The notes under the pieces are model-generated. The model did no database searches. It was not told the DNA's origin and saw only the letters and a list, made by a program, of their open reading frames with translations. DNA of 64,000 bases from contig JBDKTO010000045.1 in the NCBI GenBank assembly GCA_039680175.1, positions 69,671-133,670 on the forward strand, in the 5' to 3' direction. This DNA is from Veillonellales bacterium (lineage in GTDB: Bacteria > Bacillota > Negativicutes > JAAYSF01). The translations under genes were made by a program, and so were the position numbers. The stretch's first letter is position 1. The number at the start of each line of letters is the position of its first letter. Below are positions 1 to 64,000 of the stretch, piece after piece.

Positions 1-70
1 GAAGGGCGGCAGTTAAAGAACTGTCCACCCCTCCGCTCATCGCTACAACCACTCTGGTTTTAGCACACAT
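1..70 (-). CDS. mnmA: tRNA 2-thiouridylase MnmA, N-terminal fragment cut by window edge
   Basis: Only the first 23 codons are inside the window. They read MCAKTRVVVAMSGGVDSS and onward, and SGGVDSS is the ATP-pyrophosphatase PP-loop that opens MnmA. MnmA thiolates U34 of tRNA Lys, Glu and Gln, taking sulfur from a cysteine desulfurase. Such a desulfurase gene lies 8 nt upstream on the same strand, a common Firmicute pairing that supports the call over other PP-loop enzymes. The rest of the gene runs off the left edge. Confidence 0.85.
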   Translation of the reverse strand, partial: MCAKTRVVVAMSGGVDSSLTAAL

Positions 71-78
71 AATCGAAA

Positions 79-1251
79 TCACTTTCCTTTACGAGAAGCA
101 TTTACTGGTGAAATATTGCGTAACCGGTCAACAACCTCCGGGAGCACTGCCAAACAATAGTCAATCTCCTCTTGGGTATTGTCACGGCCTAAAGAAATTC
201 TTAGAGATCCTTGAGCGACTTCCTGGGGCAAACCCATTGCCAGCAAAACATGGGAAGGATCAAGCGACCCGGAAGTGCAGGCGGAACCGCTGGATGCGGC
301 GATTCCCTTTAAGTCCAAATTTAATAACAGCGACTCGCCTTCCACAGCTAAAAAGCTAAAATTTACACTGCCCGGCATACGAAGAACCGGATGCCCATTC
401 AATTTAATATCAGAAACTTTTTCTTGAAGTCCCTTGATAAGTTTGTCCCGCAGTGCCGTTATATGAACAATTTTTTTTGTCATATCCCGTTTCGCAATCG
501 CAGCGGCTTTACCCAGCCCAACAATACCCGGAACATTTTCGGTTCCGGCCCGCAGACTCCGTTCCTGTCCGCCGCCATGCTGAACCGCATCAATTCGTAC
601 CCCGCGGCGCACATATAAAGCACCGATTCCCTTCGGGCCATAAAATTTGTGCCCGGACAGAGTTAATAAATCAATGTTATATTCTTTTACATTAAGTGGA
701 TAATTTCCTGCTGCCTGTACGGCGTCTGTATGAAAATAAATTCCCTTCTCCCGGGCGAGTTTGCCGATTTCCGCAATTGGCTGAAGAGTGCCTACTTCAT
801 TATTGGCAAACATGACACTAATTAAAATCGTTTTATCCGTAATTGCCTGCTCGACATCTTCCAACCGTATCCGGGCATTCTCATCCACAGGCAGATAGGT
901 AACGGCAAAACCCTGCTTTTCTAAATAATCACAAGTATGCAGTATGGCATGATGTTCAATGGATGTTGTAATAATATGATTGCCGCGCTGGCGATTTGCC
1001 AACGCAACTCCCTTGAGGGCAAGATTATCGCCTTCGGTTCCTCCGCTGGTAAAAAACAGCTCATCATTATTCGCAGCGATAAGGTCGCTTACCTGATCAC
1101 GGGCCTCGCCAACCGCCTTTTTTACTTCCCTTCCAAAGGAGTGAACGCTTGATGGATTGCCGAATTTATCCGTCATATATTCCATCATTACGGAAGCAAC
1201 TTCACTATCTACCGGGGTAGTAGCAGAATGGTCAAAATAAATTCTTTTCAT
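79..1251 (-). CDS. Cysteine desulfurase (NifS/IscS family)
   Basis: This 390-residue PLP enzyme releases sulfur from cysteine as an enzyme persulfide for tRNA thiolation and Fe-S assembly. The Schiff-base lysine is K202 in the SGHKFYGPKG motif and the persulfide cysteine is C325 in SSGSACTSG, a long group-I type loop. The ATG start is preceded by GGAG ten bases upstream. mnmA follows 8 nt downstream, so this copy probably serves tRNA thiolation first. No Rrf2/IscR regulator gene sits next to it. IscS and NifS cannot be separated by sequence inspection alone. Confidence 0.93.
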   Translation of the reverse strand: MKRIYFDHSATTPVDSEVASVMMEYMTDKFGNPSSVHSFGREVKKAVGEARDQVSDLIAANNDELFFTSGGTEGDNLALKGVALANRQRGNHIITTSIEHHAILHTCDYLEKQGFAVTYLPVDENARIRLEDVEQAITDKTILISVMFANNEVGTLQPIAEIGKLAREKGIYFHTDAVQAAGNYPLNVKEYNIDLLTLSGHKFYGPKGIGALYVRRGVRIDAVQHGGGQERSLRAGTENVPGIVGLGKAAAIAKRDMTKKIVHITALRDKLIKGLQEKVSDIKLNGHPVLRMPGSVNFSFLAVEGESLLLNLDLKGIAASSGSACTSGSLDPSHVLLAMGLPQEVAQGSLRISLGRDNTQEEIDYCLAVLPEVVDRLRNISPVNASRKGK

Positions 1252-1307
1252 ACTGTCTCAGCTCCTTTATAAATATTTTGTATAGTTAGACTTGATATTA
1301 TTCTGTA

Positions 1308-2633
1308 TCAATTTTCTGGCGGCCTGTCTCGCAAACCAGCTAACCTTTTGGCAAATTCCCCTTCTTTGCCCCGGCCGCTGGGCTGATAATAAACAGTTCC
1401 CCTTAATTCATCAGGCAAATACTGCTGCTTTACATAGCCATCGGCAAAATCATGAGGATAACGATATCCGCTGCCATGGTTTAATTTTTTGGCGCCATGA
1501 TAGTGAGCGTCCCGCAGATGAAGTGGAACTTTTCCGCATGATTTACTGCGAACATCCTTTAATGCGGCATCTATTCCCAAATAAGCGGCGTTACTTTTGG
1601 GTGCGGCGGCAATGTATGTCACGGCTTGAGCTAACGGAATTCGTGCTTCCGGCATACCGACAAACTGAACGGCCTGAGCCGCAGCCATGGCCAATTGGAG
1701 AGCCTGGGGATCGGCGTTTCCCACATCTTCCGCCGCACAAATTACAATTCTCCGGGCAATAAATTTAATATCCTCACCGGCTGCCAGCATTCTGGCCAAA
1801 TAGTGTAATGCAGCGTCAGCATCCGAGCCCCGCATACTTTTAATTAACGCCGAAACAACATCATAATGATTGTCCCCCTGTTTATCATATACTTGTAACT
1901 TTTCGCCAACGACAGTTTCCACTACATGAATCGTAAGATTTTTGTTTTGCTCCGCTTCCAGCATAGCCGCCGCCTGTTCTAGAATATTTAACGCAACCCG
2001 GGCATCACCACCGGCAACAATAATAATCTTTTCTAGCGCAGCGTTATCATACTGCAATTGCAGCTTGCCAAGTCCCCGTTCCGAATCTCCCATAGCATTA
2101 ATAAGAATTTGCTGCATTGCGGCAGAGCTGATTTCTTGCAGGTGTATAACGCGCATCCGCGATAGCAGAGGAGAATTGACCTCAAAATAAGGATTTTCTG
2201 TTGTAGCGCCAATGAGAATAATCCGCCCGTCTTCCACATAAGGCAATAGTGCATCCTGCTGTCCTTTATTAAAACGATGAATCTCATCAATAAACAATAT
2301 CGTACGCCGCATATATAGTTTCAGCCGTTCTTTTGCGGCTTCCACCACTTTGCGAATATCGCTGACACCAGCTGCCACAGCATTTAGTTTTTCAAATTGG
2401 CAATTTGTCGAATTAGCAATCACTTGTGCTAATGTAGTTTTTCCGGTTCCTGGCGGTCCGAACAAAATAATGGAGGGTACCGTATCCGCAGCAATCATCT
2501 TCGGCAAAAACTTACCGGGTCCAATTATATTCTCCTGCCCCAAAAACTCTTTTAGCGTTCTTGGACGCATTCGCGCCGCTAACGGCGCAGCTTGAAGCAG
2601 ATCATTTTTGTTGGCAAGTGAAAATAAATCCAC
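1308..2633 (-). CDS. rarA: Replication-associated recombination protein A (RarA/MgsA)
   Basis: This 441-residue AAA+ ATPase acts at stalled replication forks. Walker A is GPPGTGKTT at residues 59-67 and Walker B is in the LFIDEIHRF stretch. The C-terminal MgsA domain carries the typical YHGAKKLNHGSGYRYPHDF region. The start is GTG (2631-2633) behind a GGGTGAG Shine-Dalgarno; a weak fit would be expected for a low-abundance protein. Its position beside aspS and the 6S RNA is conserved in Firmicutes (yrvN in Bacillus). Confidence 0.93.
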   Translation of the reverse strand: MDLFSLANKNDLLQAAPLAARMRPRTLKEFLGQENIIGPGKFLPKMIAADTVPSIILFGPPGTGKTTLAQVIANSTNCQFEKLNAVAAGVSDIRKVVEAAKERLKLYMRRTILFIDEIHRFNKGQQDALLPYVEDGRIILIGATTENPYFEVNSPLLSRMRVIHLQEISSAAMQQILINAMGDSERGLGKLQLQYDNAALEKIIIVAGGDARVALNILEQAAAMLEAEQNKNLTIHVVETVVGEKLQVYDKQGDNHYDVVSALIKSMRGSDADAALHYLARMLAAGEDIKFIARRIVICAAEDVGNADPQALQLAMAAAQAVQFVGMPEARIPLAQAVTYIAAAPKSNAAYLGIDAALKDVRSKSCGKVPLHLRDAHYHGAKKLNHGSGYRYPHDFADGYVKQQYLPDELRGTVYYQPSGRGKEGEFAKRLAGLRDRPPEN

Positions 2634-2740
2634 GCTTACTCACCCTTTACCAAGTATTTCAAAATTGAAATTGCAAGGCCTTCATTGGCTTGCTAAATCA
2701 GCTTTTTATATCATTCTCGCAAAATCACCGAAATCCTATA

Positions 2741-2779
2741 TAAAAAAAGAAAAACACTAACTCAAATCGGGTTAGCGCT
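2741..2779 (-). terminator. Rho-independent terminator downstream of 6S RNA
   Basis: Read on the minus strand, a CTAAC...GTTAG stem (2757-2761 with 2771-2775, extended by weaker pairs) is followed by a T-rich tract (TTTTTCTTTTTTT). It lies just past the predicted 6S RNA 3' end and before rarA. Confidence 0.7.
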
Positions 2780-2787
2780 GCTAAATT

Positions 2788-2960
2788 AAAACCCCGCCAT
2801 GCCGTACTGCCGCTGTTTTGAACCTGCCTCGGCAGGTGGGTGCCCTCCTGATTACTTTATGTTTCCTTTTAAAGGCATACACGCCATAATCAGAGCGAGG
2901 CTCCCGCAGTAAATGTGTTGGCTCAAAACATTGGCATTACACGCACACAGTAGGGCTAAA
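2788..2960 (-). ncRNA. ssrS: 6S RNA (regulator of RNA polymerase holoenzyme)
   Basis: The aspS-rarA gap has no credible gene but folds into a long interrupted hairpin on the minus strand. GTTTTGAGCC in the 5' half pairs with GGTTCAAAAC in the 3' half, and GTAATGCC pairs with GGCAGTAC. The central bubble carries TGCGGGAGCCTCG, and a small ACCTGCC/GGCAGGT hairpin lies in the 3' half, as in Firmicute 6S RNAs. Size (about 170 nt) and location between aspS and rarA match Bacillus bsrA. 6S RNA mimics an open promoter and sequesters the housekeeping holoenzyme in stationary phase. Exact ends are approximate. Confidence 0.85.
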
Positions 2961-3043
2961 GTTATTTCACTTTTCATACTTATCTTATCAAAGAAATCAG
3001 CAAATTGCAAGTCAGCCTGACAAGAAGATTTCTCCAAAGCAGT

Positions 3044-4831
3044 TTACTTTTTGAGCAAAATATTCGTTTTAATCGAAAGCTCCTTAAGCTGTTTCGTTGA
3101 AACCTCAGAGGGTGCTTGTGTCATAACGTCGGTAGCGCTCTGAGTTTTAGGGAAAGCGATGACATCACGAATCGAAGCTCGTTTCGCCATTAGCATAACC
3201 AGCCGGTCCAAGCCAAAAGCAATTCCGCCGTGAGGAGGAGTTCCGTACTCAAAAGCTTCCAAAAGATAACCAAATTTCGACATAGCTTCTTCCGGTGTCA
3301 ACCCAATGGTCTTAAAGACCTGTTCCTGCAAATCCCGGTTATAAATCCGAATACTGCCGCCACCTATTTCAGTACCATTGAGTACCATATCATAGGCTTT
3401 TGCTTTAATCCGACCCGGATCACTTGCCAAATAATGTACATCTTCCATTCTTGGCGATGTAAATGGATGATGCATGGCAACCCAGCGTTTTTCATCATCA
3501 TTAAATTCAAACATGGGGAAGTCCAAGACCCACAAAAAGGACAATTTGTCCGGATCGATTAAATTTAAGCGTCGAGCCATTTCCAGCCGCAATTGGCCTA
3601 AGGCAGCAGCTACAATATTCGGTTTGTCTGCAATAATCAATAATAAATCGCCAGTCTGAGCTTGTGTCTGTGCTGTAATCCGGTCAATAATTTCAGCCGA
3701 GAAAAATTTAGTAATCGGCGATTTAATTCCGTCGTCAGTATAACACATCCAGGCTAATCCCTTGGCACCATAATTTCCTACATAATTGATCAAGCCATCC
3801 AGTTCTCGTCGGGGAATTGCCGCATTACCTTTCACATTAATGGCCTTAACCTGCCCACCATGAGTCAAAACGGTTTCAAACACCTTGAAATTAGAACCTT
3901 TTACTGCCGATGAAATATCGATCAGTTCCATTCCAAAGCGCAAATCAGGTTTATCCGAGCCAAAGCGGGCCATCGCTTCGTCAAAGCTTAATCGCAAGAA
4001 TGGGGTGGCAATTTCAGCCCCAATACATTGGTTAAAGAGGATGGTAACCATTTCCTCCATCATTTTTAAAATGTCCTCCCGATCAATAAAGGACATTTCG
4101 ATATCAAGCTGGGTAAACTCCGGCTGACGGTCGGCTCTTAAGTCCTCATCCCGGAAACACCGCACGATCTGAAAATACCGTTCAAAACCCGATACCATTA
4201 ATATCTGCTTAAAAAGTTGCGGCGATTGGGGCAACGCATAGAACTTTCCCGGATTCACCCGGCTGGGAACCAAATAGTCTCTGGCGCCTTCCGGTGAACT
4301 TTTAGTCAGCATAGGGGTTTCCACTTCCCAAAAACCATGCTTATCAAAAAAATCCCGCATTACTTTTGTGACCCGGTGCCGCAGCATTAAATTTCGCTGC
4401 ATTTCCGGACGGCGTAAGTCCAGATAGCGATATCGCAGCCGCAGTGTTTCATCCACATCAATATGATCCTGAATATAGAAAGGCGGTGTTTTCGCGGCAT
4501 TTAAGACGCGAAGTTCCGTACAATCCACTTCAATTTCGCCAGTGGACATATTGGGATTGATAGTCTCTGCTGTTCGGCGCTTTACTGTTCCTTTAATTGC
4601 CAGCACGTATTCAGAGCGAACCGCTTCGGCCTTTTTAAAAGCCTCCGTATCCATTTCCGGTGAAAAAACTACCTGCACCAAACCGGAACGATCCCTCAGA
4701 TCAATAAAAATCAGGCCCCCATGATCCCTTCGGTGGGAAACCCAGCCGCATAAGACAACTTCACTGCCTTCATGCTGGGCTCGTAAGTCCTCGCAAGAAT
4801 GTGTACGGTGTAAACCTTCCATTGTATCCAT
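3044..4831 (-). CDS. aspS: Aspartyl-tRNA synthetase
   Basis: This is a 595-residue class II synthetase with an N-terminal OB anticodon-binding fold ([26 protein letters not shown]), a bacterial GAD insertion, motif 2 ([20 protein letters not shown]) and motif 3 ([12 protein letters not shown]). I place the start at ATG 4831 ([11 protein letters not shown]) because GGAGG lies nine bases upstream; a longer frame exists but would overlap hisS and lacks a better site. hisS ends 4 nt upstream, so the two are translationally close in a hisS-aspS operon. Many such enzymes are non-discriminating (Asp/Asn); that cannot be settled here. Confidence 0.95.
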
Positions 4832-4835
4832 AATT

Positions 4836-6104
4836 TTATTCCTCCATCCCGGCTTGCACTTGCTGCACAACTTTGTCTGCATCCAGCAAATCCTGTAAAC
4901 CTGTTTTCATATTTCGCAGCATCACTTTTCCCTGAGCTGCCTCGTCATCACCGATGATCGCAGTAAACTGGGCTAAATATTTATTTGCTTGTTTCATCTG
5001 TGCCTTTAGACTGCGTTCCATATAATCCATATCCGCTTTAATTCCCGCCTGCCGTAATGCCGATAAAAGCTTAACTGCACCAGCCTGGGCGCTATTATTT
5101 CCCAATGAAGCCACAAAAACGGTCAGTCGTCTGTTTGCTTCCGGCAGTAAGCCTTGCTTCTCCAAGGCCAGCAGCACTCGTTCCAAGCCAATGGCAAAAC
5201 CAATACCCGGAGTTGAATCGCCGCCACATTCCGCGATCAGCCCGTCATAACGCCCGCCGCCGCATACTGCACTTTGTGCCCCAAGGGGCGCATATTGAAT
5301 TTCAAAAGCAGTTTTGGTGTAATAATCCAGACCTCTTACCAGCCGGGGATTCAATGTATAAGTAACACCGGCCGCGGTGAGCATTTTCTGCAGCTGACTG
5401 AAATGCTCCTGACAGTCTTCACATAAACAGTCCGCTACTTGCGGCGCACCTTGGGAAAGCTGCCCGCAATTTTCATTTTTACAATCCAAAATACGCATAG
5501 GATTTCGTTCAAATCGTGACTGACAGTCTTTACACAGTTTTTCTAAATTTGGCCGCAAAAAATTCTGCAATTTTTTCCGATAAACCGGACGACATTGAGG
5601 ACAGCCAACTGAATTCAAATAAAGCTGCAGATCATCCAAACCAAGCCGCTGCAAAAATTGAACTGCTAACATAATAATTTCCGCATCAATTCCTGGTCCC
5701 CTGGCACTTAAGGCTTCGACTCCAAATTGATGAAACTGGCGAAACCGTCCGGCCTGCGGACGGTCATACCGGAACATCGGGCCAACATAAAAAAGCTTAG
5801 TTGGCTGTGATTCCGCATACATTTTATGCTCCAAAAAACTTCTTACAACAGCTGCTGTATTTTCCGGCCGTAAAGTTACACTGCGACCGCCTCGGTCAAT
5901 AAAAGTATACATCTCTTTTTCCACGATATCGGTGGTTTCGCCAATACCCCGAAGAAACAACTCCGTATGTTCAAAAATAGGAGTGCGAATCTCGTGATAG
6001 GAAAAGATACTGCAAATATCCCGCGCAATCTGCTCCACATACTGCCAGTGACCGATTGAATCCGGCAATATGTCTTTGGTCCCGCGCGGACCGGTTGTTA
6101 ACAT
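4836..6104 (-). CDS. hisS: Histidyl-tRNA synthetase
   Basis: This 422-residue class II synthetase shows motif 1 around [22 protein letters not shown], motif 2 ([26 protein letters not shown]), the histidine-A motif ([15 protein letters not shown]) and motif 3 ([12 protein letters not shown]), followed by a C-terminal HGTP anticodon-binding domain. The insertion carries paired cysteines ([18 protein letters not shown]), which suggests a metal-binding insert as in many Firmicute enzymes. It lies 5 nt after hemZ and 4 nt before aspS. No T-box leader is possible in the 5-nt gap, so expression must come from upstream. Confidence 0.95.
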
Positions 6105-6109
6105 CCCTG

Positions 6110-7654
6110 CTACTCCTCCTCGCTGTCATCAAACAATTTCGCTACAAGCATCTGGCGCCTGCTCAGATAAATATCCAGATTCTTAATATATGTAGTAACA
6201 TCCTTGGCATTATAACAACTTGTTAGATTGCCGGCTTTCCGGTTTACCGCTTTCGTAGCCGCAGCCGGCCCTATGCCAATAATAATTTGGCGTTCTTCCA
6301 TGCTTTGAATATTGTATAAACAGGCAGCCCCAGGTTTTGTGTATCCTATATTTTCTAAATTACCCGTCATATATTTCTGCCTGTATAAATAATAAGGCTG
6401 CATGTCCATTTTACAAGCAAGAGAACCGGCGCTGTTTAACATTGCTGCCGTAGTTATCGAATCCGGCAGCAAATACTTGTGCTCCTCCATACTGTCGGCC
6501 TTAAGTGCTGATCCCTTTTTTAAGGCCAAAGTATGTACTGTAAGATTATCCGGACCAAGCAAATAAATTTGTTCCAATGTATTTCGCATATCCTGGATAG
6601 TTTCCCCCGGCAACCCGGCAATAATGTCCATATTGATCACCGGAATACCCGATGAGCGAATTTTACCGAATATGTTTATTATATCGTGTACAGTATGCAT
6701 TCGTCCAATAAGTTTTAAAGTTTTTTGCTGCATGGTCTGTGGATTGACGCTTATGCGTGTAATCCCGTAATGCTCCATAATCTTGATTTTTCCGTCAGTA
6801 ATACTATCCGGGCGACCGGCTTCCACCGTAAATTCATGTAAATCCTGTGTCACAAACCGCTCTGTTACCGAATCAAGCAGCCAGGCAAAATCATCGCTGT
6901 GTAAACTAGTAGGCGTTCCGCCTCCTATATAAATATTCTGAACCTTTAAATCATATCGTTGAATGATTTCCGCCGCCCGATCCATATCCTGCTCCAATGC
7001 CCGTAAAAATGTTTCCACCTGTTCTTGCTCCGGTAATATAGAGCCAGGGAAAGAGCAATACAGGCAGCGGGAAGGACAATAAGGGATCCCAATATAAATA
7101 CTAATCATATTGTCGTCATCGTCCACACCGGATAAAATTTGATTTTGGCGGAGGGCAATATCTATAATCAAATCAATCTTTGCTGCATCCACCCCATAAT
7201 CCCGATTTAGTTGCTGGCGAATTTCAGGCAGAGACATCCCCTGATCCAATAAGCGGTGTATCCTTTTGGTCGGTCGAACGCCGCGCAGAATTCCCCATGG
7301 GCCAGGGTTAATCCCGGTTATAGCACGCATTCCGTCTAAAAGGTTCAGCCGGACGAGACGATTAGCGGCGGCCTGGGGTGTTTCAGCTGTACAGTCGGAA
7401 GAGGCATGTCGATAGATCGTTTGCAAGGAGCCATCATCGGAACGGAACAGCAATTGAGTCGATACGCAAATATTGCCGTCATTTTCAATTCGATTCTGCA
7501 CGCTGACAACACCTGGCGACAGGTCTTGCCGATTCTCAACAATACAGTCATGACATTCCTGATTCTCTGCAACTTGAAACAGTGCCATGATCTGCTTAAC
7601 GGCATCTGCCAGCTGAGCATAAGGATGATTTACGCTAAACCAGTTAATTCTCAC
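6110..7654 (-). CDS. hemZ: Coproporphyrinogen dehydrogenase HemZ-like radical SAM protein
   Basis: The protein has about 514 residues with an N-terminal HemZ-specific region, then a radical SAM core whose cluster motif is CPSRCLYC, and a GGGTPT motif. This family is related to oxygen-independent coproporphyrinogen oxidase and is assigned to heme synthesis in Bacillus. I prefer the GTG start at 7654 (VRINWFSVNHPY): it follows AGGAG and overlaps the last 11 nt of fur. A longer frame runs 38 codons further into fur and looks like shadow coding. Coupling to fur suggests iron/heme co-regulation (inference). Confidence 0.85.
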   Translation of the reverse strand: MRINWFSVNHPYAQLADAVKQIMALFQVAENQECHDCIVENRQDLSPGVVSVQNRIENDGNICVSTQLLFRSDDGSLQTIYRHASSDCTAETPQAAANRLVRLNLLDGMRAITGINPGPWGILRGVRPTKRIHRLLDQGMSLPEIRQQLNRDYGVDAAKIDLIIDIALRQNQILSGVDDDDNMISIYIGIPYCPSRCLYCSFPGSILPEQEQVETFLRALEQDMDRAAEIIQRYDLKVQNIYIGGGTPTSLHSDDFAWLLDSVTERFVTQDLHEFTVEAGRPDSITDGKIKIMEHYGITRISVNPQTMQQKTLKLIGRMHTVHDIINIFGKIRSSGIPVINMDIIAGLPGETIQDMRNTLEQIYLLGPDNLTVHTLALKKGSALKADSMEEHKYLLPDSITTAAMLNSAGSLACKMDMQPYYLYRQKYMTGNLENIGYTKPGAACLYNIQSMEERQIIIGIGPAAATKAVNRKAGNLTSCYNAKDVTTYIKNLDIYLSRRQMLVAKLFDDSEEE

Positions 7655-8093
7655 TATTTTTCTGGCACTCCTGGCAATAACCATAAAATTTAACTTGATG
7701 ATCCACGATCTTAAAATTACTATTACGGGAAATAACTGTCTCGAGCGTTTCCAATAAATCATCCTCAAACTCTTTTACCTTACCGCAGGAAAGACAGATC
7801 AAATGATGATGTTGATGAGGTGTATCGGCCTCATTGATTTCATAGCGGCTGCGCCCGTCACCAAAATCCATTTTCCGTAAAACGTCTAAATCGCTTAATA
7901 CTTCCAACGTACGGTAAACTGTTGCTAGCCCAATTTCGCTGGATTGACGGTGAACAATCATATGAACATCTTCCGCACAAAGATGTTCATCATGATGATC
8001 GAGAAAAACCTGTAGAATAATTTGACGTTGCGGCGTCAATTTATACTGACGTTCATGAAATTTTTTCTTTAGGTCATCCATATTAATTTTCAT
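7644..8093 (-). CDS. fur: Fur-family metalloregulator
   Basis: This 149-residue protein has a winged-helix N terminus (KLTPQRQIILQVFLDHHDEHLCAEDV, then GLATVYRTLEVL) and a dimerisation/metal domain. Structural zinc cysteines are C100/C103 (CLSC) and C140/C143 (CQEC); a histidine-rich HQHHH stretch at 93-97 is the regulatory metal region. Fur proteins repress iron uptake when loaded with Fe(II); PerR or Zur specificity cannot be excluded by inspection, although the HQHHH and C-x2-C layout fits Fur best. It is translationally overlapped with hemZ. Confidence 0.9.
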   Translation of the reverse strand: MKINMDDLKKKFHERQYKLTPQRQIILQVFLDHHDEHLCAEDVHMIVHRQSSEIGLATVYRTLEVLSDLDVLRKMDFGDGRSRYEINEADTPHQHHHLICLSCGKVKEFEDDLLETLETVISRNSNFKIVDHQVKFYGYCQECQKNSEN

Positions 8094-8157
8094 TTTGTCA
8101 CCTATCTTTCACTTATTACTGAATAACACCGTATCCAGCATACTAAAAATCGACAGG

Positions 8158-9186
8158 CTATTGGTCCCACAGGTGTCTGATGAGCACTTTCAGCAAGGCT
8201 GCGACCGGGACTGCCAAAATCATCCCGACAATTCCAAACATCTGCCCCCCTATCAATAAACTAATAATGATAGTGGTGGGGTGCAAATCAATGGTATGTC
8301 CCATAATATTGGGTACAATGACGTGATTTTCGATTTGGTGAACTACTATAAAAAAAATCAGGACTTTTAAAGCCAATGATGGAGAGCCTAGATAAGCTAA
8401 CAGTATCGCCGGGGCCGCCCCGATAATCGGACCAATAATGGGAATCGTTTCCGTAAGAGTGGCTAACAATCCTAAAACTAACGGGTATTCCACCCCTAAT
8501 AAATACATCCCGCAGAAAACCGTGAAACCGATAGTGATGCTTACTAAAAACTGTCCCCGAATATATCCACTGACAACAGCAGCCAATTCGTCAATAATTC
8601 TGCGAGCCTTTTCCCGATTCTCAATAGCAAAATTCGCAACAAAGGATTCTTTCAGTACCTGCCAGTCTTTCAGAAAATAGTAAGTTAAAACCGGCACCAC
8701 AATCAGCTCTATAATCCTGGTTGCAAAACTGAATACCGCATTTATGATTCTTTTCGTCAAGTCTATGGAATAAGCAGCTGCACTGGACACGATCTGTTCT
8801 ACCATATTGGAAAGATTTTCCGGAACAGTTACCGAACTGACATGAATTTGAATTATTTTACTGATATCCTGGATTTTACTTATTAGTGATGGTAAATTAA
8901 TGACAAATTTATCAAATTCGTTGATAAAAGGCAATAATACAAATGTTCCAATTACCACTGCCAATAAAATCGCACAACAAAAAGCCAAGAGCACGGCTGC
9001 TCCCCGCGCCATGTATAAGTGAGTAGGCCATAACCGAATACGGCAAAGATAACCGACCAATGGATTTAATATAAACGATAATACCACTGCGGCAATAAGT
9101 GGCAAATAAATTGAAGTCACCTGACTTAATAGTCCAATAAACAATAAAACGATTAGAATTTTAGTCCAATTTTCGCGAAACTTCAC
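8158..9186 (-). CDS. AI-2E family transporter (YdiK/TqsA/PerM-type membrane protein)
   Basis: The 342 residues form about eight predicted hydrophobic segments with a central soluble region (residues ~65-150). The C-terminal GLLATLTETIPIIGPIIGAAPAILLAYLGSP motif is diagnostic of the AI-2E exporter superfamily. Real substrates differ among members (autoinducer-2 export, Na+/H+ antiport), so none is assigned. The start is GTG at 9184-9186 behind AGGTGAG. It lies between the MBL hydrolase and fur on the same strand. Confidence 0.88.
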   Translation of the reverse strand: MKFRENWTKILIVLLFIGLLSQVTSIYLPLIAAVVLSFILNPLVGYLCRIRLWPTHLYMARGAAVLLAFCCAILLAVVIGTFVLLPFINEFDKFVINLPSLISKIQDISKIIQIHVSSVTVPENLSNMVEQIVSSAAAYSIDLTKRIINAVFSFATRIIELIVVPVLTYYFLKDWQVLKESFVANFAIENREKARRIIDELAAVVSGYIRGQFLVSITIGFTVFCGMYLLGVEYPLVLGLLATLTETIPIIGPIIGAAPAILLAYLGSPSLALKVLIFFIVVHQIENHVIVPNIMGHTIDLHPTTIIISLLIGGQMFGIVGMILAVPVAALLKVLIRHLWDQ

Positions 9187-9208
9187 CGTTATCTCACCTG
9201 CATATCCA

Positions 9209-9832
9209 TCACTGAATAAATGAGTTCATTTTACGTTCCCAGCCAATCGTCGTAGCCGGGCCGTGTCCGGGAAGCACTTTTATTTCATCCGGCAAGACCA
9301 GCAACTTTTCTTTAATGCTTGCAATTAATTGACTGTAAGATCCGCCGGGGAAATCTGTACGGCCGACCGACTCAGCAAATAAAGTATCACCGCAAAAAAC
9401 AACATCCTCCGTTAACAAACTAATTCCTCCGGGAGTATGCCCCGGCGTGTACAATACTTTAAAGGTAAAAGATCCTACATGGATCAATTCTCCCTCAGCC
9501 AACAAACGGTCCGCAGGCTGTACGGCAACACTGCTGCCGCTAATAAACATAGATAAATTACGCTGCGCATTTGTCAGCATATCGGCGTCCTGCTGATGAA
9601 TCAGCACCGGTGCACCCGTCGCCTGCCTTAGCGTATCGTTTGCTAAAATATGATCGGCGTGTCCATGGGTATTGATTATATAAGCAACAGATAATCGGTT
9701 GCGATTGAGCGCAGCGCTGATTTCTTCCGCATTGCCGCCAGGATCAATTATAGCAGCCTGTAATGTTTTTTCACAATAAGCAATATAACAATTGGTGCCA
9801 ATATAGCCGACTTGAAGTTTTATGACTTTCAT
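9209..9832 (-). CDS. MBL-fold metallo-hydrolase (glyoxalase II-like)
   Basis: This 207-residue protein has the metallo-beta-lactamase signature NTHGHADHI (HxHxDH), further histidine ligands in YTPGHTPGG, the FCGDTLF aspartate and the LPGHGPATT loop. The family hydrolyses thioesters such as S-lactoylglutathione or persulfides; YqgX/GloB-type function is likely but unproven. The start is ATG 9832 (MKVIKLQVG), seven bases after GAGGAG; the frame can be extended to a TTG that abuts the dtd stop. Operon rel-dtd-MBL. Confidence 0.88.
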   Translation of the reverse strand: MKVIKLQVGYIGTNCYIAYCEKTLQAAIIDPGGNAEEISAALNRNRLSVAYIINTHGHADHILANDTLRQATGAPVLIHQQDADMLTNAQRNLSMFISGSSVAVQPADRLLAEGELIHVGSFTFKVLYTPGHTPGGISLLTEDVVFCGDTLFAESVGRTDFPGGSYSQLIASIKEKLLVLPDEIKVLPGHGPATTIGWERKMNSFIQ

Positions 9833-9843
9833 ATCTGCACTCC

Positions 9844-10293
9844 TCAAAAATTTCTTTTACTATCCAAAAGAATAGTTACCGGGCCATGATTATCTAAGCG
9901 AACTATCATTTCTGCCTGAAATTGTCCATGTGAAACCCGAACACCGAATTCCTCACAAAAATGAATAAAAGTCAAATACAATTTCTTTGCTACCTCAGGG
10001 TCAGCAGCAGCAGCAAAGCTGGGACGGCGTCCTTTCCGGCAATCTCCCATCAAAGTAAACTGAGAAACTACTAGCAACTCTCCGGCGACATCAAGCAGAG
10101 ATAAGTTCATTTTTCCCGCCGTGTCGGAAAAGATACGTAAATTTACAATTTTTTCCGCTAAATAGCGGGAATCCTGTTCGGTATCATCGCTGCTAATGCC
10201 TAATAGCACCGTTAAACTGTTGCCTACTTGAGCAATCAACTGTTTCTCTACAGTAACACTGGCCTTATCAGTACGTTGGATAACAGCTCTCAT
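9844..10293 (-). CDS. dtd: D-aminoacyl-tRNA deacylase
   Basis: This 149-residue protein carries the SQFTLMGDCRKGRRPSF active-site motif and the C-terminal NHGPVTILLDS (Gly-cisPro-type) motif of DTD. The enzyme removes D-amino acids, and glycine from tRNA-Ala, to proofread translation. The start overlaps the rel stop by 4 nt (10290-10293), which indicates translational coupling. A rel-dtd order is common in Firmicutes. Confidence 0.95.
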   Translation of the reverse strand: MRAVIQRTDKASVTVEKQLIAQVGNSLTVLLGISSDDTEQDSRYLAEKIVNLRIFSDTAGKMNLSLLDVAGELLVVSQFTLMGDCRKGRRPSFAAAADPEVAKKLYLTFIHFCEEFGVRVSHGQFQAEMIVRLDNHGPVTILLDSKRNF

Positions 10294-12497
10294 CCTGCTC
10301 CCCCTAAGTTTGGCGCCGCCCGGTAAACACTATAAACATCTTTTAATCGCCGCATTTTAGTCATTATATTCTCTAGTTGGACCAAATTTCGAATTTCCAT
10401 ACTTAATGTAATGGTTGCTGTTTTGTTTTTATGAGTTCTGGCATTAACCGAAGAAATATTCGTTTTACCCTCGGAAAGAATCATCATTAAATCAGTAAGC
10501 ATTCCCGGCCGGTCCATACAAATGGCTTCTATCGTAACCTTATAAACGTTTTCCGAGGTAATATCCCAATTTACCTCTATCATCCGCTCATATTCTTCGG
10601 GTTGATTCAATATATTGGTACAATCCGCACGATGGACCGAAACGCCCCGGCCTTTGGTGATATAACCAATAATTGCATCACCGGGAACAGGATTGCAGCA
10701 CCGCGCCAAGCGAACTAATACGCCTGATTCGCCTTCGACTAAGACGCCATGACTGGCTTTGCTTTTTGTATGTTTGGGCTTTAGCTCAGTTAAGAGCTGA
10801 GATAAATCCGGCGGAGTCGTACGTTTTAATTCCCTATTGTACGCTTCAATCAGCTTCGTCATGACTCCGTGCACGGTAACTCCGCCGTAACCTAAGGCGG
10901 CATACACATCCTCTTCTCCCGTAAGATTAAATTTTTTGGCAATCTCATTCAGACGATCACCTTTCGTCAATTCCCGCCAGTCATAGCCCAGTCTCTTACT
11001 ATCCCGTTCAAGCAGTTCCCGCCCTTTATTGATATTTTCTTCTCGTTTTTCTTTTTTGAACCACTGGCGGATTTTATTGCGAGTTTCAGACGAAGCGACA
11101 ATGTTCAGCCAGTCACGACTAGGGCCATTACTTTGTTTGGTAGTGATAATTTCGATAATATCGCCATTCACCAGCTTATATTCTAAAGGAACCATCTTAC
11201 CGTTAACTCTTGCTCCTACACAGCGATGCCCGACATCGGTATGAATCCTATAGGCAAAATCAATTGGAATTGATCCTGCAGGCAAATCGACCACATCACC
11301 CCGTGGTGTGAACACGAAGACTTCATCGGCAAATACATCCAGCTTCAACGTTTCCATAAACTCTCTCGGATCCCGTAAATCCTGCTGCCACTCCAGCAAC
11401 TGGCGCAGCCAGGATAATTTTTGCTCGAAGCCTTTGTCTGCTCCCTTGCCGCCTTCCTTATACCGCCAGTGAGCGGCGATACCGTATTCGGATGTACGAT
11501 GCATTTCCCAAGTTCGGATTTGGATTTCCAAAGGCTGCCCCTCGGTTCCAATCACTGTTGTATGAAGGGATTGATACATATTGGACTTTGGCATGGCAAT
11601 ATAATCTTTGAACCGGCCCGGCAACGGCTTCCACATGGTATGTACAACACCTAGTGCGCCATAACAATTTTTTACCGAGTCCACAATAATTCGAACCGCC
11701 GACAGATCATAGATTTCACTTAAATCTTTATTCCCCTTGCGCATTTTTTTATAGATGCTGAAAAAATGTTTGGGGCGTCCTTGAATTTCCGCTTTTATGC
11801 CAACAATTTCCAATCGTTCAGCCAGTAAATGAATTGCTTCGTTTACAATCTGCTCCCGCTCACGGCGTTTCTGCTTTACTTTCTCAACTAATTCATAATA
11901 CTTTTCCGGTTCTAAAAACCGAAAAGATTGATCTTCTAACTCCCATTTTATGTTTGATATTCCCAACCGATGTGCCAACGGGGCAAAAATCTCCAGTGTC
12001 TCTCGGGCAATCCGGCGCTGTTTGGCTTCCGGCATATATTTAAGCGTCCGCATATTATGAAGGCGGTCGGCTAGTTTAATCAGTACCACCCGTATATCCT
12101 TTGCCATAGCCAGAAACATTTTACGATAATTTTCCAGCTGCTGCTCTTCCTTGGATTTATATTCAATACGGCTCAGCTTGGTAACCCCGTCAACCAGTCG
12201 GGCAACTTCACTGCCAAACTTGTTTTCGATCTCTTCCATCGTAATGGCCGTATCTTCCACCACATCATGGAGTAATGCGGCACTGATAGTGATTGCGTCA
12301 ATCTGTAAATCAGCCAATATTTTTGCTACTCCTAGGGGATGAAAAATATATTCTTCCCCTGAAACACGGAATTGACCGGTATGAGCATTTCGCGCAAAAT
12401 CATAGGTTCTCTTGACTAAAGATAGCGGTGCATCCGGCTGATAGGACAATATTTGATTCATTATCTCTTCGATGCTTATGCTTTTATTGCTTCCCAT
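10290..12497 (-). CDS. relA: Bifunctional (p)ppGpp synthetase/hydrolase (Rel/RSH)
   Basis: This 735-residue long RSH protein has, in order, an HD hydrolase domain (SAALLHDVVEDT, LIKLADRLHNMRTL), the RelA_SpoT synthetase domain (GRPKHFFSIYKKM, YQSLHTTV), a TGS domain (VFVFTPRGDVVDLP), a zinc-finger-like region (LARCCNPVPGDAIIGY) and a C-terminal ACT domain (CMDRPGMLTDLMMILSE). With HD and synthetase motifs intact it should make and degrade ppGpp. The start chosen is ATG 12497 (MGSNKSISIEE), with AGGAGAT six bases upstream. Confidence 0.95.
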   Translation of the reverse strand: MGSNKSISIEEIMNQILSYQPDAPLSLVKRTYDFARNAHTGQFRVSGEEYIFHPLGVAKILADLQIDAITISAALLHDVVEDTAITMEEIENKFGSEVARLVDGVTKLSRIEYKSKEEQQLENYRKMFLAMAKDIRVVLIKLADRLHNMRTLKYMPEAKQRRIARETLEIFAPLAHRLGISNIKWELEDQSFRFLEPEKYYELVEKVKQKRREREQIVNEAIHLLAERLEIVGIKAEIQGRPKHFFSIYKKMRKGNKDLSEIYDLSAVRIIVDSVKNCYGALGVVHTMWKPLPGRFKDYIAMPKSNMYQSLHTTVIGTEGQPLEIQIRTWEMHRTSEYGIAAHWRYKEGGKGADKGFEQKLSWLRQLLEWQQDLRDPREFMETLKLDVFADEVFVFTPRGDVVDLPAGSIPIDFAYRIHTDVGHRCVGARVNGKMVPLEYKLVNGDIIEIITTKQSNGPSRDWLNIVASSETRNKIRQWFKKEKREENINKGRELLERDSKRLGYDWRELTKGDRLNEIAKKFNLTGEEDVYAALGYGGVTVHGVMTKLIEAYNRELKRTTPPDLSQLLTELKPKHTKSKASHGVLVEGESGVLVRLARCCNPVPGDAIIGYITKGRGVSVHRADCTNILNQPEEYERMIEVNWDITSENVYKVTIEAICMDRPGMLTDLMMILSEGKTNISSVNARTHKNKTATITLSMEIRNLVQLENIMTKMRRLKDVYSVYRAAPNLGGAG

Positions 12498-12532
12498 ATG
12501 TACATCTCCTGCGGCTTCCATTCTAACAAAGA

Positions 12533-13045
12533 TTAATATATAACCAAGGAAACAATGTTATAATCAGAAAGCAATTGACGTCCGCCAAGATATGACAACT
12601 CAATCAAATATGATAAGCCTGCCACTTTTCCGCCGAGCTGCTCAACCAGATGAATAGCAGCCTGGGTAGTTCCCCCGGTCGCTAATAAATCATCAACAAT
12701 CAATACCTTTTGTCCCGGTTGAATAGCATCCTGATGAATCTCTAATGAATCTTTGCCATACTCCAAATCATAACTATATTTCAAAGTAGCGGCCGGTAAT
12801 TTACCTGGTTTGCGAATCGGAATAAATCCGGCTTGCAAAGCAAAAGCAACAGGCGCTCCGATGGCAAACCCCCGTGCCTCCGGCCCAACCACGACATCAA
12901 TACCCGTTTCTTTAAACGGCCTGGCCATTTCAGCGATCGCTTGATGAAAAGCTGTTCCTTCTTTTAATAAGGTTGTTATATCTTTAAAGCTGACACCTTT
13001 TCCCGGAAAATCCAAAATCGTCCTGATCTTGTCGCCATAATTCAT
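12533..13045 (-). CDS. apt: Adenine phosphoribosyltransferase
   Basis: This 170-residue PRTase shows the PRPP-binding motif VLIVDDLLATGGTT and the Apt-specific GPEARGFAIGAPVAFAL segment. It salvages adenine to AMP with PRPP. The start is ATG 13045 (MNYGDKIRTILDFPGKG), eight bases after GGAG, giving the usual family length; upstream in-frame starts give an atypical N terminus. It lies between recJ and rel, a conserved Firmicute order. Confidence 0.95.
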   Translation of the reverse strand: MNYGDKIRTILDFPGKGVSFKDITTLLKEGTAFHQAIAEMARPFKETGIDVVVGPEARGFAIGAPVAFALQAGFIPIRKPGKLPAATLKYSYDLEYGKDSLEIHQDAIQPGQKVLIVDDLLATGGTTQAAIHLVEQLGGKVAGLSYLIELSYLGGRQLLSDYNIVSLVIY

Positions 13046-13077
13046 CGCATCATCTCCTCGTATCGTTGCCATCATAA

Positions 13078-15114
13078 TTACGAAATTTCATACTGCAGCA
13101 TTCCCTCAGAAAAAGTCGCTGAACAAGTAATATCCAATTTTTCCGCCGGTGGTGCAAGTAACGTGATAATCCTGCTTCCACCCGTTTCATACTGCCGAAC
13201 CAGCCCCAATTCCTGTAAAACTGTCAGTGATATATCAATACCCCGCTCAGAAAGAACAGTCTTATATCTCAGTCGAATTTCCTGCATAATTTCTTTATTC
13301 GTTGCAGTAATGCCCTGGCTGCTTCCGGGAGAATGTTTTAATACCAAATAAACCTGACCGATTACAAGCCTGGCAGAATCACGCCGGCTATCACATTTAG
13401 CCGGTTTTACCGCAACAGAGTGTCGTATGTCGTGGACCCGCAATTGAACACTTCGCTGCCCCTGCCAGTCATTAAATCCGGGGTTAAATGCTATATCAAC
13501 CGGCTGGTTGAGCTGCAGTTCTTCCGCTAAAAATCCCATCCCCCAGCCAACAACGCTTTTACTATGATTTCCCTGAATCACTTTGCCTTTCAAATGCTGT
13601 TTGCTTTGTCCCATCTTATATACGTCGGTCAAAATTATCCCCTGACAGGCAAATACCGGCCGGGAATTTCCCATACCATATGGTTCAAGACATGTCAGTT
13701 GTTCTAAAAAAGCAGTATCCATTTTATCGAGCATTACAGTGGAATCAATCTGCAGCTCCGGGATATAATCCTGCTCTGTTAGTACCCGTTCGGCAATATT
13801 ATTCAGCCGCTTTCTCAACTCGTCAATATTGGAGGAAAGAATCGTTAATCCCGCAGCCATACAATGTCCACCGAACCGCAGCAATATCCCTTCGCACGAC
13901 TGTAAAGCACTGTATAAATCAAATCCGGGTATACTGCGGCAGGAACCTTTACCGATACCGTCTTTTTCACTAATGATTACGGTCGGCCGGTAATATTTAT
14001 CGACGATTCGTGACGCCACAATACCAATCACACCGGGATGCCAATTTTCACCGGCCAATACTATCACTTTGGCCTTTTCAACATTCATCCTGGCAAGAAG
14101 TTTCTCTGCTTCGGCAAGAATAGACAGTTCTAAAGCTTGCCGCTGAGTATTCTCCTCTTCCAATTTAGCTGCCAGTTTCGCTGCCTCGCTTTGATCTTCA
14201 GTAAGCAGCAATTCCACTCCCGCATCGGCCCGGCCTACACGCCCTACGGCATTTAGGCGAGGACCGATGACAAAGCCAACTTTACCGGCATCAATATTTT
14301 TATCTAAACCACAGACTTTCAATAATGCCTGTAAGCCTATATTTTTTGTCAACGGCAACAAGCGCAGCCCCATTTTAACCAACACTCTGTTTTCGCCTAA
14401 CAGGGGAACAATATCCGCCACTGTACCGATGGCAACCAAATCCAAATACTGTAATAACGCTCCAGCAGCCTGATTTAACATTTGGCATAAAACCTGGCAT
14501 AACTTATACGCTACGCCTACTCCCGCCAAATCTTTATTAGTATAATCACATTTTTTTTGCTGGGGGTTGACAATAGCATATGCTGCCGGTAAAATTTCCG
14601 GCGGTCGATGATGATCGGTTATAATGATATCCATTTTCCCCGCTAATAAAGCAACCTCATCCACAGCACTAATACCGCAGTCTACCGTAAGCAGCAGCGT
14701 AGTTCCGGAACAATGAAGTTCTTCCAGTGCACCACCGTTCAATCCATAACCTTCGCTTTGCCGATCCGGAATATAATAGTCCACCCGGGCTCCCAAATCG
14801 TCAAGGACTCTGTATAATAAGGCTGTCGACGTAATTCCATCTGCATCGTAATCACCATAAACAGTGATTTTTTCCTGCTTATTTAACGCTAAAATAATCC
14901 GTTTGGCAGCTTTTTCGACATCGCGCAGTAAAAACGGATCTTCTAAGCACTCCTCTCCACCGTATAAAAATGCTTTGGCCTCCCTCAAATTGGTAAGTCC
15001 CCTGTTTATCAAAACTTCCGCAACGATTCTAGAAACTCGCAGCTGGGTGCCCAATTTTTCAGCTAAATCTGAGTGATCTGCTAAAAAACTCCATCGCTTA
15101 TGTATTTTAGTCAT
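13078..15114 (-). CDS. recJ: Single-stranded-DNA exonuclease RecJ
   Basis: The protein has 678 residues with DHH motifs in order: VYGDYDADGITST, LLLTVDCGIS and IIITDHHRP, followed by a DHHA1 domain (WHPGVIGIVASRIVDKYYRPT; RFGGHCMAAGLTI) and an OB-like region (DIAFNPGFNDWQGQRSVQLRVHDI). RecJ degrades 5'-ended ssDNA in recombination and mismatch repair using Mn2+. It precedes apt with a 32-nt gap, so the two are likely cotranscribed. Confidence 0.95.
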   Translation of the reverse strand: MTKIHKRWSFLADHSDLAEKLGTQLRVSRIVAEVLINRGLTNLREAKAFLYGGEECLEDPFLLRDVEKAAKRIILALNKQEKITVYGDYDADGITSTALLYRVLDDLGARVDYYIPDRQSEGYGLNGGALEELHCSGTTLLLTVDCGISAVDEVALLAGKMDIIITDHHRPPEILPAAYAIVNPQQKKCDYTNKDLAGVGVAYKLCQVLCQMLNQAAGALLQYLDLVAIGTVADIVPLLGENRVLVKMGLRLLPLTKNIGLQALLKVCGLDKNIDAGKVGFVIGPRLNAVGRVGRADAGVELLLTEDQSEAAKLAAKLEEENTQRQALELSILAEAEKLLARMNVEKAKVIVLAGENWHPGVIGIVASRIVDKYYRPTVIISEKDGIGKGSCRSIPGFDLYSALQSCEGILLRFGGHCMAAGLTILSSNIDELRKRLNNIAERVLTEQDYIPELQIDSTVMLDKMDTAFLEQLTCLEPYGMGNSRPVFACQGIILTDVYKMGQSKQHLKGKVIQGNHSKSVVGWGMGFLAEELQLNQPVDIAFNPGFNDWQGQRSVQLRVHDIRHSVAVKPAKCDSRRDSARLVIGQVYLVLKHSPGSSQGITATNKEIMQEIRLRYKTVLSERGIDISLTVLQELGLVRQYETGGSRIITLLAPPAEKLDITCSATFSEGMLQYEIS

Positions 15115-15285
15115 ACATTCTCCCTAATATGAAAAATTATATCCAATTCTTTCATTTTATGCAAACTGGAAAAGTCATCAAAAAAGAAAGGCGTTAACTC
15201 GCCGCCTGTATGCCAATTATTATATATAAATTGTTTATTTAATTGTAACTAATTCTTGAATGCAACGCCATAATCCTGCCGGATG

Positions 15286-15317
15286 CAAAAAGAAAAAGTG
15301 CTGGTTAGCTACAGCAC
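15286..15317 (-). terminator. Rho-independent terminator after the DUF456 gene
   Basis: On the minus strand GTGCTG (15312-15317) pairs with CAGCAC (15298-15303) across an eight-base loop, and TTTTTCTTTTT follows. It closes the DUF456/YkvI-like unit before recJ. Confidence 0.8.
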
Positions 15318-15385
15318 TCCCTGCACTCAATCCACGCCGCTTTAATCAGTACCTGTTGGGTTAGTTCTTCTCGTATATTTGTACC

Positions 15386-15850
15386 TTAAAAAATATACAT
15401 CACCACAATGGAAATCATGAGCAAACCACAAGCAAACCGAAGCGCTGCCGCCGCCGCCAGCCGAAACAGGACTCTAGCGACTGTATTAAACCGGGGCAGC
15501 AATGTTTTACCTACAACCATTTCCCACAGCAGTGTGCCAAACACCGTACCGAATATGGCATCACTGGCAACTATTCCTGCAGCATTACCGATAGTAGTAT
15601 CCGTACTAAAAATTCTGGAGACAGCAGCTGACCGCGTTAGATAAATACGTAATAATCTTCCGCCTGCTTCCGCTAACAGCATGAGCAACACTAAACTGAG
15701 AACAATATAAAAATGATAGTTTTCCCAGCCAAAAGCCAATCCATATAGCAGAGGACCCACTAAAATAATAATCGTTCCGGGAAGCCTTGGTAGTAAGGTA
15801 CAAACAAGGCCTGTCATCATGATAAACATTGCGGCAAACTTTATAATCAA
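15386..15850 (-). CDS. DUF456 family membrane protein
   Basis: About 154 residues form four to five predicted hydrophobic helices with the family hallmark GLVCTLLPRLPGTIIILVGPLLYG near the N terminus, and a glycine/alanine-rich motif (NAAGIVASDAIFGTVFGTLLW). Its function is unknown. I choose the TTG start at 15850, seven bases after AAGGA; a GTG at 15871 is an alternative. It sits 42 nt downstream of the YkvI-like gene and is followed by a terminator. Confidence 0.75.
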   Translation of the reverse strand: MIIKFAAMFIMMTGLVCTLLPRLPGTIIILVGPLLYGLAFGWENYHFYIVLSLVLLMLLAEAGGRLLRIYLTRSAAVSRIFSTDTTIGNAAGIVASDAIFGTVFGTLLWEMVVGKTLLPRFNTVARVLFRLAAAAALRFACGLLMISIVVMYIF

Positions 15851-15892
15851 GGTGTTGTCCTTCCTTAACACATGCTGTCAGTATCATTATAA

Positions 15893-16900
15893 CTATTTAA
15901 TTCCATATTTATGTAAAAAATATACCGTATACCCAATAAACACTGCCATAATGACCCCGGTATAACTCATTAACTGCAATATAATGTCGAACCTTACGAA
16001 ACTGCACACTCCTACGGCAGCTCCGGCAAAGCACATTGCCGGCCAATATGACAATCCGGTCAGAATGCTGATCTGTTTTGCATTCACCAGCATGGCCGGC
16101 GCCATGGTATTGATAAAGGCGCACAACAAAATAAAATTGAACAGCAGCATACCAAACGCCCCCCAGAAATGACCAACTGCTTGAACCAACGCTAAGGGTC
16201 CTTGGGATCCGGTAATAAGAATAACATGAGCCGCCGCCAATGTTATGACTCCTTCAAATAATTTAGCCAGGACAACCATGGCTATTGCCTTATAGCCTTG
16301 GCAGGCTAGTTGTGCAGCCGCCTCAACAACTAAAGCTGGACGCATTCCGCCGACATTATAGCCAATTAAAGCACAAACAAGCAACCAATCAACATGCCCT
16401 CCCATCGGTACGTTTCTAAATGATGGCACCCCATAGCCATAAAGTGTAATAAAAAGAATTGGCACCAATAACAATGCAACATAATTAGAAATTTTTAATA
16501 GTTCTTTACCATATCCGGCAGCCAATAAAGAAAAGGTGATAATACATATCGGCATTCCTAACCACAGAGGAATGCCGGTAACGGTAAACAAAATCCAGCC
16601 GGCAAAGTATCCCCCGGTAAGAGCGCTGGCAGGTAGGCAAATCGATAAAATAGTTATCGCCATCACTTTTTTCCCTGAATAACCAAACAATCGTTTAACC
16701 ACACAAGTTAATTCCAACCCGGTTCTGACGCCAATCCAAGCCGCTAAACCGGCTACTATCGATCCAAATAGAATGTAGGCAAAAACAGAAGTTATATAGA
16801 TATCCGATCCGATATTTGCAGCCATATCAGGTACTACTGCAATATTGTCGCCCGCGATATGGGCAATGGCAAGATAGATAGCAGTCAACAGCATCCACAT
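15893..16900 (-). CDS. YkvI-like integral membrane protein (putative APC-superfamily transporter)
   Basis: The 335 residues contain about ten predicted transmembrane helices. The motifs SICLPASALTGGYFAGW and LIGYNVGGMRPALVVEAAAQL resemble the YkvI/uncharacterised permease family, a branch of APC-like transporters. No substrate can be given. The start ATG 16900 follows AGGTGAATCATC. It is transcribed with the DUF456 gene and is separated from secF by a terminator. Confidence 0.7.
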   Translation of the reverse strand: MWMLLTAIYLAIAHIAGDNIAVVPDMAANIGSDIYITSVFAYILFGSIVAGLAAWIGVRTGLELTCVVKRLFGYSGKKVMAITILSICLPASALTGGYFAGWILFTVTGIPLWLGMPICIITFSLLAAGYGKELLKISNYVALLLVPILFITLYGYGVPSFRNVPMGGHVDWLLVCALIGYNVGGMRPALVVEAAAQLACQGYKAIAMVVLAKLFEGVITLAAAHVILITGSQGPLALVQAVGHFWGAFGMLLFNFILLCAFINTMAPAMLVNAKQISILTGLSYWPAMCFAGAAVGVCSFVRFDIILQLMSYTGVIMAVFIGYTVYFLHKYGIK

Positions 16901-16957
16901 GATGATTCACCTGCCTTTGTCGCTATTATGATATTAGAATAGCGATCGGATGGTGAA

Positions 16958-16993
16958 TCAAAAAGGCTGTTGCTTTTTAAGCAACAGCCTTTC
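16958..16993 (-). terminator. Strong terminator after secF
   Basis: AGGCTGTTGC and GCAACAGCCT form a perfect 10-bp stem with a short AT loop. On the minus strand TTTTTGATTC follows. It ends the secD-secF unit. Confidence 0.88.
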
Positions 16994-17005
16994 AATCAAT
17001 TAGAA

Positions 17006-17914
17006 TTATTTCGATCCTCTTGTTTTTACAGCCAGGCGCTTGCGATCGGAGATCTCCTTCCAGGTAACCCAAATTGGACTGGCGTTGCAGATGGAAGAAT
17101 AACACCCACTCGTAAAGCCGATAATCAAAGCTAGAGAGAAAGTCTTAGTCGTCTCGCCGCCAAAGAAATATAAAGCAACAGTAGCAAACAAAACAGTGAC
17201 AACCGTATAAATAGACCGGGTCATTGTTTGCCAAATGCTGCGATTGACTAAATCCTGAAAGCTCTCCGTCTTACGGTGTGTTTTTAAATTTTCCCGAATT
17301 CGATCAAAAATAACAATTGTATCATTAATTGAATACCCTACTATCGTAAGCAATGCCGCAACGAATGTTGCATCCACTTCTTTTTGCAGCAGCGAAAAGA
17401 TACCCAAAACTACAAGAATGTCATGGACTAACGCTGCAATACCTGATACAGCAAATTTAAACTCAAAGCGATACGTAATATACAGAATCATAATAATCCA
17501 GGATATGACTACCGCAAGAATAGCATTTCTGGTAAGTTCCGAACCAATCGTTGCACCCACTTTTTCGACACGGAGCACATCAAAACTGCCGATATTTTGT
17601 TGAAAATTATCCAATACTACCTTGCGTTCATTTTCGGAAAGAACCCGCGTCCGAATAAAAACATTTTCAGCCGATTCAGATTGATCCGATAAAGCTAACT
17701 GAATCGTACTATTTTCCAGCTGTTCATCCTTTAATACTTCCCGCACCTCTGCCACTGATACCGGGCGGCTGAATTTCAAATCCAATAAAGTTCCGCCTGT
17801 AAAATCTATACCTAAGTTAAATCCCTGTACTGCAATTGAAATTAACCCAGGAAGAATAATCAGCGCAGAGAGCAGAAAAAACCAGTACCGCTTACTTATA
17901 ATATTGAATTTCAT
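17006..17914 (-). CDS. secF: Protein translocase subunit SecF
   Basis: The 302-residue protein has an N-terminal transmembrane helix, the GFNLGIDFTGGTLLDLKF motif, a periplasmic-side P4-like domain, then five helices containing the SecF signature (YSINDTIVIFDRIRENL). With SecD it uses the proton gradient to help pull secreted chains across the membrane. secD ends 12 nt upstream. The C terminus (ISDRKRLAVKTRGSK) is basic, as in other Firmicutes. Confidence 0.96.
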   Translation of the reverse strand: MKFNIISKRYWFFLLSALIILPGLISIAVQGFNLGIDFTGGTLLDLKFSRPVSVAEVREVLKDEQLENSTIQLALSDQSESAENVFIRTRVLSENERKVVLDNFQQNIGSFDVLRVEKVGATIGSELTRNAILAVVISWIIMILYITYRFEFKFAVSGIAALVHDILVVLGIFSLLQKEVDATFVAALLTIVGYSINDTIVIFDRIRENLKTHRKTESFQDLVNRSIWQTMTRSIYTVVTVLFATVALYFFGGETTKTFSLALIIGFTSGCYSSICNASPIWVTWKEISDRKRLAVKTRGSK

Positions 17915-17926
17915 TTCATCAGCCCC

Positions 17927-19147
17927 CTACGCCCCAAAAATTTTGCCATTTTTAAATATATTGGCATGCATCAGCATTCGCAGCATAAATCGTGTAATCG
18001 TAATTGCCGTAAACATACTTAAAACAATACCCAAGCCAAGGGTAATGGCAAAGCCTTTTATGGGGCCGGTGCCCAGAAAAAATAAAACAACAGCAGCAAG
18101 TAAAGTGGTAACATTGGAATCAAATATCGTCGCAAAAGCGCGAGTAAATCCCGCATCCATAGCAGTCCGCAGCGTTTTTCCTGCCCGGTATTCCTCTTTA
18201 AAGCGCTCAAAAATCAGCACATTGGCGTCAACTGCCATCCCTAATCCCAGAATAATGCCGGCTATACCCGGCAAGGTCAGTGTTGCATTCAGCATTCTCA
18301 AGGAAACCAGCAAAAGCATCAAATACAAAATCAAAGCAATATTAGCAACAAATCCGGATAACCGATAAAAGAATAGCATAAACAGGACAATAAATGCGAT
18401 CCCAATCTCAAAAGCAAATATACTTTTCGCTTTCGAATCCTGCCCTAATGTCGGTCCTACTGTTCTGGTTTCCAGAACCTCAACTTTTACCGGCAAAGAA
18501 CCGGAACGCAGCAAAATTGCTAAATTCTGCGCTTCCTCAATCGAACGGTTGCCGGTTATCACAGCTTTCCCGCCGGAAATGGGTTCTTCAACCACCGGGC
18601 TGGTAAGCACCTGCTTGTCCAATAAAATAGAAATATGCTTGCCGACATTTTTTGCTGTCAAATCAGCAAACTTTTTTCCACCTTCGTTTGAAAATTCCAG
18701 AGAAACCAAATTACGTTTGGACTGATCAATTTGCGCTTTCGCATCTTTCAGATCACTACCGGTCATCACCGTAATGTTGCTCTCATCCTGAAACTCAAGC
18801 AATGCGGTTTTCCCCAGCATTTCAATCGCCTTATCAGGATCTTTAACCCCAGGAAGCTCAACAATAATCCGTCGCTCTCCCTGCCGTTGGATCACTGGTT
18901 CGGTAAGACCTAGTTCATTTACCCGCCGTTCAATGATCTTAACCACCCGCTGCACGGCATCTTCATCCACTTTGGCCTCAGGCGTATCCACCGCTTCCAG
19001 CACAACGTGAGTGCCTCCTTGCAAATCAAGCCCTTGTTTCAGCGAATTTGCCAGGGGCGAAATACAATAGCCAAAAACGGCTAATACCGCAACGACTACT
19101 GCAATAAAACCAGACAATTTCCCCCATCTCAAAGATGTCTCCCCCAT
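17927..19147 (-). CDS. secD: Protein translocase subunit SecD
   Basis: The 406-residue protein begins with one membrane helix followed by the GLDLQGGTHVVLEA motif, P1 domain (VIQRQGERRIIVELPGV), then membrane helices with ALTLPGIAGIILGLGMAVDANVLIFERFKEE. It pairs with SecF in the adjacent gene. The length is slightly short for bacterial SecD, as is usual in Firmicutes. The P1-head subdomain is compact. Confidence 0.96.
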   Translation of the reverse strand: MGETSLRWGKLSGFIAVVVAVLAVFGYCISPLANSLKQGLDLQGGTHVVLEAVDTPEAKVDEDAVQRVVKIIERRVNELGLTEPVIQRQGERRIIVELPGVKDPDKAIEMLGKTALLEFQDESNITVMTGSDLKDAKAQIDQSKRNLVSLEFSNEGGKKFADLTAKNVGKHISILLDKQVLTSPVVEEPISGGKAVITGNRSIEEAQNLAILLRSGSLPVKVEVLETRTVGPTLGQDSKAKSIFAFEIGIAFIVLFMLFFYRLSGFVANIALILYLMLLLVSLRMLNATLTLPGIAGIILGLGMAVDANVLIFERFKEEYRAGKTLRTAMDAGFTRAFATIFDSNVTTLLAAVVLFFLGTGPIKGFAITLGLGIVLSMFTAITITRFMLRMLMHANIFKNGKIFGA

Positions 19148-19208
19148 TCTTCTCTAATCCTAACATATATAGTCATTATAACTAGAATGTTATGGCAATG
19201 TCAACGAA

Positions 19209-19874
19209 CTACAATAAACGGTTTCCATTAATAACCAAACCAAAGCGGCATTCTAAAAATTCAGCAGCCCTGCGGCACATAACCATTCGTGCCAAAAAAA
19301 TTTCGAAGTATTCCATGACCGGACATATTTTAGTATCAATAGTCAATTCTAATGTAATAGTACGCGCCACTTTGTCTACCAGAAGAATACTGCATTCGGC
19401 AGCATAATTCACCCGGTCATGAATTTCAAAGGTAGCAAAATCCTTATTAGTAACACGTGTGCGATATACATCCGATTTATCGGCTAAAATTAAAGCGGAA
19501 GCTACATGATTGACAGCGTTGCCTCTTTCTTCTTCATGGTTGCCAACGGCTGAAATGACCAAAGCAATTTCCTCCGGCGGCAATTGAAGCCGGGATAAAA
19601 TATGATGGGCCATAACTGCACCAGTGCCGCCATGATTAAACCGGTTAACCATATTGGCAATATCATGGATATATCCGGCAATAGCAGCAATCTGGCAATC
19701 CCGTTCGCTATAATCCAACTGCTGCAGAATCTCGTATGCCCGATCAGAAACAATCGCCGCATGGCGTTGACCGTGTTCCGTGAATCCTAACTGTCCTAAA
19801 TACAAAGTGCTGCGGTTTAGATAAACACTGACTTCATGATCTTTTTTTAATTCCGCCACCGTAATAATAGGCAT
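19209..19874 (-). CDS. HD-domain phosphohydrolase of unknown substrate
   Basis: The 221-residue protein has an HD signature: H in TEHGQRHAAIVS, the HD pair in IAGYIHDIANMVNRFNHGGTGA, a further histidine in AVGNHEEERG and the terminal aspartate in ALILADKSDVYR. Such proteins hydrolyse phosphate esters or nucleotides; no substrate is assignable. It lies just upstream of secD on the same strand, a linkage seen in related Firmicutes. Start ATG 19874 behind GAGGATTC. Confidence 0.78.
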   Translation of the reverse strand: MPIITVAELKKDHEVSVYLNRSTLYLGQLGFTEHGQRHAAIVSDRAYEILQQLDYSERDCQIAAIAGYIHDIANMVNRFNHGGTGAVMAHHILSRLQLPPEEIALVISAVGNHEEERGNAVNHVASALILADKSDVYRTRVTNKDFATFEIHDRVNYAAECSILLVDKVARTITLELTIDTKICPVMEYFEIFLARMVMCRRAAEFLECRFGLVINGNRLL

Positions 19875-19940
19875 ATGGAATCCTCCTCACAATTGCTATG
19901 AAGGTAGATGCAAAAAAACTAACAGCAGAGAACCAGTTTC

Positions 19941-20004
19941 GGGAAAGTGCTCTTTCCCCGTAGAGTAAAGGCAAAATGTAATGACAGTTACATTTTGCCT
20001 TTAC
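19941..20004 (-). terminator. Two tandem hairpins at the end of the 5-formyl-THF cyclo-ligase gene
   Basis: A perfect 17-bp stem (19965-19981 with 19988-20004, loop of six bases) covers the last codons and stop of the upstream gene. A second perfect hairpin, GGGAAAG-TGCT-CTTTCCC (19941-19958), follows. No strong T-tract is adjacent to either, although a T-rich stretch lies further on. They probably act as a transcript 3' end or stabiliser; the assignment as terminator is tentative. Confidence 0.5.
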
Positions 20005-20587
20005 CACAACTTAATATGCCCGCTTCCGTTAGTAAAAAATGCACCGGCCGATCATGTTTAGCAGTTGGAAGGTTGGTCAAAACATAAGATTGCCAGCAAA
20101 CGCCAATCAAAACAGCTGAGGAAGCCTGCGGCAGAAAACGGTCATAATAACCGCCGCCCATACCTAAGCGGTTGCCAAAAACATCAAAAGCCACTCCCGG
20201 AATAAGTATCAGTTCAATGTTCCCGGGAGCAATAAATTGTAACCGATTGGGAGCAGGAACTTTCAGGCCGAACCGGCCTTCTGTCAGTTCACTCATATTG
20301 CTGATAAGTGCTGCATCCATCAAGCCCGGAGTTTCCCTTAAATAAGGAACACAAATCGATTTGCCATTTCCCCAGGCATGGGAAATAATTGCTTCCGTTT
20401 GCGGCTCGTCCGGCATTGACAAATATATCATTACCGTTTTTGCTTGCTGATACAAAATCCAATCGAATAAGTGCCGTGCCATACATTGGCTGCTTTTTTC
20501 AACAACTGCCGCAGCAAGCGAGCGGCGAGCAGTCAGTAAATCCTGCCGCAGGTTAATTTTCGCTAGGGTAGTTGAATCCAATGACAT
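19988..20587 (-). CDS. 5-formyltetrahydrofolate cyclo-ligase
   Basis: About 199 residues with the family pattern: KINLRQDLLTARRSL at the N terminus, VMIYLSMPDEPQTEAII, and the nucleotide/substrate motif LILIPGVAFDVFGNRLGMGGGYYDRFL. The enzyme converts 5-formyl-THF to 5,10-methenyl-THF using ATP, relevant to one-carbon metabolism. The start at ATG 20587 fits the family length but has a weak Shine-Dalgarno; it lies 10 nt after the yajC stop, so coupling to yajC translation is likely. Confidence 0.88.
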   Translation of the reverse strand: MSLDSTTLAKINLRQDLLTARRSLAAAVVEKSSQCMARHLFDWILYQQAKTVMIYLSMPDEPQTEAIISHAWGNGKSICVPYLRETPGLMDAALISNMSELTEGRFGLKVPAPNRLQFIAPGNIELILIPGVAFDVFGNRLGMGGGYYDRFLPQASSAVLIGVCWQSYVLTNLPTAKHDRPVHFLLTEAGILSCGKGKM

Positions 20588-20597
20588 TCTGCGACAA

Positions 20598-20903
20598 TTA
20601 TTTATTTGTACCATTTTTAGCAGTACTCTGATGACTGGCAACGGCAGAACGGGATATATCGATTTCAACCTTTTCGGTAACTTTCAGCGTTACCATTTTG
20701 TCCGTAAGGGCAGTAATCGTACCATGAACTCCACCGATGGTAACAATACGATCGCCCTTTTTTAAACTGTCCAGCATTTCGCTGCGCTTTCGCTGTTCTT
20801 TCTTCTGGGGTCGATACAGCAAATAGTAAAAAATTACCACCATCAAAATAATTGGTCCGTATTGAACCAGTGTAGTAATTACGTCAGGGGACAATTCTGG
20901 CAA
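20598..20903 (-). CDS. yajC: Preprotein translocase subunit YajC
   Basis: The 101-residue protein has one N-terminal membrane helix (PIILMVVIFYYLLYRPQKKEQRKR) and the YajC domain (LKKGDRIVTIGGVHGTI). It associates with SecDF. The start is TTG at 20903, nine bases after GGAGG. It sits between tgt and the folate cyclo-ligase gene; secDF are only about 1.5 kb further downstream. Confidence 0.95.
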   Translation of the reverse strand: MPELSPDVITTLVQYGPIILMVVIFYYLLYRPQKKEQRKRSEMLDSLKKGDRIVTIGGVHGTITALTDKMVTLKVTEKVEIDISRSAVASHQSTAKNGTNK

Positions 20904-20964
20904 TTAACTCAACCTCCTAATATTTAATCTTTCTTCTATTCCACATATTCCAGCTAAATCCTCT

Positions 20965-22095
<1,131 letters not shown>

Positions 22096-22122
22096 TCAGG
22101 TTTTCATTCACGCTGCCCTGAA

Positions 22123-23145
22123 TTAATAAATAAACATAGCGTCACCGAAACTAAAAAAGCGATATTGCTGCCGTACAGCTTCATGATATGCAGCCAATAC
22201 CTTTTCCCGGCCGGCAAAAGCACTAATCAGCATCAACAATGTAGATTTAGGCAAATGAAAATTTGTTACAATTGCATCGATACATTTAAATTGATAACCC
22301 GGATAAATGAAAATATCTGTCCAGCCGCTTTTTGCCTCAACAAGCCCTGCCTGATTCGCGACAGTTTCTAATGTCCGAATTGCTGTGGTTCCCACCGCAA
22401 TAATGCTGCCGCCCTGATGCTTGGTTTCATTAATCAAACTGGCGGTATCGGCAGAAATTGAGAAATACTCCCGATGCATAACATGCTGCGTAATATCATC
22501 CACATTAACCGGCCGAAAAGTACCCAGTCCCACATGCAACGTTAAAAAGGCCAAATTTACTCCCTGATTTTTTATCCGGGTCATGAGCTCCCGGGTAAAA
22601 TGCAAACCGGCAGTAGGTGCAGCAGCAGATCCCCGTTCCCTGGCATAGACAGTTTGATAGCGATTTTTATCTTTTAATTGTTCCTTGATATACGGAGGCA
22701 ACGGTGTTTCTCCCAGTTTATCCAAGATTTCCTCAAAAATTCTTTTAAAATGAAATTGCACAATTCTCCCGCCGAAATCTGTAGTGGACAGCACTTCGCA
22801 GCTCAATTCATCACTAAAACGGATTACCGTTCCCGGCCGGGCCCGCTTTCCCGGTTTCACCAAAGTCTCCCATTCATCCCCGGATTTTCGAGTTAAAAGA
22901 AAAACTTCAATTTTTCCACCCGTATCCACCTTAGTTCCTAACAAGCGAGCCGGTATTACTTTTGTATCATTAAAAACCAGGGTATCCCCTGGTTTTAAAT
23001 ATTCCGGTAAATTGTAAAAGTTTCGATGGGATATAGCTCCGGTCTGCCTATTAAACGCCAGCAGCCGGGAATGATCCCGAGGATCGCAGGGATGCTGGGC
23101 AATCAAATTCTCCGGTAAATCATAATCAAAATCGGATAGCAACAT
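22123..23145 (-). CDS. queA: S-adenosylmethionine:tRNA ribosyltransferase-isomerase
   Basis: The 340-residue protein converts preQ1-tRNA to epoxyqueuosine-tRNA. Family motifs are [48 protein letters not shown] and [11 protein letters not shown]. The start is ATG 23145, nine bases after AGGAG; a TTG directly before it is less likely. Operon queA-tgt-yajC. Confidence 0.96.
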
Positions 23146-23165
23146 CAAACTAGACTCCTTTAAAC

Positions 23166-24539
23166 TTAATATATTTTTATAATATCCACACCTTGGTAAT
23201 AGTGTCTCAATATCTCTTTAAAATATGTAGTATCGCCTTTGGGGGCTCTATCAGCCATTACTTTGGCACCCCATTGAGATAATCCAAGACCATGTCCCCA
23301 GCCAAATCCATTGAATACAATTGTTTCACCAGGGCGTCCAGTAAGACGATGCACAGTATCTTTATCATTTAAAAATTCTTTTTCCTGACTGGCCGGTACA
23401 TTCACTTCGATCTTTTTCTTTTCGTGATCACCGGTATTATCCGTAATCTGAACCTCAATCGCTTTTGGTACCGGAGTAACGATACTAATATCAAACAAAG
23501 TACTATCAAGTGTAAGGATGCTTCGCAGCTTATTACCCGATATCTCGACCATCCCCGCTGTTCCCATAATCCGAACAGTTTTAATCCGCCCGGAAATTCC
23601 CCGGTCAAATGCACTGACAGGCGGAGAAGTAAGCTTCGATAGTTGAAAAGCCTGCAAGCTGCCAATACTATAGCCATACCGTCGCATTATTCCTTCAAAT
23701 TCCGTCGGCGTAAATTGCTTTGTCCACTTAAAATGAGGTGTGTTTTGATCTTCATCAACTACGCCGCGAAGGTAAGGTTGGTAAGTGCCCCAGACATTTT
23801 CACTGTCTTCCGTGTACCCACCGGAATTGCTGTGAAAATAGGCAGCAATCAGTTTCCCTTGATAAAGCACTGCCTGTCCGTAAGTATCATTAACGGCTTG
23901 TATAGCACCACTTGCTTCACTTTCCAACCCGCCGTACAACTGGCAATCTGTAGTAGAACAAACATCATATCCATCCGCCTGATGTTTGCCCAAATTGTAC
24001 AATGCATATGTTCGGGCCGCCACTGCCTGAGCCTTTACCGCTTCCAACGGCCATTCGGGAGACACTTCCCTGGCGATAACTCCATATAAATACTGTTCCA
24101 GCGGTAAGGTATTCACTACCGTTAATCCATTTTTCCCTTGGGTCTGGTGAATGGTAATCTGGCCGCGATAACGGCGTTTATTGACTTCAACAAAATGTTC
24201 ACCATCTTGATTTTTTAGCCTGACAGTGATGTTCTTACTGGGCTCTACCACCCCGTTAATGGCTATACCATCTTCCCGAATCGCTACATTCACCTTTTCC
24301 TTGGCAGTAAATTCTTTAATAATCTCCTTGGAACCAGCATTCAAAATTGCATAATCAGCATCCGACGAAATGATAATATTAGGCTGATTCGACCAAATAC
24401 CGACCCGTATAGCAGGCTCGGCGGAAAAGCTGGATTGCTGCTCAATTATTCCTTTAGCGGCTGAAACCGGCGTTAAGAGAAACAGTAAAAAAAAGGTTAG
24501 GAGAAAAGGCAATAAAAAAAATATCGATTTTTGTTTCAA
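23166..24539 (-). CDS. SpoIID/LytB-domain peptidoglycan lytic protein
   Basis: The 457-residue secreted protein has a signal peptide or anchor (residues 1-28, [21 protein letters not shown]) and a SpoIID domain ([67 protein letters not shown]). SpoIID-type enzymes cleave denuded glycan strands during engulfment or spore/cortex remodelling. Start is TTG with GGAG seven bases upstream. Its place beside ruvB and queA is typical of Sporomusa-like genomes. Whether it is the engulfment SpoIID or a LytB-like paralogue is open. Confidence 0.88.
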
Positions 24540-24556
24540 TATGATTCTCCTCTCTG

Positions 24557-24793
24557 TTAGCGGTGAGAAATCAAATTAATGATAATCGTAAGAATAATAC
24601 TAAGAAAAATACAAGTAACAACGGGAAAATAGAAATGAATTTTTTCCCCCTCAAGCTGAATATCTCCCGGTAAATTCCCAAAATGGAGAAACCTTCCGCC
24701 AAAGTAAAGCACACTACCGACAATAATCAGTATTATACCAATAAGAATCAAGGTTTTAGCAAAAGAATCAAATCCAAACACAACGACATTCAC
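24557..24793 (-). CDS. DUF2905 family small membrane protein
   Basis: The 78-residue protein has two hydrophobic helices flanking the family motif [24 protein letters not shown]. Function is unknown. The GTG start (24791-24793) overlaps the ruvB stop as GTGA; a second GTG five codons on is an alternative. It sits between ruvB and the spoIID-like gene. Confidence 0.85.
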
Positions 24794-25800
24794 TCCCTGT
24801 CGCAGGAATCGCCGTACTTTATCCCAAGGTGTAAATATGCAGCTTTAGTTGCAACTCTTCCCCGGGGAGTGCGGTTCAGGAATCCCTGCTGCAATAAAAA
24901 TGGCTCATATACATCTTCAATCGTCTCCGTTTCCTCGCTAATCGCGGCCGCCAATGTATCCAAGCCTACAGGACCGCCATTAAACTTTTCAATAATTGTC
25001 AGCAGCATCATTCTATCGGTAATATCCAATCCCAGTTTATCCACTTCCAGCATCGCTAAAGCCTTGTCGGCAATATCGACAGTAATAATGCCATCACCGG
25101 CAATCTGAGCATAATCCCGCACTCGCTTCAGCAGGCGATTGGCAATCCGGGGCGTTCCCCGGGAACGTTTGGCAATTTCCCAAGCTCCCTGTTCCTCAAT
25201 AGCAATCGTAAGAATCTCAGCCGCTCTTTTAACGATGCACACCAACTGCTCCGGTGTGTAATATTCCAACCGGGAGATTACGCCGAAACGATCCCGTAAT
25301 GGTGATGCTAAAGCACCGGCTTTAGTCGTAGCCCCCACTAATGTAAACGGTGGAAGATCCAGACGAACGGATCGGGCACTTGGCCCTTTCCCGATAATAA
25401 TATCTAGAGCATAGTCCTCCATTGCTGCATACAATATTTCCTCAACATTATGTGATAAGCGATGGATCTCGTCGATAAACAGTACATCCTTGTCACCAAG
25501 ATTTGTCAGCAAAGCCGCTAAATCTCCTGCCCGCTCAATAGCCGGTCCAGAGGTAACGCGAAAATTCACACCCAACTCATTGGCAATTATACCTGCCAGC
25601 GTGGTTTTACCTAAGCCGGGAGGTCCGTACAACAATACATGATCCAAGGCATCACCCCGGGATAGTGCGGCCTGTACAAAAATCGAAAGGTTCTGTTTTA
25701 CTTTATCCTGACCAATATATTCTACCAGCCGCCGTGGCCGCAGACTGTATTGCCAGCCATCGTTATCCTGCTCATGGCCGGTAATAATCCGTTCCTCCAT
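24790..25800 (-). CDS. ruvB: Holliday junction branch-migration helicase RuvB
   Basis: The 336-residue AAA+ motor shows [13 protein letters not shown], Walker [10 protein letters not shown], Walker [11 protein letters not shown], sensor GATTKAGAL and the winged-helix [12 protein letters not shown]. It drives branch migration with RuvA. It starts 2 nt after the ruvA stop. Confidence 0.97.
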
Positions 25801-25802
25801 AC

Positions 25803-26402
25803 TTACCTCCTGCCAAACTCTTTAAGGGTTAACTTGATTAATTGTTCCACTGAATAGCCTTTCTTTCCCAGCTTTTGTAATTCAGGTCCGATTTCTGCTT
25901 GGCTATACCCTAAACTAATCAGTGCTTGAGCGGCTTGGGACAAGGGATCATCCTTGCCATCCCATTCTCCTTCATCATCCGGTGCCGTTTCTGCTTCGCC
26001 GCCGCTGCCAACCTTATCTTTCAATTCCAGCACTAATCGTTCCGCAGTTTTTTTGCCAATACCGGGGATTTTTGTTAACATTGCCAAATTTCGGCTGCCG
26101 ATGGCCAAGCGAAACTCATTAGGAGTAATGGACGATAAAATTCCCAGTGCTCCTTTCGGTCCAATCCCGGCAACTGATGTAAGCTGTAAAAACAGCTGAT
26201 ATTCATCTTCCGAAGCAAACCCATAGAGCAGCAAAGCGTCTTCCCGAACATGCAAGTAGGTAAACAAGGACGCCTCTTTACCCACGGTCAGCTTTTTCAG
26301 TGTAGAATTGGCAATAAAAACCCGATAGCCAACTCCCTGTACATCAATAAAACAATAATCAGCAAATAAATGTGACACGCGGCCACGTACATAGCCAATC
26401 AT
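25803..26402 (-). CDS. ruvA: Holliday junction DNA-binding protein RuvA
   Basis: The 199-residue protein begins [13 protein letters not shown] (OB fold), followed by helix-hairpin-helix motifs ([35 protein letters not shown]) and a C-terminal domain III ([18 protein letters not shown]). The ATG at 26402 overlaps the ruvC stop (ATGA), which fixes the start. Confidence 0.97.
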
Positions 26403-26896
26403 CGCAAACACCTCAGTCCCCGATTGATCGACAGGGAATGCGTGGTACATATAGCAATTGCCAGTGCGTCCGCTACATCATCAGGATGAGGCTTATCCGG
26501 CAAATTCAACAATCGCTGGGTCATGTAAATCACTTGTTCCTTCGTTGCCTTACCATAACCGACTACCGACTGCTTCACTTGCAACGGGGTGAATTCAGCA
26601 ATTGTGATGTCGTTTTGCGCTGCTGCCAATAAAATAACACCGCGAGCCTGTCCCACAGCCATTGCCGTACGCACATTTTTATTAAAGAAAAGCTGTTCAA
26701 CTCCCAGTACGTGCGGCTTATATTTTTTTATTAATGCATCAATGGCGTTATAAATTATTACCAGGCGATTCGCTGCCTGCATTGATGAACTGGTAATTAC
26801 CGCGCCCTGATCGACTGCCCGTAAATGGCTTCCTTTCAACTCAACCAGTCCATAACCGCAAATCGCCGTACCCGGATCAATTCCTAGAGCTAACAT
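26399..26896 (-). CDS. ruvC: Crossover junction endodeoxyribonuclease RuvC
   Basis: The 165-residue nuclease begins MLALGIDPGTAICGYGLVE with the first catalytic aspartate, has the second acidic residue in LGVEQLFF and the terminal pair in KPHPDDVADALAIAIC. It resolves Holliday junctions. The start at 26896 follows GGGAGG. Residues further upstream in frame do not resemble RuvC. Confidence 0.96.
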   Translation of the reverse strand: MLALGIDPGTAICGYGLVELKGSHLRAVDQGAVITSSSMQAANRLVIIYNAIDALIKKYKPHVLGVEQLFFNKNVRTAMAVGQARGVILLAAAQNDITIAEFTPLQVKQSVVGYGKATKEQVIYMTQRLLNLPDKPHPDDVADALAIAICTTHSLSINRGLRCLR

Positions 26897-27011
26897 CAAA
26901 GCAACCTCCCTTATTAGGTTACTTCGACAACTTCCTAAACAATCCCTTTTTATCCTGCCAGAAGTCCCATAGCGTTCTAACATACCGGCAGTAAACAAGC
27001 TTGCCGCTAAC

Positions 27012-27047
27012 CAGCAAAAAATAGAGGGATTTTACCCCTCTATTTTG
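27012..27047 (-). terminator. Terminator after the BofC-like gene
   Basis: AAAATAGAGGG pairs with CCCTCTATTTT around a short loop; the minus-strand transcript continues TTTTTT. The hairpin overlaps the stop codon of the BofC-like gene. Confidence 0.85.
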
Positions 27048-27615
27048 ATTGCAGTCCTTCTAATGTACGTAACAACTCTTCCCTTGATTTTACAACCATG
27101 CCGCGTTTCAATTCTTCCACATCCTGCGGATGAAGCTTGTCCACCGCAATTTTCGTTACTTCCTTCACAATAGCTTTGGAACCGGGTTTGCCGTTAAACA
27201 CAGCTACATATCCATCCTTAATCCCAATAAACATATTGTTCGCATGCTCACGGCAATAGCTATCCACTTTTAGGCTCATCACGACTTCGTGATTGTCGAA
27301 TTTATCAATATTCCACCCCGAGTACATTTTCTGAACCTGAAAATAATTTAAACCAATCAGACTATCCGTCGCCTTCGTACGCAATTCTTCTTCATCGTTG
27401 CATTTCAAATATAGTATTCGCTGAACAATATCGGTATCTGCTGAAATTTTAATTTTTGTGTCCTGCTTAACAACCTCAGCTTCCTGGGGAATTAATGACC
27501 TATTTCCCTCCCCGTCCGGCACATGCAAAAAGTAATAGCAGACAAATCCTGCTGCCAATACCACTCCGGCCAAAGTTATTGTCATCCGCTTATTCACTTT
27601 AAAAAGTGGCAACAT
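27040..27615 (-). CDS. BofC-like forespore regulator, predicted
   Basis: The 191-residue protein has an N-terminal signal/anchor (MTITLAGVVLAAGFVCYYFLHV) and a C-terminal region resembling the BofC C-terminal domain (NMFIGIKDGYVAVFNGKPGSKAIVKEV and PQDVEELKRGMVVKSREELL). BofC restrains SpoIVB signalling to pro-sigmaK processing in Bacillus, where it neighbours ruvAB; the same neighbourhood here supports the call. Start ATG 27615 lies nine bases after GAGGAG. Confidence 0.7.
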   Translation of the reverse strand: MLPLFKVNKRMTITLAGVVLAAGFVCYYFLHVPDGEGNRSLIPQEAEVVKQDTKIKISADTDIVQRILYLKCNDEEELRTKATDSLIGLNYFQVQKMYSGWNIDKFDNHEVVMSLKVDSYCREHANNMFIGIKDGYVAVFNGKPGSKAIVKEVTKIAVDKLHPQDVEELKRGMVVKSREELLRTLEGLQSK

Positions 27616-27696
27616 TGAAAACAACTCCTCATTTTCACGTTGCCACCATTATTACCAAAAAATACAAATCTTATACAAATTTTATACAAATTGAAA

Positions 27697-28434
27697 CTAT
27701 AGCAAATCCTCAGGGACATCAAAATTACCGTAGACTTCCTGAACGTCATCGTGTTCTTCCAACATCTCTACCAGCTTTAACAGTTTTTCTGCATCTTCAC
27801 CGCTAAGTTCCACCATTGTATCAGGAACCATCGTAATTTCCGCGACTGAAGTTTTTATACTGTTCTGTTCAAGCGCTGCCTGCACCGTCTCAAAACCTCC
27901 AGGCTCCACAATTACTTCAAATTCGTCATCATGGGTTTTCATATCTTCGGCTCCGGCCTCCAATACAATCATCATGAGTTCTTCTTCCTCAGCCCCGGTT
28001 TCTTTGTCGATAACAAATACCCCTTTTTTCTTAAACATCCAGGATACGCAGCCTGACTCTCCCAAATTTCCGCCATATTTCGTAAAGAGATGGCGCATAT
28101 CTGCAGCAGTACGATTGCGATTGTCAGTCATAATATCAACAATAATCGCCACTCCACCGGGGCCATACCCTTCATACGTTAATTCATCATAGTTGCTGCC
28201 GTCCAGTGCGCCAATGCCTTTTTGAATGGCCCGCTGAATATTTTCTTTTGGAACATTGTTCTCTTTTGCCTTCTGCAGCGCTAATTTTAATCGCATGTTT
28301 CCCGTAGGGTCACCACCGCCAATTCGAGCGGCTACTGTAATTTCTCGACCGATTTTAGTCGTAATCTTACCGCGTATCGCATCCATTTTCCCTTTTTTGT
28401 GTTTAATATTAGCCCATTTTGAGTGTCCCGACAT
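27697..28434 (-). CDS. yebC: YebC/PmpR family DNA-binding or ribosome-associated protein
   Basis: The 245-residue protein begins MSGHSKWANIKHKKGKMDAIRG, the family hallmark, and contains the GYGPGGVAIIVDIMTDNRNRT motif. Members were described as transcription regulators and more recently as translation factors for proline-rich stretches. The ATG 28434 lies after GGAGGAG; in-frame upstream sequence is not family-like. It heads the ruvC-ruvA-ruvB neighbourhood. Confidence 0.93.
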   Translation of the reverse strand: MSGHSKWANIKHKKGKMDAIRGKITTKIGREITVAARIGGGDPTGNMRLKLALQKAKENNVPKENIQRAIQKGIGALDGSNYDELTYEGYGPGGVAIIVDIMTDNRNRTAADMRHLFTKYGGNLGESGCVSWMFKKKGVFVIDKETGAEEEELMMIVLEAGAEDMKTHDDEFEVIVEPGGFETVQAALEQNSIKTSVAEITMVPDTMVELSGEDAEKLLKLVEMLEEHDDVQEVYGNFDVPEDLL

Positions 28435-28517
28435 ATATTTGTTCTCCTCCTCCACACAATCTAAGACAGGCAATATTTTAGCATACTTAGAGTTGTTACG
28501 CAAAGTATCGCTGCTTT

Positions 28518-30014
28518 CTACTCCCGATGCCAGTGAACTCCCGATTGAACTTCAGCTGCAGCGAATTCATTTTCACCTGCTGTAATCGCTTTTGCCGACT
28601 TTGAAAAGTTTTCCACTAATTTCCCGGTTACTTTCATGTTTGTCAGTACTCCGGGACCGCCGACACAACCACCTTCACATGCCATGCCTTCAATAAAATT
28701 AATATCTGATTTTCCTGATATAATTTGTTGAATTGCCGTCATACAATTTTGTAAACCTTCACAGCTTTGCGGCCTTATATCTGTCCCCGGAGCAACGGTG
28801 TCCACCATATCCATTACGGACTGCATTACGCCCCCGGCCTTGGCAAAAGAGTTTCCATCCCGTGAAGCACTCGTTTCAAACACCGCTTCATTGATTTTAG
28901 CCATGTTTAGACCCGCACCTACCATCATACAAGCCAGCTCTTCAAAGGTAATCACATAATCAATAATACCCTCATATTGTTCGGCTTCGGCTTTTTTTGC
29001 AGTACAAGGCCCGACAAACACCACCACTGCGTCCGGCTCTCTCTGTTTTACAACCTTTCCTATAGCAATCATCGGTGACACAGTAGTAGAAACACTGTTA
29101 GTTTCTGCCGGCAAATGTTTACCAATCATGGAAACAAAAGCCGGGCAACAGGAAGTAGTCATGTATTTTCTTTGCCGGGGAACAGAAGCGGTAAACTCTT
29201 TGGTTTCTTCCAGTGTAACAATATCGGCTCCCAATGATACTTCCGCCACAGCATAAAAGCCCATTTTTTTCAATGCTTCCACTACTTGACTTGGTTTTAC
29301 TTTAGCACCGAACTGACCAATAAAAGCCGGAGCTAAAACCGCGTATACCTTTTTTCCGGCTTTGATTGCCTGAATCAGTTGAACAATAGCCGAGCGATCA
29401 CTAATGGCGCCAAAAGGACAAGCAGTTTTACAACTGCCGCACTGAACGCATTTATCATAATCTATTTCAGCGCAGCGATCTTTCCCGGCTTTGATTGCAC
29501 CAAGATCGCACGCACTCTCACAAGGACGATTTACTTCAATAATGGCTCCATAGGGACAAGACTTTTTGCACATCCCGCATTCGACACATTTATTTTTATC
29601 AATGTAGGCACGATTCTGTACCACCATAATCGCCTGCTTCGGACAACTATTGATGCAATGATGCGCCAGACAATTGCGGCAGGCATTTGTAACGATAAAT
29701 TTGTCAATCGGACATTGATCGCAAGCTACCGGCATAATGTTAATGACCGGCATATCGGCAATCTTGCCCCTCAAAGCATTTTCAACCGCTTCGTTAATTT
29801 CCAGGTCAGATGGCTGACTGAGCGCCAGTTTAATACGTTCTTTTAGCACTGCACGTTCTTTATACACGCAACAGCGATACCGCGGTCCCTCTTCCGTTAC
29901 TACTGTATACAAAATACTATCGACATCCTGCTTGAGCTTCGCTTCAAAAGCCAGGCGGGCAATTTCTGTCAAAACTCTGCGGCGTAACTTGACAACTTCA
30001 GTTACTTGCGGCAT
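28518..30014 (-). CDS. [FeFe]-hydrogenase, catalytic type (group B-like)
   Basis: The 498-residue protein carries several ferredoxin-like cysteine clusters (residues ~98-205, including CRNCLAHHCINSC, CVECGMCKKSC and CVQCGSCKTAC), then the H-cluster domain. The three H-cluster motifs are intact: TSCCPAF (C289, C290), VGPCTAKK (C337) and EGMACEGGC (C446, C450). The proton-shuttle cysteine C289 is present, so turnover is expected. The L2 methionine is glycine, a feature of the group B branch. Start ATG 30014 (MPQVTEVVK) follows GGAGG. Redox partner is not obvious; the upstream [2Fe-2S] protein is a candidate. It is last in the operon. Confidence 0.88.
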   Translation of the reverse strand: MPQVTEVVKLRRRVLTEIARLAFEAKLKQDVDSILYTVVTEEGPRYRCCVYKERAVLKERIKLALSQPSDLEINEAVENALRGKIADMPVINIMPVACDQCPIDKFIVTNACRNCLAHHCINSCPKQAIMVVQNRAYIDKNKCVECGMCKKSCPYGAIIEVNRPCESACDLGAIKAGKDRCAEIDYDKCVQCGSCKTACPFGAISDRSAIVQLIQAIKAGKKVYAVLAPAFIGQFGAKVKPSQVVEALKKMGFYAVAEVSLGADIVTLEETKEFTASVPRQRKYMTTSCCPAFVSMIGKHLPAETNSVSTTVSPMIAIGKVVKQREPDAVVVFVGPCTAKKAEAEQYEGIIDYVITFEELACMMVGAGLNMAKINEAVFETSASRDGNSFAKAGGVMQSVMDMVDTVAPGTDIRPQSCEGLQNCMTAIQQIISGKSDINFIEGMACEGGCVGGPGVLTNMKVTGKLVENFSKSAKAITAGENEFAAAEVQSGVHWHRE

Positions 30015-30038
30015 ATTCATCCCTCCAACAAACTCCAA

Positions 30039-30281
30039 TTATTTTCTTTGAATATTATACTTTATGATTTCCATCAATTTATCCGGCGTCACTCCGGATA
30101 TTAATTCTCCATTTATTTTTACATTTGGTCCTTTTCCACAAGCCTTTAAACAGCTGGAGCCCCGCAAATCAATATTGGCTTTTACATCTTCCGGCAGACC
30201 TTCAATCATTTCAATTAAATCCTGAGATCCTAATAAATAACACGCAGAGCCTACACAAACTTCTATTTTTAACATTGTCAT
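30039..30281 (-). CDS. Thioredoxin-fold [2Fe-2S] ferredoxin-like protein
   Basis: The 80-residue protein resembles the NuoE/HydC C-terminal domain: CVGSAC near the N terminus and CLKACGKGPNVKINGE further on supply the four cysteines. It probably passes electrons to or from the adjacent [FeFe]-hydrogenase (inference from a 25-nt gap and the same strand). Start ATG 30281 behind GGAGG. Confidence 0.82.
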   Translation of the reverse strand: MTMLKIEVCVGSACYLLGSQDLIEMIEGLPEDVKANIDLRGSSCLKACGKGPNVKINGELISGVTPDKLMEIIKYNIQRK

Positions 30282-30301
30282 CTAGATACACCTCCAAAAT
30301 G

Positions 30302-31453
30302 TCAAAACCATTCAATATTTACATGTTTCCCTTTTGCTTGAAGCTCTGCCTGCAATTTTGACAGAACTTGCGACTTTATATTAATTTCGAAAGGAAAATT
30401 AGGATTTTGGTGGGCTGGATTTACCGCTTTACCAGCAAAAATTTCAATATAGTCGGCCTCCAGCAACATCCGCGTTAATAAAGTTGCTCCATCAAATTGC
30501 TTATCGACATAAACTAGTTCAGAGTCATTGATTCGCTCCAATACAGCATTTAAAGTCAAAATCCCTTCTGTGACTAAATCAATCCCTTTTACATGAGCTA
30601 TCGGCGGTATCTTTTCATTATAACAAGACAAGTCTACCAATAATGATTTGCCAAGCTCCCTGCTGACAATATTGGCAGTCGTTCCTCCCGACACTATCTT
30701 CTTCCCGGATTTTCTCATAAATCTTTTTACAACTTCGCGATCATCCGCGGGATTCACCGGCGGGCCGGTAAGTAATGTCAACCGGCGGGCTTTTCGTAGT
30801 TTAACAGTTACTACCGTCGAATCATCACCCGGTAATCCCAAATAATATCCCTGACAGCAATTTATAATTTGTTCGCTTATATAGCTGGCACTACTCTCTT
30901 GTGCACAAATTTGGCGAAGCTGTCCGGCTATGCCCTTCCAGCCCCAGCCAAGTTTCAGTAACCCGCCAACCCCTGCATGAATCACTCCGTCGCTGACTGC
31001 CACTACAATATCATTCTCCCGCAGTTGACGGACGCCGACCCCAACGATTTTCCCACTGATATTCTTTTTTTCTACCGGAAAAGGAATCACTTTCCCATCC
31101 CGTATCAAAAAAGAATTAGGACAATCGAACTCCACAATAGTAGCTAAACCAGCCGGCGAAATTTTTATAATATGAAGTGTCGAATAGGCTATTTTTCTCT
31201 GCTGGCAAACCGGAAGTGTATCAGCAATGGTACTTACCACATCAACAAGCGGAATACCTCGCTGTAACATGGAAGATGCGATTTTCGTTGTTAATGTAGC
31301 CAAAATATTAGCTTTTACACCGCTTCCCAGCCCGTCTGACAGCACAATGATATTACCCTTGGGAGTCTGGGTTAAAACAACCTTATCACCGCATAATTCC
31401 TCCCCATCCTTAGACAGCTGTGCAATTCCCACTTCAGCATGAAGTTGGCTCAT
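30302..31453 (-). CDS. SpoIIE/PP2C-family serine phosphatase of the hydrogenase operon
   Basis: The 383-residue protein has an N-terminal PP2C/SpoIIE-like fold with metal-binding aspartates in IIVLSDGLGSGVKAN, VVAVSDGVIHAG and LPGDDSTVVTVKL. A C-terminal part (residues ~240-383) is of unclear relationship. It begins as ATGA overlapping the stop of the PAS-hydrogenase gene, with GGAGG seven bases upstream, so the two products should be made together. In group C [FeFe]-hydrogenase loci such phosphatases are proposed to relay the H2 signal; the target here is unknown. Confidence 0.8.
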   Translation of the reverse strand: MSQLHAEVGIAQLSKDGEELCGDKVVLTQTPKGNIIVLSDGLGSGVKANILATLTTKIASSMLQRGIPLVDVVSTIADTLPVCQQRKIAYSTLHIIKISPAGLATIVEFDCPNSFLIRDGKVIPFPVEKKNISGKIVGVGVRQLRENDIVVAVSDGVIHAGVGGLLKLGWGWKGIAGQLRQICAQESSASYISEQIINCCQGYYLGLPGDDSTVVTVKLRKARRLTLLTGPPVNPADDREVVKRFMRKSGKKIVSGGTTANIVSRELGKSLLVDLSCYNEKIPPIAHVKGIDLVTEGILTLNAVLERINDSELVYVDKQFDGATLLTRMLLEADYIEIFAGKAVNPAHQNPNFPFEINIKSQVLSKLQAELQAKGKHVNIEWF

Positions 31454-33150
31454 GAGCTTTCCTCCTTGCCTTTCAGTAACCACATCAATTCCAATAATGC
31501 CGACTTGGTTTCAGCCGTAGTTTCGCCAAGCAACCCAGCGATTTCCTGTGCCACATGCATTTGCTTATTAATAATTTCAGTAGATTTCTCCACCGTTTCT
31601 TCTTTCATCTTTTCCCATTCTTGAGCTCGTCTTTCCCGCTCGGTTACATCGGAAATAAAACCAATCACTAAGCCATGTTCCGGAACAGGTATAATCATTT
31701 GCTCGGTAACGATGCCGTAGCTGGGGTATTCCACCCGTGTACCAATCGTTTTTTTACCTGAATCAGCTGCTTCCAGAAAGTCGGAACAGTCGATAAATTC
31801 AAACAGATTTTCGCCTTTTTCCATCAGCTTTTCACTGCTAAACATCCGCTTTATCGCTGGATTAATATCCTGAATCACCATTTTTTTACTGACTACTATG
31901 ATTCCAGTATCTGAATTTTCCACAATCAAATTGGCAAACGACTCTGCTTTCGATCGCATATAGGGAATGCACATTTCTGTCTCAGCCACTCCCCTGAACA
32001 CCGCAATTGCTTTTTCGCGACAAGTATTATAACCACAAGCGCCGCAATTTTTTTCATCAGCCCGGGTAAATTTACCCGTCTGCTGAAGAATCAACCGGAT
32101 TTCATTTTCACTGGGCTCAGGATTGACCACCGGAGTAGGTGTATATTTACAAGTAAAATCGAGAGTAGCCGGTATTTTAATGGCTGTTGTACCGCCTTTA
32201 TAGCGGTTTGCATATTCAATCACTTGTAACCTTCTAAGGGGAATTGAGTGCTTACTGCCGCTTGCCGGTCCGCCTATGCAGCCGCCGATGCAAGAAAAGG
32301 CTTCAATAAAGCGTGGCGCAATTTCCCGCTTGGCTAAACTATCAAAAACTTCAATACATTTTTCAATGCCATCAACAGCAATGATTTCCGTGTCGAGAGT
32401 ATCATGATTCATAAAAGATTTTAAGATACCGCCAGCCACTGGGAAATAGCGGGCATTCCCCAAAGGCTGAGGGATAAACGGTTCTATAACAGGGTGCACA
32501 TTACTTTGGTTCATCCACTGCCGCAGTTGGGCAAACGTTATGACAGCGTCAACAGCACCTTTTTCCCTTTTTTCAGTCTGCTCAACAAACTTGGCATTGC
32601 AAGAGCCAGCAAAGACAACAAATGCATCTTCTCCATACTTTCGTTTCAGCAGCAATCCATTGGCCATCATGGGAGATACAATCGGAGCTAGATTGCCCAC
32701 TAAATCAGGATAATATTTTCGGATCATATTGACAATAACCGGACAGTTGGAGGAAATAACAGTAGAATGTGCTTGTTTTAATAACTGTCGATATAACATT
32801 GATAACACCTGAGCTCCAACTGCCGATTCCTCTACTGCGCTAAAGCCTAATGCCTTGATAGTCGCTACCAATCGATCCGGCGTGTAGTCGGAAAATATGC
32901 CTACAAAGGAAGTAGCCATACTCAGAATTACTTTACGCCCGCTGGCAATCGCCTCTTTTATCGCCGGTACATGTGAATTGACGCGTTTGGCGTGCTGGGG
33001 ACATTCTACAATACATTTACCGCAAAGTATACATTTATCCTCTAATACTCTTGCCAGCCCATTTTTTATACCAATAGCTTTAACCGGACATGCCCGTAAA
33101 CAACGATGACAATCTTTACAATTCACTTTACGTGTATTAATTATTTGCAT
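31450..33150 (-). CDS. PAS-containing hydrogenase-like H2 sensor (HydS, group C-like)
   Basis: The 566-residue protein has two [4Fe-4S] motifs (C11-C21, C40-C50), an H-cluster domain (~60-300), a further four-cysteine motif (C369, C372, C377, C394) and a PAS domain (~405-505), ending in a helical tail. H-cluster ligands are kept (C136, C184, C287, C291), but the proton-transfer cysteine position is asparagine (SSNCPVI, N135) and L2 is AGSCNAK. Loss of that cysteine with a PAS domain is characteristic of sensory HydS proteins such as that of Thermotoga maritima. The 4-nt overlap with the phosphatase gene suggests a signalling pair. Confidence 0.85.
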   Translation of the reverse strand: MQIINTRKVNCKDCHRCLRACPVKAIGIKNGLARVLEDKCILCGKCIVECPQHAKRVNSHVPAIKEAIASGRKVILSMATSFVGIFSDYTPDRLVATIKALGFSAVEESAVGAQVLSMLYRQLLKQAHSTVISSNCPVIVNMIRKYYPDLVGNLAPIVSPMMANGLLLKRKYGEDAFVVFAGSCNAKFVEQTEKREKGAVDAVITFAQLRQWMNQSNVHPVIEPFIPQPLGNARYFPVAGGILKSFMNHDTLDTEIIAVDGIEKCIEVFDSLAKREIAPRFIEAFSCIGGCIGGPASGSKHSIPLRRLQVIEYANRYKGGTTAIKIPATLDFTCKYTPTPVVNPEPSENEIRLILQQTGKFTRADEKNCGACGYNTCREKAIAVFRGVAETEMCIPYMRSKAESFANLIVENSDTGIIVVSKKMVIQDINPAIKRMFSSEKLMEKGENLFEFIDCSDFLEAADSGKKTIGTRVEYPSYGIVTEQMIIPVPEHGLVIGFISDVTERERRAQEWEKMKEETVEKSTEIINKQMHVAQEIAGLLGETTAETKSALLELMWLLKGKEESS

Positions 33151-33395
33151 AGTATTCGCTCCAAAACTTTTTGCTTAAAAATTTCTGCGGCGTTCTGTTG
33201 TGAAACATGAGTGATTATTTCGTCATCAATCTTAACGACAACACCTTCCGTGCAATGTGCCTGACAAAATTCGCCCATGATCTCAACCATTCCCTCAACA
33301 TGATATTTTGCTAATAGTTCTTTAAACTCATTTACAACACCATAAGCACCCCGTAAGTGACAGGCACTTCCAAAACAAATTGCTATCTTTACCAT
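33141..33395 (-). CDS. Thioredoxin-fold [2Fe-2S] protein heading the hydrogenase operon
   Basis: The 84-residue protein resembles the one at 30039-30281: CFGSACHLRG and CQAHCTEGVVVKIDDE provide the cluster cysteines. It overlaps the sensor gene by 10 nt. Start ATG 33395 (MVKIAICFGSAC) behind GAGGTG. It may donate or accept electrons for the sensor protein (inference). Confidence 0.8.
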   Translation of the reverse strand: MVKIAICFGSACHLRGAYGVVNEFKELLAKYHVEGMVEIMGEFCQAHCTEGVVVKIDDEIITHVSQQNAAEIFKQKVLERILCK

Positions 33396-33438
33396 AGTAC
33401 ACCTCATCGGACTGATATTAAATAATTAACTAAATTCA

Positions 33439-33467
33439 ATGGTATCATGATAATAGTACTTGTTCAA
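33439..33467 (-). promoter_or_regulatory. Likely sigma-A promoter of the hydrogenase operon
   Basis: On the minus strand TTGAAC (33462-33467) and TACCAT (33439-33444) are 17 bases apart, about 45 nt upstream of the first gene. No clear operator palindrome overlaps it. Confidence 0.5.
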
Positions 33468-33525
33468 TATTTAATTTCTTCAACGATAACCGCAAATAAA
33501 TACAGGCCTTTAGCAAACAAAAACC

Positions 33526-33556
33526 TAAAAAGGCTTCCGATTACTCAGAAGCCTTC
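33526..33556 (-). terminator. Terminator after tRNA-Val
   Basis: AAGGCTTC (33530-33537) pairs with GAAGCCTT (33548-33555); the minus-strand transcript ends in TTTTT. It lies 11 nt beyond the tRNA 3' end. Confidence 0.88.
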
Positions 33557-33566
33557 ATTTCTAATC

Positions 33567-33643
<77 letters not shown>

Positions 33644-33688
33644 TTAAGCATTAATTATTATATTACGGTAAACAAAACTTGTCAAGGA

Positions 33689-34822
33689 TTAATATATAAT
33701 ATGATTTGCAATAACCAAACGCTGAATTTGGTTGGTTCCTTCATAAATTTGCATGATTTTGGCATCACGCATGCATTTTTCTACCGGATATTCTTTAGAG
33801 TAACCATAACCGCCCATCACTTGTACAGCATCAGTAGTCACTTTCATCGCCATATCGGCGGCAAAACATTTCGCAATAGCCGATTCTTTCGCATAAGGCA
33901 CCCCTTGATCTTTCAACCAACAGGCTTTATATACCAATAGACGGGCCGCTTCAATCTGCATTGCCATATCTGCAATCATTGCCTGCACCAGTTGAAAAGA
34001 AGCAATCGGCTTCCCAAATTGTTCCCGTTGTTTTGAGTATTTAACCGCTAAATCAAACGCTGATTGGGCCAGTCCGACAGAGACTGCCCCTACCAAGGGA
34101 CGAGCAGCATCTAAAGTCTTCATGGCGATTTTAAAGCCTTCCCCTTCACGACCAATCCGGTTAGCAGCAGGAACGCGTACATTATCAAAGACAAGTTCAC
34201 ATGTGTTGGAAGCGCGAATACCCATTTTTTCTTCTTCTTTACCGATCGTAAAACCAGGTGTATTTTTTTCTACTATAAAAGCAGTTAAACCGCGAATCCC
34301 AGCATTTTTGCGTGCATTCGCAAAAATAACAAAAATTTCAGCCAACCCACCATTAGTAATAAAGCATTTTGTTCCATTTAATATATAGTCTTCGCCATCT
34401 TTTATAGCTGATGTAGCCACTGCACCAGCATCCGAACCTGCTCCAGGTTCGGTAAGGGCGAAAGCGGCCAGTTTTCCGTTATTAATAACCGAAAAAAACT
34501 TTTCTTTTTGTGCTTCGGTTCCCATAATCACGACCGGATATGCAGCTAGCGCATTAGCTGCCGCACTTGTAGCAACACCGGCGCAGCCTTTACTCAATTC
34601 TTCGTAAATCAAGGCAAGCGAAACCGAATCCAGACCAGGTCCATCATACTCTTCGGGAACAACTAAATTCAACAAACCAGCCTCATCAAACTTATCCAAC
34701 AAGCCTGATTTCATTTTCCCTTCTTTATCCATCTCCAATGCAAACGGGCTGATTTCCTTTGCCACAAACTCCTGCGTCATTTTTTTTAGAGCCAATTGGT
34801 CAGGGGTAAGATTGAAATCCAT
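33689..34822 (-). CDS. Acyl-CoA dehydrogenase (butyryl-CoA dehydrogenase-like)
   Basis: The 377-residue flavoprotein has FALTEPGAGSDAG and KCFITNGGLAEIFVIFA in the FAD-binding middle domain, and the catalytic glutamate in MQIYEGTNQIQRLVI. Length and motifs fit short-chain enzymes that interconvert butyryl- and crotonyl-CoA. No etfAB or thl/crt genes are adjacent, so its electron partner is elsewhere. Start ATG 34822 (MDFNLTPDQLALKKM) follows AGGAGG; the longer frame is not family-like. Confidence 0.9.
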   Translation of the reverse strand: MDFNLTPDQLALKKMTQEFVAKEISPFALEMDKEGKMKSGLLDKFDEAGLLNLVVPEEYDGPGLDSVSLALIYEELSKGCAGVATSAAANALAAYPVVIMGTEAQKEKFFSVINNGKLAAFALTEPGAGSDAGAVATSAIKDGEDYILNGTKCFITNGGLAEIFVIFANARKNAGIRGLTAFIVEKNTPGFTIGKEEEKMGIRASNTCELVFDNVRVPAANRIGREGEGFKIAMKTLDAARPLVGAVSVGLAQSAFDLAVKYSKQREQFGKPIASFQLVQAMIADMAMQIEAARLLVYKACWLKDQGVPYAKESAIAKCFAADMAMKVTTDAVQVMGGYGYSKEYPVEKCMRDAKIMQIYEGTNQIQRLVIANHIIY

Positions 34823-34922
34823 GCTTTTCCTCCTTATCTTCCAAAAAGTCCTAGAAATAAGTATACCGCATAATAATTTTTTTGTTAACACTTATAACAA
34901 AATTTTTCTACATAAATGATAA

Positions 34923-35372
34923 TTATTTAAGCAGCAGCCTTGCGCCAATCGCTAATAATAGTAATCCCGCTGCCTGATTCCAACCGCAAGGAATGCGTTC
35001 AAGACCAAATCCTCCGAAATGATCAATCAGAACAGCCATCAAAACCTGTCCCACAATGATCGCCGTCGTGGCATTTGCCACACCAACCTTAGGAATGCTT
35101 GCCGCAACCAAATAAATAATAAAAACACTAATAACTCCGCCTAAATAAGTGTACCAAGGCGCTTGCGGCAAAGCCCCCAAATTTCCCTTTCCCATCCGGC
35201 CGATAAACAGCACCATCATTAATAACACAGTTCCTATAATATGAACGACAAAAGTGGTTTCCAGCAAACCAATCACTTTACTTAACGCCGAATTTAATGA
35301 CCCCTGAACTGCCATTAATATTCCGGAAATCAGAGCTAACACCAAAGCCATTACATTCGAGGAAATATCCAA
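34923..35372 (-). CDS. DMT-superfamily membrane protein, YdcZ/DUF606 type
   Basis: About 149 residues with five hydrophobic helices and the family features LALISGILMAVQGSLNSALSKVIG at the N terminus and a C-terminal AAGLLLLAIGARLLLK helix. Members are small drug/metabolite-type transporters, often acting as dimers; the substrate is unknown. The best start is TTG 35372, ten bases after AGGAG; an internal ATG at 35351 has no ribosome site. Confidence 0.8.
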   Translation of the reverse strand: MDISSNVMALVLALISGILMAVQGSLNSALSKVIGLLETTFVVHIIGTVLLMMVLFIGRMGKGNLGALPQAPWYTYLGGVISVFIIYLVAASIPKVGVANATTAIIVGQVLMAVLIDHFGGFGLERIPCGWNQAAGLLLLAIGARLLLK

Positions 35373-35444
35373 TACGCACACACTCCTTACGTTATAATAA
35401 AATAACTCGTTTTAGTATGTGCGCAAAAGTATAACTATACCGCT

Positions 35445-36173
35445 TTATAAAACTTGTGATGAAAGCCAATTAATAACAGTATCGGTTGCTTGTTCGGAGT
35501 GATGAAGAAATTGATGGTCACCCCCATCAATTACGGTTAATTGTTTTGGGCTTAAAATTTTTTCCCATAACATTTTTGCTTTGCAAACTGGTACAATAGC
35601 ATCCTGACTACCGTGAATAATCAGTACAGGAATGGGTGGCAGCGATTTTGCCAAGCGCAGTAAATCAAAGTTTTCAAAATCCTTGACAAAACCCGGCAAT
35701 AACTGCAAGAATCCCCATTCATCTTCTTTAATTATACTATTACCGGTCCGAAGCATCTCATAATCCTGTCCCAATGATAACCGAAAGGTTTCCTGTAAAT
35801 CCCATGGCGTCGACCATAAACATAAACCGGCTATTTGTCGATCTGCGGCAGAAAATGCCAAAGCCGCACTGCCTCCCATGCTTCTTCCTAATAATATAAT
35901 GCAGGGAGCAATAAAGTTGCGACAATAGCCAACAACCGCCGTCAATTCTTTCAATTGACACGATAACATTTCCTGAGGAGTAAAATCAAACCGCAGTACG
36001 TATACTCCCAATTTTGCCGCCCGGTTTGCCAGCTTGAAGGCCCGTCCGCCACCTTCTTTCGAGCCGCGAAATCCATGACAGATAATTAACACAGTATCAG
36101 AACTGCCGCCTACCGGTTCATGCAGCACGGCCGCCAATTGCTTGCCATTAGCTGAAATACTTAAACTTTTCAC
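35445..36173 (-). CDS. Alpha/beta hydrolase
   Basis: The 242-residue protein shows an oxyanion-side HGFRGSKEGGG motif, the nucleophile elbow GRSMGGSA, an acid in IHGSQDAIVP and a histidine in GGDHQF. It lacks a signal peptide, so it is likely a cytosolic esterase or peptidase-like hydrolase. Substrate not assignable. Single gene with its own start ATG 36173. Confidence 0.82.
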   Translation of the reverse strand: MKSLSISANGKQLAAVLHEPVGGSSDTVLIICHGFRGSKEGGGRAFKLANRAAKLGVYVLRFDFTPQEMLSCQLKELTAVVGYCRNFIAPCIILLGRSMGGSAALAFSAADRQIAGLCLWSTPWDLQETFRLSLGQDYEMLRTGNSIIKEDEWGFLQLLPGFVKDFENFDLLRLAKSLPPIPVLIIHGSQDAIVPVCKAKMLWEKILSPKQLTVIDGGDHQFLHHSEQATDTVINWLSSQVL

Positions 36174-36225
36174 GTCTCATTCCTCCAAGCCACAGAATCA
36201 ACCCGGCAAAGCAAAAATAAATTTG

Positions 36226-36257
36226 ATCAAAAAAAGAAAACAGGCGTCTGCCTGTTA
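36226..36257 (-). terminator. Terminator after the 3D-domain protein
   Basis: ACAGGC and GCCTGT pair across AGAC; TTTTCTTTTTTT follows on the minus strand. The hairpin touches the stop codon of the upstream gene. Confidence 0.88.
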
Positions 36258-36836
36258 ATCCATCACATAAATCGTAATTCGTTGAACCCCAAATTGTAAA
36301 GCGTCACTTCGGCTATCAAAGGCCAAGTCAATACTATTGCCCTTTATAGCTCCACCAATATCATCAGCAATAGCATATCCGTATCCTGGAATGTATAGAC
36401 GCGTTCCCAGGGGAATCACCGCTGGATCGACTGCGACAAGCCCTTTTCGAACTAAATTTCCTCGACAAGTATAATTGGAATTGCCGTCATCATTGCTTGT
36501 ATAGGCAGAAGCAATCACATTCAACGCTCTACTATATCGGCCTGGTTCTGAACTGGATCGTTCAAGATACATGTAGGTTTCTCTTCCCACAGTACCATCA
36601 ACTACAAGCCCATTACTCCGTTGGAATTCTTTCACCGCACGTAGTGTAGCGGTGCCAAAAATTCCATCAATGTCACCGTTGAAAAATCCGGCATCTGATA
36701 ACATTCTTTGGATAATCTGAACATCGTCACCCCGCATACCTACCTTAATCAGTTTGTCCCCCTGCGCGGCAAAAGCAACAGAATTAACCAAAAGTAAAAC
36801 TAGCGTAAACGCTATCCATAAGTACCCTTTTCTCAA
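36255..36836 (-). CDS. Secreted cell-wall protein with peptidoglycan-binding and 3D domains
   Basis: The 193-residue protein has a signal peptide (WIAFTLVLLLVNSVAFAAQG), a PG_binding_1 repeat (VGMRGDDVQIIQRMLSDAGFFNGDIDGIFG) and a 3D domain (VAVDPAVIPLGTRLYIPGYGYAIADDIGGAIKGNSIDLAF) named for its three aspartates. Such proteins are lytic transglycosylase-like (YocH/Rpf-like) wall hydrolases. Its transcript starts with a c-di-AMP riboswitch, which matches the known wall-hydrolase members of that regulon. Confidence 0.88.
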   Translation of the reverse strand: MRKGYLWIAFTLVLLLVNSVAFAAQGDKLIKVGMRGDDVQIIQRMLSDAGFFNGDIDGIFGTATLRAVKEFQRSNGLVVDGTVGRETYMYLERSSSEPGRYSRALNVIASAYTSNDDGNSNYTCRGNLVRKGLVAVDPAVIPLGTRLYIPGYGYAIADDIGGAIKGNSIDLAFDSRSDALQFGVQRITIYVMD

Positions 36837-36849
36837 TTAAATCACCTCT

Positions 36850-37010
36850 CTTTTAACGCCTCCGAGGTTAGCTGTCGGGTTAGGGCCAAAGAGAAGAATA
36901 GAGAAATAGCCCTTCCGTACGCCGGATTCACCCCTATATTTATATTGGTTCCCCCGTACCGAGACTTAAGTAAAATTTTCACTTAAGTCTATATGGATTC
37001 AGCATTGTAT
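36850..37010 (-). promoter_or_regulatory. ydaO/yuaA-type cyclic di-AMP riboswitch
   Basis: On the minus strand the leader holds the conserved blocks in order: GCTGAATCC, a GACTTAAGT/ACTTAAGTC hairpin, GGTACGGGGGAACCA, GGGGTGAATCC, and CCCGACAGCTAACCTCG followed by GGCGTTAAAAGAGAGG. These are the hallmarks of the ydaO class, which binds c-di-AMP and turns off wall-hydrolase and osmolyte genes. The leader runs directly into the 3D-domain gene. No obvious intrinsic terminator is visible, so control may be at the ribosome site, or the expression platform overlaps the 3' end. Confidence 0.93.
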
Positions 37011-37062
37011 TTATTATACTATAAATTATTCATATCGTCAAAATATTTTTCTGACTTTTCAA

Positions 37063-37779
37063 TTAAATTTCTAACAAATTGATAAGATTTTTCGTTACAA
37101 TCCCAGTCGCTTCAAGTCCTTGTTCTGTTTGAAAACGTCGAACTGCTTCTTCTGTCATTGCACCAAAAATACCATCGGCTCTGGAATCCAAATAACCCAA
37201 TTCCCGCAGTTTTATTTGTAGCAAAGCGACATCCGAACCGGTCATTTCGTATTTAAGCACTCGTTTAATTTTTACTTTGCGGCCCTCAATTCTTACCTCC
37301 GTACCAATCGGCACCCATTCAAACAGTTCTTCTATGTCGCGGTTACGCATACGAATGCAGCCATGACTGGCAAACTGACCAATTGACCAAGGGTTGTTAG
37401 TGCCATGAATTCCATAAATACCCCAGGGAACGTTAAGCCCCATCCAACGTGTCCCGAAACCCGATCCCCAATTATACGCTTTCCAAACCACATTCCATTC
37501 ACCAATCGGCGTCGGCGTATCACTTTTTCCTACGGCAATACGATACTTTTTATACAGTTCTCCGTCACTATGCACTTCCAAAATTCGCTCCGGAATTTTA
37601 ATCGCAATACTCACCAAACCGACAGGCATCCCGCTAGGCTGATTTTCAATCCCCGCTAATTCTTGTTCATCAATATATTCCAAACCTAAAATTCCGCAAA
37701 TAATACTCATAATCAGAAAAATAGCAACGCCGCAATATACTCGCGATCGTTTCAATTTCAGCAGTCGAAGACCACTCAA
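37063..37779 (-). CDS. L,D-transpeptidase (YkuD) with C-terminal peptidoglycan-binding domain
   Basis: About 238 residues: an N-terminal membrane anchor (VYCGVAIFLIMSIICGILGL), a YkuD domain with the catalytic HGTNNPWSIGQFASHGCIRM motif (His and Cys present) and a PG_binding_1 repeat at the end. It should cross-link or anchor peptidoglycan outside the membrane. I favour TTG 37779 as start because GGGGGGAT lies six bases upstream. It lies between two 3D-domain genes. Confidence 0.87.
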   Translation of the reverse strand: MSGLRLLKLKRSRVYCGVAIFLIMSIICGILGLEYIDEQELAGIENQPSGMPVGLVSIAIKIPERILEVHSDGELYKKYRIAVGKSDTPTPIGEWNVVWKAYNWGSGFGTRWMGLNVPWGIYGIHGTNNPWSIGQFASHGCIRMRNRDIEELFEWVPIGTEVRIEGRKVKIKRVLKYEMTGSDVALLQIKLRELGYLDSRADGIFGAMTEEAVRRFQTEQGLEATGIVTKNLINLLEI

Positions 37780-37868
37780 CCTATCCCCCCCTACAAACAA
37801 ATCTTTTTCAATTATATGCAGTCGATGAATTTGATATTATGAGTCCTAATTCGAGAATAAAGATTTTA

Positions 37869-37897
37869 TTAAAAAAACCGGCATTAATAGCCGGTTA
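37869..37897 (-). terminator. Terminator after the second 3D-domain gene
   Basis: AACCGGC and GCCGGTT pair around TATTAAT, followed on the minus strand by TTTTTTT. It overlaps the stop codon. Confidence 0.88.
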
Positions 37898-38623
37898 GTT
37901 TAACGTATACACTTTTATATTTTTGATCCCATAGTCCAGCGCCTCTTGCCGGGTATTGAAGGCTAAATCAATTCGATTCCCCTGAATGGCACTTCCCTGA
38001 TCGGCAGCAATCGCTTCGCCGTAGCCTTCAACCCAAAGCTTAGTTCCCATAGGAATAATCCGGGGATCAACGGCAACTACACCTTTTTGAATCACTCCGC
38101 CCATATAGGTTTGATTTTTCCATTTCCCATTATCAAGGGGTCCTGACGCATAAGCGGTAGCTGTCATATCCATTACCCGCCGATAGTTTTCTGGTGCTCC
38201 TGTCAGTGAATTGTTTTCCATCTCGACACTCGGTGTCAATATATTTGCTTCTTTTAACAATAAAGAAAGAATATCAACTTCATCCTTATGAGCAACCAGC
38301 TGCTCTTCAATCCGCTGTCCCAATTTCTGGCGTATGCCTTCTTGGGCAACCGAAATAATATTACTACTAACTGCCGTGGCCATAATATTTCCTTGTTCTT
38401 TTTTCCCTAAAGCATTTTGTGCAACAGCGCTAATTAAAGCATCGGTTTTACCCTGATCCAGTTGTTGTTTTATCTTAATCAATTCCTGTACGTTTGAAAT
38501 TCTCGAATTCTGGGCAGCAATTTGCACTAATGAATCTTCTAACGATGAAGCATATGCTTGCGATACCGTAGGATAAAAAATGTTCAAAGCCAGCATCATT
38601 GCAATCATTACATTCTTTTTCAT
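37895..38623 (-). CDS. Secreted 3D-domain protein (YabE/YuiC-like)
   Basis: The 242-residue protein has a signal peptide (MMLALNIFYPTVSQAYAS), a middle helical region without recognised domain (residues ~30-140) and a C-terminal 3D domain (AVDPRIIPMGTKLWVEGYGEAIAADQGSAIQGNRIDLAF). It is a likely peptidoglycan lytic enzyme, possibly sporulation-linked as with YuiC. No riboswitch precedes it, unlike the 3D gene at 36255. Confidence 0.84.
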   Translation of the reverse strand: MKKNVMIAMMLALNIFYPTVSQAYASSLEDSLVQIAAQNSRISNVQELIKIKQQLDQGKTDALISAVAQNALGKKEQGNIMATAVSSNIISVAQEGIRQKLGQRIEEQLVAHKDEVDILSLLLKEANILTPSVEMENNSLTGAPENYRRVMDMTATAYASGPLDNGKWKNQTYMGGVIQKGVVAVDPRIIPMGTKLWVEGYGEAIAADQGSAIQGNRIDLAFNTRQEALDYGIKNIKVYTLN

Positions 38624-38697
38624 AAATAGCCCCTTTCAGCCGTATTTACCTTCCTATTTTACCATGTAGTTAACATAAATAATATCGGTAAATTTAG

Positions 38698-38733
38698 CAA
38701 AAAGCCTCCAAGCACCGAAGCGCCCGGAGGCTC
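38698..38733 (-). terminator. Terminator after the M20 amidohydrolase gene
   Basis: AGCCTCC and GGAGGCT pair (38703-38709 with 38726-38732); TTTTTGC follows on the minus strand. Confidence 0.85.
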
Positions 38734-38828
38734 ACTTATTAGAGTATTCTTTTAACGCTAAAACGCCGATAACTTTTCTCACTGAACTCGGAAGGAATTA
38801 AACAAACAGCTAATATAAATTTACCCAC

Positions 38829-40049
38829 CTACTTTGCTAATTCATAAAGTGTTTCCGCTAAAACATCAATTCCAGCCATAATATCTTCCGGATTGACATA
38901 TTCATCCGGATTGTGACTCAACCCATCATGACAAGGAATAAAAATCATTCCGGCAGGTGCTAAATAAGCCATATTCATGGCATCATGCCCAGCCCCGCTA
39001 TTCATCCGCTTGTATGTTTTCCCCGCTTTGCGACAAACCTTTTCGATTACCTGGGTTATCGCCTGATTCATTTGTACCGGTTTGTCAGCGGATAGCATTT
39101 CAATGGCCATGGAGGTTTCCTGTCCTTCGGCAATAGTGCTAACTGCATCCTTAATATCCTGCAGGCATTCGATAATACTTTTTTGATCCACACCACGAAT
39201 ATCTACCCACAATTCCACTAACCCAGGTATGACATTCATAGCGCCTGGATACACTTTTAACGCTCCAACTGTTCCCACCGTACCATAACGAGATTGTTCC
39301 AAAGCAACTTCCTGTATAGCCAGAATAATGGCTGCCGCACTCACCAGAGCATCGTGCCGATCTTCCATCGGCGTCGTTCCCGAATGGCCGGCAACACCCT
39401 GCACAGTAATTTTTAAACGGGTAGGAGCCGCAATCGCCTCAACAATGCCAATACTGTGACCTTCTTTCTCCAATACAGGTCCCTGTTCTATATGTAATTC
39501 AAGAAAGGCTTTGATATCCTGCTTATTTCTCATACAGTTTCCAATTGTTTCAAAATCAAGTCCCTGCTCCCGTAAAGCTTGAGGAAAAGAGATGCCTTCA
39601 CAATCAGTTGCTTTTCTCCAAGCTTTACTGTTCCCCCTGCCAGTCATAGCTTTACTTCCCATTGTGGCATAAGCAAAACGGCTGGATTCCTCGGCAGCAA
39701 ATACAACCACTTCTAAAGGATGGTTCGTAGAACGCTCCTTTAGACGCCTCATAGCCGCCAATCCCCCAACCACTCCCACTACGCCGTCATATTTACCGCC
39801 GTCAGGAACAGTATCCAAATGCGAGCCGGTAAGCACAGCCGGCAACCGTGGATCCATGCCTTCAAGGCGTCCGATTACGTTGCCGATCTCATCCTGCCGG
39901 ACAACCATGCCGATGTCTTGCATTAACTTGATTACATACTGTTTAGCTTGCATATCAGCCTTGCTAAAAGCCTGCCGGTTTATACCGTGGTCTGCTTTCC
40001 CAAATTCAGAAATGTGTTGAATAATCTCCATGGCCCACTCTTTATCCAT
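38829..40049 (-). CDS. M20-family amidohydrolase (allantoate amidohydrolase / N-carbamoyl-L-amino acid hydrolase)
   Basis: The 406-residue zinc enzyme has GSHLDTVPDGGKYDGVVGV, AAEESSRF, HIEQGPVLE and GAGHDAMNMA, the metal and substrate motifs of the HyuC/AllC group. It cleaves N-carbamoyl or ureido groups; which one cannot be told from sequence. No other allantoin or hydantoin genes are near. A nitrogen-scavenging role would fit the glutamine synthetase and asparaginase genes nearby (inference). Confidence 0.85.
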   Translation of the reverse strand: MDKEWAMEIIQHISEFGKADHGINRQAFSKADMQAKQYVIKLMQDIGMVVRQDEIGNVIGRLEGMDPRLPAVLTGSHLDTVPDGGKYDGVVGVVGGLAAMRRLKERSTNHPLEVVVFAAEESSRFAYATMGSKAMTGRGNSKAWRKATDCEGISFPQALREQGLDFETIGNCMRNKQDIKAFLELHIEQGPVLEKEGHSIGIVEAIAAPTRLKITVQGVAGHSGTTPMEDRHDALVSAAAIILAIQEVALEQSRYGTVGTVGALKVYPGAMNVIPGLVELWVDIRGVDQKSIIECLQDIKDAVSTIAEGQETSMAIEMLSADKPVQMNQAITQVIEKVCRKAGKTYKRMNSGAGHDAMNMAYLAPAGMIFIPCHDGLSHNPDEYVNPEDIMAGIDVLAETLYELAK

Positions 40050-40094
40050 TTGTCCGCCCCCTCTCCATTCTGCAAATGATCTAATCGACTATGT

Positions 40095-40766
40095 TCAGCC
40101 TACTAAGTCCTGTTTTACCTTTTCGACACCCAGCCGATCTATCATTCTGCCCATCCGTTCATATTTATTTGCATTCTCTTTATAATAACTGACAATTTTA
40201 TCGGCCAGAACCATCACTTCATCCGCTGTTAAATTTTGTGCCAATACATCAGCAATTCTTGGCTTGATGCCGGCATTGCCGCCAATCATTACCGTAAACC
40301 CTTTGGGAGTGCCCATGATGCCCAAATCTTTTACTGCCGGCTCGGTACAGGAATTCATACAGCCGCAAACTGCAATTTTAAATTTAGAAGGTAACGGTAT
40401 GCCATGGTATTTCTCATCCAGCTTAAGCCCTAACGACACTGCATCTTGCTGAGCTAATTTGCAAAAATGAGTAGACGGGCAAATTTTTATACTGCGGACA
40501 CACAAGCCAGCAGCCGCACCTTTATTCATTCCCAGTTCATCCCAAACCCGATCAATTTCCTCCGGTTTAATACCAACGATTGCAATGCGCTGCGCCGTCG
40601 TAAGTTTTAAGGCTTTAGCCTGATATTTTTCGGCAACATCCGCAATTTTACGGAGAAAATTGGGATCAAAGATAATACCTCCGGGAATATGGGGAACAAC
40701 TGCATATGTTTCTCTATCCCGTTGTAAAATAGCGCCTTTATCTAATAAATCTGTTTTCCGTTCCAT
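40095..40766 (-). CDS. Small sulfite/nitrite reductase-like siroheme-[4Fe-4S] protein
   Basis: The 223-residue protein carries the siroheme/[4Fe-4S] ligand pattern CPSTHFC (C96, C102) and CMNSC (C136, C140), preceded by a ferredoxin-like half domain (LKLTTAQRIAIVGI). This is about the size of the low-molecular-weight assimilatory-type sulfite reductase of anaerobes rather than full-length enzymes. Reaction (sulfite or nitrite reduction by six electrons) is inferred. Start ATG 40766 follows GGGGAGG; no partner reductase is adjacent. Confidence 0.8.
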   Translation of the reverse strand: MERKTDLLDKGAILQRDRETYAVVPHIPGGIIFDPNFLRKIADVAEKYQAKALKLTTAQRIAIVGIKPEEIDRVWDELGMNKGAAAGLCVRSIKICPSTHFCKLAQQDAVSLGLKLDEKYHGIPLPSKFKIAVCGCMNSCTEPAVKDLGIMGTPKGFTVMIGGNAGIKPRIADVLAQNLTADEVMVLADKIVSYYKENANKYERMGRMIDRLGVEKVKQDLVG

Positions 40767-40890
40767 ACCGTTTCCTCCCCAATTTATAAATATTATGTGA
40801 ATAGTAATTATTATTAAACATTGAGATGCAAAATCCTTCCTTCGAATATTATTCCACACTAGAAAAGAGCATTTTGGGTAACGTTTGCCT

Positions 40891-41022
40891 TTACAGCACA
40901 AAAGAAATAATCATAAGAATCAGGATGACTGCGGCAGCAACTCCGCCGATAATTAACGCTGTTCGATTGAGCTTATCCATATCCTGTTTGTGATATGCCC
41001 TTTTGCCGATTCCTTTACTCAC
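40891..41022 (-). CDS. Small single-span membrane protein, 43 residues
   Basis: A GTG start (41020-41022) sits nine bases after GGGAGG. The product has a basic N terminus (KGIGKRAYHKQDMDKLNR) and one hydrophobic helix (TALIIGGVAAAVILILMIIS) ending FVL. The strong ribosome site and the clean topology argue for a real gene. It lies upstream of the siroheme reductase gene on the same strand. I do not recognise a family. Confidence 0.65.
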   Translation of the reverse strand: MSKGIGKRAYHKQDMDKLNRTALIIGGVAAAVILILMIISFVL

Positions 41023-41118
41023 GTTTTTTAGCCTCCCAATATAAAATACCTTATTCTATTATTGTATAAATTTTCAAAAATTTCAAGACTTCTCGAGATT
41101 CTTCAAAAATTGTCCTGG

Positions 41119-41160
41119 GAAAAATTAAGTCCGTACCATTTTTCATGATACGGACTAATT
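41119..41160 (-). terminator. Terminator after the 635-residue glutamine synthetase gene
   Basis: On the minus strand AGTCCGTA pairs with TACGGACT and inner CAT with ATG around AAAAA; TTAATTTTT follows. It lies about 20 nt past the stop codon. Confidence 0.82.
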
Positions 41161-41179
41161 TAACAAGCTTATTGGAGCA

Positions 41180-43087
41180 TTAGCAAGTATGAATCATATT
41201 TTTCTTATACTCTACATATAACGCCTTTAACTCGTCAATTTTATCAGACATTTCAATCTGCAAATTCGATGCAGTTGCATAGTCACCAGCCTGAAGAGTT
41301 TCAACAATGCGAGTGAACAGACTCTTATCTGCAACCGTATCTTTGGCCAGATAAGTACGCACTGCTTGAATCTTATCCCAATTATACAAGTCAAAGTCTA
41401 CGGCACTTTCCGCATCATGCAAGCATTTACTATTTTTAACAATCACTAAATTTTCGGGAATAATCCGTTTCGCAAGTTCGGTCTTCCAACGAATCAGCGC
41501 ACCGGAAACAAAAGCATCAATAAGCTCCTGCCGCAGAATGTTGCCTGCTTTTAGAACTTCAACTTTGTCCGGATATTGTTTTAAGTGCTCCATGTTTTCC
41601 CAAACAGTAGCTACTGGTTTACCAAATAAACGGCTTCGTTCTTCCGCTGTGTAATCTTCAAATACGTCATGCTCGCTGCGATATGCACGATCAGTTTCCA
41701 AGTAGAATCCCGCTACACCCGGTTCTTTAGACAATTCTGCCAGAAGTTCTTCTGTTGTTTTACCTGATTCAATGGCAGCCTTTACCCCATCCAAAGCACT
41801 TAAATAAATTGCGGACAAAGCAACATACGTATTGGTATAAGGATTTGCAGCCCGCATTTCAAACCGAGTAGCCATCGGACTATTGGTGTCGCGAACTAAT
41901 CCAGCTAAAATCGTCCTATTACGGGAAGGTACTGCAGGCGAGTGGCCCAAAGATGTAACAATACATACAGGTGCCTCAAAACCAGGTTTTAAACGATTGA
42001 GAGAATCATTGGTTGCTGAGATAAACGGATTAATAACTTCGTAATTTTTCAACAGACCCATGATGGAACCATAGCCAACGGCACTGAGAAAATCTTTTTT
42101 CATATCAGACGGCGAGAACAGATTTACAACTTTACCGGATTTTAATTTGGCAGCAATACCAAAGTGAGTATGCTCGCCGCTGCCAGCAACACCAATAATC
42201 GGTTTTGCTTTAAAAGTAACATCCAGTCCATTGGCGCGGAAGACTTCTTTAACAACAATTCTGGCTTGCAATTCATTATCTGCAGTTTGAACACCGTTAG
42301 CAAATTTCCAGTCGATTTCCAACTGTTCCATAACATGACTTAAATGTCCGGACTCATCAATTTGTGCCTTAATACCGCCAACTTCTTTATGCCCCATTTC
42401 CGGTTCAAGTCCGTAATTTTGCAGCATTATAATAGTTTGTTCCAACGCAGTGCGAACTTCACCACGAGTACGTTGCCAGTATTGTTCCTGCATTACCTGA
42501 GACGCAGATAATTCTGCAACATCAGCTTTATCAGCCGGAGTTTTCACCCAAAATTCCAATTCGGTAGCCGAAGTAAAGATAATATCATCTATATCAGCCG
42601 TAGGGACATGATCTAATCCAGCAATTTTCGGTTGTTTTTTAAACAAAGTTAATAATTCGGATTTAATATAGGCCAAGCTCTCAGCCAAAATAGAACGGGA
42701 ATCTACCCGTAGACCATTGTGAACTAAAAAGCAGGGAATACGCAATGTACCAACGGGTTTACCGGTTGCCGCATCAATATGTTCATAATTATAATCAATA
42801 AACCAGTTCACTTCAGGATCAGCAATCATATCGACTTTAGCATTATTTAATGTAGCAATCCCGGTAAGCACTACTGACGATCCATCTGTCTGCACCGCAG
42901 TACCGGCAAAAAATCCAGCTATATCTTCAAGGAACAAATTAATTGGAATTTTTTCATCGGTATCATTACCTGCTAAATCTATCCCAACAAGAGATACAAA
43001 TTTAATTTCCGGGTGGTCTTTGAGTAAATTAACAATTTCTTCTTTGCTTGTCCCGGCTGAAATTACATACAATAAATCATTAATCAC
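41180..43087 (-). CDS. Glutamine synthetase, long (~635-residue) Firmicute-type
   Basis: The protein contains the glutamine synthetase catalytic motifs (FTSATELEFWV metal site; GSGEHTHFGIAAKL ATP-side; PSRNRTILAGL; TRFEMRAANP) but is longer than GSI (~450) and has an extended C-terminal helical tail (WDKIQAVRTYL...MSDKIDELKALYVEYKKN). Such long forms occur in Clostridia and Negativicutes. It makes glutamine from glutamate, ammonia and ATP, or acts on a related substrate. GTG start at 43087 follows GAGGTG; a longer frame exists. It follows the GSIII gene. Confidence 0.85.
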   Translation of the reverse strand: MINDLLYVISAGTSKEEIVNLLKDHPEIKFVSLVGIDLAGNDTDEKIPINLFLEDIAGFFAGTAVQTDGSSVVLTGIATLNNAKVDMIADPEVNWFIDYNYEHIDAATGKPVGTLRIPCFLVHNGLRVDSRSILAESLAYIKSELLTLFKKQPKIAGLDHVPTADIDDIIFTSATELEFWVKTPADKADVAELSASQVMQEQYWQRTRGEVRTALEQTIIMLQNYGLEPEMGHKEVGGIKAQIDESGHLSHVMEQLEIDWKFANGVQTADNELQARIVVKEVFRANGLDVTFKAKPIIGVAGSGEHTHFGIAAKLKSGKVVNLFSPSDMKKDFLSAVGYGSIMGLLKNYEVINPFISATNDSLNRLKPGFEAPVCIVTSLGHSPAVPSRNRTILAGLVRDTNSPMATRFEMRAANPYTNTYVALSAIYLSALDGVKAAIESGKTTEELLAELSKEPGVAGFYLETDRAYRSEHDVFEDYTAEERSRLFGKPVATVWENMEHLKQYPDKVEVLKAGNILRQELIDAFVSGALIRWKTELAKRIIPENLVIVKNSKCLHDAESAVDFDLYNWDKIQAVRTYLAKDTVADKSLFTRIVETLQAGDYATASNLQIEMSDKIDELKALYVEYKKNMIHTC

Positions 43088-43269
43088 ATAATTCACCTCA
43101 TTATTAATTTTTTGTATACATAGATTACACTTTATTGTATTCCACATTTAATATTTTTATCCTTCATAGGGCTATTTATCCAAGGCAAATAAACATGGCC
43201 CATATGACTTAAGAGGCTGTATAGTATAGGTTAAAAATCCCACACGATACAGCCCCTTTTTAATAAATC

Positions 43270-45351
43270 CTAAACATTAAATAACAGATCACCATAGGTA
43301 GGCATTGGCCATAGTTCTTTATCTACAATAGTTTCAAGCGTATCGGCAACTTCTCTTAACGCTGCCATTTTTTCAAACACATCAAATCTAAATACAGCAG
43401 CCTGCTCATAAGTATCTCCAGACGCTTTTGCAGCTTTCTCTACCGATTTCTCAAGAACAGCAGTCTTTTCCTTTAAGTCTGCAATCAGTGAAGCGGCTTC
43501 GGTTAACAGTTCAGTTTGCGCTGTTACGTCCGCGGCAATACCTGTTGCTTTAATTGTATTGATTGAAGCAGCAAGCTGGGTGGCAAATTTGATAACAGCC
43601 GGAAGTATTTGCCGCTTAGCCATTTCGATCATTGTTAAAGCTTCAATGTTAATCGTTTTAATGTAAGTTTCAAGTTCTATTTCATAATGGGATTCCATCT
43701 CGGCTCTGCTTAATACCCCATGTTTTTCCATGACTGACAAGTTCTTTTCACAAACTAATGCTTTTGCCGCTTCAACCGTAGTCTTGATATTGGGCAGGCC
43801 CCGCTTTTCAGCTTCAGCTACCCAATCATCGGAATAGCCGTTTCCGTTAAAGACTACCCTCTTATGCTTCGTTACGTATTCTTTAAGGATTGCTTTAATT
43901 TCAGCAGTTACATCCTTGGCCCTCTCTAAGCGATCAGCAACTTCGCTGAGGACTTCAGCTACGATAGTGTTTAAAACATAGTTCGGTGCAGCAATAGAAG
44001 CCGATGAGGGAACCATTCTAAATTCAAACTTATTTCCAGTAAAGGCAAAAGGAGATGTTCTATTTCTATCCGTTGCATCTTTAGGTAAAGCCGGCAATGT
44101 AGTAACACCGATTTCCATGAAGCCGCCATGCTTGGAGCTTGTAGCCCCACCGTTTTCTATTTGCTCTAAGATATCCTGCAGCTGTTCGCCTAAGAATATG
44201 GATACTATGGCCGGAGGAGCTTCATTAGCGCCCAGTCGGTGATCATTGCCCGGGTTTGCTGCTGATACCCGCAATAAATCTGCATATTCATCTACTGCTT
44301 TGATAACAGAGCATAAGAAAACTAAAAATTGTTTATTCTCGTGGGGAGTACGACCAGGATCAAGCAGGTTCATACCATCATCTGTTCCCATAGACCAATT
44401 ATTATGCTTACCGGAACCGTTAATACCGGCAAATGGTTTTTCATGCAATAAGCACACCAGATCATGCCTTAGCGCAATTTTTTTCATAAGCTCCATAGTA
44501 AGCTGGTTATGATCGGTTGCTATATTTGTAGTAGTGAATATTGGAGCTAACTCATGCTGTGCCGGAGCAACTTCGTTATGTTTAGTTTTGGCAGCTACTC
44601 CAAGTTTCCAAAGTTCCTCATCTAATTCCTTCATATAAGCAGAAATTCTATCTTTGATGGAACCAAAATAGTGATCTTCCAATTCCTGCCCTTTGGGCGG
44701 CATTGCACCAAATAGTGTTCTTCCTGTAAATATTAAATCTTTTCTTTGCTCAAAAGTTTTCTTATCAACAATAAAATATTCTTGCTCCGGACCGACAGTG
44801 GTAATAACCTTGCTAGTTGTTGTATTTCCAAGAGCTCTTAATACCCTCATTGCTTGCTTTGATAAAGCTTCCATGGAACGTAACAGCGGGGTTTTCTTGT
44901 CTAAAGCCTCACCTGTGTAGGAACAAAAAGCGGTGGGTATATACAATGAACCATCTTTGACAAATGCTGGTGAAGTACAATCCCAAGCCGTATAGCCTCT
45001 GGCCTCAAATGTAGCTCTAAGACCACCGGATGGAAAAGAAGAAGCGTCTGGTTCTCCCTTAATTAATTCTTTACCGGAAAATTCCATTATGGCTTTGCCA
45101 TCAGAAGTTGGTGATATAAACGCGTCATGTTTTTCAGCAGTTATACCAGTCAGCGGCTGGAACCAATGGGTAAAATGGGTTGCACCCTTTTCCACAGCCC
45201 AATCTTTCATCGCATTAGCTACTACATCGGCAATGGCTGTATCTAGAGAACGCCCCTCTTCAATTGTCTTCTTTAAAGCTTTATAGGCAGCTTTAGGAAG
45301 ACGCTCTTTCATTACAGCATCATTAAATACATTTGCCCCATAAATGGTCAT
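43270..45351 (-). CDS. glnN: Glutamine synthetase type III
   Basis: This 693-residue enzyme is the GSIII family: [16 protein letters not shown], the [16 protein letters not shown] metal/substrate motif, [27 protein letters not shown] and [31 protein letters not shown] forms dodecamers and assimilates ammonium. The start ATG 45351 lies eight bases after AAAGGGG. It lies upstream of the long synthetase on the same strand with about 180 nt between them, so shared control is possible but not shown. Confidence 0.94.
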
Positions 45352-45660
45352 CTTAAAAACCCCTTTCAATTTTTATAATTATCTAAATACTCAGAGATAA
45401 AATCCGTATAAGCCAATGTAAAATATTATAAAAAAATAGACTCCACCAATAATCTTTATAGGTGAAGTCATCATTGACTCATAAATATGTAATTCAATTT
45501 TATTATACCACAAAAATGTGTTTTGTCTAGATATTAAATTCATTATTTTGATATATACAACATTCCAACGAATTATTAAAATTTATATTTTTATTTTCAA
45601 TATTATGAAATTTATGCTAAAATAGTAAAAAGATACTAAAAATAAAGGAGGATTGAGTTT
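45352..45660. other. AT-rich divergent intergenic region between glnN and the asparaginase gene
   Basis: About 310 bases separate two divergent nitrogen-metabolism genes. The ribosome site GGAGG of the asparaginase gene is at the plus end and AAAGGGG of glnN at the minus end. Several TATTAT/TAAAAT-like hexamers exist, but no operator palindrome stands out. No GlnR/TnrA-type TGTNA-N7-TNACA site was recognised. Confidence 0.5.
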
Positions 45661-46743
45661 ATGAAAAAACGTTTTATTATCAGCTTGGCGATCATATGTC
45701 TAGTCTTGTTTAGTTTTCAGGTTGTCTTTGCCGCTGAAAATTCTATTGAAAAATTGCCCAATGTAAAAATCTTGGCAACCGGTGGTACTATTGCCGGTGC
45801 AGGCGCTACCAGTACAACTACTGTTGGCTACACAGCAGCCGTTGTACCAGTTGACAATCTAATCAACAATGTCCCCGAGTTAAAAAAGGTAGCAAATGTT
45901 AGCGGGGAACAAATCTCCCAAATTGCTAGTGAAAATATGACGAATCAAGTATGGTTAAAGCTGGCGAAACGAATTAATGAACTGCTTGCTTCCGATGATG
46001 TAGACGGAATTGTAATTACTCATGGTACTGATACCATTGAAGAAACTGCCTATTTCTTAAATCTGGTTGTTAAAAGCGAAAAACCAGTAGTCATCGTTGG
46101 TGCAATGCGCCCCCCTACCGCAATGAGTGCTGATGGCCCTATAAATCTTTACAATGCCGTTATCTTAGCTGGCAGCAAAGATGCTCAAGGCAAAGGCGTA
46201 ATGGTTTGCATGAATGATGTTATCAACGGCGCCCGCGAAGTTACTAAAACCAATACTTCTTTATTAGATACCTTCCGTGCTCCTGAACTGGGATACCTCG
46301 GATACATGCAAGATAATAAGCCGCATTTTTACAAACAATCCACCCGGAAACACACCACTCAAACTGAATTTGATATCACTGGTCTAACTGACTTGCCGAG
46401 AGTTGACATCGTGTACGGTTATGCCAATAACAGCCGTGTTATGCTGGATGCGGCAGTAGCGGCCGGTGCTAAAGGAATTGTTCATGCCGGCGTAGGCGAT
46501 GGCAGTCTGTTTACCGAAGTCAAAGAAGGGTTGATTGACGCTCAGAAAAAAGGCGTGGTTATCGTAAGAAGTTCCCGTGTCGGCAATGGTATCGTTGCCC
46601 GCAATGGGGAAGCCAACGATGATCAGCTACACTTTGTAGCCTCTGATACTTTAAATCCGCAAAAAGCCCGCATTTTATTAATGTTAGCCTTAACCAAAAC
46701 CACTGATCCTCTTGAAATCCAGAAAATGTTCTGGGAATACTAA
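45661..46743 (+). CDS. ansB: Type II L-asparaginase, secreted
   Basis: The 360-residue protein has a signal peptide (MKKRFIISLAIICLVLFSFQVVFAAE) and the two asparaginase motifs: ILATGGTIAG (catalytic Thr) and GIVITHGTDTIEETAYFL. Type II enzymes act outside the membrane and release ammonia from asparagine, which suits the neighbouring glutamine synthetases. Ribosome site GGAGG precedes the ATG. A terminator follows. Confidence 0.93.
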   Translation: MKKRFIISLAIICLVLFSFQVVFAAENSIEKLPNVKILATGGTIAGAGATSTTTVGYTAAVVPVDNLINNVPELKKVANVSGEQISQIASENMTNQVWLKLAKRINELLASDDVDGIVITHGTDTIEETAYFLNLVVKSEKPVVIVGAMRPPTAMSADGPINLYNAVILAGSKDAQGKGVMVCMNDVINGAREVTKTNTSLLDTFRAPELGYLGYMQDNKPHFYKQSTRKHTTQTEFDITGLTDLPRVDIVYGYANNSRVMLDAAVAAGAKGIVHAGVGDGSLFTEVKEGLIDAQKKGVVIVRSSRVGNGIVARNGEANDDQLHFVASDTLNPQKARILLMLALTKTTDPLEIQKMFWEY

Positions 46744-46755
46744 TCTTAATACACC

Positions 46756-46790
46756 AAGGGACGCAATTTACAAAAGTGCGTCCCTTTTCC
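46756..46790 (+). terminator. Terminator after the asparaginase gene
   Basis: AAGGGACGCA pairs with TGCGTCCCTT (10 bp) and is followed by TTCC/T-rich sequence on the plus strand. Confidence 0.85.
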
Positions 46791-46805
46791 TATTCTGTCA
46801 TTTTA

Positions 46806-47249
46806 TTATTGGGTTTTCGTTTCATCAAATCCCTGTGCCTGAACTACTACTGACTGAGGCTCCGGAGCCTTTAGCAATATATTAAAAGTATTATTTGTTT
46901 CATTTATTCCTCGTTTTGAAAAATATAACGTATTTACAACTGAATTATTGTTTTGAAGTTCAACTCTCATCCTAAATTGGTAATCTTTTGGAAAATTAAA
47001 TTCAAAAATTTGCCCTGATGATTGCGCTTCAACATACTGTTTTTCTCCCATACTCGAAACACAAACTCTATCAATTTTCTTGCCTAAAAACGGATATTGC
47101 CAAAAATAATCAGGATTTTCAATCGTCAAATTAACCGTCACCTTCACGAAGTCACTATCTGCCGCCGATGCAGCCGCAATTGGCAAAAACACAATTGTCA
47201 TACAGGTAAAAAGCAGCAATAGCATAAAATGTTTTTTTATTCTTGCCAT
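46806..47249 (-). CDS. Exported protein of unknown function, 147 residues
   Basis: A signal peptide is clear (MLLLLFTCMTIVFLPIAAASAAD). The mature part is beta-rich in appearance with polar and aromatic residues (NPDYFWQYPFLGKKIDRVCV...) and no motif I can name. Start ATG 47249 lies after AAGG and GGAGG. It converges with the asparaginase gene and ends within a few bases of its terminator region. No family assignment. Confidence 0.7.
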   Translation of the reverse strand: MARIKKHFMLLLLFTCMTIVFLPIAAASAADSDFVKVTVNLTIENPDYFWQYPFLGKKIDRVCVSSMGEKQYVEAQSSGQIFEFNFPKDYQFRMRVELQNNNSVVNTLYFSKRGINETNNTFNILLKAPEPQSVVVQAQGFDETKTQ

Positions 47250-47491
47250 ATAGAACACCTTCCTCCCAAAATAGTTATTTTACCAAATTTTACGCTACAA
47301 AGAAACCTAAACAAACTCCTTTTAATCCGAGCCAACTGGTCAAATACCAATTATTATATTTCGACAATAGGTAATCTTCTCCTGTATATTCCCACAAAAT
47401 AACTGAGAACCTTCCGAATAAACATGTAAATATAATACTTGCCCTGCATTAACCTGCTTATTGGGGAAATAATAAATTAAGGGGTGATATT

Positions 47492-47614
47492 ATGGGTGGC
47501 AAAAACCTTGATCAGTTCCAAGCCCGGCAAAAATCCAAAACTCAAAAAGTTGCAAAGACAGGAACTGAATTATCAAGGAATCCGACTGGCAACAAAAAAA
47601 CAAAAGCTGAGTAG
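47492..47614 (+). CDS. Small basic protein, 40 residues
   Basis: ATG is preceded by GGGGTGATATT. The product (MGGKNLDQFQARQKSKTQKV and onward, ending KKTKAE) is rich in K, Q, T and N, lacks hydrophobic segments and resembles small acid/basic spore-type peptides in composition only. A plus-strand terminator follows at 47649. I do not recognise a family; a spore-coat or SASP-like role is speculation. Confidence 0.6.
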   Translation: MGGKNLDQFQARQKSKTQKVAKTGTELSRNPTGNKKTKAE

Positions 47615-47964
47615 TAATTTATAAGCGCACACTAAAATTCGTGTATAGAACAATTGCAGCCACTGAGATAACTCATAAATGGCTGCAATTGTTTATCAGC
47701 AATTTTTCTCAACTTCCGAGCGGCTCCACAAGCAGGTCTATAATATCCTTTGCAGGATGACGTAAAAGCATTATATCATTCCTTACGATTTGTGTTGGTC
47801 AAATACCAAAATAGTCTGTCCATTTTGGTCAGCACAGAATTCTGCTTGGAACCAACAGCTATTATCCGCTTACAGGGATACATCTTTAAGATCGAATATA
47901 CCCACGATTCATAAAGTTTACCTATGGAAATACGCCTAAATGGCTCCTATTTTATGTACCAAAA
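47615..47964. other. Gene-free stretch before the 2-hydroxyacid dehydrogenase stop
   Basis: After the terminator at 47649-47696 I see no credible open frame. A palindromic TTGGT-CAAAT-ACCAA element is at 47796-47808 region, similar to the sequence at 47332-47350. The remainder looks like degraded intergenic DNA. Confidence 0.5.
47649..47696 (+). terminator. Terminator after the 40-residue protein gene
   Basis: AACAATTGCAGCCA (47649-47662) pairs with TGGCTGCAATTGTT (47680-47693), a 14-bp stem. A short T stretch follows. Confidence 0.75.
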
Positions 47965-48912
47965 CTATAATAACTGATTGAGCTTGCTTTCAGGCTCTTC
48001 CCCATTCTCTACACGTTTTATATTATTCACAAAGAAATCATATCTTTTTTTATGGAATTTACGGCCGTCAGGCATACCTGCCGTATGGGGAGTAAGTATC
48101 ACATTACTTAGATTCCGGAGCTCACTATCAATTGGAAGCGGTTCAGCTTCAAACACATCCAGGCATGCACCTGAAATATCCCTGTTTTTTAATGCATCTG
48201 TCAAGTCTCTCTCATTGACAATCCCGCCACGGGCTGTATTGATAAAAAGTGCGGTATTCTTCATTTTCTTGAATACTGCTTTGTTGATCAGCTGTTTGGT
48301 TTGCTGATTCAGAGGTACATGTACACTTACTATGTCCGCCACGCTTACAAGATTATCAAAATCCGTCATTTTCATGAAACCATCAGATTGTACAACGGCA
48401 TTTCTAGCATAAGCCAGCACGTTCATATCAAATGCCCTGCAAAACTCAGCTACTTTTTTACCGATGGAGCCCAAGCCGATAATCCCAATCGTTTTGCCCT
48501 TTAATTCGCTTCCTGTATAGTCCAATTGATTTTCATCTTTCCTGTTTTTCATGAAAGCATCAAGAAACGGTATATTTTTATAATAAGACAATATCAGTGC
48601 CATTACATGCTCGGCCACTGCCTGTGCATTCACCCCTGCAGCATTGGCCACCCAAATGCCGAGCTGCGTACAGGCATCGATATCTATATTATCATATCCT
48701 GCACCCGTCTGTACCAATTTTAATTTTTTTGCTATAGAAAGCAGGCTGCGGTTCACTTTAATATGTTCAGGTATGATTACCTGGCAATCTTCAATATGAT
48801 GCAACATTTCTTTTCCGGGTGGGACAATTACAATCTCCCAGTCCTCCGGAAAATAGCTTGCAATATTTGATTTTGAGGTCTCGGTAAAATAACCGACTAT
48901 GAGAATTTTCAT
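47965..48912 (-). CDS. D-isomer-specific 2-hydroxyacid dehydrogenase
   Basis: The 315-residue NAD-dependent enzyme has the Rossmann motif GKTIGIIGLGSIGKKVA, the catalytic arginine in INTARGGIVNE, glutamate in LDVFEAEPLP and histidine in LTPHTAG. It interconverts a 2-oxo acid and its D-2-hydroxy acid; exact substrate (phosphoglycerate, lactate, other) is unknown. It lacks the ACT domain of SerA. Start ATG 48912 behind AAGGTGGG. Confidence 0.88.
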   Translation of the reverse strand: MKILIVGYFTETSKSNIASYFPEDWEIVIVPPGKEMLHHIEDCQVIIPEHIKVNRSLLSIAKKLKLVQTGAGYDNIDIDACTQLGIWVANAAGVNAQAVAEHVMALILSYYKNIPFLDAFMKNRKDENQLDYTGSELKGKTIGIIGLGSIGKKVAEFCRAFDMNVLAYARNAVVQSDGFMKMTDFDNLVSVADIVSVHVPLNQQTKQLINKAVFKKMKNTALFINTARGGIVNERDLTDALKNRDISGACLDVFEAEPLPIDSELRNLSNVILTPHTAGMPDGRKFHKKRYDFFVNNIKRVENGEEPESKLNQLL

Positions 48913-49103
48913 TGCTAACCCACCTTTCATGTTCTATACCATGCTTCGAAGAAAAGCCCGGCCTCTTCTCCGCCATATACTGCGAGAAAAATCTCACAAT
49001 TTTTCATATTTTTCTACTTGTTATCATATACCTAGTCCTTCTTATTATCAAATACTACTGCTACATCGGAATCGAATTAGAAAATATGGCCAATGTATTA
49101 CGA

Positions 49104-49145
49104 AATAAAAAGTCAGCATTGTCTTATCCCAAAACAATGCTGACG
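49104..49145 (-). terminator. Terminator after the secreted hydrolase gene
   Basis: GTCAGCATTGT (49112-49122) pairs with ACAATGCTGAC (49134-49144); on the minus strand TTTTTATTT follows. Confidence 0.88.
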
Positions 49146-49181
49146 CACAAATAGTACAATAAATTAAGTTCTATCGTTAGC

Positions 49182-50096
49182 TTATTTTGCAAAACTGGAA
49201 ATAAAATTGGCATATTGGGAAAGTGCTTGAGGATGGCCTGCCAAATCAACATGTGTCATTCCAGGAACCTCAAGATAGGTCACATGATAGCCTTTCTCCC
49301 GCATTAACGATACGTATACATCGGAATGAACATTCTTATGTACCGCGAGATCAGCATCTCCGGCCGCAATAAAGTATGGAATTCTGGGTAGGTCATTGAT
49401 GAAATTCATCGGATCATGTTGCATAACCGCTTCTTCAACCGAGCAGTTATAATAATTGTAAGCACGATAAATGGTAGCGGCACAGTCAGGCCGTTCAGTG
49501 CAATGATAGGCAAGATTAGTGACAGGAGAGTTTAGAGCGACAGCAGTAAGCTTATGAGCGCCATACCGAGCATAATTCAAGGCACCCATCCCACCCATGC
49601 TGCGACCAAAAGCCACCAACGGAATACTATCGTCCAGTCCATATTTTTCATAAACGGCATCTAATACTTTATCAATCGTTTTGATTGTTTCAAAACTCAT
49701 CCAATTCCAAGGCCCGGAATAAGGCCGTACAACCAGTACGCCCCGCTCCCCAAGCATGGTATCCTGAAGCTCGGGTACTGTTTTATACCCGTGACCACTA
49801 TTCAATCCCTGGATATCAATGGCAACCTCCTTAACAGGCATAGTGCATTGTTTCTCATTGACCCAGGCATAACTTGACAGCGTGTCCACATTAATTGTAA
49901 AAACCTTGTGCAATTCTGCCTTAGTGGGTGTCTCGATCCTTTGCTGAGTCGAAATCAAATTGCTTTCCACAACACTATTCGCCTGGACCGTTACCTCGTG
50001 GGCTTCTGCTGTGTTAATAGATGAGCATTGCACAAGTACAGCCACACAAAGCAAGGCTAATACAGACGCAACCAATTTTGTTACAGTCCTTTTCAT
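49182..50096 (-). CDS. Exported alpha/beta hydrolase (prolyl-oligopeptidase-like esterase)
   Basis: The 304-residue protein has a signal peptide (KLVASVLALLCVAVLVQCSS, possibly a lipoprotein although Q precedes the cysteine), the nucleophile elbow FGRSMGGMGALNYA, an acid residue in AAGDADLAVH and histidine in VPGMTHVDLAGHP. It should hydrolyse esters or peptides outside the cytoplasm. Monocistronic, closed by a terminator. Confidence 0.83.
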   Translation of the reverse strand: MKRTVTKLVASVLALLCVAVLVQCSSINTAEAHEVTVQANSVVESNLISTQQRIETPTKAELHKVFTINVDTLSSYAWVNEKQCTMPVKEVAIDIQGLNSGHGYKTVPELQDTMLGERGVLVVRPYSGPWNWMSFETIKTIDKVLDAVYEKYGLDDSIPLVAFGRSMGGMGALNYARYGAHKLTAVALNSPVTNLAYHCTERPDCAATIYRAYNYYNCSVEEAVMQHDPMNFINDLPRIPYFIAAGDADLAVHKNVHSDVYVSLMREKGYHVTYLEVPGMTHVDLAGHPQALSQYANFISSFAK

Positions 50097-50423
50097 AGTT
50101 TTACATTTCTCCTCTCAAATTATTTTTTGCTAAAAGACCCATTACAACATTCCTGTATCTTTTTACAATTTAATTAAACAACTAAGACACATTTTTCGCA
50201 TATTTAATAATATCTTGATGATATAATAATATTCAATATATTTATATTTCAGTCCTTTGTGCTTTGCGAACATTTTTGGGATATTTGCAGCATTTTTTTT
50301 GTTCACTCAGCACATATTCGTATATATTGATTGCCTTTTTCCAAATGATGCTTATTATATTGTACACAATGTTATCTTTTGGGGCTATTCCCGGTGACCT
50401 TGTATTTTTAAATTAAAAACTTA
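50097..50423. other. AT-rich intergenic region between sufB and the exported hydrolase gene
   Basis: The 327 bases are strongly AT-rich. The hydrolase ribosome site lies at the left end (minus strand). I see no gene and no recognised RNA element; a weak TTTTTAATTTAAAAA hairpin near 50405-50420 could end the suf transcript. Confidence 0.5.
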
Positions 50424-51644
50424 TTATTTATCCAAACTGAATTTTTGAATTACACTGTCTATCTCCCGTTTCAAAATGTCAGGCAACCCTTCAATATTAA
50501 TGTTGAGAAAGCCTCGAACAATGGCGGCGATAGCTTCTTCCTCATTCAGGCCGCGGGCCATTAAATATTCGATCTCTTCCGGAGCAATCTTCCCTACTGC
50601 TGCTTCATGGCTGAGTTCCGCATTACAGGTACGGGCTTCCAATTCGGGAACCGCATGAATAACGCCTTTGTCGGATAAAAGCAGACCATGGCACTCCAAA
50701 TGTGCTTTGGTTTCCGGTGCCTGTCCCAACAAATGTCCACGGTTAATGACTACTCCGCCGGTACTGATAGTACGGGCAATAATCTCTGCCTTTGTTCCCG
50801 GTGATGCTAAAACGGCACGTCCCCCAACATCCATATTCGAACCAGGCGGGGCAACAATAATGGAATTAATTCGTGAAGTAGCCCCTGGGCCTACTAATTT
50901 AGTAGTCGGATACATTTGCAAATTTTTTACCGGATGCATACAGATATAATTAGACATATATAAACCATTTTCTTCTACAATTACGCTGGTTCGAGGACGA
51001 ACTGCAACATCTTCGCCCCAGCGATGCAGCATCGTAAAAGTTAATTTCGCGCCTTTTTTTACATAGAATTCACTAATACCGATATGCATGCCCTTTTTCA
51101 CATGTGAGTCAGTTGCACAGCCGGTAATCACGTGCAGTTCTGCACCTTCTTCGACTATGATAACATTGTGAACATCCTGCACAATATCTTCTTGTCCAAT
51201 GTAGAGGCAGGCTTGTACCGGATATTCAATTTTCGAACCGGCAAAAGCGCGAATAAAATAACCGTGTTCTTGATGCAACGCTGCTCTTGCGGTATATTTA
51301 TCAACATCCGGCTCTACTGCCTGCCACCAATAATCAGCCAAACCGTCATATTTATTCAGAGCATCATCTATATTTAAAATTTCTACGCCTTTAGTTGATG
51401 TATTGCAATGTATAATAGAATGATCAAGCTGCATATAAGTTCCGGCCCGTTCGTCCCCCTTTACTTCAATGCCAATACTCTGCAGTTGTTTTTGCTGCTC
51501 TGACGATAATGAACCAGGATTGGAAACATATTTTTCTTCTTTTGCATTATCAGCATAAACTGTTAAATCAATATCTGCACCCAATGCAGCTTTTTTTGTT
51601 AAAGCCGCATGTGCTTTATTCTTTATGTTCTGTTCATTTTCCAT
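50424..51644 (-). CDS. sufB: SufB/SufD family Fe-S scaffold protein
   Basis: The 406-residue protein has the SufBD beta-helix core (HVITGCATDSHVKKGMHIGISEFYVKKGAKLTFTMLHRWGEDVAVRPRTSV) and C-terminal (CHGLLLSDKGVIHAVPELEARTCNAELSHEAAVGKI), including the conserved ...AELSHEAAVGKI helix. It assembles [Fe-S] clusters with the SufC ATPase encoded 12 nt upstream. Only SufB- and SufC-like genes are present (a minimal SufBC system as in many anaerobes); no SufS/SufU beside it. Confidence 0.9.
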   Translation of the reverse strand: MENEQNIKNKAHAALTKKAALGADIDLTVYADNAKEEKYVSNPGSLSSEQQKQLQSIGIEVKGDERAGTYMQLDHSIIHCNTSTKGVEILNIDDALNKYDGLADYWWQAVEPDVDKYTARAALHQEHGYFIRAFAGSKIEYPVQACLYIGQEDIVQDVHNVIIVEEGAELHVITGCATDSHVKKGMHIGISEFYVKKGAKLTFTMLHRWGEDVAVRPRTSVIVEENGLYMSNYICMHPVKNLQMYPTTKLVGPGATSRINSIIVAPPGSNMDVGGRAVLASPGTKAEIIARTISTGGVVINRGHLLGQAPETKAHLECHGLLLSDKGVIHAVPELEARTCNAELSHEAAVGKIAPEEIEYLMARGLNEEEAIAAIVRGFLNINIEGLPDILKREIDSVIQKFSLDK

Positions 51645-51656
51645 ATCTTTATCCCC

Positions 51657-52409
51657 CTATAATACACAATTAACACATTCTCCATAACCTTTTTCTTTAA
51701 TACAAGAGAGCATTTCTTGCGGATTACCGCTGCAGGCTAATGTCCCCTGATACATCACATGTGCTATATCCGCCGGAACATATTGTAAAATATGGCCTGT
51801 ATGGGTAATAATCAGTCCCGATTTTTGACGTGCTGCCCGACACTTTTTAATTGTTTGCCCTGTCTTACGCATGCCGCGTTCTAAAATATAATTGGTTGCT
51901 TTTCCAACCAATGCAATATTTTCAATGTCAACACCAGACTCCGGTTCATCTAACATAACCAAATCCGGCTGCTGCGCCATTAACTGCAGCAATTCAGAAC
52001 GTTTAATTTCACCACCGGAAAAGCCTTCGTTAACTCCTCTTTCTAAAAATGCCCTCATATTCATTTCGTCTACCAATTTCCCCAGATCAATTTGTCTTTT
52101 ACCACAAATCTGGACTATTTCTCTCACCGTAATGCCTCTCAATGTCGGCGGACGTTGAATCATAACCCCAATCCCTAAACGGGCGCGTTCGTCAATGGTA
52201 CTATTCGTTATATCCTGCCCCTTAAAATAAATCTTTCCGCCAGTAACAGTATACCGTGAAAAGCCCATAATCGCACTAATTAACGTTGACTTTCCAGTAC
52301 CGTTTGGCCCAAATAATACGTGTACCTCTCCTGGCTTGATATGTAAATTTATATCATGTAATATAGGACGGCCATCTACCGCAATCGACAAATTCTCTAA
52401 TTTTAACAT
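51657..52409 (-). CDS. sufC: Fe-S assembly ATPase SufC
   Basis: The 250-residue ABC ATPase has Walker A FGPNGTGKSTL, the signature FSGGEIKRSELLQLM, Walker B LVMLDEPESGVDIE and the SufC-typical start MLKLENLSIAVDGRPILHDIN. Start ATG 52409 follows GGAGGAACA. A degenerate copy of the ATGAA-N6-TTCAT operator lies about 50-65 nt upstream (52459-52477), linking it to the adjacent plus-strand genes. Confidence 0.94.
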   Translation of the reverse strand: MLKLENLSIAVDGRPILHDINLHIKPGEVHVLFGPNGTGKSTLISAIMGFSRYTVTGGKIYFKGQDITNSTIDERARLGIGVMIQRPPTLRGITVREIVQICGKRQIDLGKLVDEMNMRAFLERGVNEGFSGGEIKRSELLQLMAQQPDLVMLDEPESGVDIENIALVGKATNYILERGMRKTGQTIKKCRAARQKSGLIITHTGHILQYVPADIAHVMYQGTLACSGNPQEMLSCIKEKGYGECVNCVL

Positions 52410-52458
52410 TATTGTTCCTCCAATCCTATTACTATTTACCCTTCTATCTTCGCATAGT

Positions 52459-52477
52459 TTTGAAACTAAGTTCATAA
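52459..52477 (-). promoter_or_regulatory. Degenerate TGAA-N6-TTCA operator upstream of sufC
   Basis: The plus strand reads TTTTGAA-ACTAAG-TTCATAA, matching the plus-strand regulon operator at nine of the ten core positions. It sits upstream of sufC's ribosome site where the minus promoter should lie. Weaker than the five perfect copies nearby. Confidence 0.5.
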
Positions 52478-52537
52478 TATATTTTGATTCGTTTTTACTT
52501 TATATAATCCTTCTTACACGCGATAATTTACATCTTC

Positions 52538-52588
52538 TTGACATTTCATAATAAATAATATATATTTATTATGAAATATAGTTCATAA
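52538..52588 (+). promoter_or_regulatory. Promoter with overlapping operator for the radical SAM gene
   Basis: TTGACA (52538-52543), 17 bases, TATATT (52561-52566). An inverted repeat with 14-base arms (52544-52557 and 52563-52576, arm TTTCATAATAAATA) fills the spacer and -10, and a TTATGAA-ATATAG-TTCATAA operator (52569-52588) follows over the start region. The same layout recurs at 54973 and 56518. Confidence 0.72.
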
Positions 52589-52685
52589 TAAGAAAAGAAT
52601 AATATACTACAAGTCACAGCGCTGAATAAATTTTCCACCTAATTATAAAATATATTTCAAATTTTTAGCAAAGGGGATTAGCGAA

Positions 52686-53861
52686 ATAAAGCTTTTAGCA
52701 GAACAAGGCTTACTTTTCACTTCCAATAGCTACCTCGAACATATTGTACAGCAAAAGAAAGCGGATCACAGTGTAAAAGCTCTATGTTTGCATGTGGCCC
52801 ACGATTGCAACTTACGCTGTGAATATTGCTTTGCGGCAAAAGGCGATTATCACAGTGGTCGCAAACTGATGCCTTTAGAAGTTGCCTTAGCTGCAGTTGA
52901 TTTTCTCGTGAAGAATTCCGGAAACAAACACACTCTGGAAATTGATTTTTTCGGGGGTGAGCCCTTGATGAATTTCGATACCGTAAAAAAAGTAGTTGCC
53001 TACGGACGAAACATTGAAAAAAAGTCGGAAAAACATTTCTATTTCACCATCACAACAAACGGGACCTTACTGAATAAAGAAAATATCGATTTCATCAACC
53101 GGGAAATGGATAACATTGTTATCAGTCTGGATGGAAGAAAACAAATTCATGATTCCATCCGCTGTGACAGGTCAGGAAAGGGAACCTATGACAAAATAGT
53201 ACCCCTTGCTCAGCAACTCGTTCAAAAAAGAGGAGATAAGAGTTATTTTATCCGAGGTACATTTACTGCCAGAAACAAAGATTTTTCCAAAGATGTGCTG
53301 CACTTAGCATCCCTCGGATTCAAAGAAATTTCTATTGAACCGGTAGTTGGTCTTGGCGAAAAATTATTTATTACCAAACAAGATCTTCCTGAGATACTGC
53401 ATGAATATGAAACATTTGCCCTCGAATACAGCAACGTCTTGCAAAAGAAAAACCCCTTTCGTTTTTATCACTTTAATCTGAACTTATATAACGGACCTTG
53501 TATTTATAAGCGAATCACCGCTTGCGGCGCAGGCTTTGAATACCTGGCGGTCTCACCGGAAGGCGATCTTTACCCCTGTCATCAATTCGTAGGGCAAAAA
53601 GAATTTTCTTTGGGCAATGTAAATAAGGGCATTACCAATAATATCTTAAAAAATCGCTTTCAAAACAACAATATCCTTACTAAAGAAAAATGTCGGGACT
53701 GCTGGGCAAAATTATTCTGTTCCGGTGGATGTCATGCCAATTCCTGGTATTCAAACGGAACACTAGACATCCCAAATGACATTGCCTGTACATTACAAAA
53801 AAAGCGCATTGAATGCGCACTGATGATACAAATCTTGCCTCACATGCAAAAGAAAAGCTGA
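52686..53861 (+). CDS. SCIFF-maturase-like radical SAM/SPASM protein, 5'-truncated
   Basis: From residue ~28 the frame reads SVKALCLHVAHDCNLRCEYC, the opening of SCIFF peptide maturases, with CxxxCxxC at C41, C45, C48, then FFGGEPLMNF, YLAVSPEGDLYPCHQF and SPASM cysteines (CGAG, CHQF, CRDCWAKLFCSGGCHAN). The usual maturase is about 450 residues with an N-terminal RRE domain; here the frame opens only at 52626 and no ATG/GTG/TTG precedes 52788, although EIKLLAEQGLLFTSN is maturase-like. AAAGGGG lies nine bases before an ATA at 52686, my tentative start. No SCIFF peptide is adjacent. It may be a decayed or non-canonical-start gene under the operator-bearing promoter. Confidence 0.72.
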   Translation: MKLLAEQGLLFTSNSYLEHIVQQKKADHSVKALCLHVAHDCNLRCEYCFAAKGDYHSGRKLMPLEVALAAVDFLVKNSGNKHTLEIDFFGGEPLMNFDTVKKVVAYGRNIEKKSEKHFYFTITTNGTLLNKENIDFINREMDNIVISLDGRKQIHDSIRCDRSGKGTYDKIVPLAQQLVQKRGDKSYFIRGTFTARNKDFSKDVLHLASLGFKEISIEPVVGLGEKLFITKQDLPEILHEYETFALEYSNVLQKKNPFRFYHFNLNLYNGPCIYKRITACGAGFEYLAVSPEGDLYPCHQFVGQKEFSLGNVNKGITNNILKNRFQNNNILTKEKCRDCWAKLFCSGGCHANSWYSNGTLDIPNDIACTLQKKRIECALMIQILPHMQKKS

Positions 53862-53877
53862 AAAATTTTTTCGCCGC

Positions 53878-53906
53878 TTAATGAAACATATTTCATTATG
53901 TATAAT
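53878..53906 (+). promoter_or_regulatory. Operator and -10 element upstream of the CDF transporter gene
   Basis: TAATGAAA-CATA-TTTCATTA (53879-53898) contains the ATGAA-N6-TTCAT core (53881-53896) and is followed by TATAAT (53901-53906). No good -35 is visible; the palindrome occupies that position. Confidence 0.6.
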
Positions 53907-53980
53907 CCCCCCCCTCTTTCATTTATATATACTTTTGTTTTACAGCTTATTTCACTTTTGCGAAAGGAGGTCTCCGCAGA

Positions 53981-54886
53981 ATGACCGAAAGTACGAACTC
54001 CTTAAAACAAAATACGGCGCAACTGTCTGTCATCGCCACTTCCGTACTGTTAATTTTAAAGCTAGTAGTCGGTATGTTTACCGGAACCATCAGTATCCTT
54101 TCCGAAGCCATTCATTCGGCAGTCGACTTGCTGGCAACTCTGATCGCTTATTATGCCATAAAAAAGTCGGCTGCATCCCCCGATGACAATCACCACTACG
54201 GCCACGGCAAATTCGAAAATGTATCCGGCGCTTCAGAAGCATTGCTCATTGTCGCAGCAGCTTTGTGGATCATATATGAAGCTTATGAAAAGTACAGCCA
54301 CGCCAACTCGCCTGTTTTTCTAGAATACGGAATGATTGTCATGCTCATTTCTATTGCAATCAATTACTTTGTTTCCCATAAAATGCTGACCGTCGCCAAA
54401 CAAACCGGCTCCCCTGCCTTGGAAGCTGACGCGCTCCATTTGCAAGCTGACATGTGGACATCCGGCGGCATACTAATCGGTTTATTTTTCCTCCACATAA
54501 CCAGCTGGGCGTGGATTGATTCGACAATCGCCATAATGGTGGCCATAATAATTTTAAAAACAGGCTATGCAATGATCAAGAAAAATATATCTGAACTAAC
54601 CGACATCAGTCTGCCAAAAGAAGAAGAACAGCTAATTTCTGAAATCATTAACCAGCATGATCAAGTAATATCCCTATCCCAGTTACGTACCAGACATTCC
54701 GGAAGCTATCGCCTGATTGATATGCATCTCATCTTAGATAAGCACATGCCATTAGATAAAGCTCATACCATCTGCGATCAAGTGGAAGCGGACATCAAGC
54801 ACCACTTGGGTATATGCGATGTAATGATTCATTTAGAACCCGATAGCAGAAAAAAAGCACCGTTTATTCCCAGCAATCAAATTTGA
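53981..54886 (+). CDS. Cation diffusion facilitator (CDF) metal exporter
   Basis: The 301-residue protein has six membrane helices with the zinc-site motifs HSAVDL (helix 2) and HLQADMWTS (helix 5), the HHYGHGKFEN loop and a C-terminal cytoplasmic domain with further acidic/histidine residues. It exports divalent metals (Zn, Fe, Mn, Co) by proton antiport; metal not assignable. Ribosome site AAAGGAGG. The operator upstream matches its neighbours' and, by core, ArsR/SmtB sites that control CDF genes elsewhere. Confidence 0.9.
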   Translation: MTESTNSLKQNTAQLSVIATSVLLILKLVVGMFTGTISILSEAIHSAVDLLATLIAYYAIKKSAASPDDNHHYGHGKFENVSGASEALLIVAAALWIIYEAYEKYSHANSPVFLEYGMIVMLISIAINYFVSHKMLTVAKQTGSPALEADALHLQADMWTSGGILIGLFFLHITSWAWIDSTIAIMVAIIILKTGYAMIKKNISELTDISLPKEEEQLISEIINQHDQVISLSQLRTRHSGSYRLIDMHLILDKHMPLDKAHTICDQVEADIKHHLGICDVMIHLEPDSRKKAPFIPSNQI

Positions 54887-54972
54887 AATACACTTTTAAA
54901 TTTTTTGCATATCGTCTGCTTTCTCGCGGGCAAAACTTTGTAAAAACTTCTACTATCATTCTGTCCATTTTC

Positions 54973-55036
54973 TTGACATTTCCTGTCAGATAGTATATAT
55001 TAATTATGAAATATAATTCATAATTAATATATACTA
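54973..55036 (+). promoter_or_regulatory. Promoter with 46-bp palindromic operator for the IscU-like/DUF1847/NifX operon
   Basis: TTGACA (54973-54978), 17 bases, TATATT (54996-55001). A perfect palindrome with 20-base arms (54991-55010 and 55017-55036) and a six-base centre covers the -10 and start region; its centre is ATGAA-ATATAA-TTCAT (55006-55021). Promoter geometry is identical to those at 52538 and 56518. Confidence 0.75.
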
Positions 55037-55070
55037 TGATTTGTCCCCATAAAAAAAAGGGAGGTTTTCA

Positions 55071-55459
55071 ATGTATTCCGAAAAGGTATTTGAGCACTTC
55101 ATGTCGCCTCGAAGCACTGGATATATGACTGATGCGGATGGATAGGAAGAATTGGCGAACCTGGTTGTGGCGACAACTGTATGATTTTTATCAAAGTCCG
55201 GGAAGGAATAATTTACGATATCAGTTTTCTTATTTTTGGCTGCGGTGCCGCCGTCGCTTCCGGCAGTATGACAACTGTCCTCGCCAAAGGGAAAACCCTT
55301 CAGGCGGCTTTAACGATCACGGAACAGAATATCATTGATGCCCTAGACGGATTACCCGAGGCAAAGCAGCACTGTTCAAATCTTGGCGTGGCAGCCTTGC
55401 GTTCGGCCATTCAAAATTATTTATCAAAACAGGGGCACTCCATAGAAGAGTACGATTAA
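55071..55459 (+). pseudogene. IscU/NifU-N-like Fe-S scaffold gene with one-base frameshift
   Basis: ATG 55071 follows GGGAGG and gives MYSEKVFEHFMSPRSTGYMTDADG, then TAG at 55143-55145. Reading -1 from 55142 restores IGRIGEPGCGDN and the rest of an IscU-like protein (129 residues in all) with its three cluster cysteines (about 33, 58 and 102) and FGCGAAVASGSM. No family residue is lost at the junction, so a single deleted base explains it. The sequence around it is not a canonical slippery site. It is either a recent mutation or a sequencing error. Confidence 0.85.
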
Positions 55460-55517
55460 AATCTTATGATACTAAATTTATCAAGCAAAAATAATTCACT
55501 TATTGGGAGATGGTATG

Positions 55518-56099
55518 ATGCAATGTGCACTATGTAAACAAAAAAATTGCTACACCGGACAAAATTGTCCCGGCCTGCAGCCTGACGAAATCAAAGCAGT
55601 CTATGATACAACCGATCGCCAGCTCATGACAGCAGCAGCCAAAATTGAAGGAAACTATTATATGCAGTTGTCGCGTCTGGAAGAAAGCGTAAAATTTGCT
55701 CAAGAAATCGGCTGTACTTCTATTGGCGTAGCTTTTTGCCATGGTTTGGCCAACGAAGCCAACTATATCGTGCAATACTTTCAAAAGTTTTTCACCGTAC
55801 ATTCCGTGTGCTGCAAAGTCTGCGGATTTGACAAACATCAGTTCAATCTTAAACAAATCAAAAAAGATCGCTATGAAGCAATGTGCAATCCGGCAATACA
55901 AGCTAAAGTCCTTAATGACGCAGGTACTGAATTAAACTTCGCCGTGGGTCTTTGCGTGGGACATGATATGATTTTCAATCGTCATTCAACAGCGCCTGTA
56001 TCGACACTTGTAGCCAAAGATCGTCTACTAAGCCATAATCCCCTTGGTGCTATTTACTCCGGCTATTGGCGCAATAAGCGGCTTGGATTAACGGACTAA
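55518..56099 (+). CDS. DUF1847 metal-binding-like protein
   Basis: The 193-residue protein begins MQCALCKQKNCYTGQNCPG and has further cysteines (CTSIGVAFCHGLANEA, CCKVCGFDKHQFN, MCNPAIQA, GLCVGHDMIF), the pattern of the DUF1847 family of anaerobes. Function is unknown; the cysteine count suggests metal or cluster binding. GGGAG precedes two adjacent ATGs; 55518 has the better spacing. Second in the operon behind the IscU-like gene. Confidence 0.85.
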   Translation: MQCALCKQKNCYTGQNCPGLQPDEIKAVYDTTDRQLMTAAAKIEGNYYMQLSRLEESVKFAQEIGCTSIGVAFCHGLANEANYIVQYFQKFFTVHSVCCKVCGFDKHQFNLKQIKKDRYEAMCNPAIQAKVLNDAGTELNFAVGLCVGHDMIFNRHSTAPVSTLVAKDRLLSHNPLGAIYSGYWRNKRLGLTD

Positions 56100-56122
56100 A
56101 ACAGGGAAGCGAGAAATAAGCC

Positions 56123-56482
56123 ATGAAAATTGCCGTTACAGCCCATGGCAATACCCATTTGGCAAAAATAGACTCTCGTTTTAACCTTGCGGAATATTTC
56201 ATTCTCTATGATCAAATAAAAGATACTTGGTCAAATCTGGTTAATGCACGAGATTCAGATCCCGTCTATCGGGCAAAAATTCTCTCAGAAAATGGTATAA
56301 AAGTTCTTATCACGGGTTACATCGGTGTAAGAGCCTTTAGACTCTTGCAATCCCAGAACATTACCATTTTTTCGTCAAGAGAAACAAATAGCACTGTTAA
56401 GGAGATCCTCTCTGCCTTTCAGTTCGGCAAGTTAGCCATCCTCTATGCACCAAACGCAATCGAGATACAGAAAAGAAAATAA
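56123..56482 (+). CDS. NifX/NifB-C-like (dinitrogenase Fe-Mo cofactor biosynthesis family) protein
   Basis: The 119-residue protein shows the family start MKIAVTAHGNTHLAKIDSRFNLAEYFILYD and the central GIKVLITGYIGVRAFRLL motif. The family includes NifX, VnfX and the orange protein ORP that binds Mo/Cu-S clusters. No nif structural genes are in the window, so nitrogenase work is not implied. It follows DUF1847 by 23 nt. Confidence 0.87.
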   Translation: MKIAVTAHGNTHLAKIDSRFNLAEYFILYDQIKDTWSNLVNARDSDPVYRAKILSENGIKVLITGYIGVRAFRLLQSQNITIFSSRETNSTVKEILSAFQFGKLAILYAPNAIEIQKRK

Positions 56483-56517
56483 TGTTGCTATCATTTGAAT
56501 TAAACTATATTCTTTTC

Positions 56518-56607
56518 TTGACATTTCATAATAAATGAACTATATTTATTATGAAATATAGTTCATAACTTTTATATTTTTTAACCTTATTATGAAATAT
56601 AGTTCAT
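56518..56607 (+). promoter_or_regulatory. Promoter with duplicated operators for the DUF5320/ATPase operon
   Basis: TTGACA (56518-56523), 17 bases, TATATT (56541-56546). Two perfect ATGAA-ATATAG-TTCAT cores lie at 56551-56566 and 56592-56607, 41 bp apart. Interleaved inverted repeats TTTCATAATAAAT/ATTTATTATGAAA (56524-56556) and ATGAACTATATTT/AAATATAGTTCAT span the spacer. Ribosome site AAAGGAGGTGAT follows. Confidence 0.75.
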
Positions 56608-56628
56608 TAGTAAAAGGAGGTGATATCT

Positions 56629-56892
56629 ATGCCAAGAGGAGATGGAACAGGACCTTTGGGCAATGGCCCTATCGGTCGCGGACGAGGCGGCTGCCGACAA
56701 ACAGGATTTAGCGGCGGCTTTGGTTTTGGTCGTGGCATGCAAGGCGGCTTCGGTTTTGGCAATGGCATGCAAGGCGGTTTCTTCGGAAATACTCCGGCTG
56801 CTCCAGAAAATTTGGAAGCACAGGCAGACCGTTTAGAATCGCAGGCAGCCAATCTGCGCAAACTAGCCAAGCAAGACCGTAAATCCGAATAA
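56629..56892 (+). CDS. DUF5320 glycine-rich small protein
   Basis: The 87-residue protein starts MPRGDGTGPLGNGPIGRGRGGC, the DUF5320 signature, followed by imperfect repeats GGFGFGRGMQ and GGFGFGNGMQ and a C-terminal helix (PENLEAQADRLESQAANLRKLAKQ) of coiled-coil appearance. Members accompany NifX-like and MinD-like ferredoxin ATPase genes; function unknown. It has a near-perfect anti-16S ribosome site and is probably highly expressed. Confidence 0.85.
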   Translation: MPRGDGTGPLGNGPIGRGRGGCRQTGFSGGFGFGRGMQGGFGFGNGMQGGFFGNTPAAPENLEAQADRLESQAANLRKLAKQDRKSE

Positions 56893-56913
56893 TCGTAGTA
56901 GTCAATACGATCC

Positions 56914-56990
56914 GGCTCTTCGTTATACCCACGACAAAACAAAAACGATTGAATCTCATAAGATTGTATAACGAAGAGCCATTCTTTTTC
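56914..56990 (+). terminator. Long-loop hairpin attenuator between DUF5320 and the ATPase genes
   Basis: GGCTCTTCGTTATAC (56914-56928) and GTATAACGAAGAGCC (56966-56980) form a perfect 15-bp stem with a 37-base loop, followed by ATTCTTTTT. This is an intrinsic terminator shape within the operon and should lower ATPase expression relative to DUF5320. Confidence 0.7.
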
Positions 56991-57016
56991 GTATCGAAGC
57001 AAAAGGAGGAGCCCTT

Positions 57017-57862
57017 ATGCAAATCAGCATTGCCAGTGGCAAAGGCGGAACCGGTAAAACTACCTTAGCCCTGCTGCTCGCCGCTGCTCATTCCAACATC
57101 ACCGTGGTCGACTGCGATGTAGAAGAGCCTAACTGCCACTTGTTCTTACAGCCCGAATATGACGAACCGGAACAGGAAATCTCTACAACAATTCCACACA
57201 TTAATCTTAGTTTATGCAATGGCTGCGGCGACTGCTCAGCTGTTTGCCTGTTTAATGCCATTGCCGTTGGCGGTAAAACTGCCTTGCTATTTGATGAATT
57301 ATGCCACAGTTGCGGCGGCTGTCTTCTGGCATGCAAACAACAGGCCATTAGTGAGCAGAAAAAAGCCATTGGCACACTTTCTATTGGAAAGTCGGCAAGG
57401 CACCCTGGTATCCGCCTAGTAAGCGGAAAGCTGAAAATTGGTACGCCCAGTGCTGTACCTCTCATCAAAAAAATGAAACAGGAACTTGCCAAGCATACTG
57501 GAGATTTACTTCTGGACTGTCCGCCTGGAACGTCATGCTCCATGGTAGCAGCCGTAAAAGGCAGCGACTATTGTGTGCTCGTAACCGAACCAACTCCTTT
57601 TGGCCGACATGATTTAGAACTTGCCATGAATATTACCCGTCTGCTTCAGATACCAACAGGAGTAGTTATTAATAAAAGCGACGGCGGCGAGGGCGATAAG
57701 AACATCGAAGCTTTTTGCCGAAACCGTCAAATTCCGCTTCTGGCCAAAATTCCTCATAGTCTTTCCTTCGCTAAGCAATATGCCGCCGGAATCATTTCTG
57801 ACAAATTTAAAGAGACAGCGCATATGATTTTACAAAAAATCAAAGCGAAAGAGAGGCACTAG
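57017..57862 (+). CDS. MinD/ParA-type ATPase with inserted [4Fe-4S] ferredoxin domain (first of pair)
   Basis: The 281-residue protein has a deviant Walker A (ASGKGGTGKTT, residues 6-16), switch I (VDCDVEEPNCH), two [4Fe-4S] motifs inserted at C67-C77 and C96-C106, and the DLLLDCPPGT switch II. Such COG1149 ATPases assist insertion of metal clusters; in Desulfovibrio they belong to the orange-protein (ORP) complex. It sits 1 nt from the second copy. Confidence 0.9.
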   Translation: MQISIASGKGGTGKTTLALLLAAAHSNITVVDCDVEEPNCHLFLQPEYDEPEQEISTTIPHINLSLCNGCGDCSAVCLFNAIAVGGKTALLFDELCHSCGGCLLACKQQAISEQKKAIGTLSIGKSARHPGIRLVSGKLKIGTPSAVPLIKKMKQELAKHTGDLLLDCPPGTSCSMVAAVKGSDYCVLVTEPTPFGRHDLELAMNITRLLQIPTGVVINKSDGGEGDKNIEAFCRNRQIPLLAKIPHSLSFAKQYAAGIISDKFKETAHMILQKIKAKERH

Positions 57863-57863
57863 A

Positions 57864-58757
57864 ATGAAAGAATTAGTCATTGTCAGCGGCAAAGGCGGAA
57901 CGGGTAAAACCAGCATCAGCGCCGCCCTCGCTTTTATTGCGCTGCATAAAATTCTTGTCGACTGCGATGTCGATGCCGCTAACCTTCATTTAATTAGCGG
58001 CGCTGTCCTTAATGAATCCCATGAATTTACCGCCGGATTTGAACCGCATATTGATAAAAGTCGCTGCACCGCTTGCGGCAAATGTACCGACCTCTGCCGC
58101 TTCGGAGCAATTACTAACGGCGTGCTGACTTCTCCCTTCAATTGTGAAGGCTGTGGCGTTTGCTCATTTAACTGCCCGGCACAAGCCATCCAAATGCAAA
58201 ATAAGAAGGCAGGCCAATGGTTTATATCCGACACCCGCTTAGGACGTTTAGTTCACGCCGAGCTTGGTCTCTCCGTTGAAAATTCCGGCAAGCTCGTCAA
58301 TAAAGTACGGCAGGAGGCCAAAAAAATTGCTGCCGCCGAACAAATTTCTCTTATTATTACTGACGGCCCCCCTGGTATTGGCTGTCCGGCAATTGCTGCC
58401 TTGTCCGGTGCGGATCTGGCGCTGGCCGTTGTTGAACCTTCGATCACCGGCATTCATGATCTGACACGGCTAGTCGACTTGGTGTCTCATTTCAACTTAC
58501 CGCTCACAGTCTGTATCAATAAAAGTAATCTGCATCCGGAAAATACCCGAAACTTAATTGCCTGGTGCCAACAAAACGCTATTGCAGTAGCTGGACAACT
58601 TCCCTATAGCGATATCTTCCGCCATGCTGTCCAAGACGGAAAAACCGTAATGGAAATGCCGTCAAATGAGGATGTAAAACAGCCCCTTATCGAACTATGG
58701 ATCAACTTGTTAAATCGTCTGGCGATAATTGACCAATCAAAGAAGGAAACAAAATGA
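57864..58757 (+). CDS. MinD/ParA-type ATPase with inserted [4Fe-4S] ferredoxin domain (second of pair)
   Basis: The 297-residue paralogue has SGKGGTGKT at residues 8-16, [4Fe-4S] motifs at C68-C78 and C94-C104, and DGPPGIGCPA as switch II. The two ATPases likely work as a heteropair. The stop overlaps the start of the next NifX-like fragment (ATGA, 58754-58757). Its last 63 bases are the source-like match of the duplicated segment at 58854-58916. Confidence 0.9.
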   Translation: MKELVIVSGKGGTGKTSISAALAFIALHKILVDCDVDAANLHLISGAVLNESHEFTAGFEPHIDKSRCTACGKCTDLCRFGAITNGVLTSPFNCEGCGVCSFNCPAQAIQMQNKKAGQWFISDTRLGRLVHAELGLSVENSGKLVNKVRQEAKKIAAAEQISLIITDGPPGIGCPAIAALSGADLALAVVEPSITGIHDLTRLVDLVSHFNLPLTVCINKSNLHPENTRNLIAWCQQNAIAVAGQLPYSDIFRHAVQDGKTVMEMPSNEDVKQPLIELWINLLNRLAIIDQSKKETK

Positions 58758-58927
58758 AAATTGCTTTTACGCCCCACGCTCAAGATTGCCATTCAACCGT
58801 TGATTCCCGCTTTGGTCGTGTTATTTATGATGAAGAAAAAAGCGCGTGGACAACAGCCCCTTATCAAACTATGGATCAACTTAATAAACTGTCTAAGGAT
58901 GACTGCCAAATCAAAGCAATCTGGTAA
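58754..58927 (+). pseudogene. NifX-like 5' fragment fused to a duplicated ATPase 3' end
   Basis: The first ~26 codons (MKIAFTPHAQDCHSTVDSRFGRV) are NifX-like, matching the family pattern at 56123. The frame then goes out of family. The DNA at 58854-58916 matches 58680-58742 at 51 of 63 positions and, in another frame, encodes QPLIKLWINLINCL, a relative of the ATPase tail QPLIELWINLLNRL. So a deletion or recombination joined two genes. A 57-residue frame remains open but is unlikely to be functional. Confidence 0.75.
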
Positions 58928-59032
58928 TATGTCAAGCCCGAAAAAATAAAGAATTGTAAACGAATTCTGAAAAGAGCGTATACTTAATAAGCCTTTTCCA
59001 TAGCCGAAAAGAAAAGGTAATATATGGGAATG

Positions 59033-60316
59033 TTAAGCTTGGCTTACTCCACTTTGAGAGTAAAGCTGATGCTTGGCCAGCAATCCAAAAATCAGCCGAA
59101 CAAATTTACGAGCTGTAAGCGCGAGTGCACGTTTATGCTGATGAGTTTTTGCCTCATCATACTTTTTCTGGTAGAAAGCGGCAAATTCGCCGCAATAGTT
59201 CTTTACATGGCTAACTGCCTCAATCAGATAGTATCTGAGATAAGCATTTCCAGCCTTTGAAAGCTTCGTATTATCTGACGTAAAGTTGCCAGATTGGTTT
59301 TCACGCCAGACAAGACCAGCATACTTGGCAAGGGCATCCTGAGATTTAAAGGCATCAATATAGCCAATCTCAGCAAGAATGCCGGCAGCCATGACAGGCC
59401 CAATCCCCGGAATGGATAAAAGGCTTTGGTAAGCATTGGGATCAAGACCCTTGAGCGTTTTCTCGATGGCTTTATTCACAGCCTTCATTTCAGTTGTATA
59501 CGTTGAAATGAGGTTGAAGGACGAAGCAATGGAGATGGTTAACGGCTCATACAAACATTTATCCAAACGGTAGGAGTTACGGGCTGCCTGTTGCAGAAGC
59601 AAAGCTGTTTTCTTGGGATCGGGGAAGCGGTTGTGCCCTTTTTCACAGATGTAGCCAATTAGTGCTTCCATCGGCATATCAGCGATCTCTTCCGTAGAGA
59701 GAAAATCGGTAAGCACCGAAGAAGCCGTAGCACCGAAGCAATTGGAAAAAGGCTGTTCCTCCTCATCAAGCAGTGAAAATTCGCTGAATTTGAGAAAGAT
59801 ATTAGAAAGCATATAAGCTTTCTCCCGAGTCAAGGATTTAGCCAGATGCAGGCGATGGCGGGTTAAACGCTGTAAAGCGAGAAACTGGCTGCCACGCCAA
59901 GGCTTAACGGTGATTCTGCCAACTCTGGCGAAATCAGCAATGACGAATGCATCAATGTAGTCGTTCTTGCCGAGATCAATGAAAGATTTCTTGTAGTTGG
60001 CAACCATTTTAGGGTTCACACAATAAACAGCTGTATGGAAAGGCATCAAAAGCGGGCAGGAAGAAAGATAATTGGCAATATGAGTGCCATAGAAAGAAGT
60101 TGACTCCAAAGCAATCATGAGCCTGGTAAGGTCAGTATGAAAGCCGAGGAAATCTGCAAGCTTTTGAGCCAGTTCCACAGCGCCGGGCTGATTATTAGCA
60201 ACAGAGAAAGAGATGAGCGGCTTCGACGATTCAAAATCGAGGAGAGCGACCACGTTTTCCCGGGAGCTAATGTCAATCCCGACGAACAAAGTAGAAAGAA
60301 GATCCGCCTTCTTCAT
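59033..60316 (-). CDS. IS110-family transposase (DEDD/Transposase_20)
   Basis: The 427-residue recombinase begins with a RuvC-like DEDD domain (VGIDISSRENV, ALESTSFYGTHIANYL, DLGKNDYIDAFVIADFARVG) and ends in the Transposase_20 domain (LLSIPGIGPVMAAGILAEIGYIDAFKSQDALAKYAGLVWRENQSGN, LSKAGNAYLRYYLIEAVSHV). Such enzymes use a bridge RNA to choose donor and target sites. Start ATG 60316 with AAAGGTGG upstream. The frame is intact. Confidence 0.93.
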   Translation of the reverse strand: MKKADLLSTLFVGIDISSRENVVALLDFESSKPLISFSVANNQPGAVELAQKLADFLGFHTDLTRLMIALESTSFYGTHIANYLSSCPLLMPFHTAVYCVNPKMVANYKKSFIDLGKNDYIDAFVIADFARVGRITVKPWRGSQFLALQRLTRHRLHLAKSLTREKAYMLSNIFLKFSEFSLLDEEEQPFSNCFGATASSVLTDFLSTEEIADMPMEALIGYICEKGHNRFPDPKKTALLLQQAARNSYRLDKCLYEPLTISIASSFNLISTYTTEMKAVNKAIEKTLKGLDPNAYQSLLSIPGIGPVMAAGILAEIGYIDAFKSQDALAKYAGLVWRENQSGNFTSDNTKLSKAGNAYLRYYLIEAVSHVKNYCGEFAAFYQKKYDEAKTHQHKRALALTARKFVRLIFGLLAKHQLYSQSGVSQA

Positions 60317-60600
60317 AAGAAATACACCACCTTTCCGGCTAAGAGTAGGAAGAGTAGAAAAGGAATATCCTGATCTTAAACGCTGACCGCACCCTCGCTA
60401 ATTAACATTCACCTGTGAAAGAATAAGTTGCTGGTAGAAACACTTTCGCCCAGGGACGCAACATCTGTGTAAGCGGCATCTGACGAATAAGGCAGGCGTC
60501 ATGCTTTTCAAGCAGTCGCCGAAAGGCGCTGAAGGAGAAAAAAGACGTAACCTTTGCTACAGATCACCAGAATCTATTGTAGCATCAGGAGTTCCAAAAT
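60317..60600 (-). ncRNA. Candidate IS110 bridge RNA region
   Basis: The long non-coding left end upstream of the transposase is where IS110-group bridge RNAs are encoded. On the minus strand it holds several hairpin-forming segments, e.g. GCGCCTTTCGGCG near 60517-60530, and a GACGCCTGCCTTATTCGTCAG stretch. Location follows established IS110 architecture; loops and guides were not modelled here, so the exact RNA is unknown. Confidence 0.5.
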
Positions 60601-60618
60601 TAAGTAACTAAAATAAAA

Positions 60619-60663
60619 AATAAGCTTTGTAAGTAAGGCTGGTATCTGCTTACAAAACTTATT
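60619..60663 (-). terminator. Hairpin next to the left end of IS110
   Basis: AATAAG-c-TTTGTAAG and CTTACAAA-a-CTTATT pair around a 15-base loop; on the minus strand T-rich sequence (TTTTTTATTTTAG) follows. It may insulate the element from outside transcription. Confidence 0.6.
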
Positions 60664-60857
60664 ATACGAGGAGATAGGTTAATGGGCAGCTAAGTATACC
60701 AGCGGCAGCATTGGCAAATGTGCTGTATCTGGTCGCAAAACAAAATAATAAAAACAGGGCTGTATAATAAATCGTTCTTTGAACCTATTGTCACACCGTA
60801 TACCAAATTTGACTTTTTGTATATCGAATTTATGTAAACCAAATTCATTCCCAAATG

Positions 60858-60936
60858 TGGTATGATAAGAATGTTTCCTGATCCATACAGGAAACAGCCT
60901 TCATTCTAGGCCGCTACCATTCTGGCGGCCTTTTAC
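60858..60936 (+). ncRNA. Candidate small RNA with extended -10 promoter and terminator
   Basis: An extended -10 (TG-G-TATGAT, 60858-60866) precedes an 8-bp hairpin GTTTCCTG/CAGGAAAC (60873-60895) and a GGCCGC/GCGGCC terminator hairpin with TTTT (60909-60934). The ~64-nt unit encodes no protein. It resembles small terminator-bounded antisense-type RNAs, but no toxin or target gene is next to it. Confidence 0.4.
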
Positions 60937-61161
60937 TTTGTTTAAATTTAAACCAACTGGTCAATACTAATATTGCACATGAATTACTTCCTCTTCTCAT
61001 CCTTATTAGGCCGGCTTATGCTGGCCTAATTTCTTGTTGCAAATTCAGCCCATAAGCGAACTGGCCGGATGTGCTTACAAGATTTCGACCTGCCTGTTAT
61101 CAGCGTTTCTTTTTGTGTGGCATTCTCACTCCTCCGCTTGTCCACTTCTATCGCAGCCGGA

Positions 61162-61311
61162 TTAGCCGGCTTGTTGCTGTTTCTTGATATACTCCTGAAT
61201 AAATGCATGAGCAGCGTTTTTTTTTACACGTTCAGGAAGCTTGTCAGGTGGATATTCCTTACCTTCTTTATCAACAAACCCCCGAAAAACCCCTTCACAT
61301 TTCTTTCTCAC
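61162..61311 (-). CDS. Small protein of 49 residues, unknown function
   Basis: GTG (61309-61311) follows GGGGGTGGTGAT. The product (MRKKCEGVFRGFVDKEGKEY, then PPDKLPERVKKNAAHAFIQEY and a KKQQQAG tail) is basic, with a helical C terminus and no hydrophobic segment. Composition suggests a cytosolic or DNA-associated peptide, possibly phage/mobile-element borne. No family recognised. Confidence 0.6.
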   Translation of the reverse strand: MRKKCEGVFRGFVDKEGKEYPPDKLPERVKKNAAHAFIQEYIKKQQQAG

Positions 61312-61737
61312 ATCACCACCCCCGGTAATTTATATGCAGATACTGGTTGTCCGCTTGCATGGTAATCAGCAGGAATATCGATAATAAGTAGAGTTGCATT
61401 CCACGTAACTGCGCAAGGTTGTTAAAATTTAAGCTTCCGGATTACCACTCGGAAGCTTAAATTTGGAAACAAATAGCCAGAACGCATTACGCTTGTGATA
61501 TTCCCTTTTACTTGAGCAATTTTGTTATTATTGTAATAAATTTACATATTGAGAAAGGTTTATTGCTTCGCTACAGCGAATGTAATTTAGACGTTAAGTT
61601 CGATACTATGTGATTCAACTATTCAATAACTTGGTTACTTGTATCCATATGATAGACTTACTAAGCCTAAACGATCCCCGCTTTCTTCTCATCGCTCAAC
61701 AAATTGCTAGTTTTTGATTCAGAAAGGTTGATTATAA
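61312..61737. other. Gene-poor stretch with a 15-bp inverted repeat
   Basis: No credible gene. A perfect inverted repeat, AAATTTAAGCTTCCG (61425-61439) and CGGAAGCTTAAATTT (61450-61464), surrounds a 10-base loop. A smaller TTCGCT-AC-AGCGAA palindrome lies near 61568-61581. The ribosome site AAAGG for the next gene is at about 61724. Confidence 0.6.
61425..61464. repeat. Perfect 15-bp inverted repeat (hairpin)
   Basis: Arms at 61425-61439 and 61450-61464 are exact complements with a 10-base loop (GATTACCACT). There is no clear T-tract on either side, so it could be a weak bidirectional terminator or a recombination/mobility relic. Confidence 0.7.
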
Positions 61738-62172
61738 TTGCAAATAAAACGAATTACTGGACTAATTGGCTCAATTTTATTAATTGCAGGCCCCTTCTCC
61801 CCTATCCTCAAACTTCCAAGCGTTGGGCAGATAAGCTATTTCCATCATGGTCACGGCGATGGAATTCTGCTGCTAACCTTTGGAATGATCTCCCTGGTAG
61901 CGGTCTTGCTCAAGCGGTATAATCTGCTCTATTTTACGGGAATTTCTTCCTTAGCCATGGTAACGTTCACTTTTTATAATATTTATCAAGCACTAAGAAA
62001 AATTAAAATGCAGTTATCACGCGAGTTATCCGGCCAAATACAAGGTATTGATCAATTTATAAATTCCATTCAAGTCGAATGGGGAGTCGTTGTAATAGGA
62101 ATCGGTATTGTCTTAGTGCTCATTACCCCCTTAATAAAAAAAAACAAATCGATTACAATTAGAAAAGGCTAA
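61738..62172 (+). CDS. Membrane protein of unknown function, 144 residues
   Basis: Predicted topology is three to four helices (ITGLIGSILLIAGPFSPI; GILLLTFGMISLVAVLL; YFTGISSLAMVTFTFYNIY; VVVIGIGIVLVLITPLI) with an amphipathic stretch between. A histidine-rich SYFHHGHGDG loop follows helix 1. Start TTG with AAAGG ten bases upstream. No family recognised with confidence; similar small YidH-like or DUF-type membrane proteins accompany mobile regions. Confidence 0.65.
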   Translation: MQIKRITGLIGSILLIAGPFSPILKLPSVGQISYFHHGHGDGILLLTFGMISLVAVLLKRYNLLYFTGISSLAMVTFTFYNIYQALRKIKMQLSRELSGQIQGIDQFINSIQVEWGVVVIGIGIVLVLITPLIKKNKSITIRKG

Positions 62173-62438
62173 AACGTGGCACCAGACTAAAATTACTCAC
62201 CCCAGGTCCATTGCTAGTAGTGGTAATGCCTTTGCGCGAAGCCATTTGTTTTTCCACCCTGGAAATTTGAACAATATAAATCCAGCGGATACTTAAAAGA
62301 ATATAAATAAGAAAGGCCACGGTATAAACCGTGACCTCTTGTAAAAAGACCAATTGAAACATAAATGTCTTGGCAATAACTGCTTGTAACCAACCCCAAT
62401 CATATATAAGGTCTCATGATTATTCTCTGGAGGAACTT

Positions 62439-63911
62439 ATGAACGCCATATATTGCCGTGTATCGACCGATGAACAAGCAACGAAAGGCTACTCCTTGGA
62501 TGACCAGAAGCAGTCTTGCCGCAGTCACCTTGTGGCTATGGGGCTTACAGATATAAACGAGTACATAGATGACGGATATAGCGGCGAATATTTGGAAAGG
62601 CCAGCACTTGAACAGCTAAGAAATGACCTGCAAGCCGGTACTATAAAAAATATTGCCATTTACGATCCTGACCGGTTAAGCCGCAACCTCACCAACCAGT
62701 TAATCATTGCGGATGAAATTGAAAAGTCGGGAGCAAAACTAACCTTCGTTACCGGTGATTATGACGCCAGCCCGGAGGGACGGTTATTTTTCAGCATGCG
62801 TGGCGCAATATCCGCTTATGAGAAAGAAAAAATACGTGAACGTACTTCCCGCGGACGCCGGGCAAAAGCAAACAGAGGGAAAATCGTAATTAACACCCAC
62901 CCTTTTGGCTTTAGCTGGGATAAAGATAACAGCATGTATATTATTAATGAGCGAGAAGCCGAAATTGTCCGGTTAATTTATAACTTATGCATCAAGGAGA
63001 AAATGGGTGCCCGGACATTGGCTCTTGAGCTAATGAGCAGGGGAGTAATCGGCCGAAAAGGAAAGCCCCTCTCTGTCCCCACAGTTAGCCGCATTTTAAG
63101 AAAAGAAATGTACTACGGTACTCACTACCTATTCAAACAGAAGGTACATAAAACAGGCCAAAACAGCCGTGAAATAAAAAATAATCCAAAGGAATTTTGG
63201 ATACCGATAGAAGTACCGGCAATTGTATCCCGCGAAACATGGGATTTAGCGCAGGAACAAATTCAACGAAATAAAAAACTGGCAAAGCGAAATTCAAAAC
63301 GGGATTATTTACTGCGAGGAATTTTATATTGTGCGTTATGTGGCCGATCAATGACCGCCTACGGGAGGATAGGAAAGCGTAAAATCGGCTCGGGTAAGAT
63401 GTATTACTATTATTCCTGTATCTCGAAAGAATCAAATAATTATGCAATTAACGGGGACATATGCCAGTGCCGCCGGATACCGGTTGATGATTTAGAGGAA
63501 GCCGTATGGGACGTATTATTAAAAATAGCAAAAGGTGAAAAATCACTTAATGATTATTTACGAAAGCAAGCGCGTCCTAATTATTCCCAAGAAATAGAAA
63601 AATTGCATAAAGCCCGAGCCGAACTCGAAAAGAAACGAATGGATATAACAAAATGGTATTCGCAAAACTTAATCGATGATATATCTGCAGAAAAAGAGCT
63701 GCAGGCTATAAGAAAGCATCTTGATGCTATTATCTCCAATTTGTCGCAGCTAAATAACATTCAAGAAAAAATTAAACAACCGGGCATTCTCCCGGCTGAT
63801 ATTTTAAATGCTAAAACCTATGAGGAAAAAAGAAATATACTAATCCATTTTCCTTACCAGATTCATGCGGTCCGGCAAGGAGATAGTTTTGCGTTCTGGT
63901 TTAAGGAATAA
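62439..63911 (+). CDS. Large serine recombinase (site-specific integrase)
   Basis: The 490-residue protein begins MNAIYCRVSTDEQATKGYSLDDQ with the catalytic serine S9, has the resolvase core (IAIYDPDRLSRNLTNQLIIADEI, MRGAISAYEKEKIRERTSRGRRAKANRGK), a recombinase domain (TLALELMSRGVIGRKGKPLSVPTVSRILRKEMYYGTHYL), a zinc ribbon (CALCGRS...YYYYSCISKE) and a C-terminal coiled-coil. Such enzymes integrate and excise phages or transposable elements between attP and attB. GGAGG lies five bases before ATG 62439. Any cargo must lie beyond the right edge. Confidence 0.93.
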   Translation: MNAIYCRVSTDEQATKGYSLDDQKQSCRSHLVAMGLTDINEYIDDGYSGEYLERPALEQLRNDLQAGTIKNIAIYDPDRLSRNLTNQLIIADEIEKSGAKLTFVTGDYDASPEGRLFFSMRGAISAYEKEKIRERTSRGRRAKANRGKIVINTHPFGFSWDKDNSMYIINEREAEIVRLIYNLCIKEKMGARTLALELMSRGVIGRKGKPLSVPTVSRILRKEMYYGTHYLFKQKVHKTGQNSREIKNNPKEFWIPIEVPAIVSRETWDLAQEQIQRNKKLAKRNSKRDYLLRGILYCALCGRSMTAYGRIGKRKIGSGKMYYYYSCISKESNNYAINGDICQCRRIPVDDLEEAVWDVLLKIAKGEKSLNDYLRKQARPNYSQEIEKLHKARAELEKKRMDITKWYSQNLIDDISAEKELQAIRKHLDAIISNLSQLNNIQEKIKQPGILPADILNAKTYEEKRNILIHFPYQIHAVRQGDSFAFWFKE

Positions 63912-64000
63912 TTGCCTTGCATTGCTGATTGCATATCTGATCTGTTCAGGTCAGACGTCTTTAGCATATATCCGCCCCCCTATCTTTTTCCATACATTAT

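What the first reader, a model, noticed from the sequence alone, without database searches (positions are those of the whole stretch)
52538..56607. Undescribed regulon: ATGAA-N6-TTCAT palindrome at four promoters
Seen: five exact ATGAA-N6-TTCAT cores at 52571, 53881, 55006, 56551 and 56592, four of them with ATATAG or ATATAA centres. Three coincide with promoters of the same geometry, TTGACA-17-TATATT (52538, 54973, 56518), with large inverted repeats around -10. The downstream genes are a radical SAM gene, a CDF exporter, an IscU/DUF1847/NifX-like operon and a DUF5320/ferredoxin-ATPase operon. The core equals the TGAA-N6-TTCA core of ArsR/SmtB/CzrA 12-2-12 operators (established knowledge). 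Inference: an unidentified ArsR-type metal or redox sensor coordinates metal export and metal-cluster assembly. No such regulator gene is in the window.
Basis: partly seen in the sequence, partly recalled or inferred. Interest (0 to 1): 0.75.

Follow-up and report, generated by a model that had tools for sequence, protein, structure and literature searches.

The report
DUF134 repressor controlling iron-sulfur assembly genes
The repeated DNA palindrome is real and is most likely the docking site of a little-studied DNA-binding protein family (DUF134/UPF0251), which appears to switch a set of iron-sulfur-cluster assembly and metal-export genes in strictly anaerobic bacteria, giving this uncharacterised protein family a testable job.

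Summary
In detail: five ATGAA-N6-TTCAT cores in 4 kb (0.25 expected per window). In the whole genome the full operator, TTATGAAATATATTTCATAA, recurs at only two further loci: a paralogous DUF5320/DUF1847/NifX operon, and 11 bp upstream of a DUF134 (UPF0251/COG1342) helix-turn-helix gene. None of the eight ArsR-family genes has it. In 252 genomes of the class the palindrome precedes most members of one DUF134 clade, usually 10-17 bp before the start codon. Genomes with that clade hold 91 sites against 7 control matches; the rest hold 10 against 14. An unbiased scan of 84,980 species genomes finds the exact 20-mer in 29 stretches; 16 lie at such genes or their operons, including Desulfovibrio and Desulfobulbaceae. 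Two other DUF134 clades carry their own palindromes (TTGACATATGTCAA, TTGAGCATATGCTCAA). Operators sit 2 bp after the -10 box of TTGACA-17-TATATT promoters, so repression is the likely mode. Targets are relatives of the ORange-Protein/Mrp iron-sulfur assembly system, a CDF exporter, DUF1847 and, in a relative, SufCB. The regulon is therefore real, but the proposed ArsR sensor is not supported: a DUF134 autorepressor fits far better. Binding and the signal remain untested.

The parts
52538..52566 (+). promoter TTGACA-17-TATATT before the radical SAM gene
   Evidence: sequence; the same geometry in 39 of 71 promoter-like matches next to operators in relatives
52569..52588 (.). operator 1, TTATGAAATATAGTTCATAA; between the radical SAM gene (+) and sufC-sufB (-)
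53879..53898 (.). operator 2, TAATGAAACATATTTCATTA (weakest), before the CDF exporter
   Evidence: CDF genes also follow strong operators in relatives L105, L107, L185, L219
54973..55001 (+). promoter TTGACA-17-TATATT before the IscU/DUF1847/NifX operon
55004..55023 (.). operator 3, TTATGAAATATAATTCATAA, inside a dyad of about 48 bp (54990-55037)
56518..56546 (+). promoter TTGACA-17-TATATT before the DUF5320/MinD operon
56549..56568 (.). operator 4, TTATGAAATATAGTTCATAA
56590..56609 (.). operator 5, TTATGAAATATAGTTCATTA, 41 bp downstream of operator 4
52686..53861 (+). SCIFF-maturase-type radical SAM/SPASM protein lacking about 66 N-terminal residues; start codon unclear
   Evidence: TIGR03974, 577 bits, model positions 67-450 of 451
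53981..54886 (+). CDF cation exporter (FieF/MntE-like superfamily member, metal not assignable)
   Evidence: PF01545, PF16916; TIGR01297
55071..55459 (+). IscU/NifU_N-like scaffold gene, reading frame broken near 55143
   Evidence: PF01592 on 55181-55459; frame compared with relatives L102, L109
55518..56099 (+). DUF1847 protein
   Evidence: PF08901
56123..56482 (+). NifX/Nitro_FeMo-Co domain protein (Orp8-type fold)
   Evidence: PF02579
56629..56892 (+). DUF5320 protein
   Evidence: PF17253
57017..57862 (+). MinD/Mrp-like ATPase with 4Fe-4S ferredoxin insert (Orp3/Orp4 type)
57864..58757 (+). second MinD/Mrp-like ATPase with ferredoxin insert
51657..52475 (-). SufC-like ATPase, divergent from operator 1; possible further target
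   Evidence: TIGR01978 193 bits, just under cut-off; a sufC-sufB pair follows an exact operator in G189 (L214)
50424..51644 (-). SufB-like protein, downstream of sufC
   Evidence: PF01458; SufB/SmsB models below cut-off

Best explanation
The palindromes are operators of a DUF134 (UPF0251/COG1342) transcription factor encoded elsewhere in the genome (contig C51, about 39252-39689, with its own operator at 39222-39241). A dimer of its DeoR/sigma-region-4-like helix-turn-helix reads the TTATGAA half-sites. The operator starts 2 bp after the -10 box and so covers the transcription start; the bound protein most likely blocks RNA polymerase, that is, it is an autorepressor. Its targets are an anaerobe-type metal-cluster assembly module (IscU-like scaffold, DUF5320, two ferredoxin-MinD ATPases, NifX, Mrp-NifX, in one relative SufCB) plus a CDF exporter and DUF1847. 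Inferred only: the C-terminal zinc-ribbon-like cysteine cluster senses metal, Fe-S or redox status and releases repression. Shown: operator, promoter geometry, link to the DUF134 clade, target list. Inferred: binding, repression, signal.
For: Own genome: strong sites occur only at the window operons, the paralogous operon on C38 and the DUF134 gene, and that DUF134 gene has a Mrp ATPase gene further along the same strand. Class: a matrix made from own-genome sites scores 17-32 upstream of 39 of 45 members of one DUF134 clade and mostly under 9 elsewhere (clade 98/95, one change on the tree against 14 in shuffles). Genome counts: 91 sites against 7 control matches in 31 genomes with the clade, 10 against 14 in the others. 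Unbiased exact 20-mer scan: 16 of 29 stretches at DUF134 or target genes, in two phyla. Two other DUF134 clades have their own autoregulatory-looking palindromes. Promoter geometry fixed: -10 starts 8 bp before the site in 39 of 71. Profile match to the DeoR DNA-binding domain, E 5e-5, model superposes at 0.7 A over 40 residues, and DeoR binds TTGAA half-sites in ATTGAACAAAATTTCAAT.
Against: No binding or expression data. Genomes lacking the clade (G050-52, G188, G194) also lack the MinD target, so the covariation ties the whole module together, not the regulator alone. Seven genomes with the clade have no site within 2 mismatches (four f6 genomes, G041, G057, G197). The own protein has proline where DeoR and most clade members have the first helix arginine. 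Most loci were fetched because of DUF134 or the motif, so the target tally (75 of 86) is biased.
Confidence: 0.83

Rival explanations
1. An ArsR/SmtB/CzrA-type metal sensor binds the palindrome.
Against: None of the 8 ArsR-family hits in the genome has the operator or TGAA-N6-TTCA nearby; the autoregulatory copy is at DUF134 genes in many families and two phyla.
Confidence: 0.04
2. DUF134 binds the operator but activates, or switches between activation and repression.
For: The sigma-region-4-like fold could touch RNA polymerase; extra half-sites lie inside the -35/-10 spacer at 52538 and 56518.
Against: Promoters have near-consensus -35 and -10 boxes and the operator lies over the start site, 2 bp after the -10, a blocking position.
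Confidence: 0.12
3. DUF134 is merely a co-regulated member of the module; a different, unseen regulator binds the palindrome.
For: The module (DUF134, motif, MinD) is lost as a whole in several genomes.
Against: Each of three DUF134 clades carries a different palindrome in the same place, which a shared unrelated regulator would not explain; no other regulator gene recurs at the sites.
Confidence: 0.1
4. Chance or repeat-derived motifs in AT-rich promoters.
For: The short core alone equals its control genome-wide; the 52538 promoter-leader is 73% identical to that on contig C38, so some copies arose by duplication.
Against: 20-bp form: 7 against 0 in the own genome, 91 against 7 in clade genomes, conserved position at orthologous genes in many families.
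Confidence: 0.01

Closest known systems
DUF134 / UPF0251 / COG1342 family (PF02001)
   Same: the regulator is a full member by profile (73.8 bits, cut-off 27)
   Different: the family has no described operator, regulon or function in the papers held; this work proposes all three
Bacillus subtilis DeoR (SorC family), DNA-binding domain (7bhy, 8r7y)
   Same: helix-turn-helix about 35% identical over 40 residues, rmsd 0.7 A; operator with TTGAA half-sites, TGAA-N6-TTCA (PMC11229326)
   Different: no sugar-binding SorC domain; DUF134 is 144 aa with a zinc-ribbon-like C-terminus; operator over the start site, not at -60 to -21
orp operons of Desulfovibrio vulgaris (ORange Protein complex, MrpORP)
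   Same: targets are the same kinds of protein: two ferredoxin-ATPases (Orp3/Orp4), NifX-type (Orp8), Mrp-NifX fusion (Orp9/MrpORP)
   Different: D. vulgaris uses sigma-54 with activator DVU2106 and IHF (PMC3897727); here sigma-70-type promoters with a DUF134 operator
ArsR/SmtB/CzrA 12-2-12 operators
   Same: TGAA-N6-TTCA core; a CDF exporter as one target
   Different: regulator gene and autoregulatory copy are DUF134, not ArsR; most targets are Fe-S assembly genes
IscR, the usual Fe-S assembly regulator
   Same: job: a repressor of Fe-S assembly operons
   Different: unrelated protein family and unlike operator (from established knowledge; not compared by tool here)

Membership tests
DUF134/UPF0251 | match to PF02001 over the family cut-off | tested here: met
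   L010 protein 73.8 bits, cut-off 27
DUF134/UPF0251 | helix-turn-helix fold | tested here: met
   model pLDDT 89-96 over residues 21-90, three helices; matches to DeoR and sigma region 4 at 0.7-0.9 A though at Foldseek E about 0.1
DUF134/UPF0251 | DNA binding to the proposed palindrome | not testable with these tools
   needs EMSA or DAP-seq
ArsR/SmtB regulon | an ArsR-family gene carrying or adjoining the operator | tested here: not met
   8 ArsR-family hits, best matrix score 8.5 nearby against 25-32 for true sites
ArsR/SmtB regulon | 12-2-12 type operator core | tested here: met
   TGAA-N6-TTCA present, but DeoR shares it, so not diagnostic
ORange Protein (orp) gene set | paired ferredoxin-MinD ATPases with NifX-type and Mrp-NifX proteins | tested here: met
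   in relatives the order is DUF134-IscU-DUF5320-MinD1-MinD2-NifX-Mrp; in the window the Mrp is missing and lies near the DUF134 gene on C51
ORange Protein (orp) gene set | sigma-54 promoter with a DVU2106-type activator | tested here: not met
   sigma-70-type TTGACA-17-TATATT promoters; presence of a DVU2106 homologue not searched
SorC/DeoR family | C-terminal SorC sugar-binding domain | tested here: not met
   144-aa protein, only DUF134 and a weak zinc-ribbon match

The most novel reading that the evidence does not exclude
DUF134/UPF0251, present in bacteria and archaea, is a family of autoregulatory repressors with clade-specific palindromic operators (TGA-N8-TCA or TGA-N6-TCA around an ATAT centre), and one clade is the dedicated regulator of the anaerobe-type ORP/Mrp/Suf metal-cluster assembly system, sensing metal or Fe-S status through its C-terminal cysteine cluster.
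Probability: 0.6. Interest if true: 0.75.

Novelty: new variant of a known kind. Interest (0 to 1): 0.63.

Why it matters
DUF134 is widespread (137 of 252 genomes of this class; also found in Bacillus, Bacteroides and methanogen control genomes) and has no described function in the papers held. A family-wide operator pattern makes its members testable at once. It also offers a regulator for the poorly understood iron-sulfur and mixed-metal cluster assembly of strict anaerobes, outside the known sigma-54 control of orp in Desulfovibrio, and predicts new members of that pathway (DUF5320, DUF1847, CDF exporter).

Tried and rejected
ArsR regulator: rejected. Short core ATGAA-N6-TTCAT as search key: useless genome-wide, equal to control. 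I guessed that the gene divergent from sufC in G189 (L214 4288-5643) would be the full-length SCIFF maturase; it is a ferredoxin plus iron-hydrogenase-C-like protein instead, so the radical SAM gene as a target is seen only in this genome. Foldseek top ranks were MCM proteins with rmsd about 16 A, not meaningful. Literature: DUF134, UPF0251, COG1342 and PF02001 occur in 4 open papers, none on function.
Full report
OBSERVATION. The sequence shows three promoters with one geometry: TTGACA, 17 bp, TATATT, 2 bp, then a 20-bp operator (52538/52569, 54973/55004, 56518/56549). The short core is not specific in the 4.08-Mb genome: 12 matches against 10 for the reversed control. The full operator is: at up to 2 mismatches from TTATGAAATATATTTCATAA the genome has 7 places and no control match, at up to 3 it has 11 and 1.

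WHERE ELSE IN THE GENOME. Outside the window the strong sites lie at two loci. On contig C38 two sites precede a paralogous operon: DUF5320-ferredoxin at one promoter and DUF1847-NifX at the next, both with TTGACA promoters. On contig C51 ACATGAAATATATTTCATAA ends 11 bp before a 145-codon gene that matches DUF134 at 73.8 bits, cut-off 27. Its -35/-10 (TTGACT-17-TATTAT) again immediately precedes the operator. Further along that locus, on the same strand, is a Mrp ATPase gene.

RELATIVES. PF02001 is found in 137 of 252 genomes of the class. I fetched about 100 DUF134 regions and scored their upstream DNA with a matrix made only from own-genome sites. Scores split in two: 17-32 for members of about 144 aa, with the site usually 10-17 bp before the start codon, and mostly under 9 for the rest. 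On a tree of 121 DUF134 proteins the 39 positives lie in one clade of 45 (support 98/95; one change against 14 in shuffles). By my count, 31 genomes with this clade hold 91 sites (control 7); the other genomes hold 10 (control 14). For 29 of the 31 the clade assignment comes from the tree; G180 and G181 were assigned by inspecting the sequence, and G181 has no site at that gene. Close relatives that lack this clade (G050-G052 beside G048/G049; G188; G194) lack the motif, and also lack the MinD target, so the module is lost as a unit.

UNBIASED SCAN. The exact 20-mer occurs in 29 stretches of 84,980 species genomes. Sixteen lie at DUF134 genes or MinD/DUF5320/CDF operons: Sporomusa, Pelosinus and relatives, and also two Desulfovibrio, one Desulfobulbaceae and one unclassified bacterium. 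Most of the remainder are in unrelated genomes, several of them Gracilibacteria, and look like chance.

A FAMILY-WIDE PATTERN. Two other DUF134 clades have their own palindromes in the same kind of place: TTGACATATGTCAA (28 of 43 clade B genes with at least 11 of 14 matches) and TTGAGCATATGCTCAA (27 of 33 clade C genes with at least 12 of 16), each nearly absent from the other clades. Clade C operators also sit just after a TATAAT-like -10 and before the ribosome-binding site. The own genome's clade C gene has TGAACATATGCTCA before it. Clade-specific palindromes in front of each clade's own gene are hard to explain unless the DUF134 protein binds them.

THE PROTEIN. An AlphaFold model of the Sporomusa ovata member (pLDDT 80.8) shows a helix-turn-helix followed by a beta-rich C-terminus with CxxC pairs. 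The best sequence relatives of known structure are B. subtilis DeoR DNA-binding domains (E 5e-5, ISRPT shared in the recognition region); superposition is 0.7 A over 40 residues although Foldseek E-values are weak. DeoR binds ATTGAACAAAATTTCAAT with base contacts by R34 and R39 (PMC11229326). This is TGAA-N6-TTCA, the same core as in the window, so the core does not point to ArsR. That DeoR R34/R39 correspond to the two arginines of SRPTFHR in DUF134 is my inference from spacing; the own protein has proline at the first.

TARGETS. In the class the sites precede DUF134, DUF5320, MinD1, Mrp-NifX, CDF, IscU-like and DUF1847 genes (75 of 86 distinct sites within 350 bp; biased, since loci were chosen by DUF134 or motif). 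Single cases include SufC-SufB (L214), a DUF364 metal-chelation protein (L114) and a DGC-domain protein (L218). MinD1, MinD2, NifX and Mrp-NifX are the same kinds of protein as Orp3, Orp4, Orp8 and Orp9 of the D. vulgaris ORange Protein complex; MrpORP carries and transfers Fe-S clusters in vitro (PMC6345978). In D. vulgaris those genes are under sigma-54, DVU2106 and IHF (PMC3897727). In the window the sufC-sufB pair lies divergent from operator 1, so it may also be controlled; this is inference.

MECHANISM. Shown: a conserved operator over the start site of strong sigma-70-type promoters, autoregulatory position, a fixed target set. Inferred: dimer binding, repression, and a metal, Fe-S or redox signal read by the C-terminal cysteines. 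Extra half-sites within the -35/-10 spacer at 52538 and 56518, and the 48-bp dyad at 55006, suggest cooperative binding of more than one dimer; this is untested.

ALTERNATIVES. None of 8 ArsR-family hits has the site. An unseen regulator is not excluded but would have to track DUF134 clades. Activation is possible but the site position argues for blocking.

VERDICT. The finding is a new operator-regulon assignment for an uncharacterised transcription-factor family, at the level of strong comparative evidence without biochemistry.

Noticed in passing
window 55071-55459: The IscU-like gene is frameshifted after MYSEKVFEHFMSPRSTGYMTDADG; the paralogue on contig C38 (L004) is reduced to a short stub. 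Intact versions exist in relatives (L102, L109).
   Followed up: partly
window 52538-53861: The radical SAM gene matches the SCIFF maturase model from position 67 of 451, so it lacks about 66 N-terminal residues, and no ATG/GTG/TTG start precedes 52788 in frame; its promoter and leader are 73% identical over 150 bp to those of the DUF5320 gene on contig C38, as if the promoter had been captured.
   Followed up: partly
window 50424-52475 (-): A two-gene SufC-SufB-like (SUF-minimal-like) system, both below the SUF equivalog cut-offs.
   Followed up: no
window 58754-60316: A second NifX-like reading frame (58754-58927) ends early, just before a 427-aa transposase-like gene on the other strand (59033-60316), which looks IS110-like from memory.
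   Followed up: no
L120 3962-4477 (G000 contig C26): Second DUF134 gene (clade C) with a His/Cys-rich tail (HACGGGHHHGGCCGGHSHE) and palindrome TGAACATATGCTCA in front; it may be a metal sensor of a different regulon.
   Followed up: partly
L031, L033, L041, L123 and others: Clade B includes long DUF134 proteins (about 250-300 aa) preceded by TGACATATGTCA; the C-terminal extension was not identified by a profile search here.
   Followed up: partly
L095 2701-3379 (Desulfovibrio): Next to the DUF134 gene with the exact operator is a gene with a weak HMA_2 heavy-metal-associated domain.
   Followed up: no
L146 about 3760-3900 and L158 about 4930-5060, at an operator farther upstream of DUF134: A second conserved element (AAAATGATACTAAG ... 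operator ... GTACA-GCAGTATCA-like) flanks an operator in Pelosinus-like and Propionispora-like genomes.
   Followed up: no
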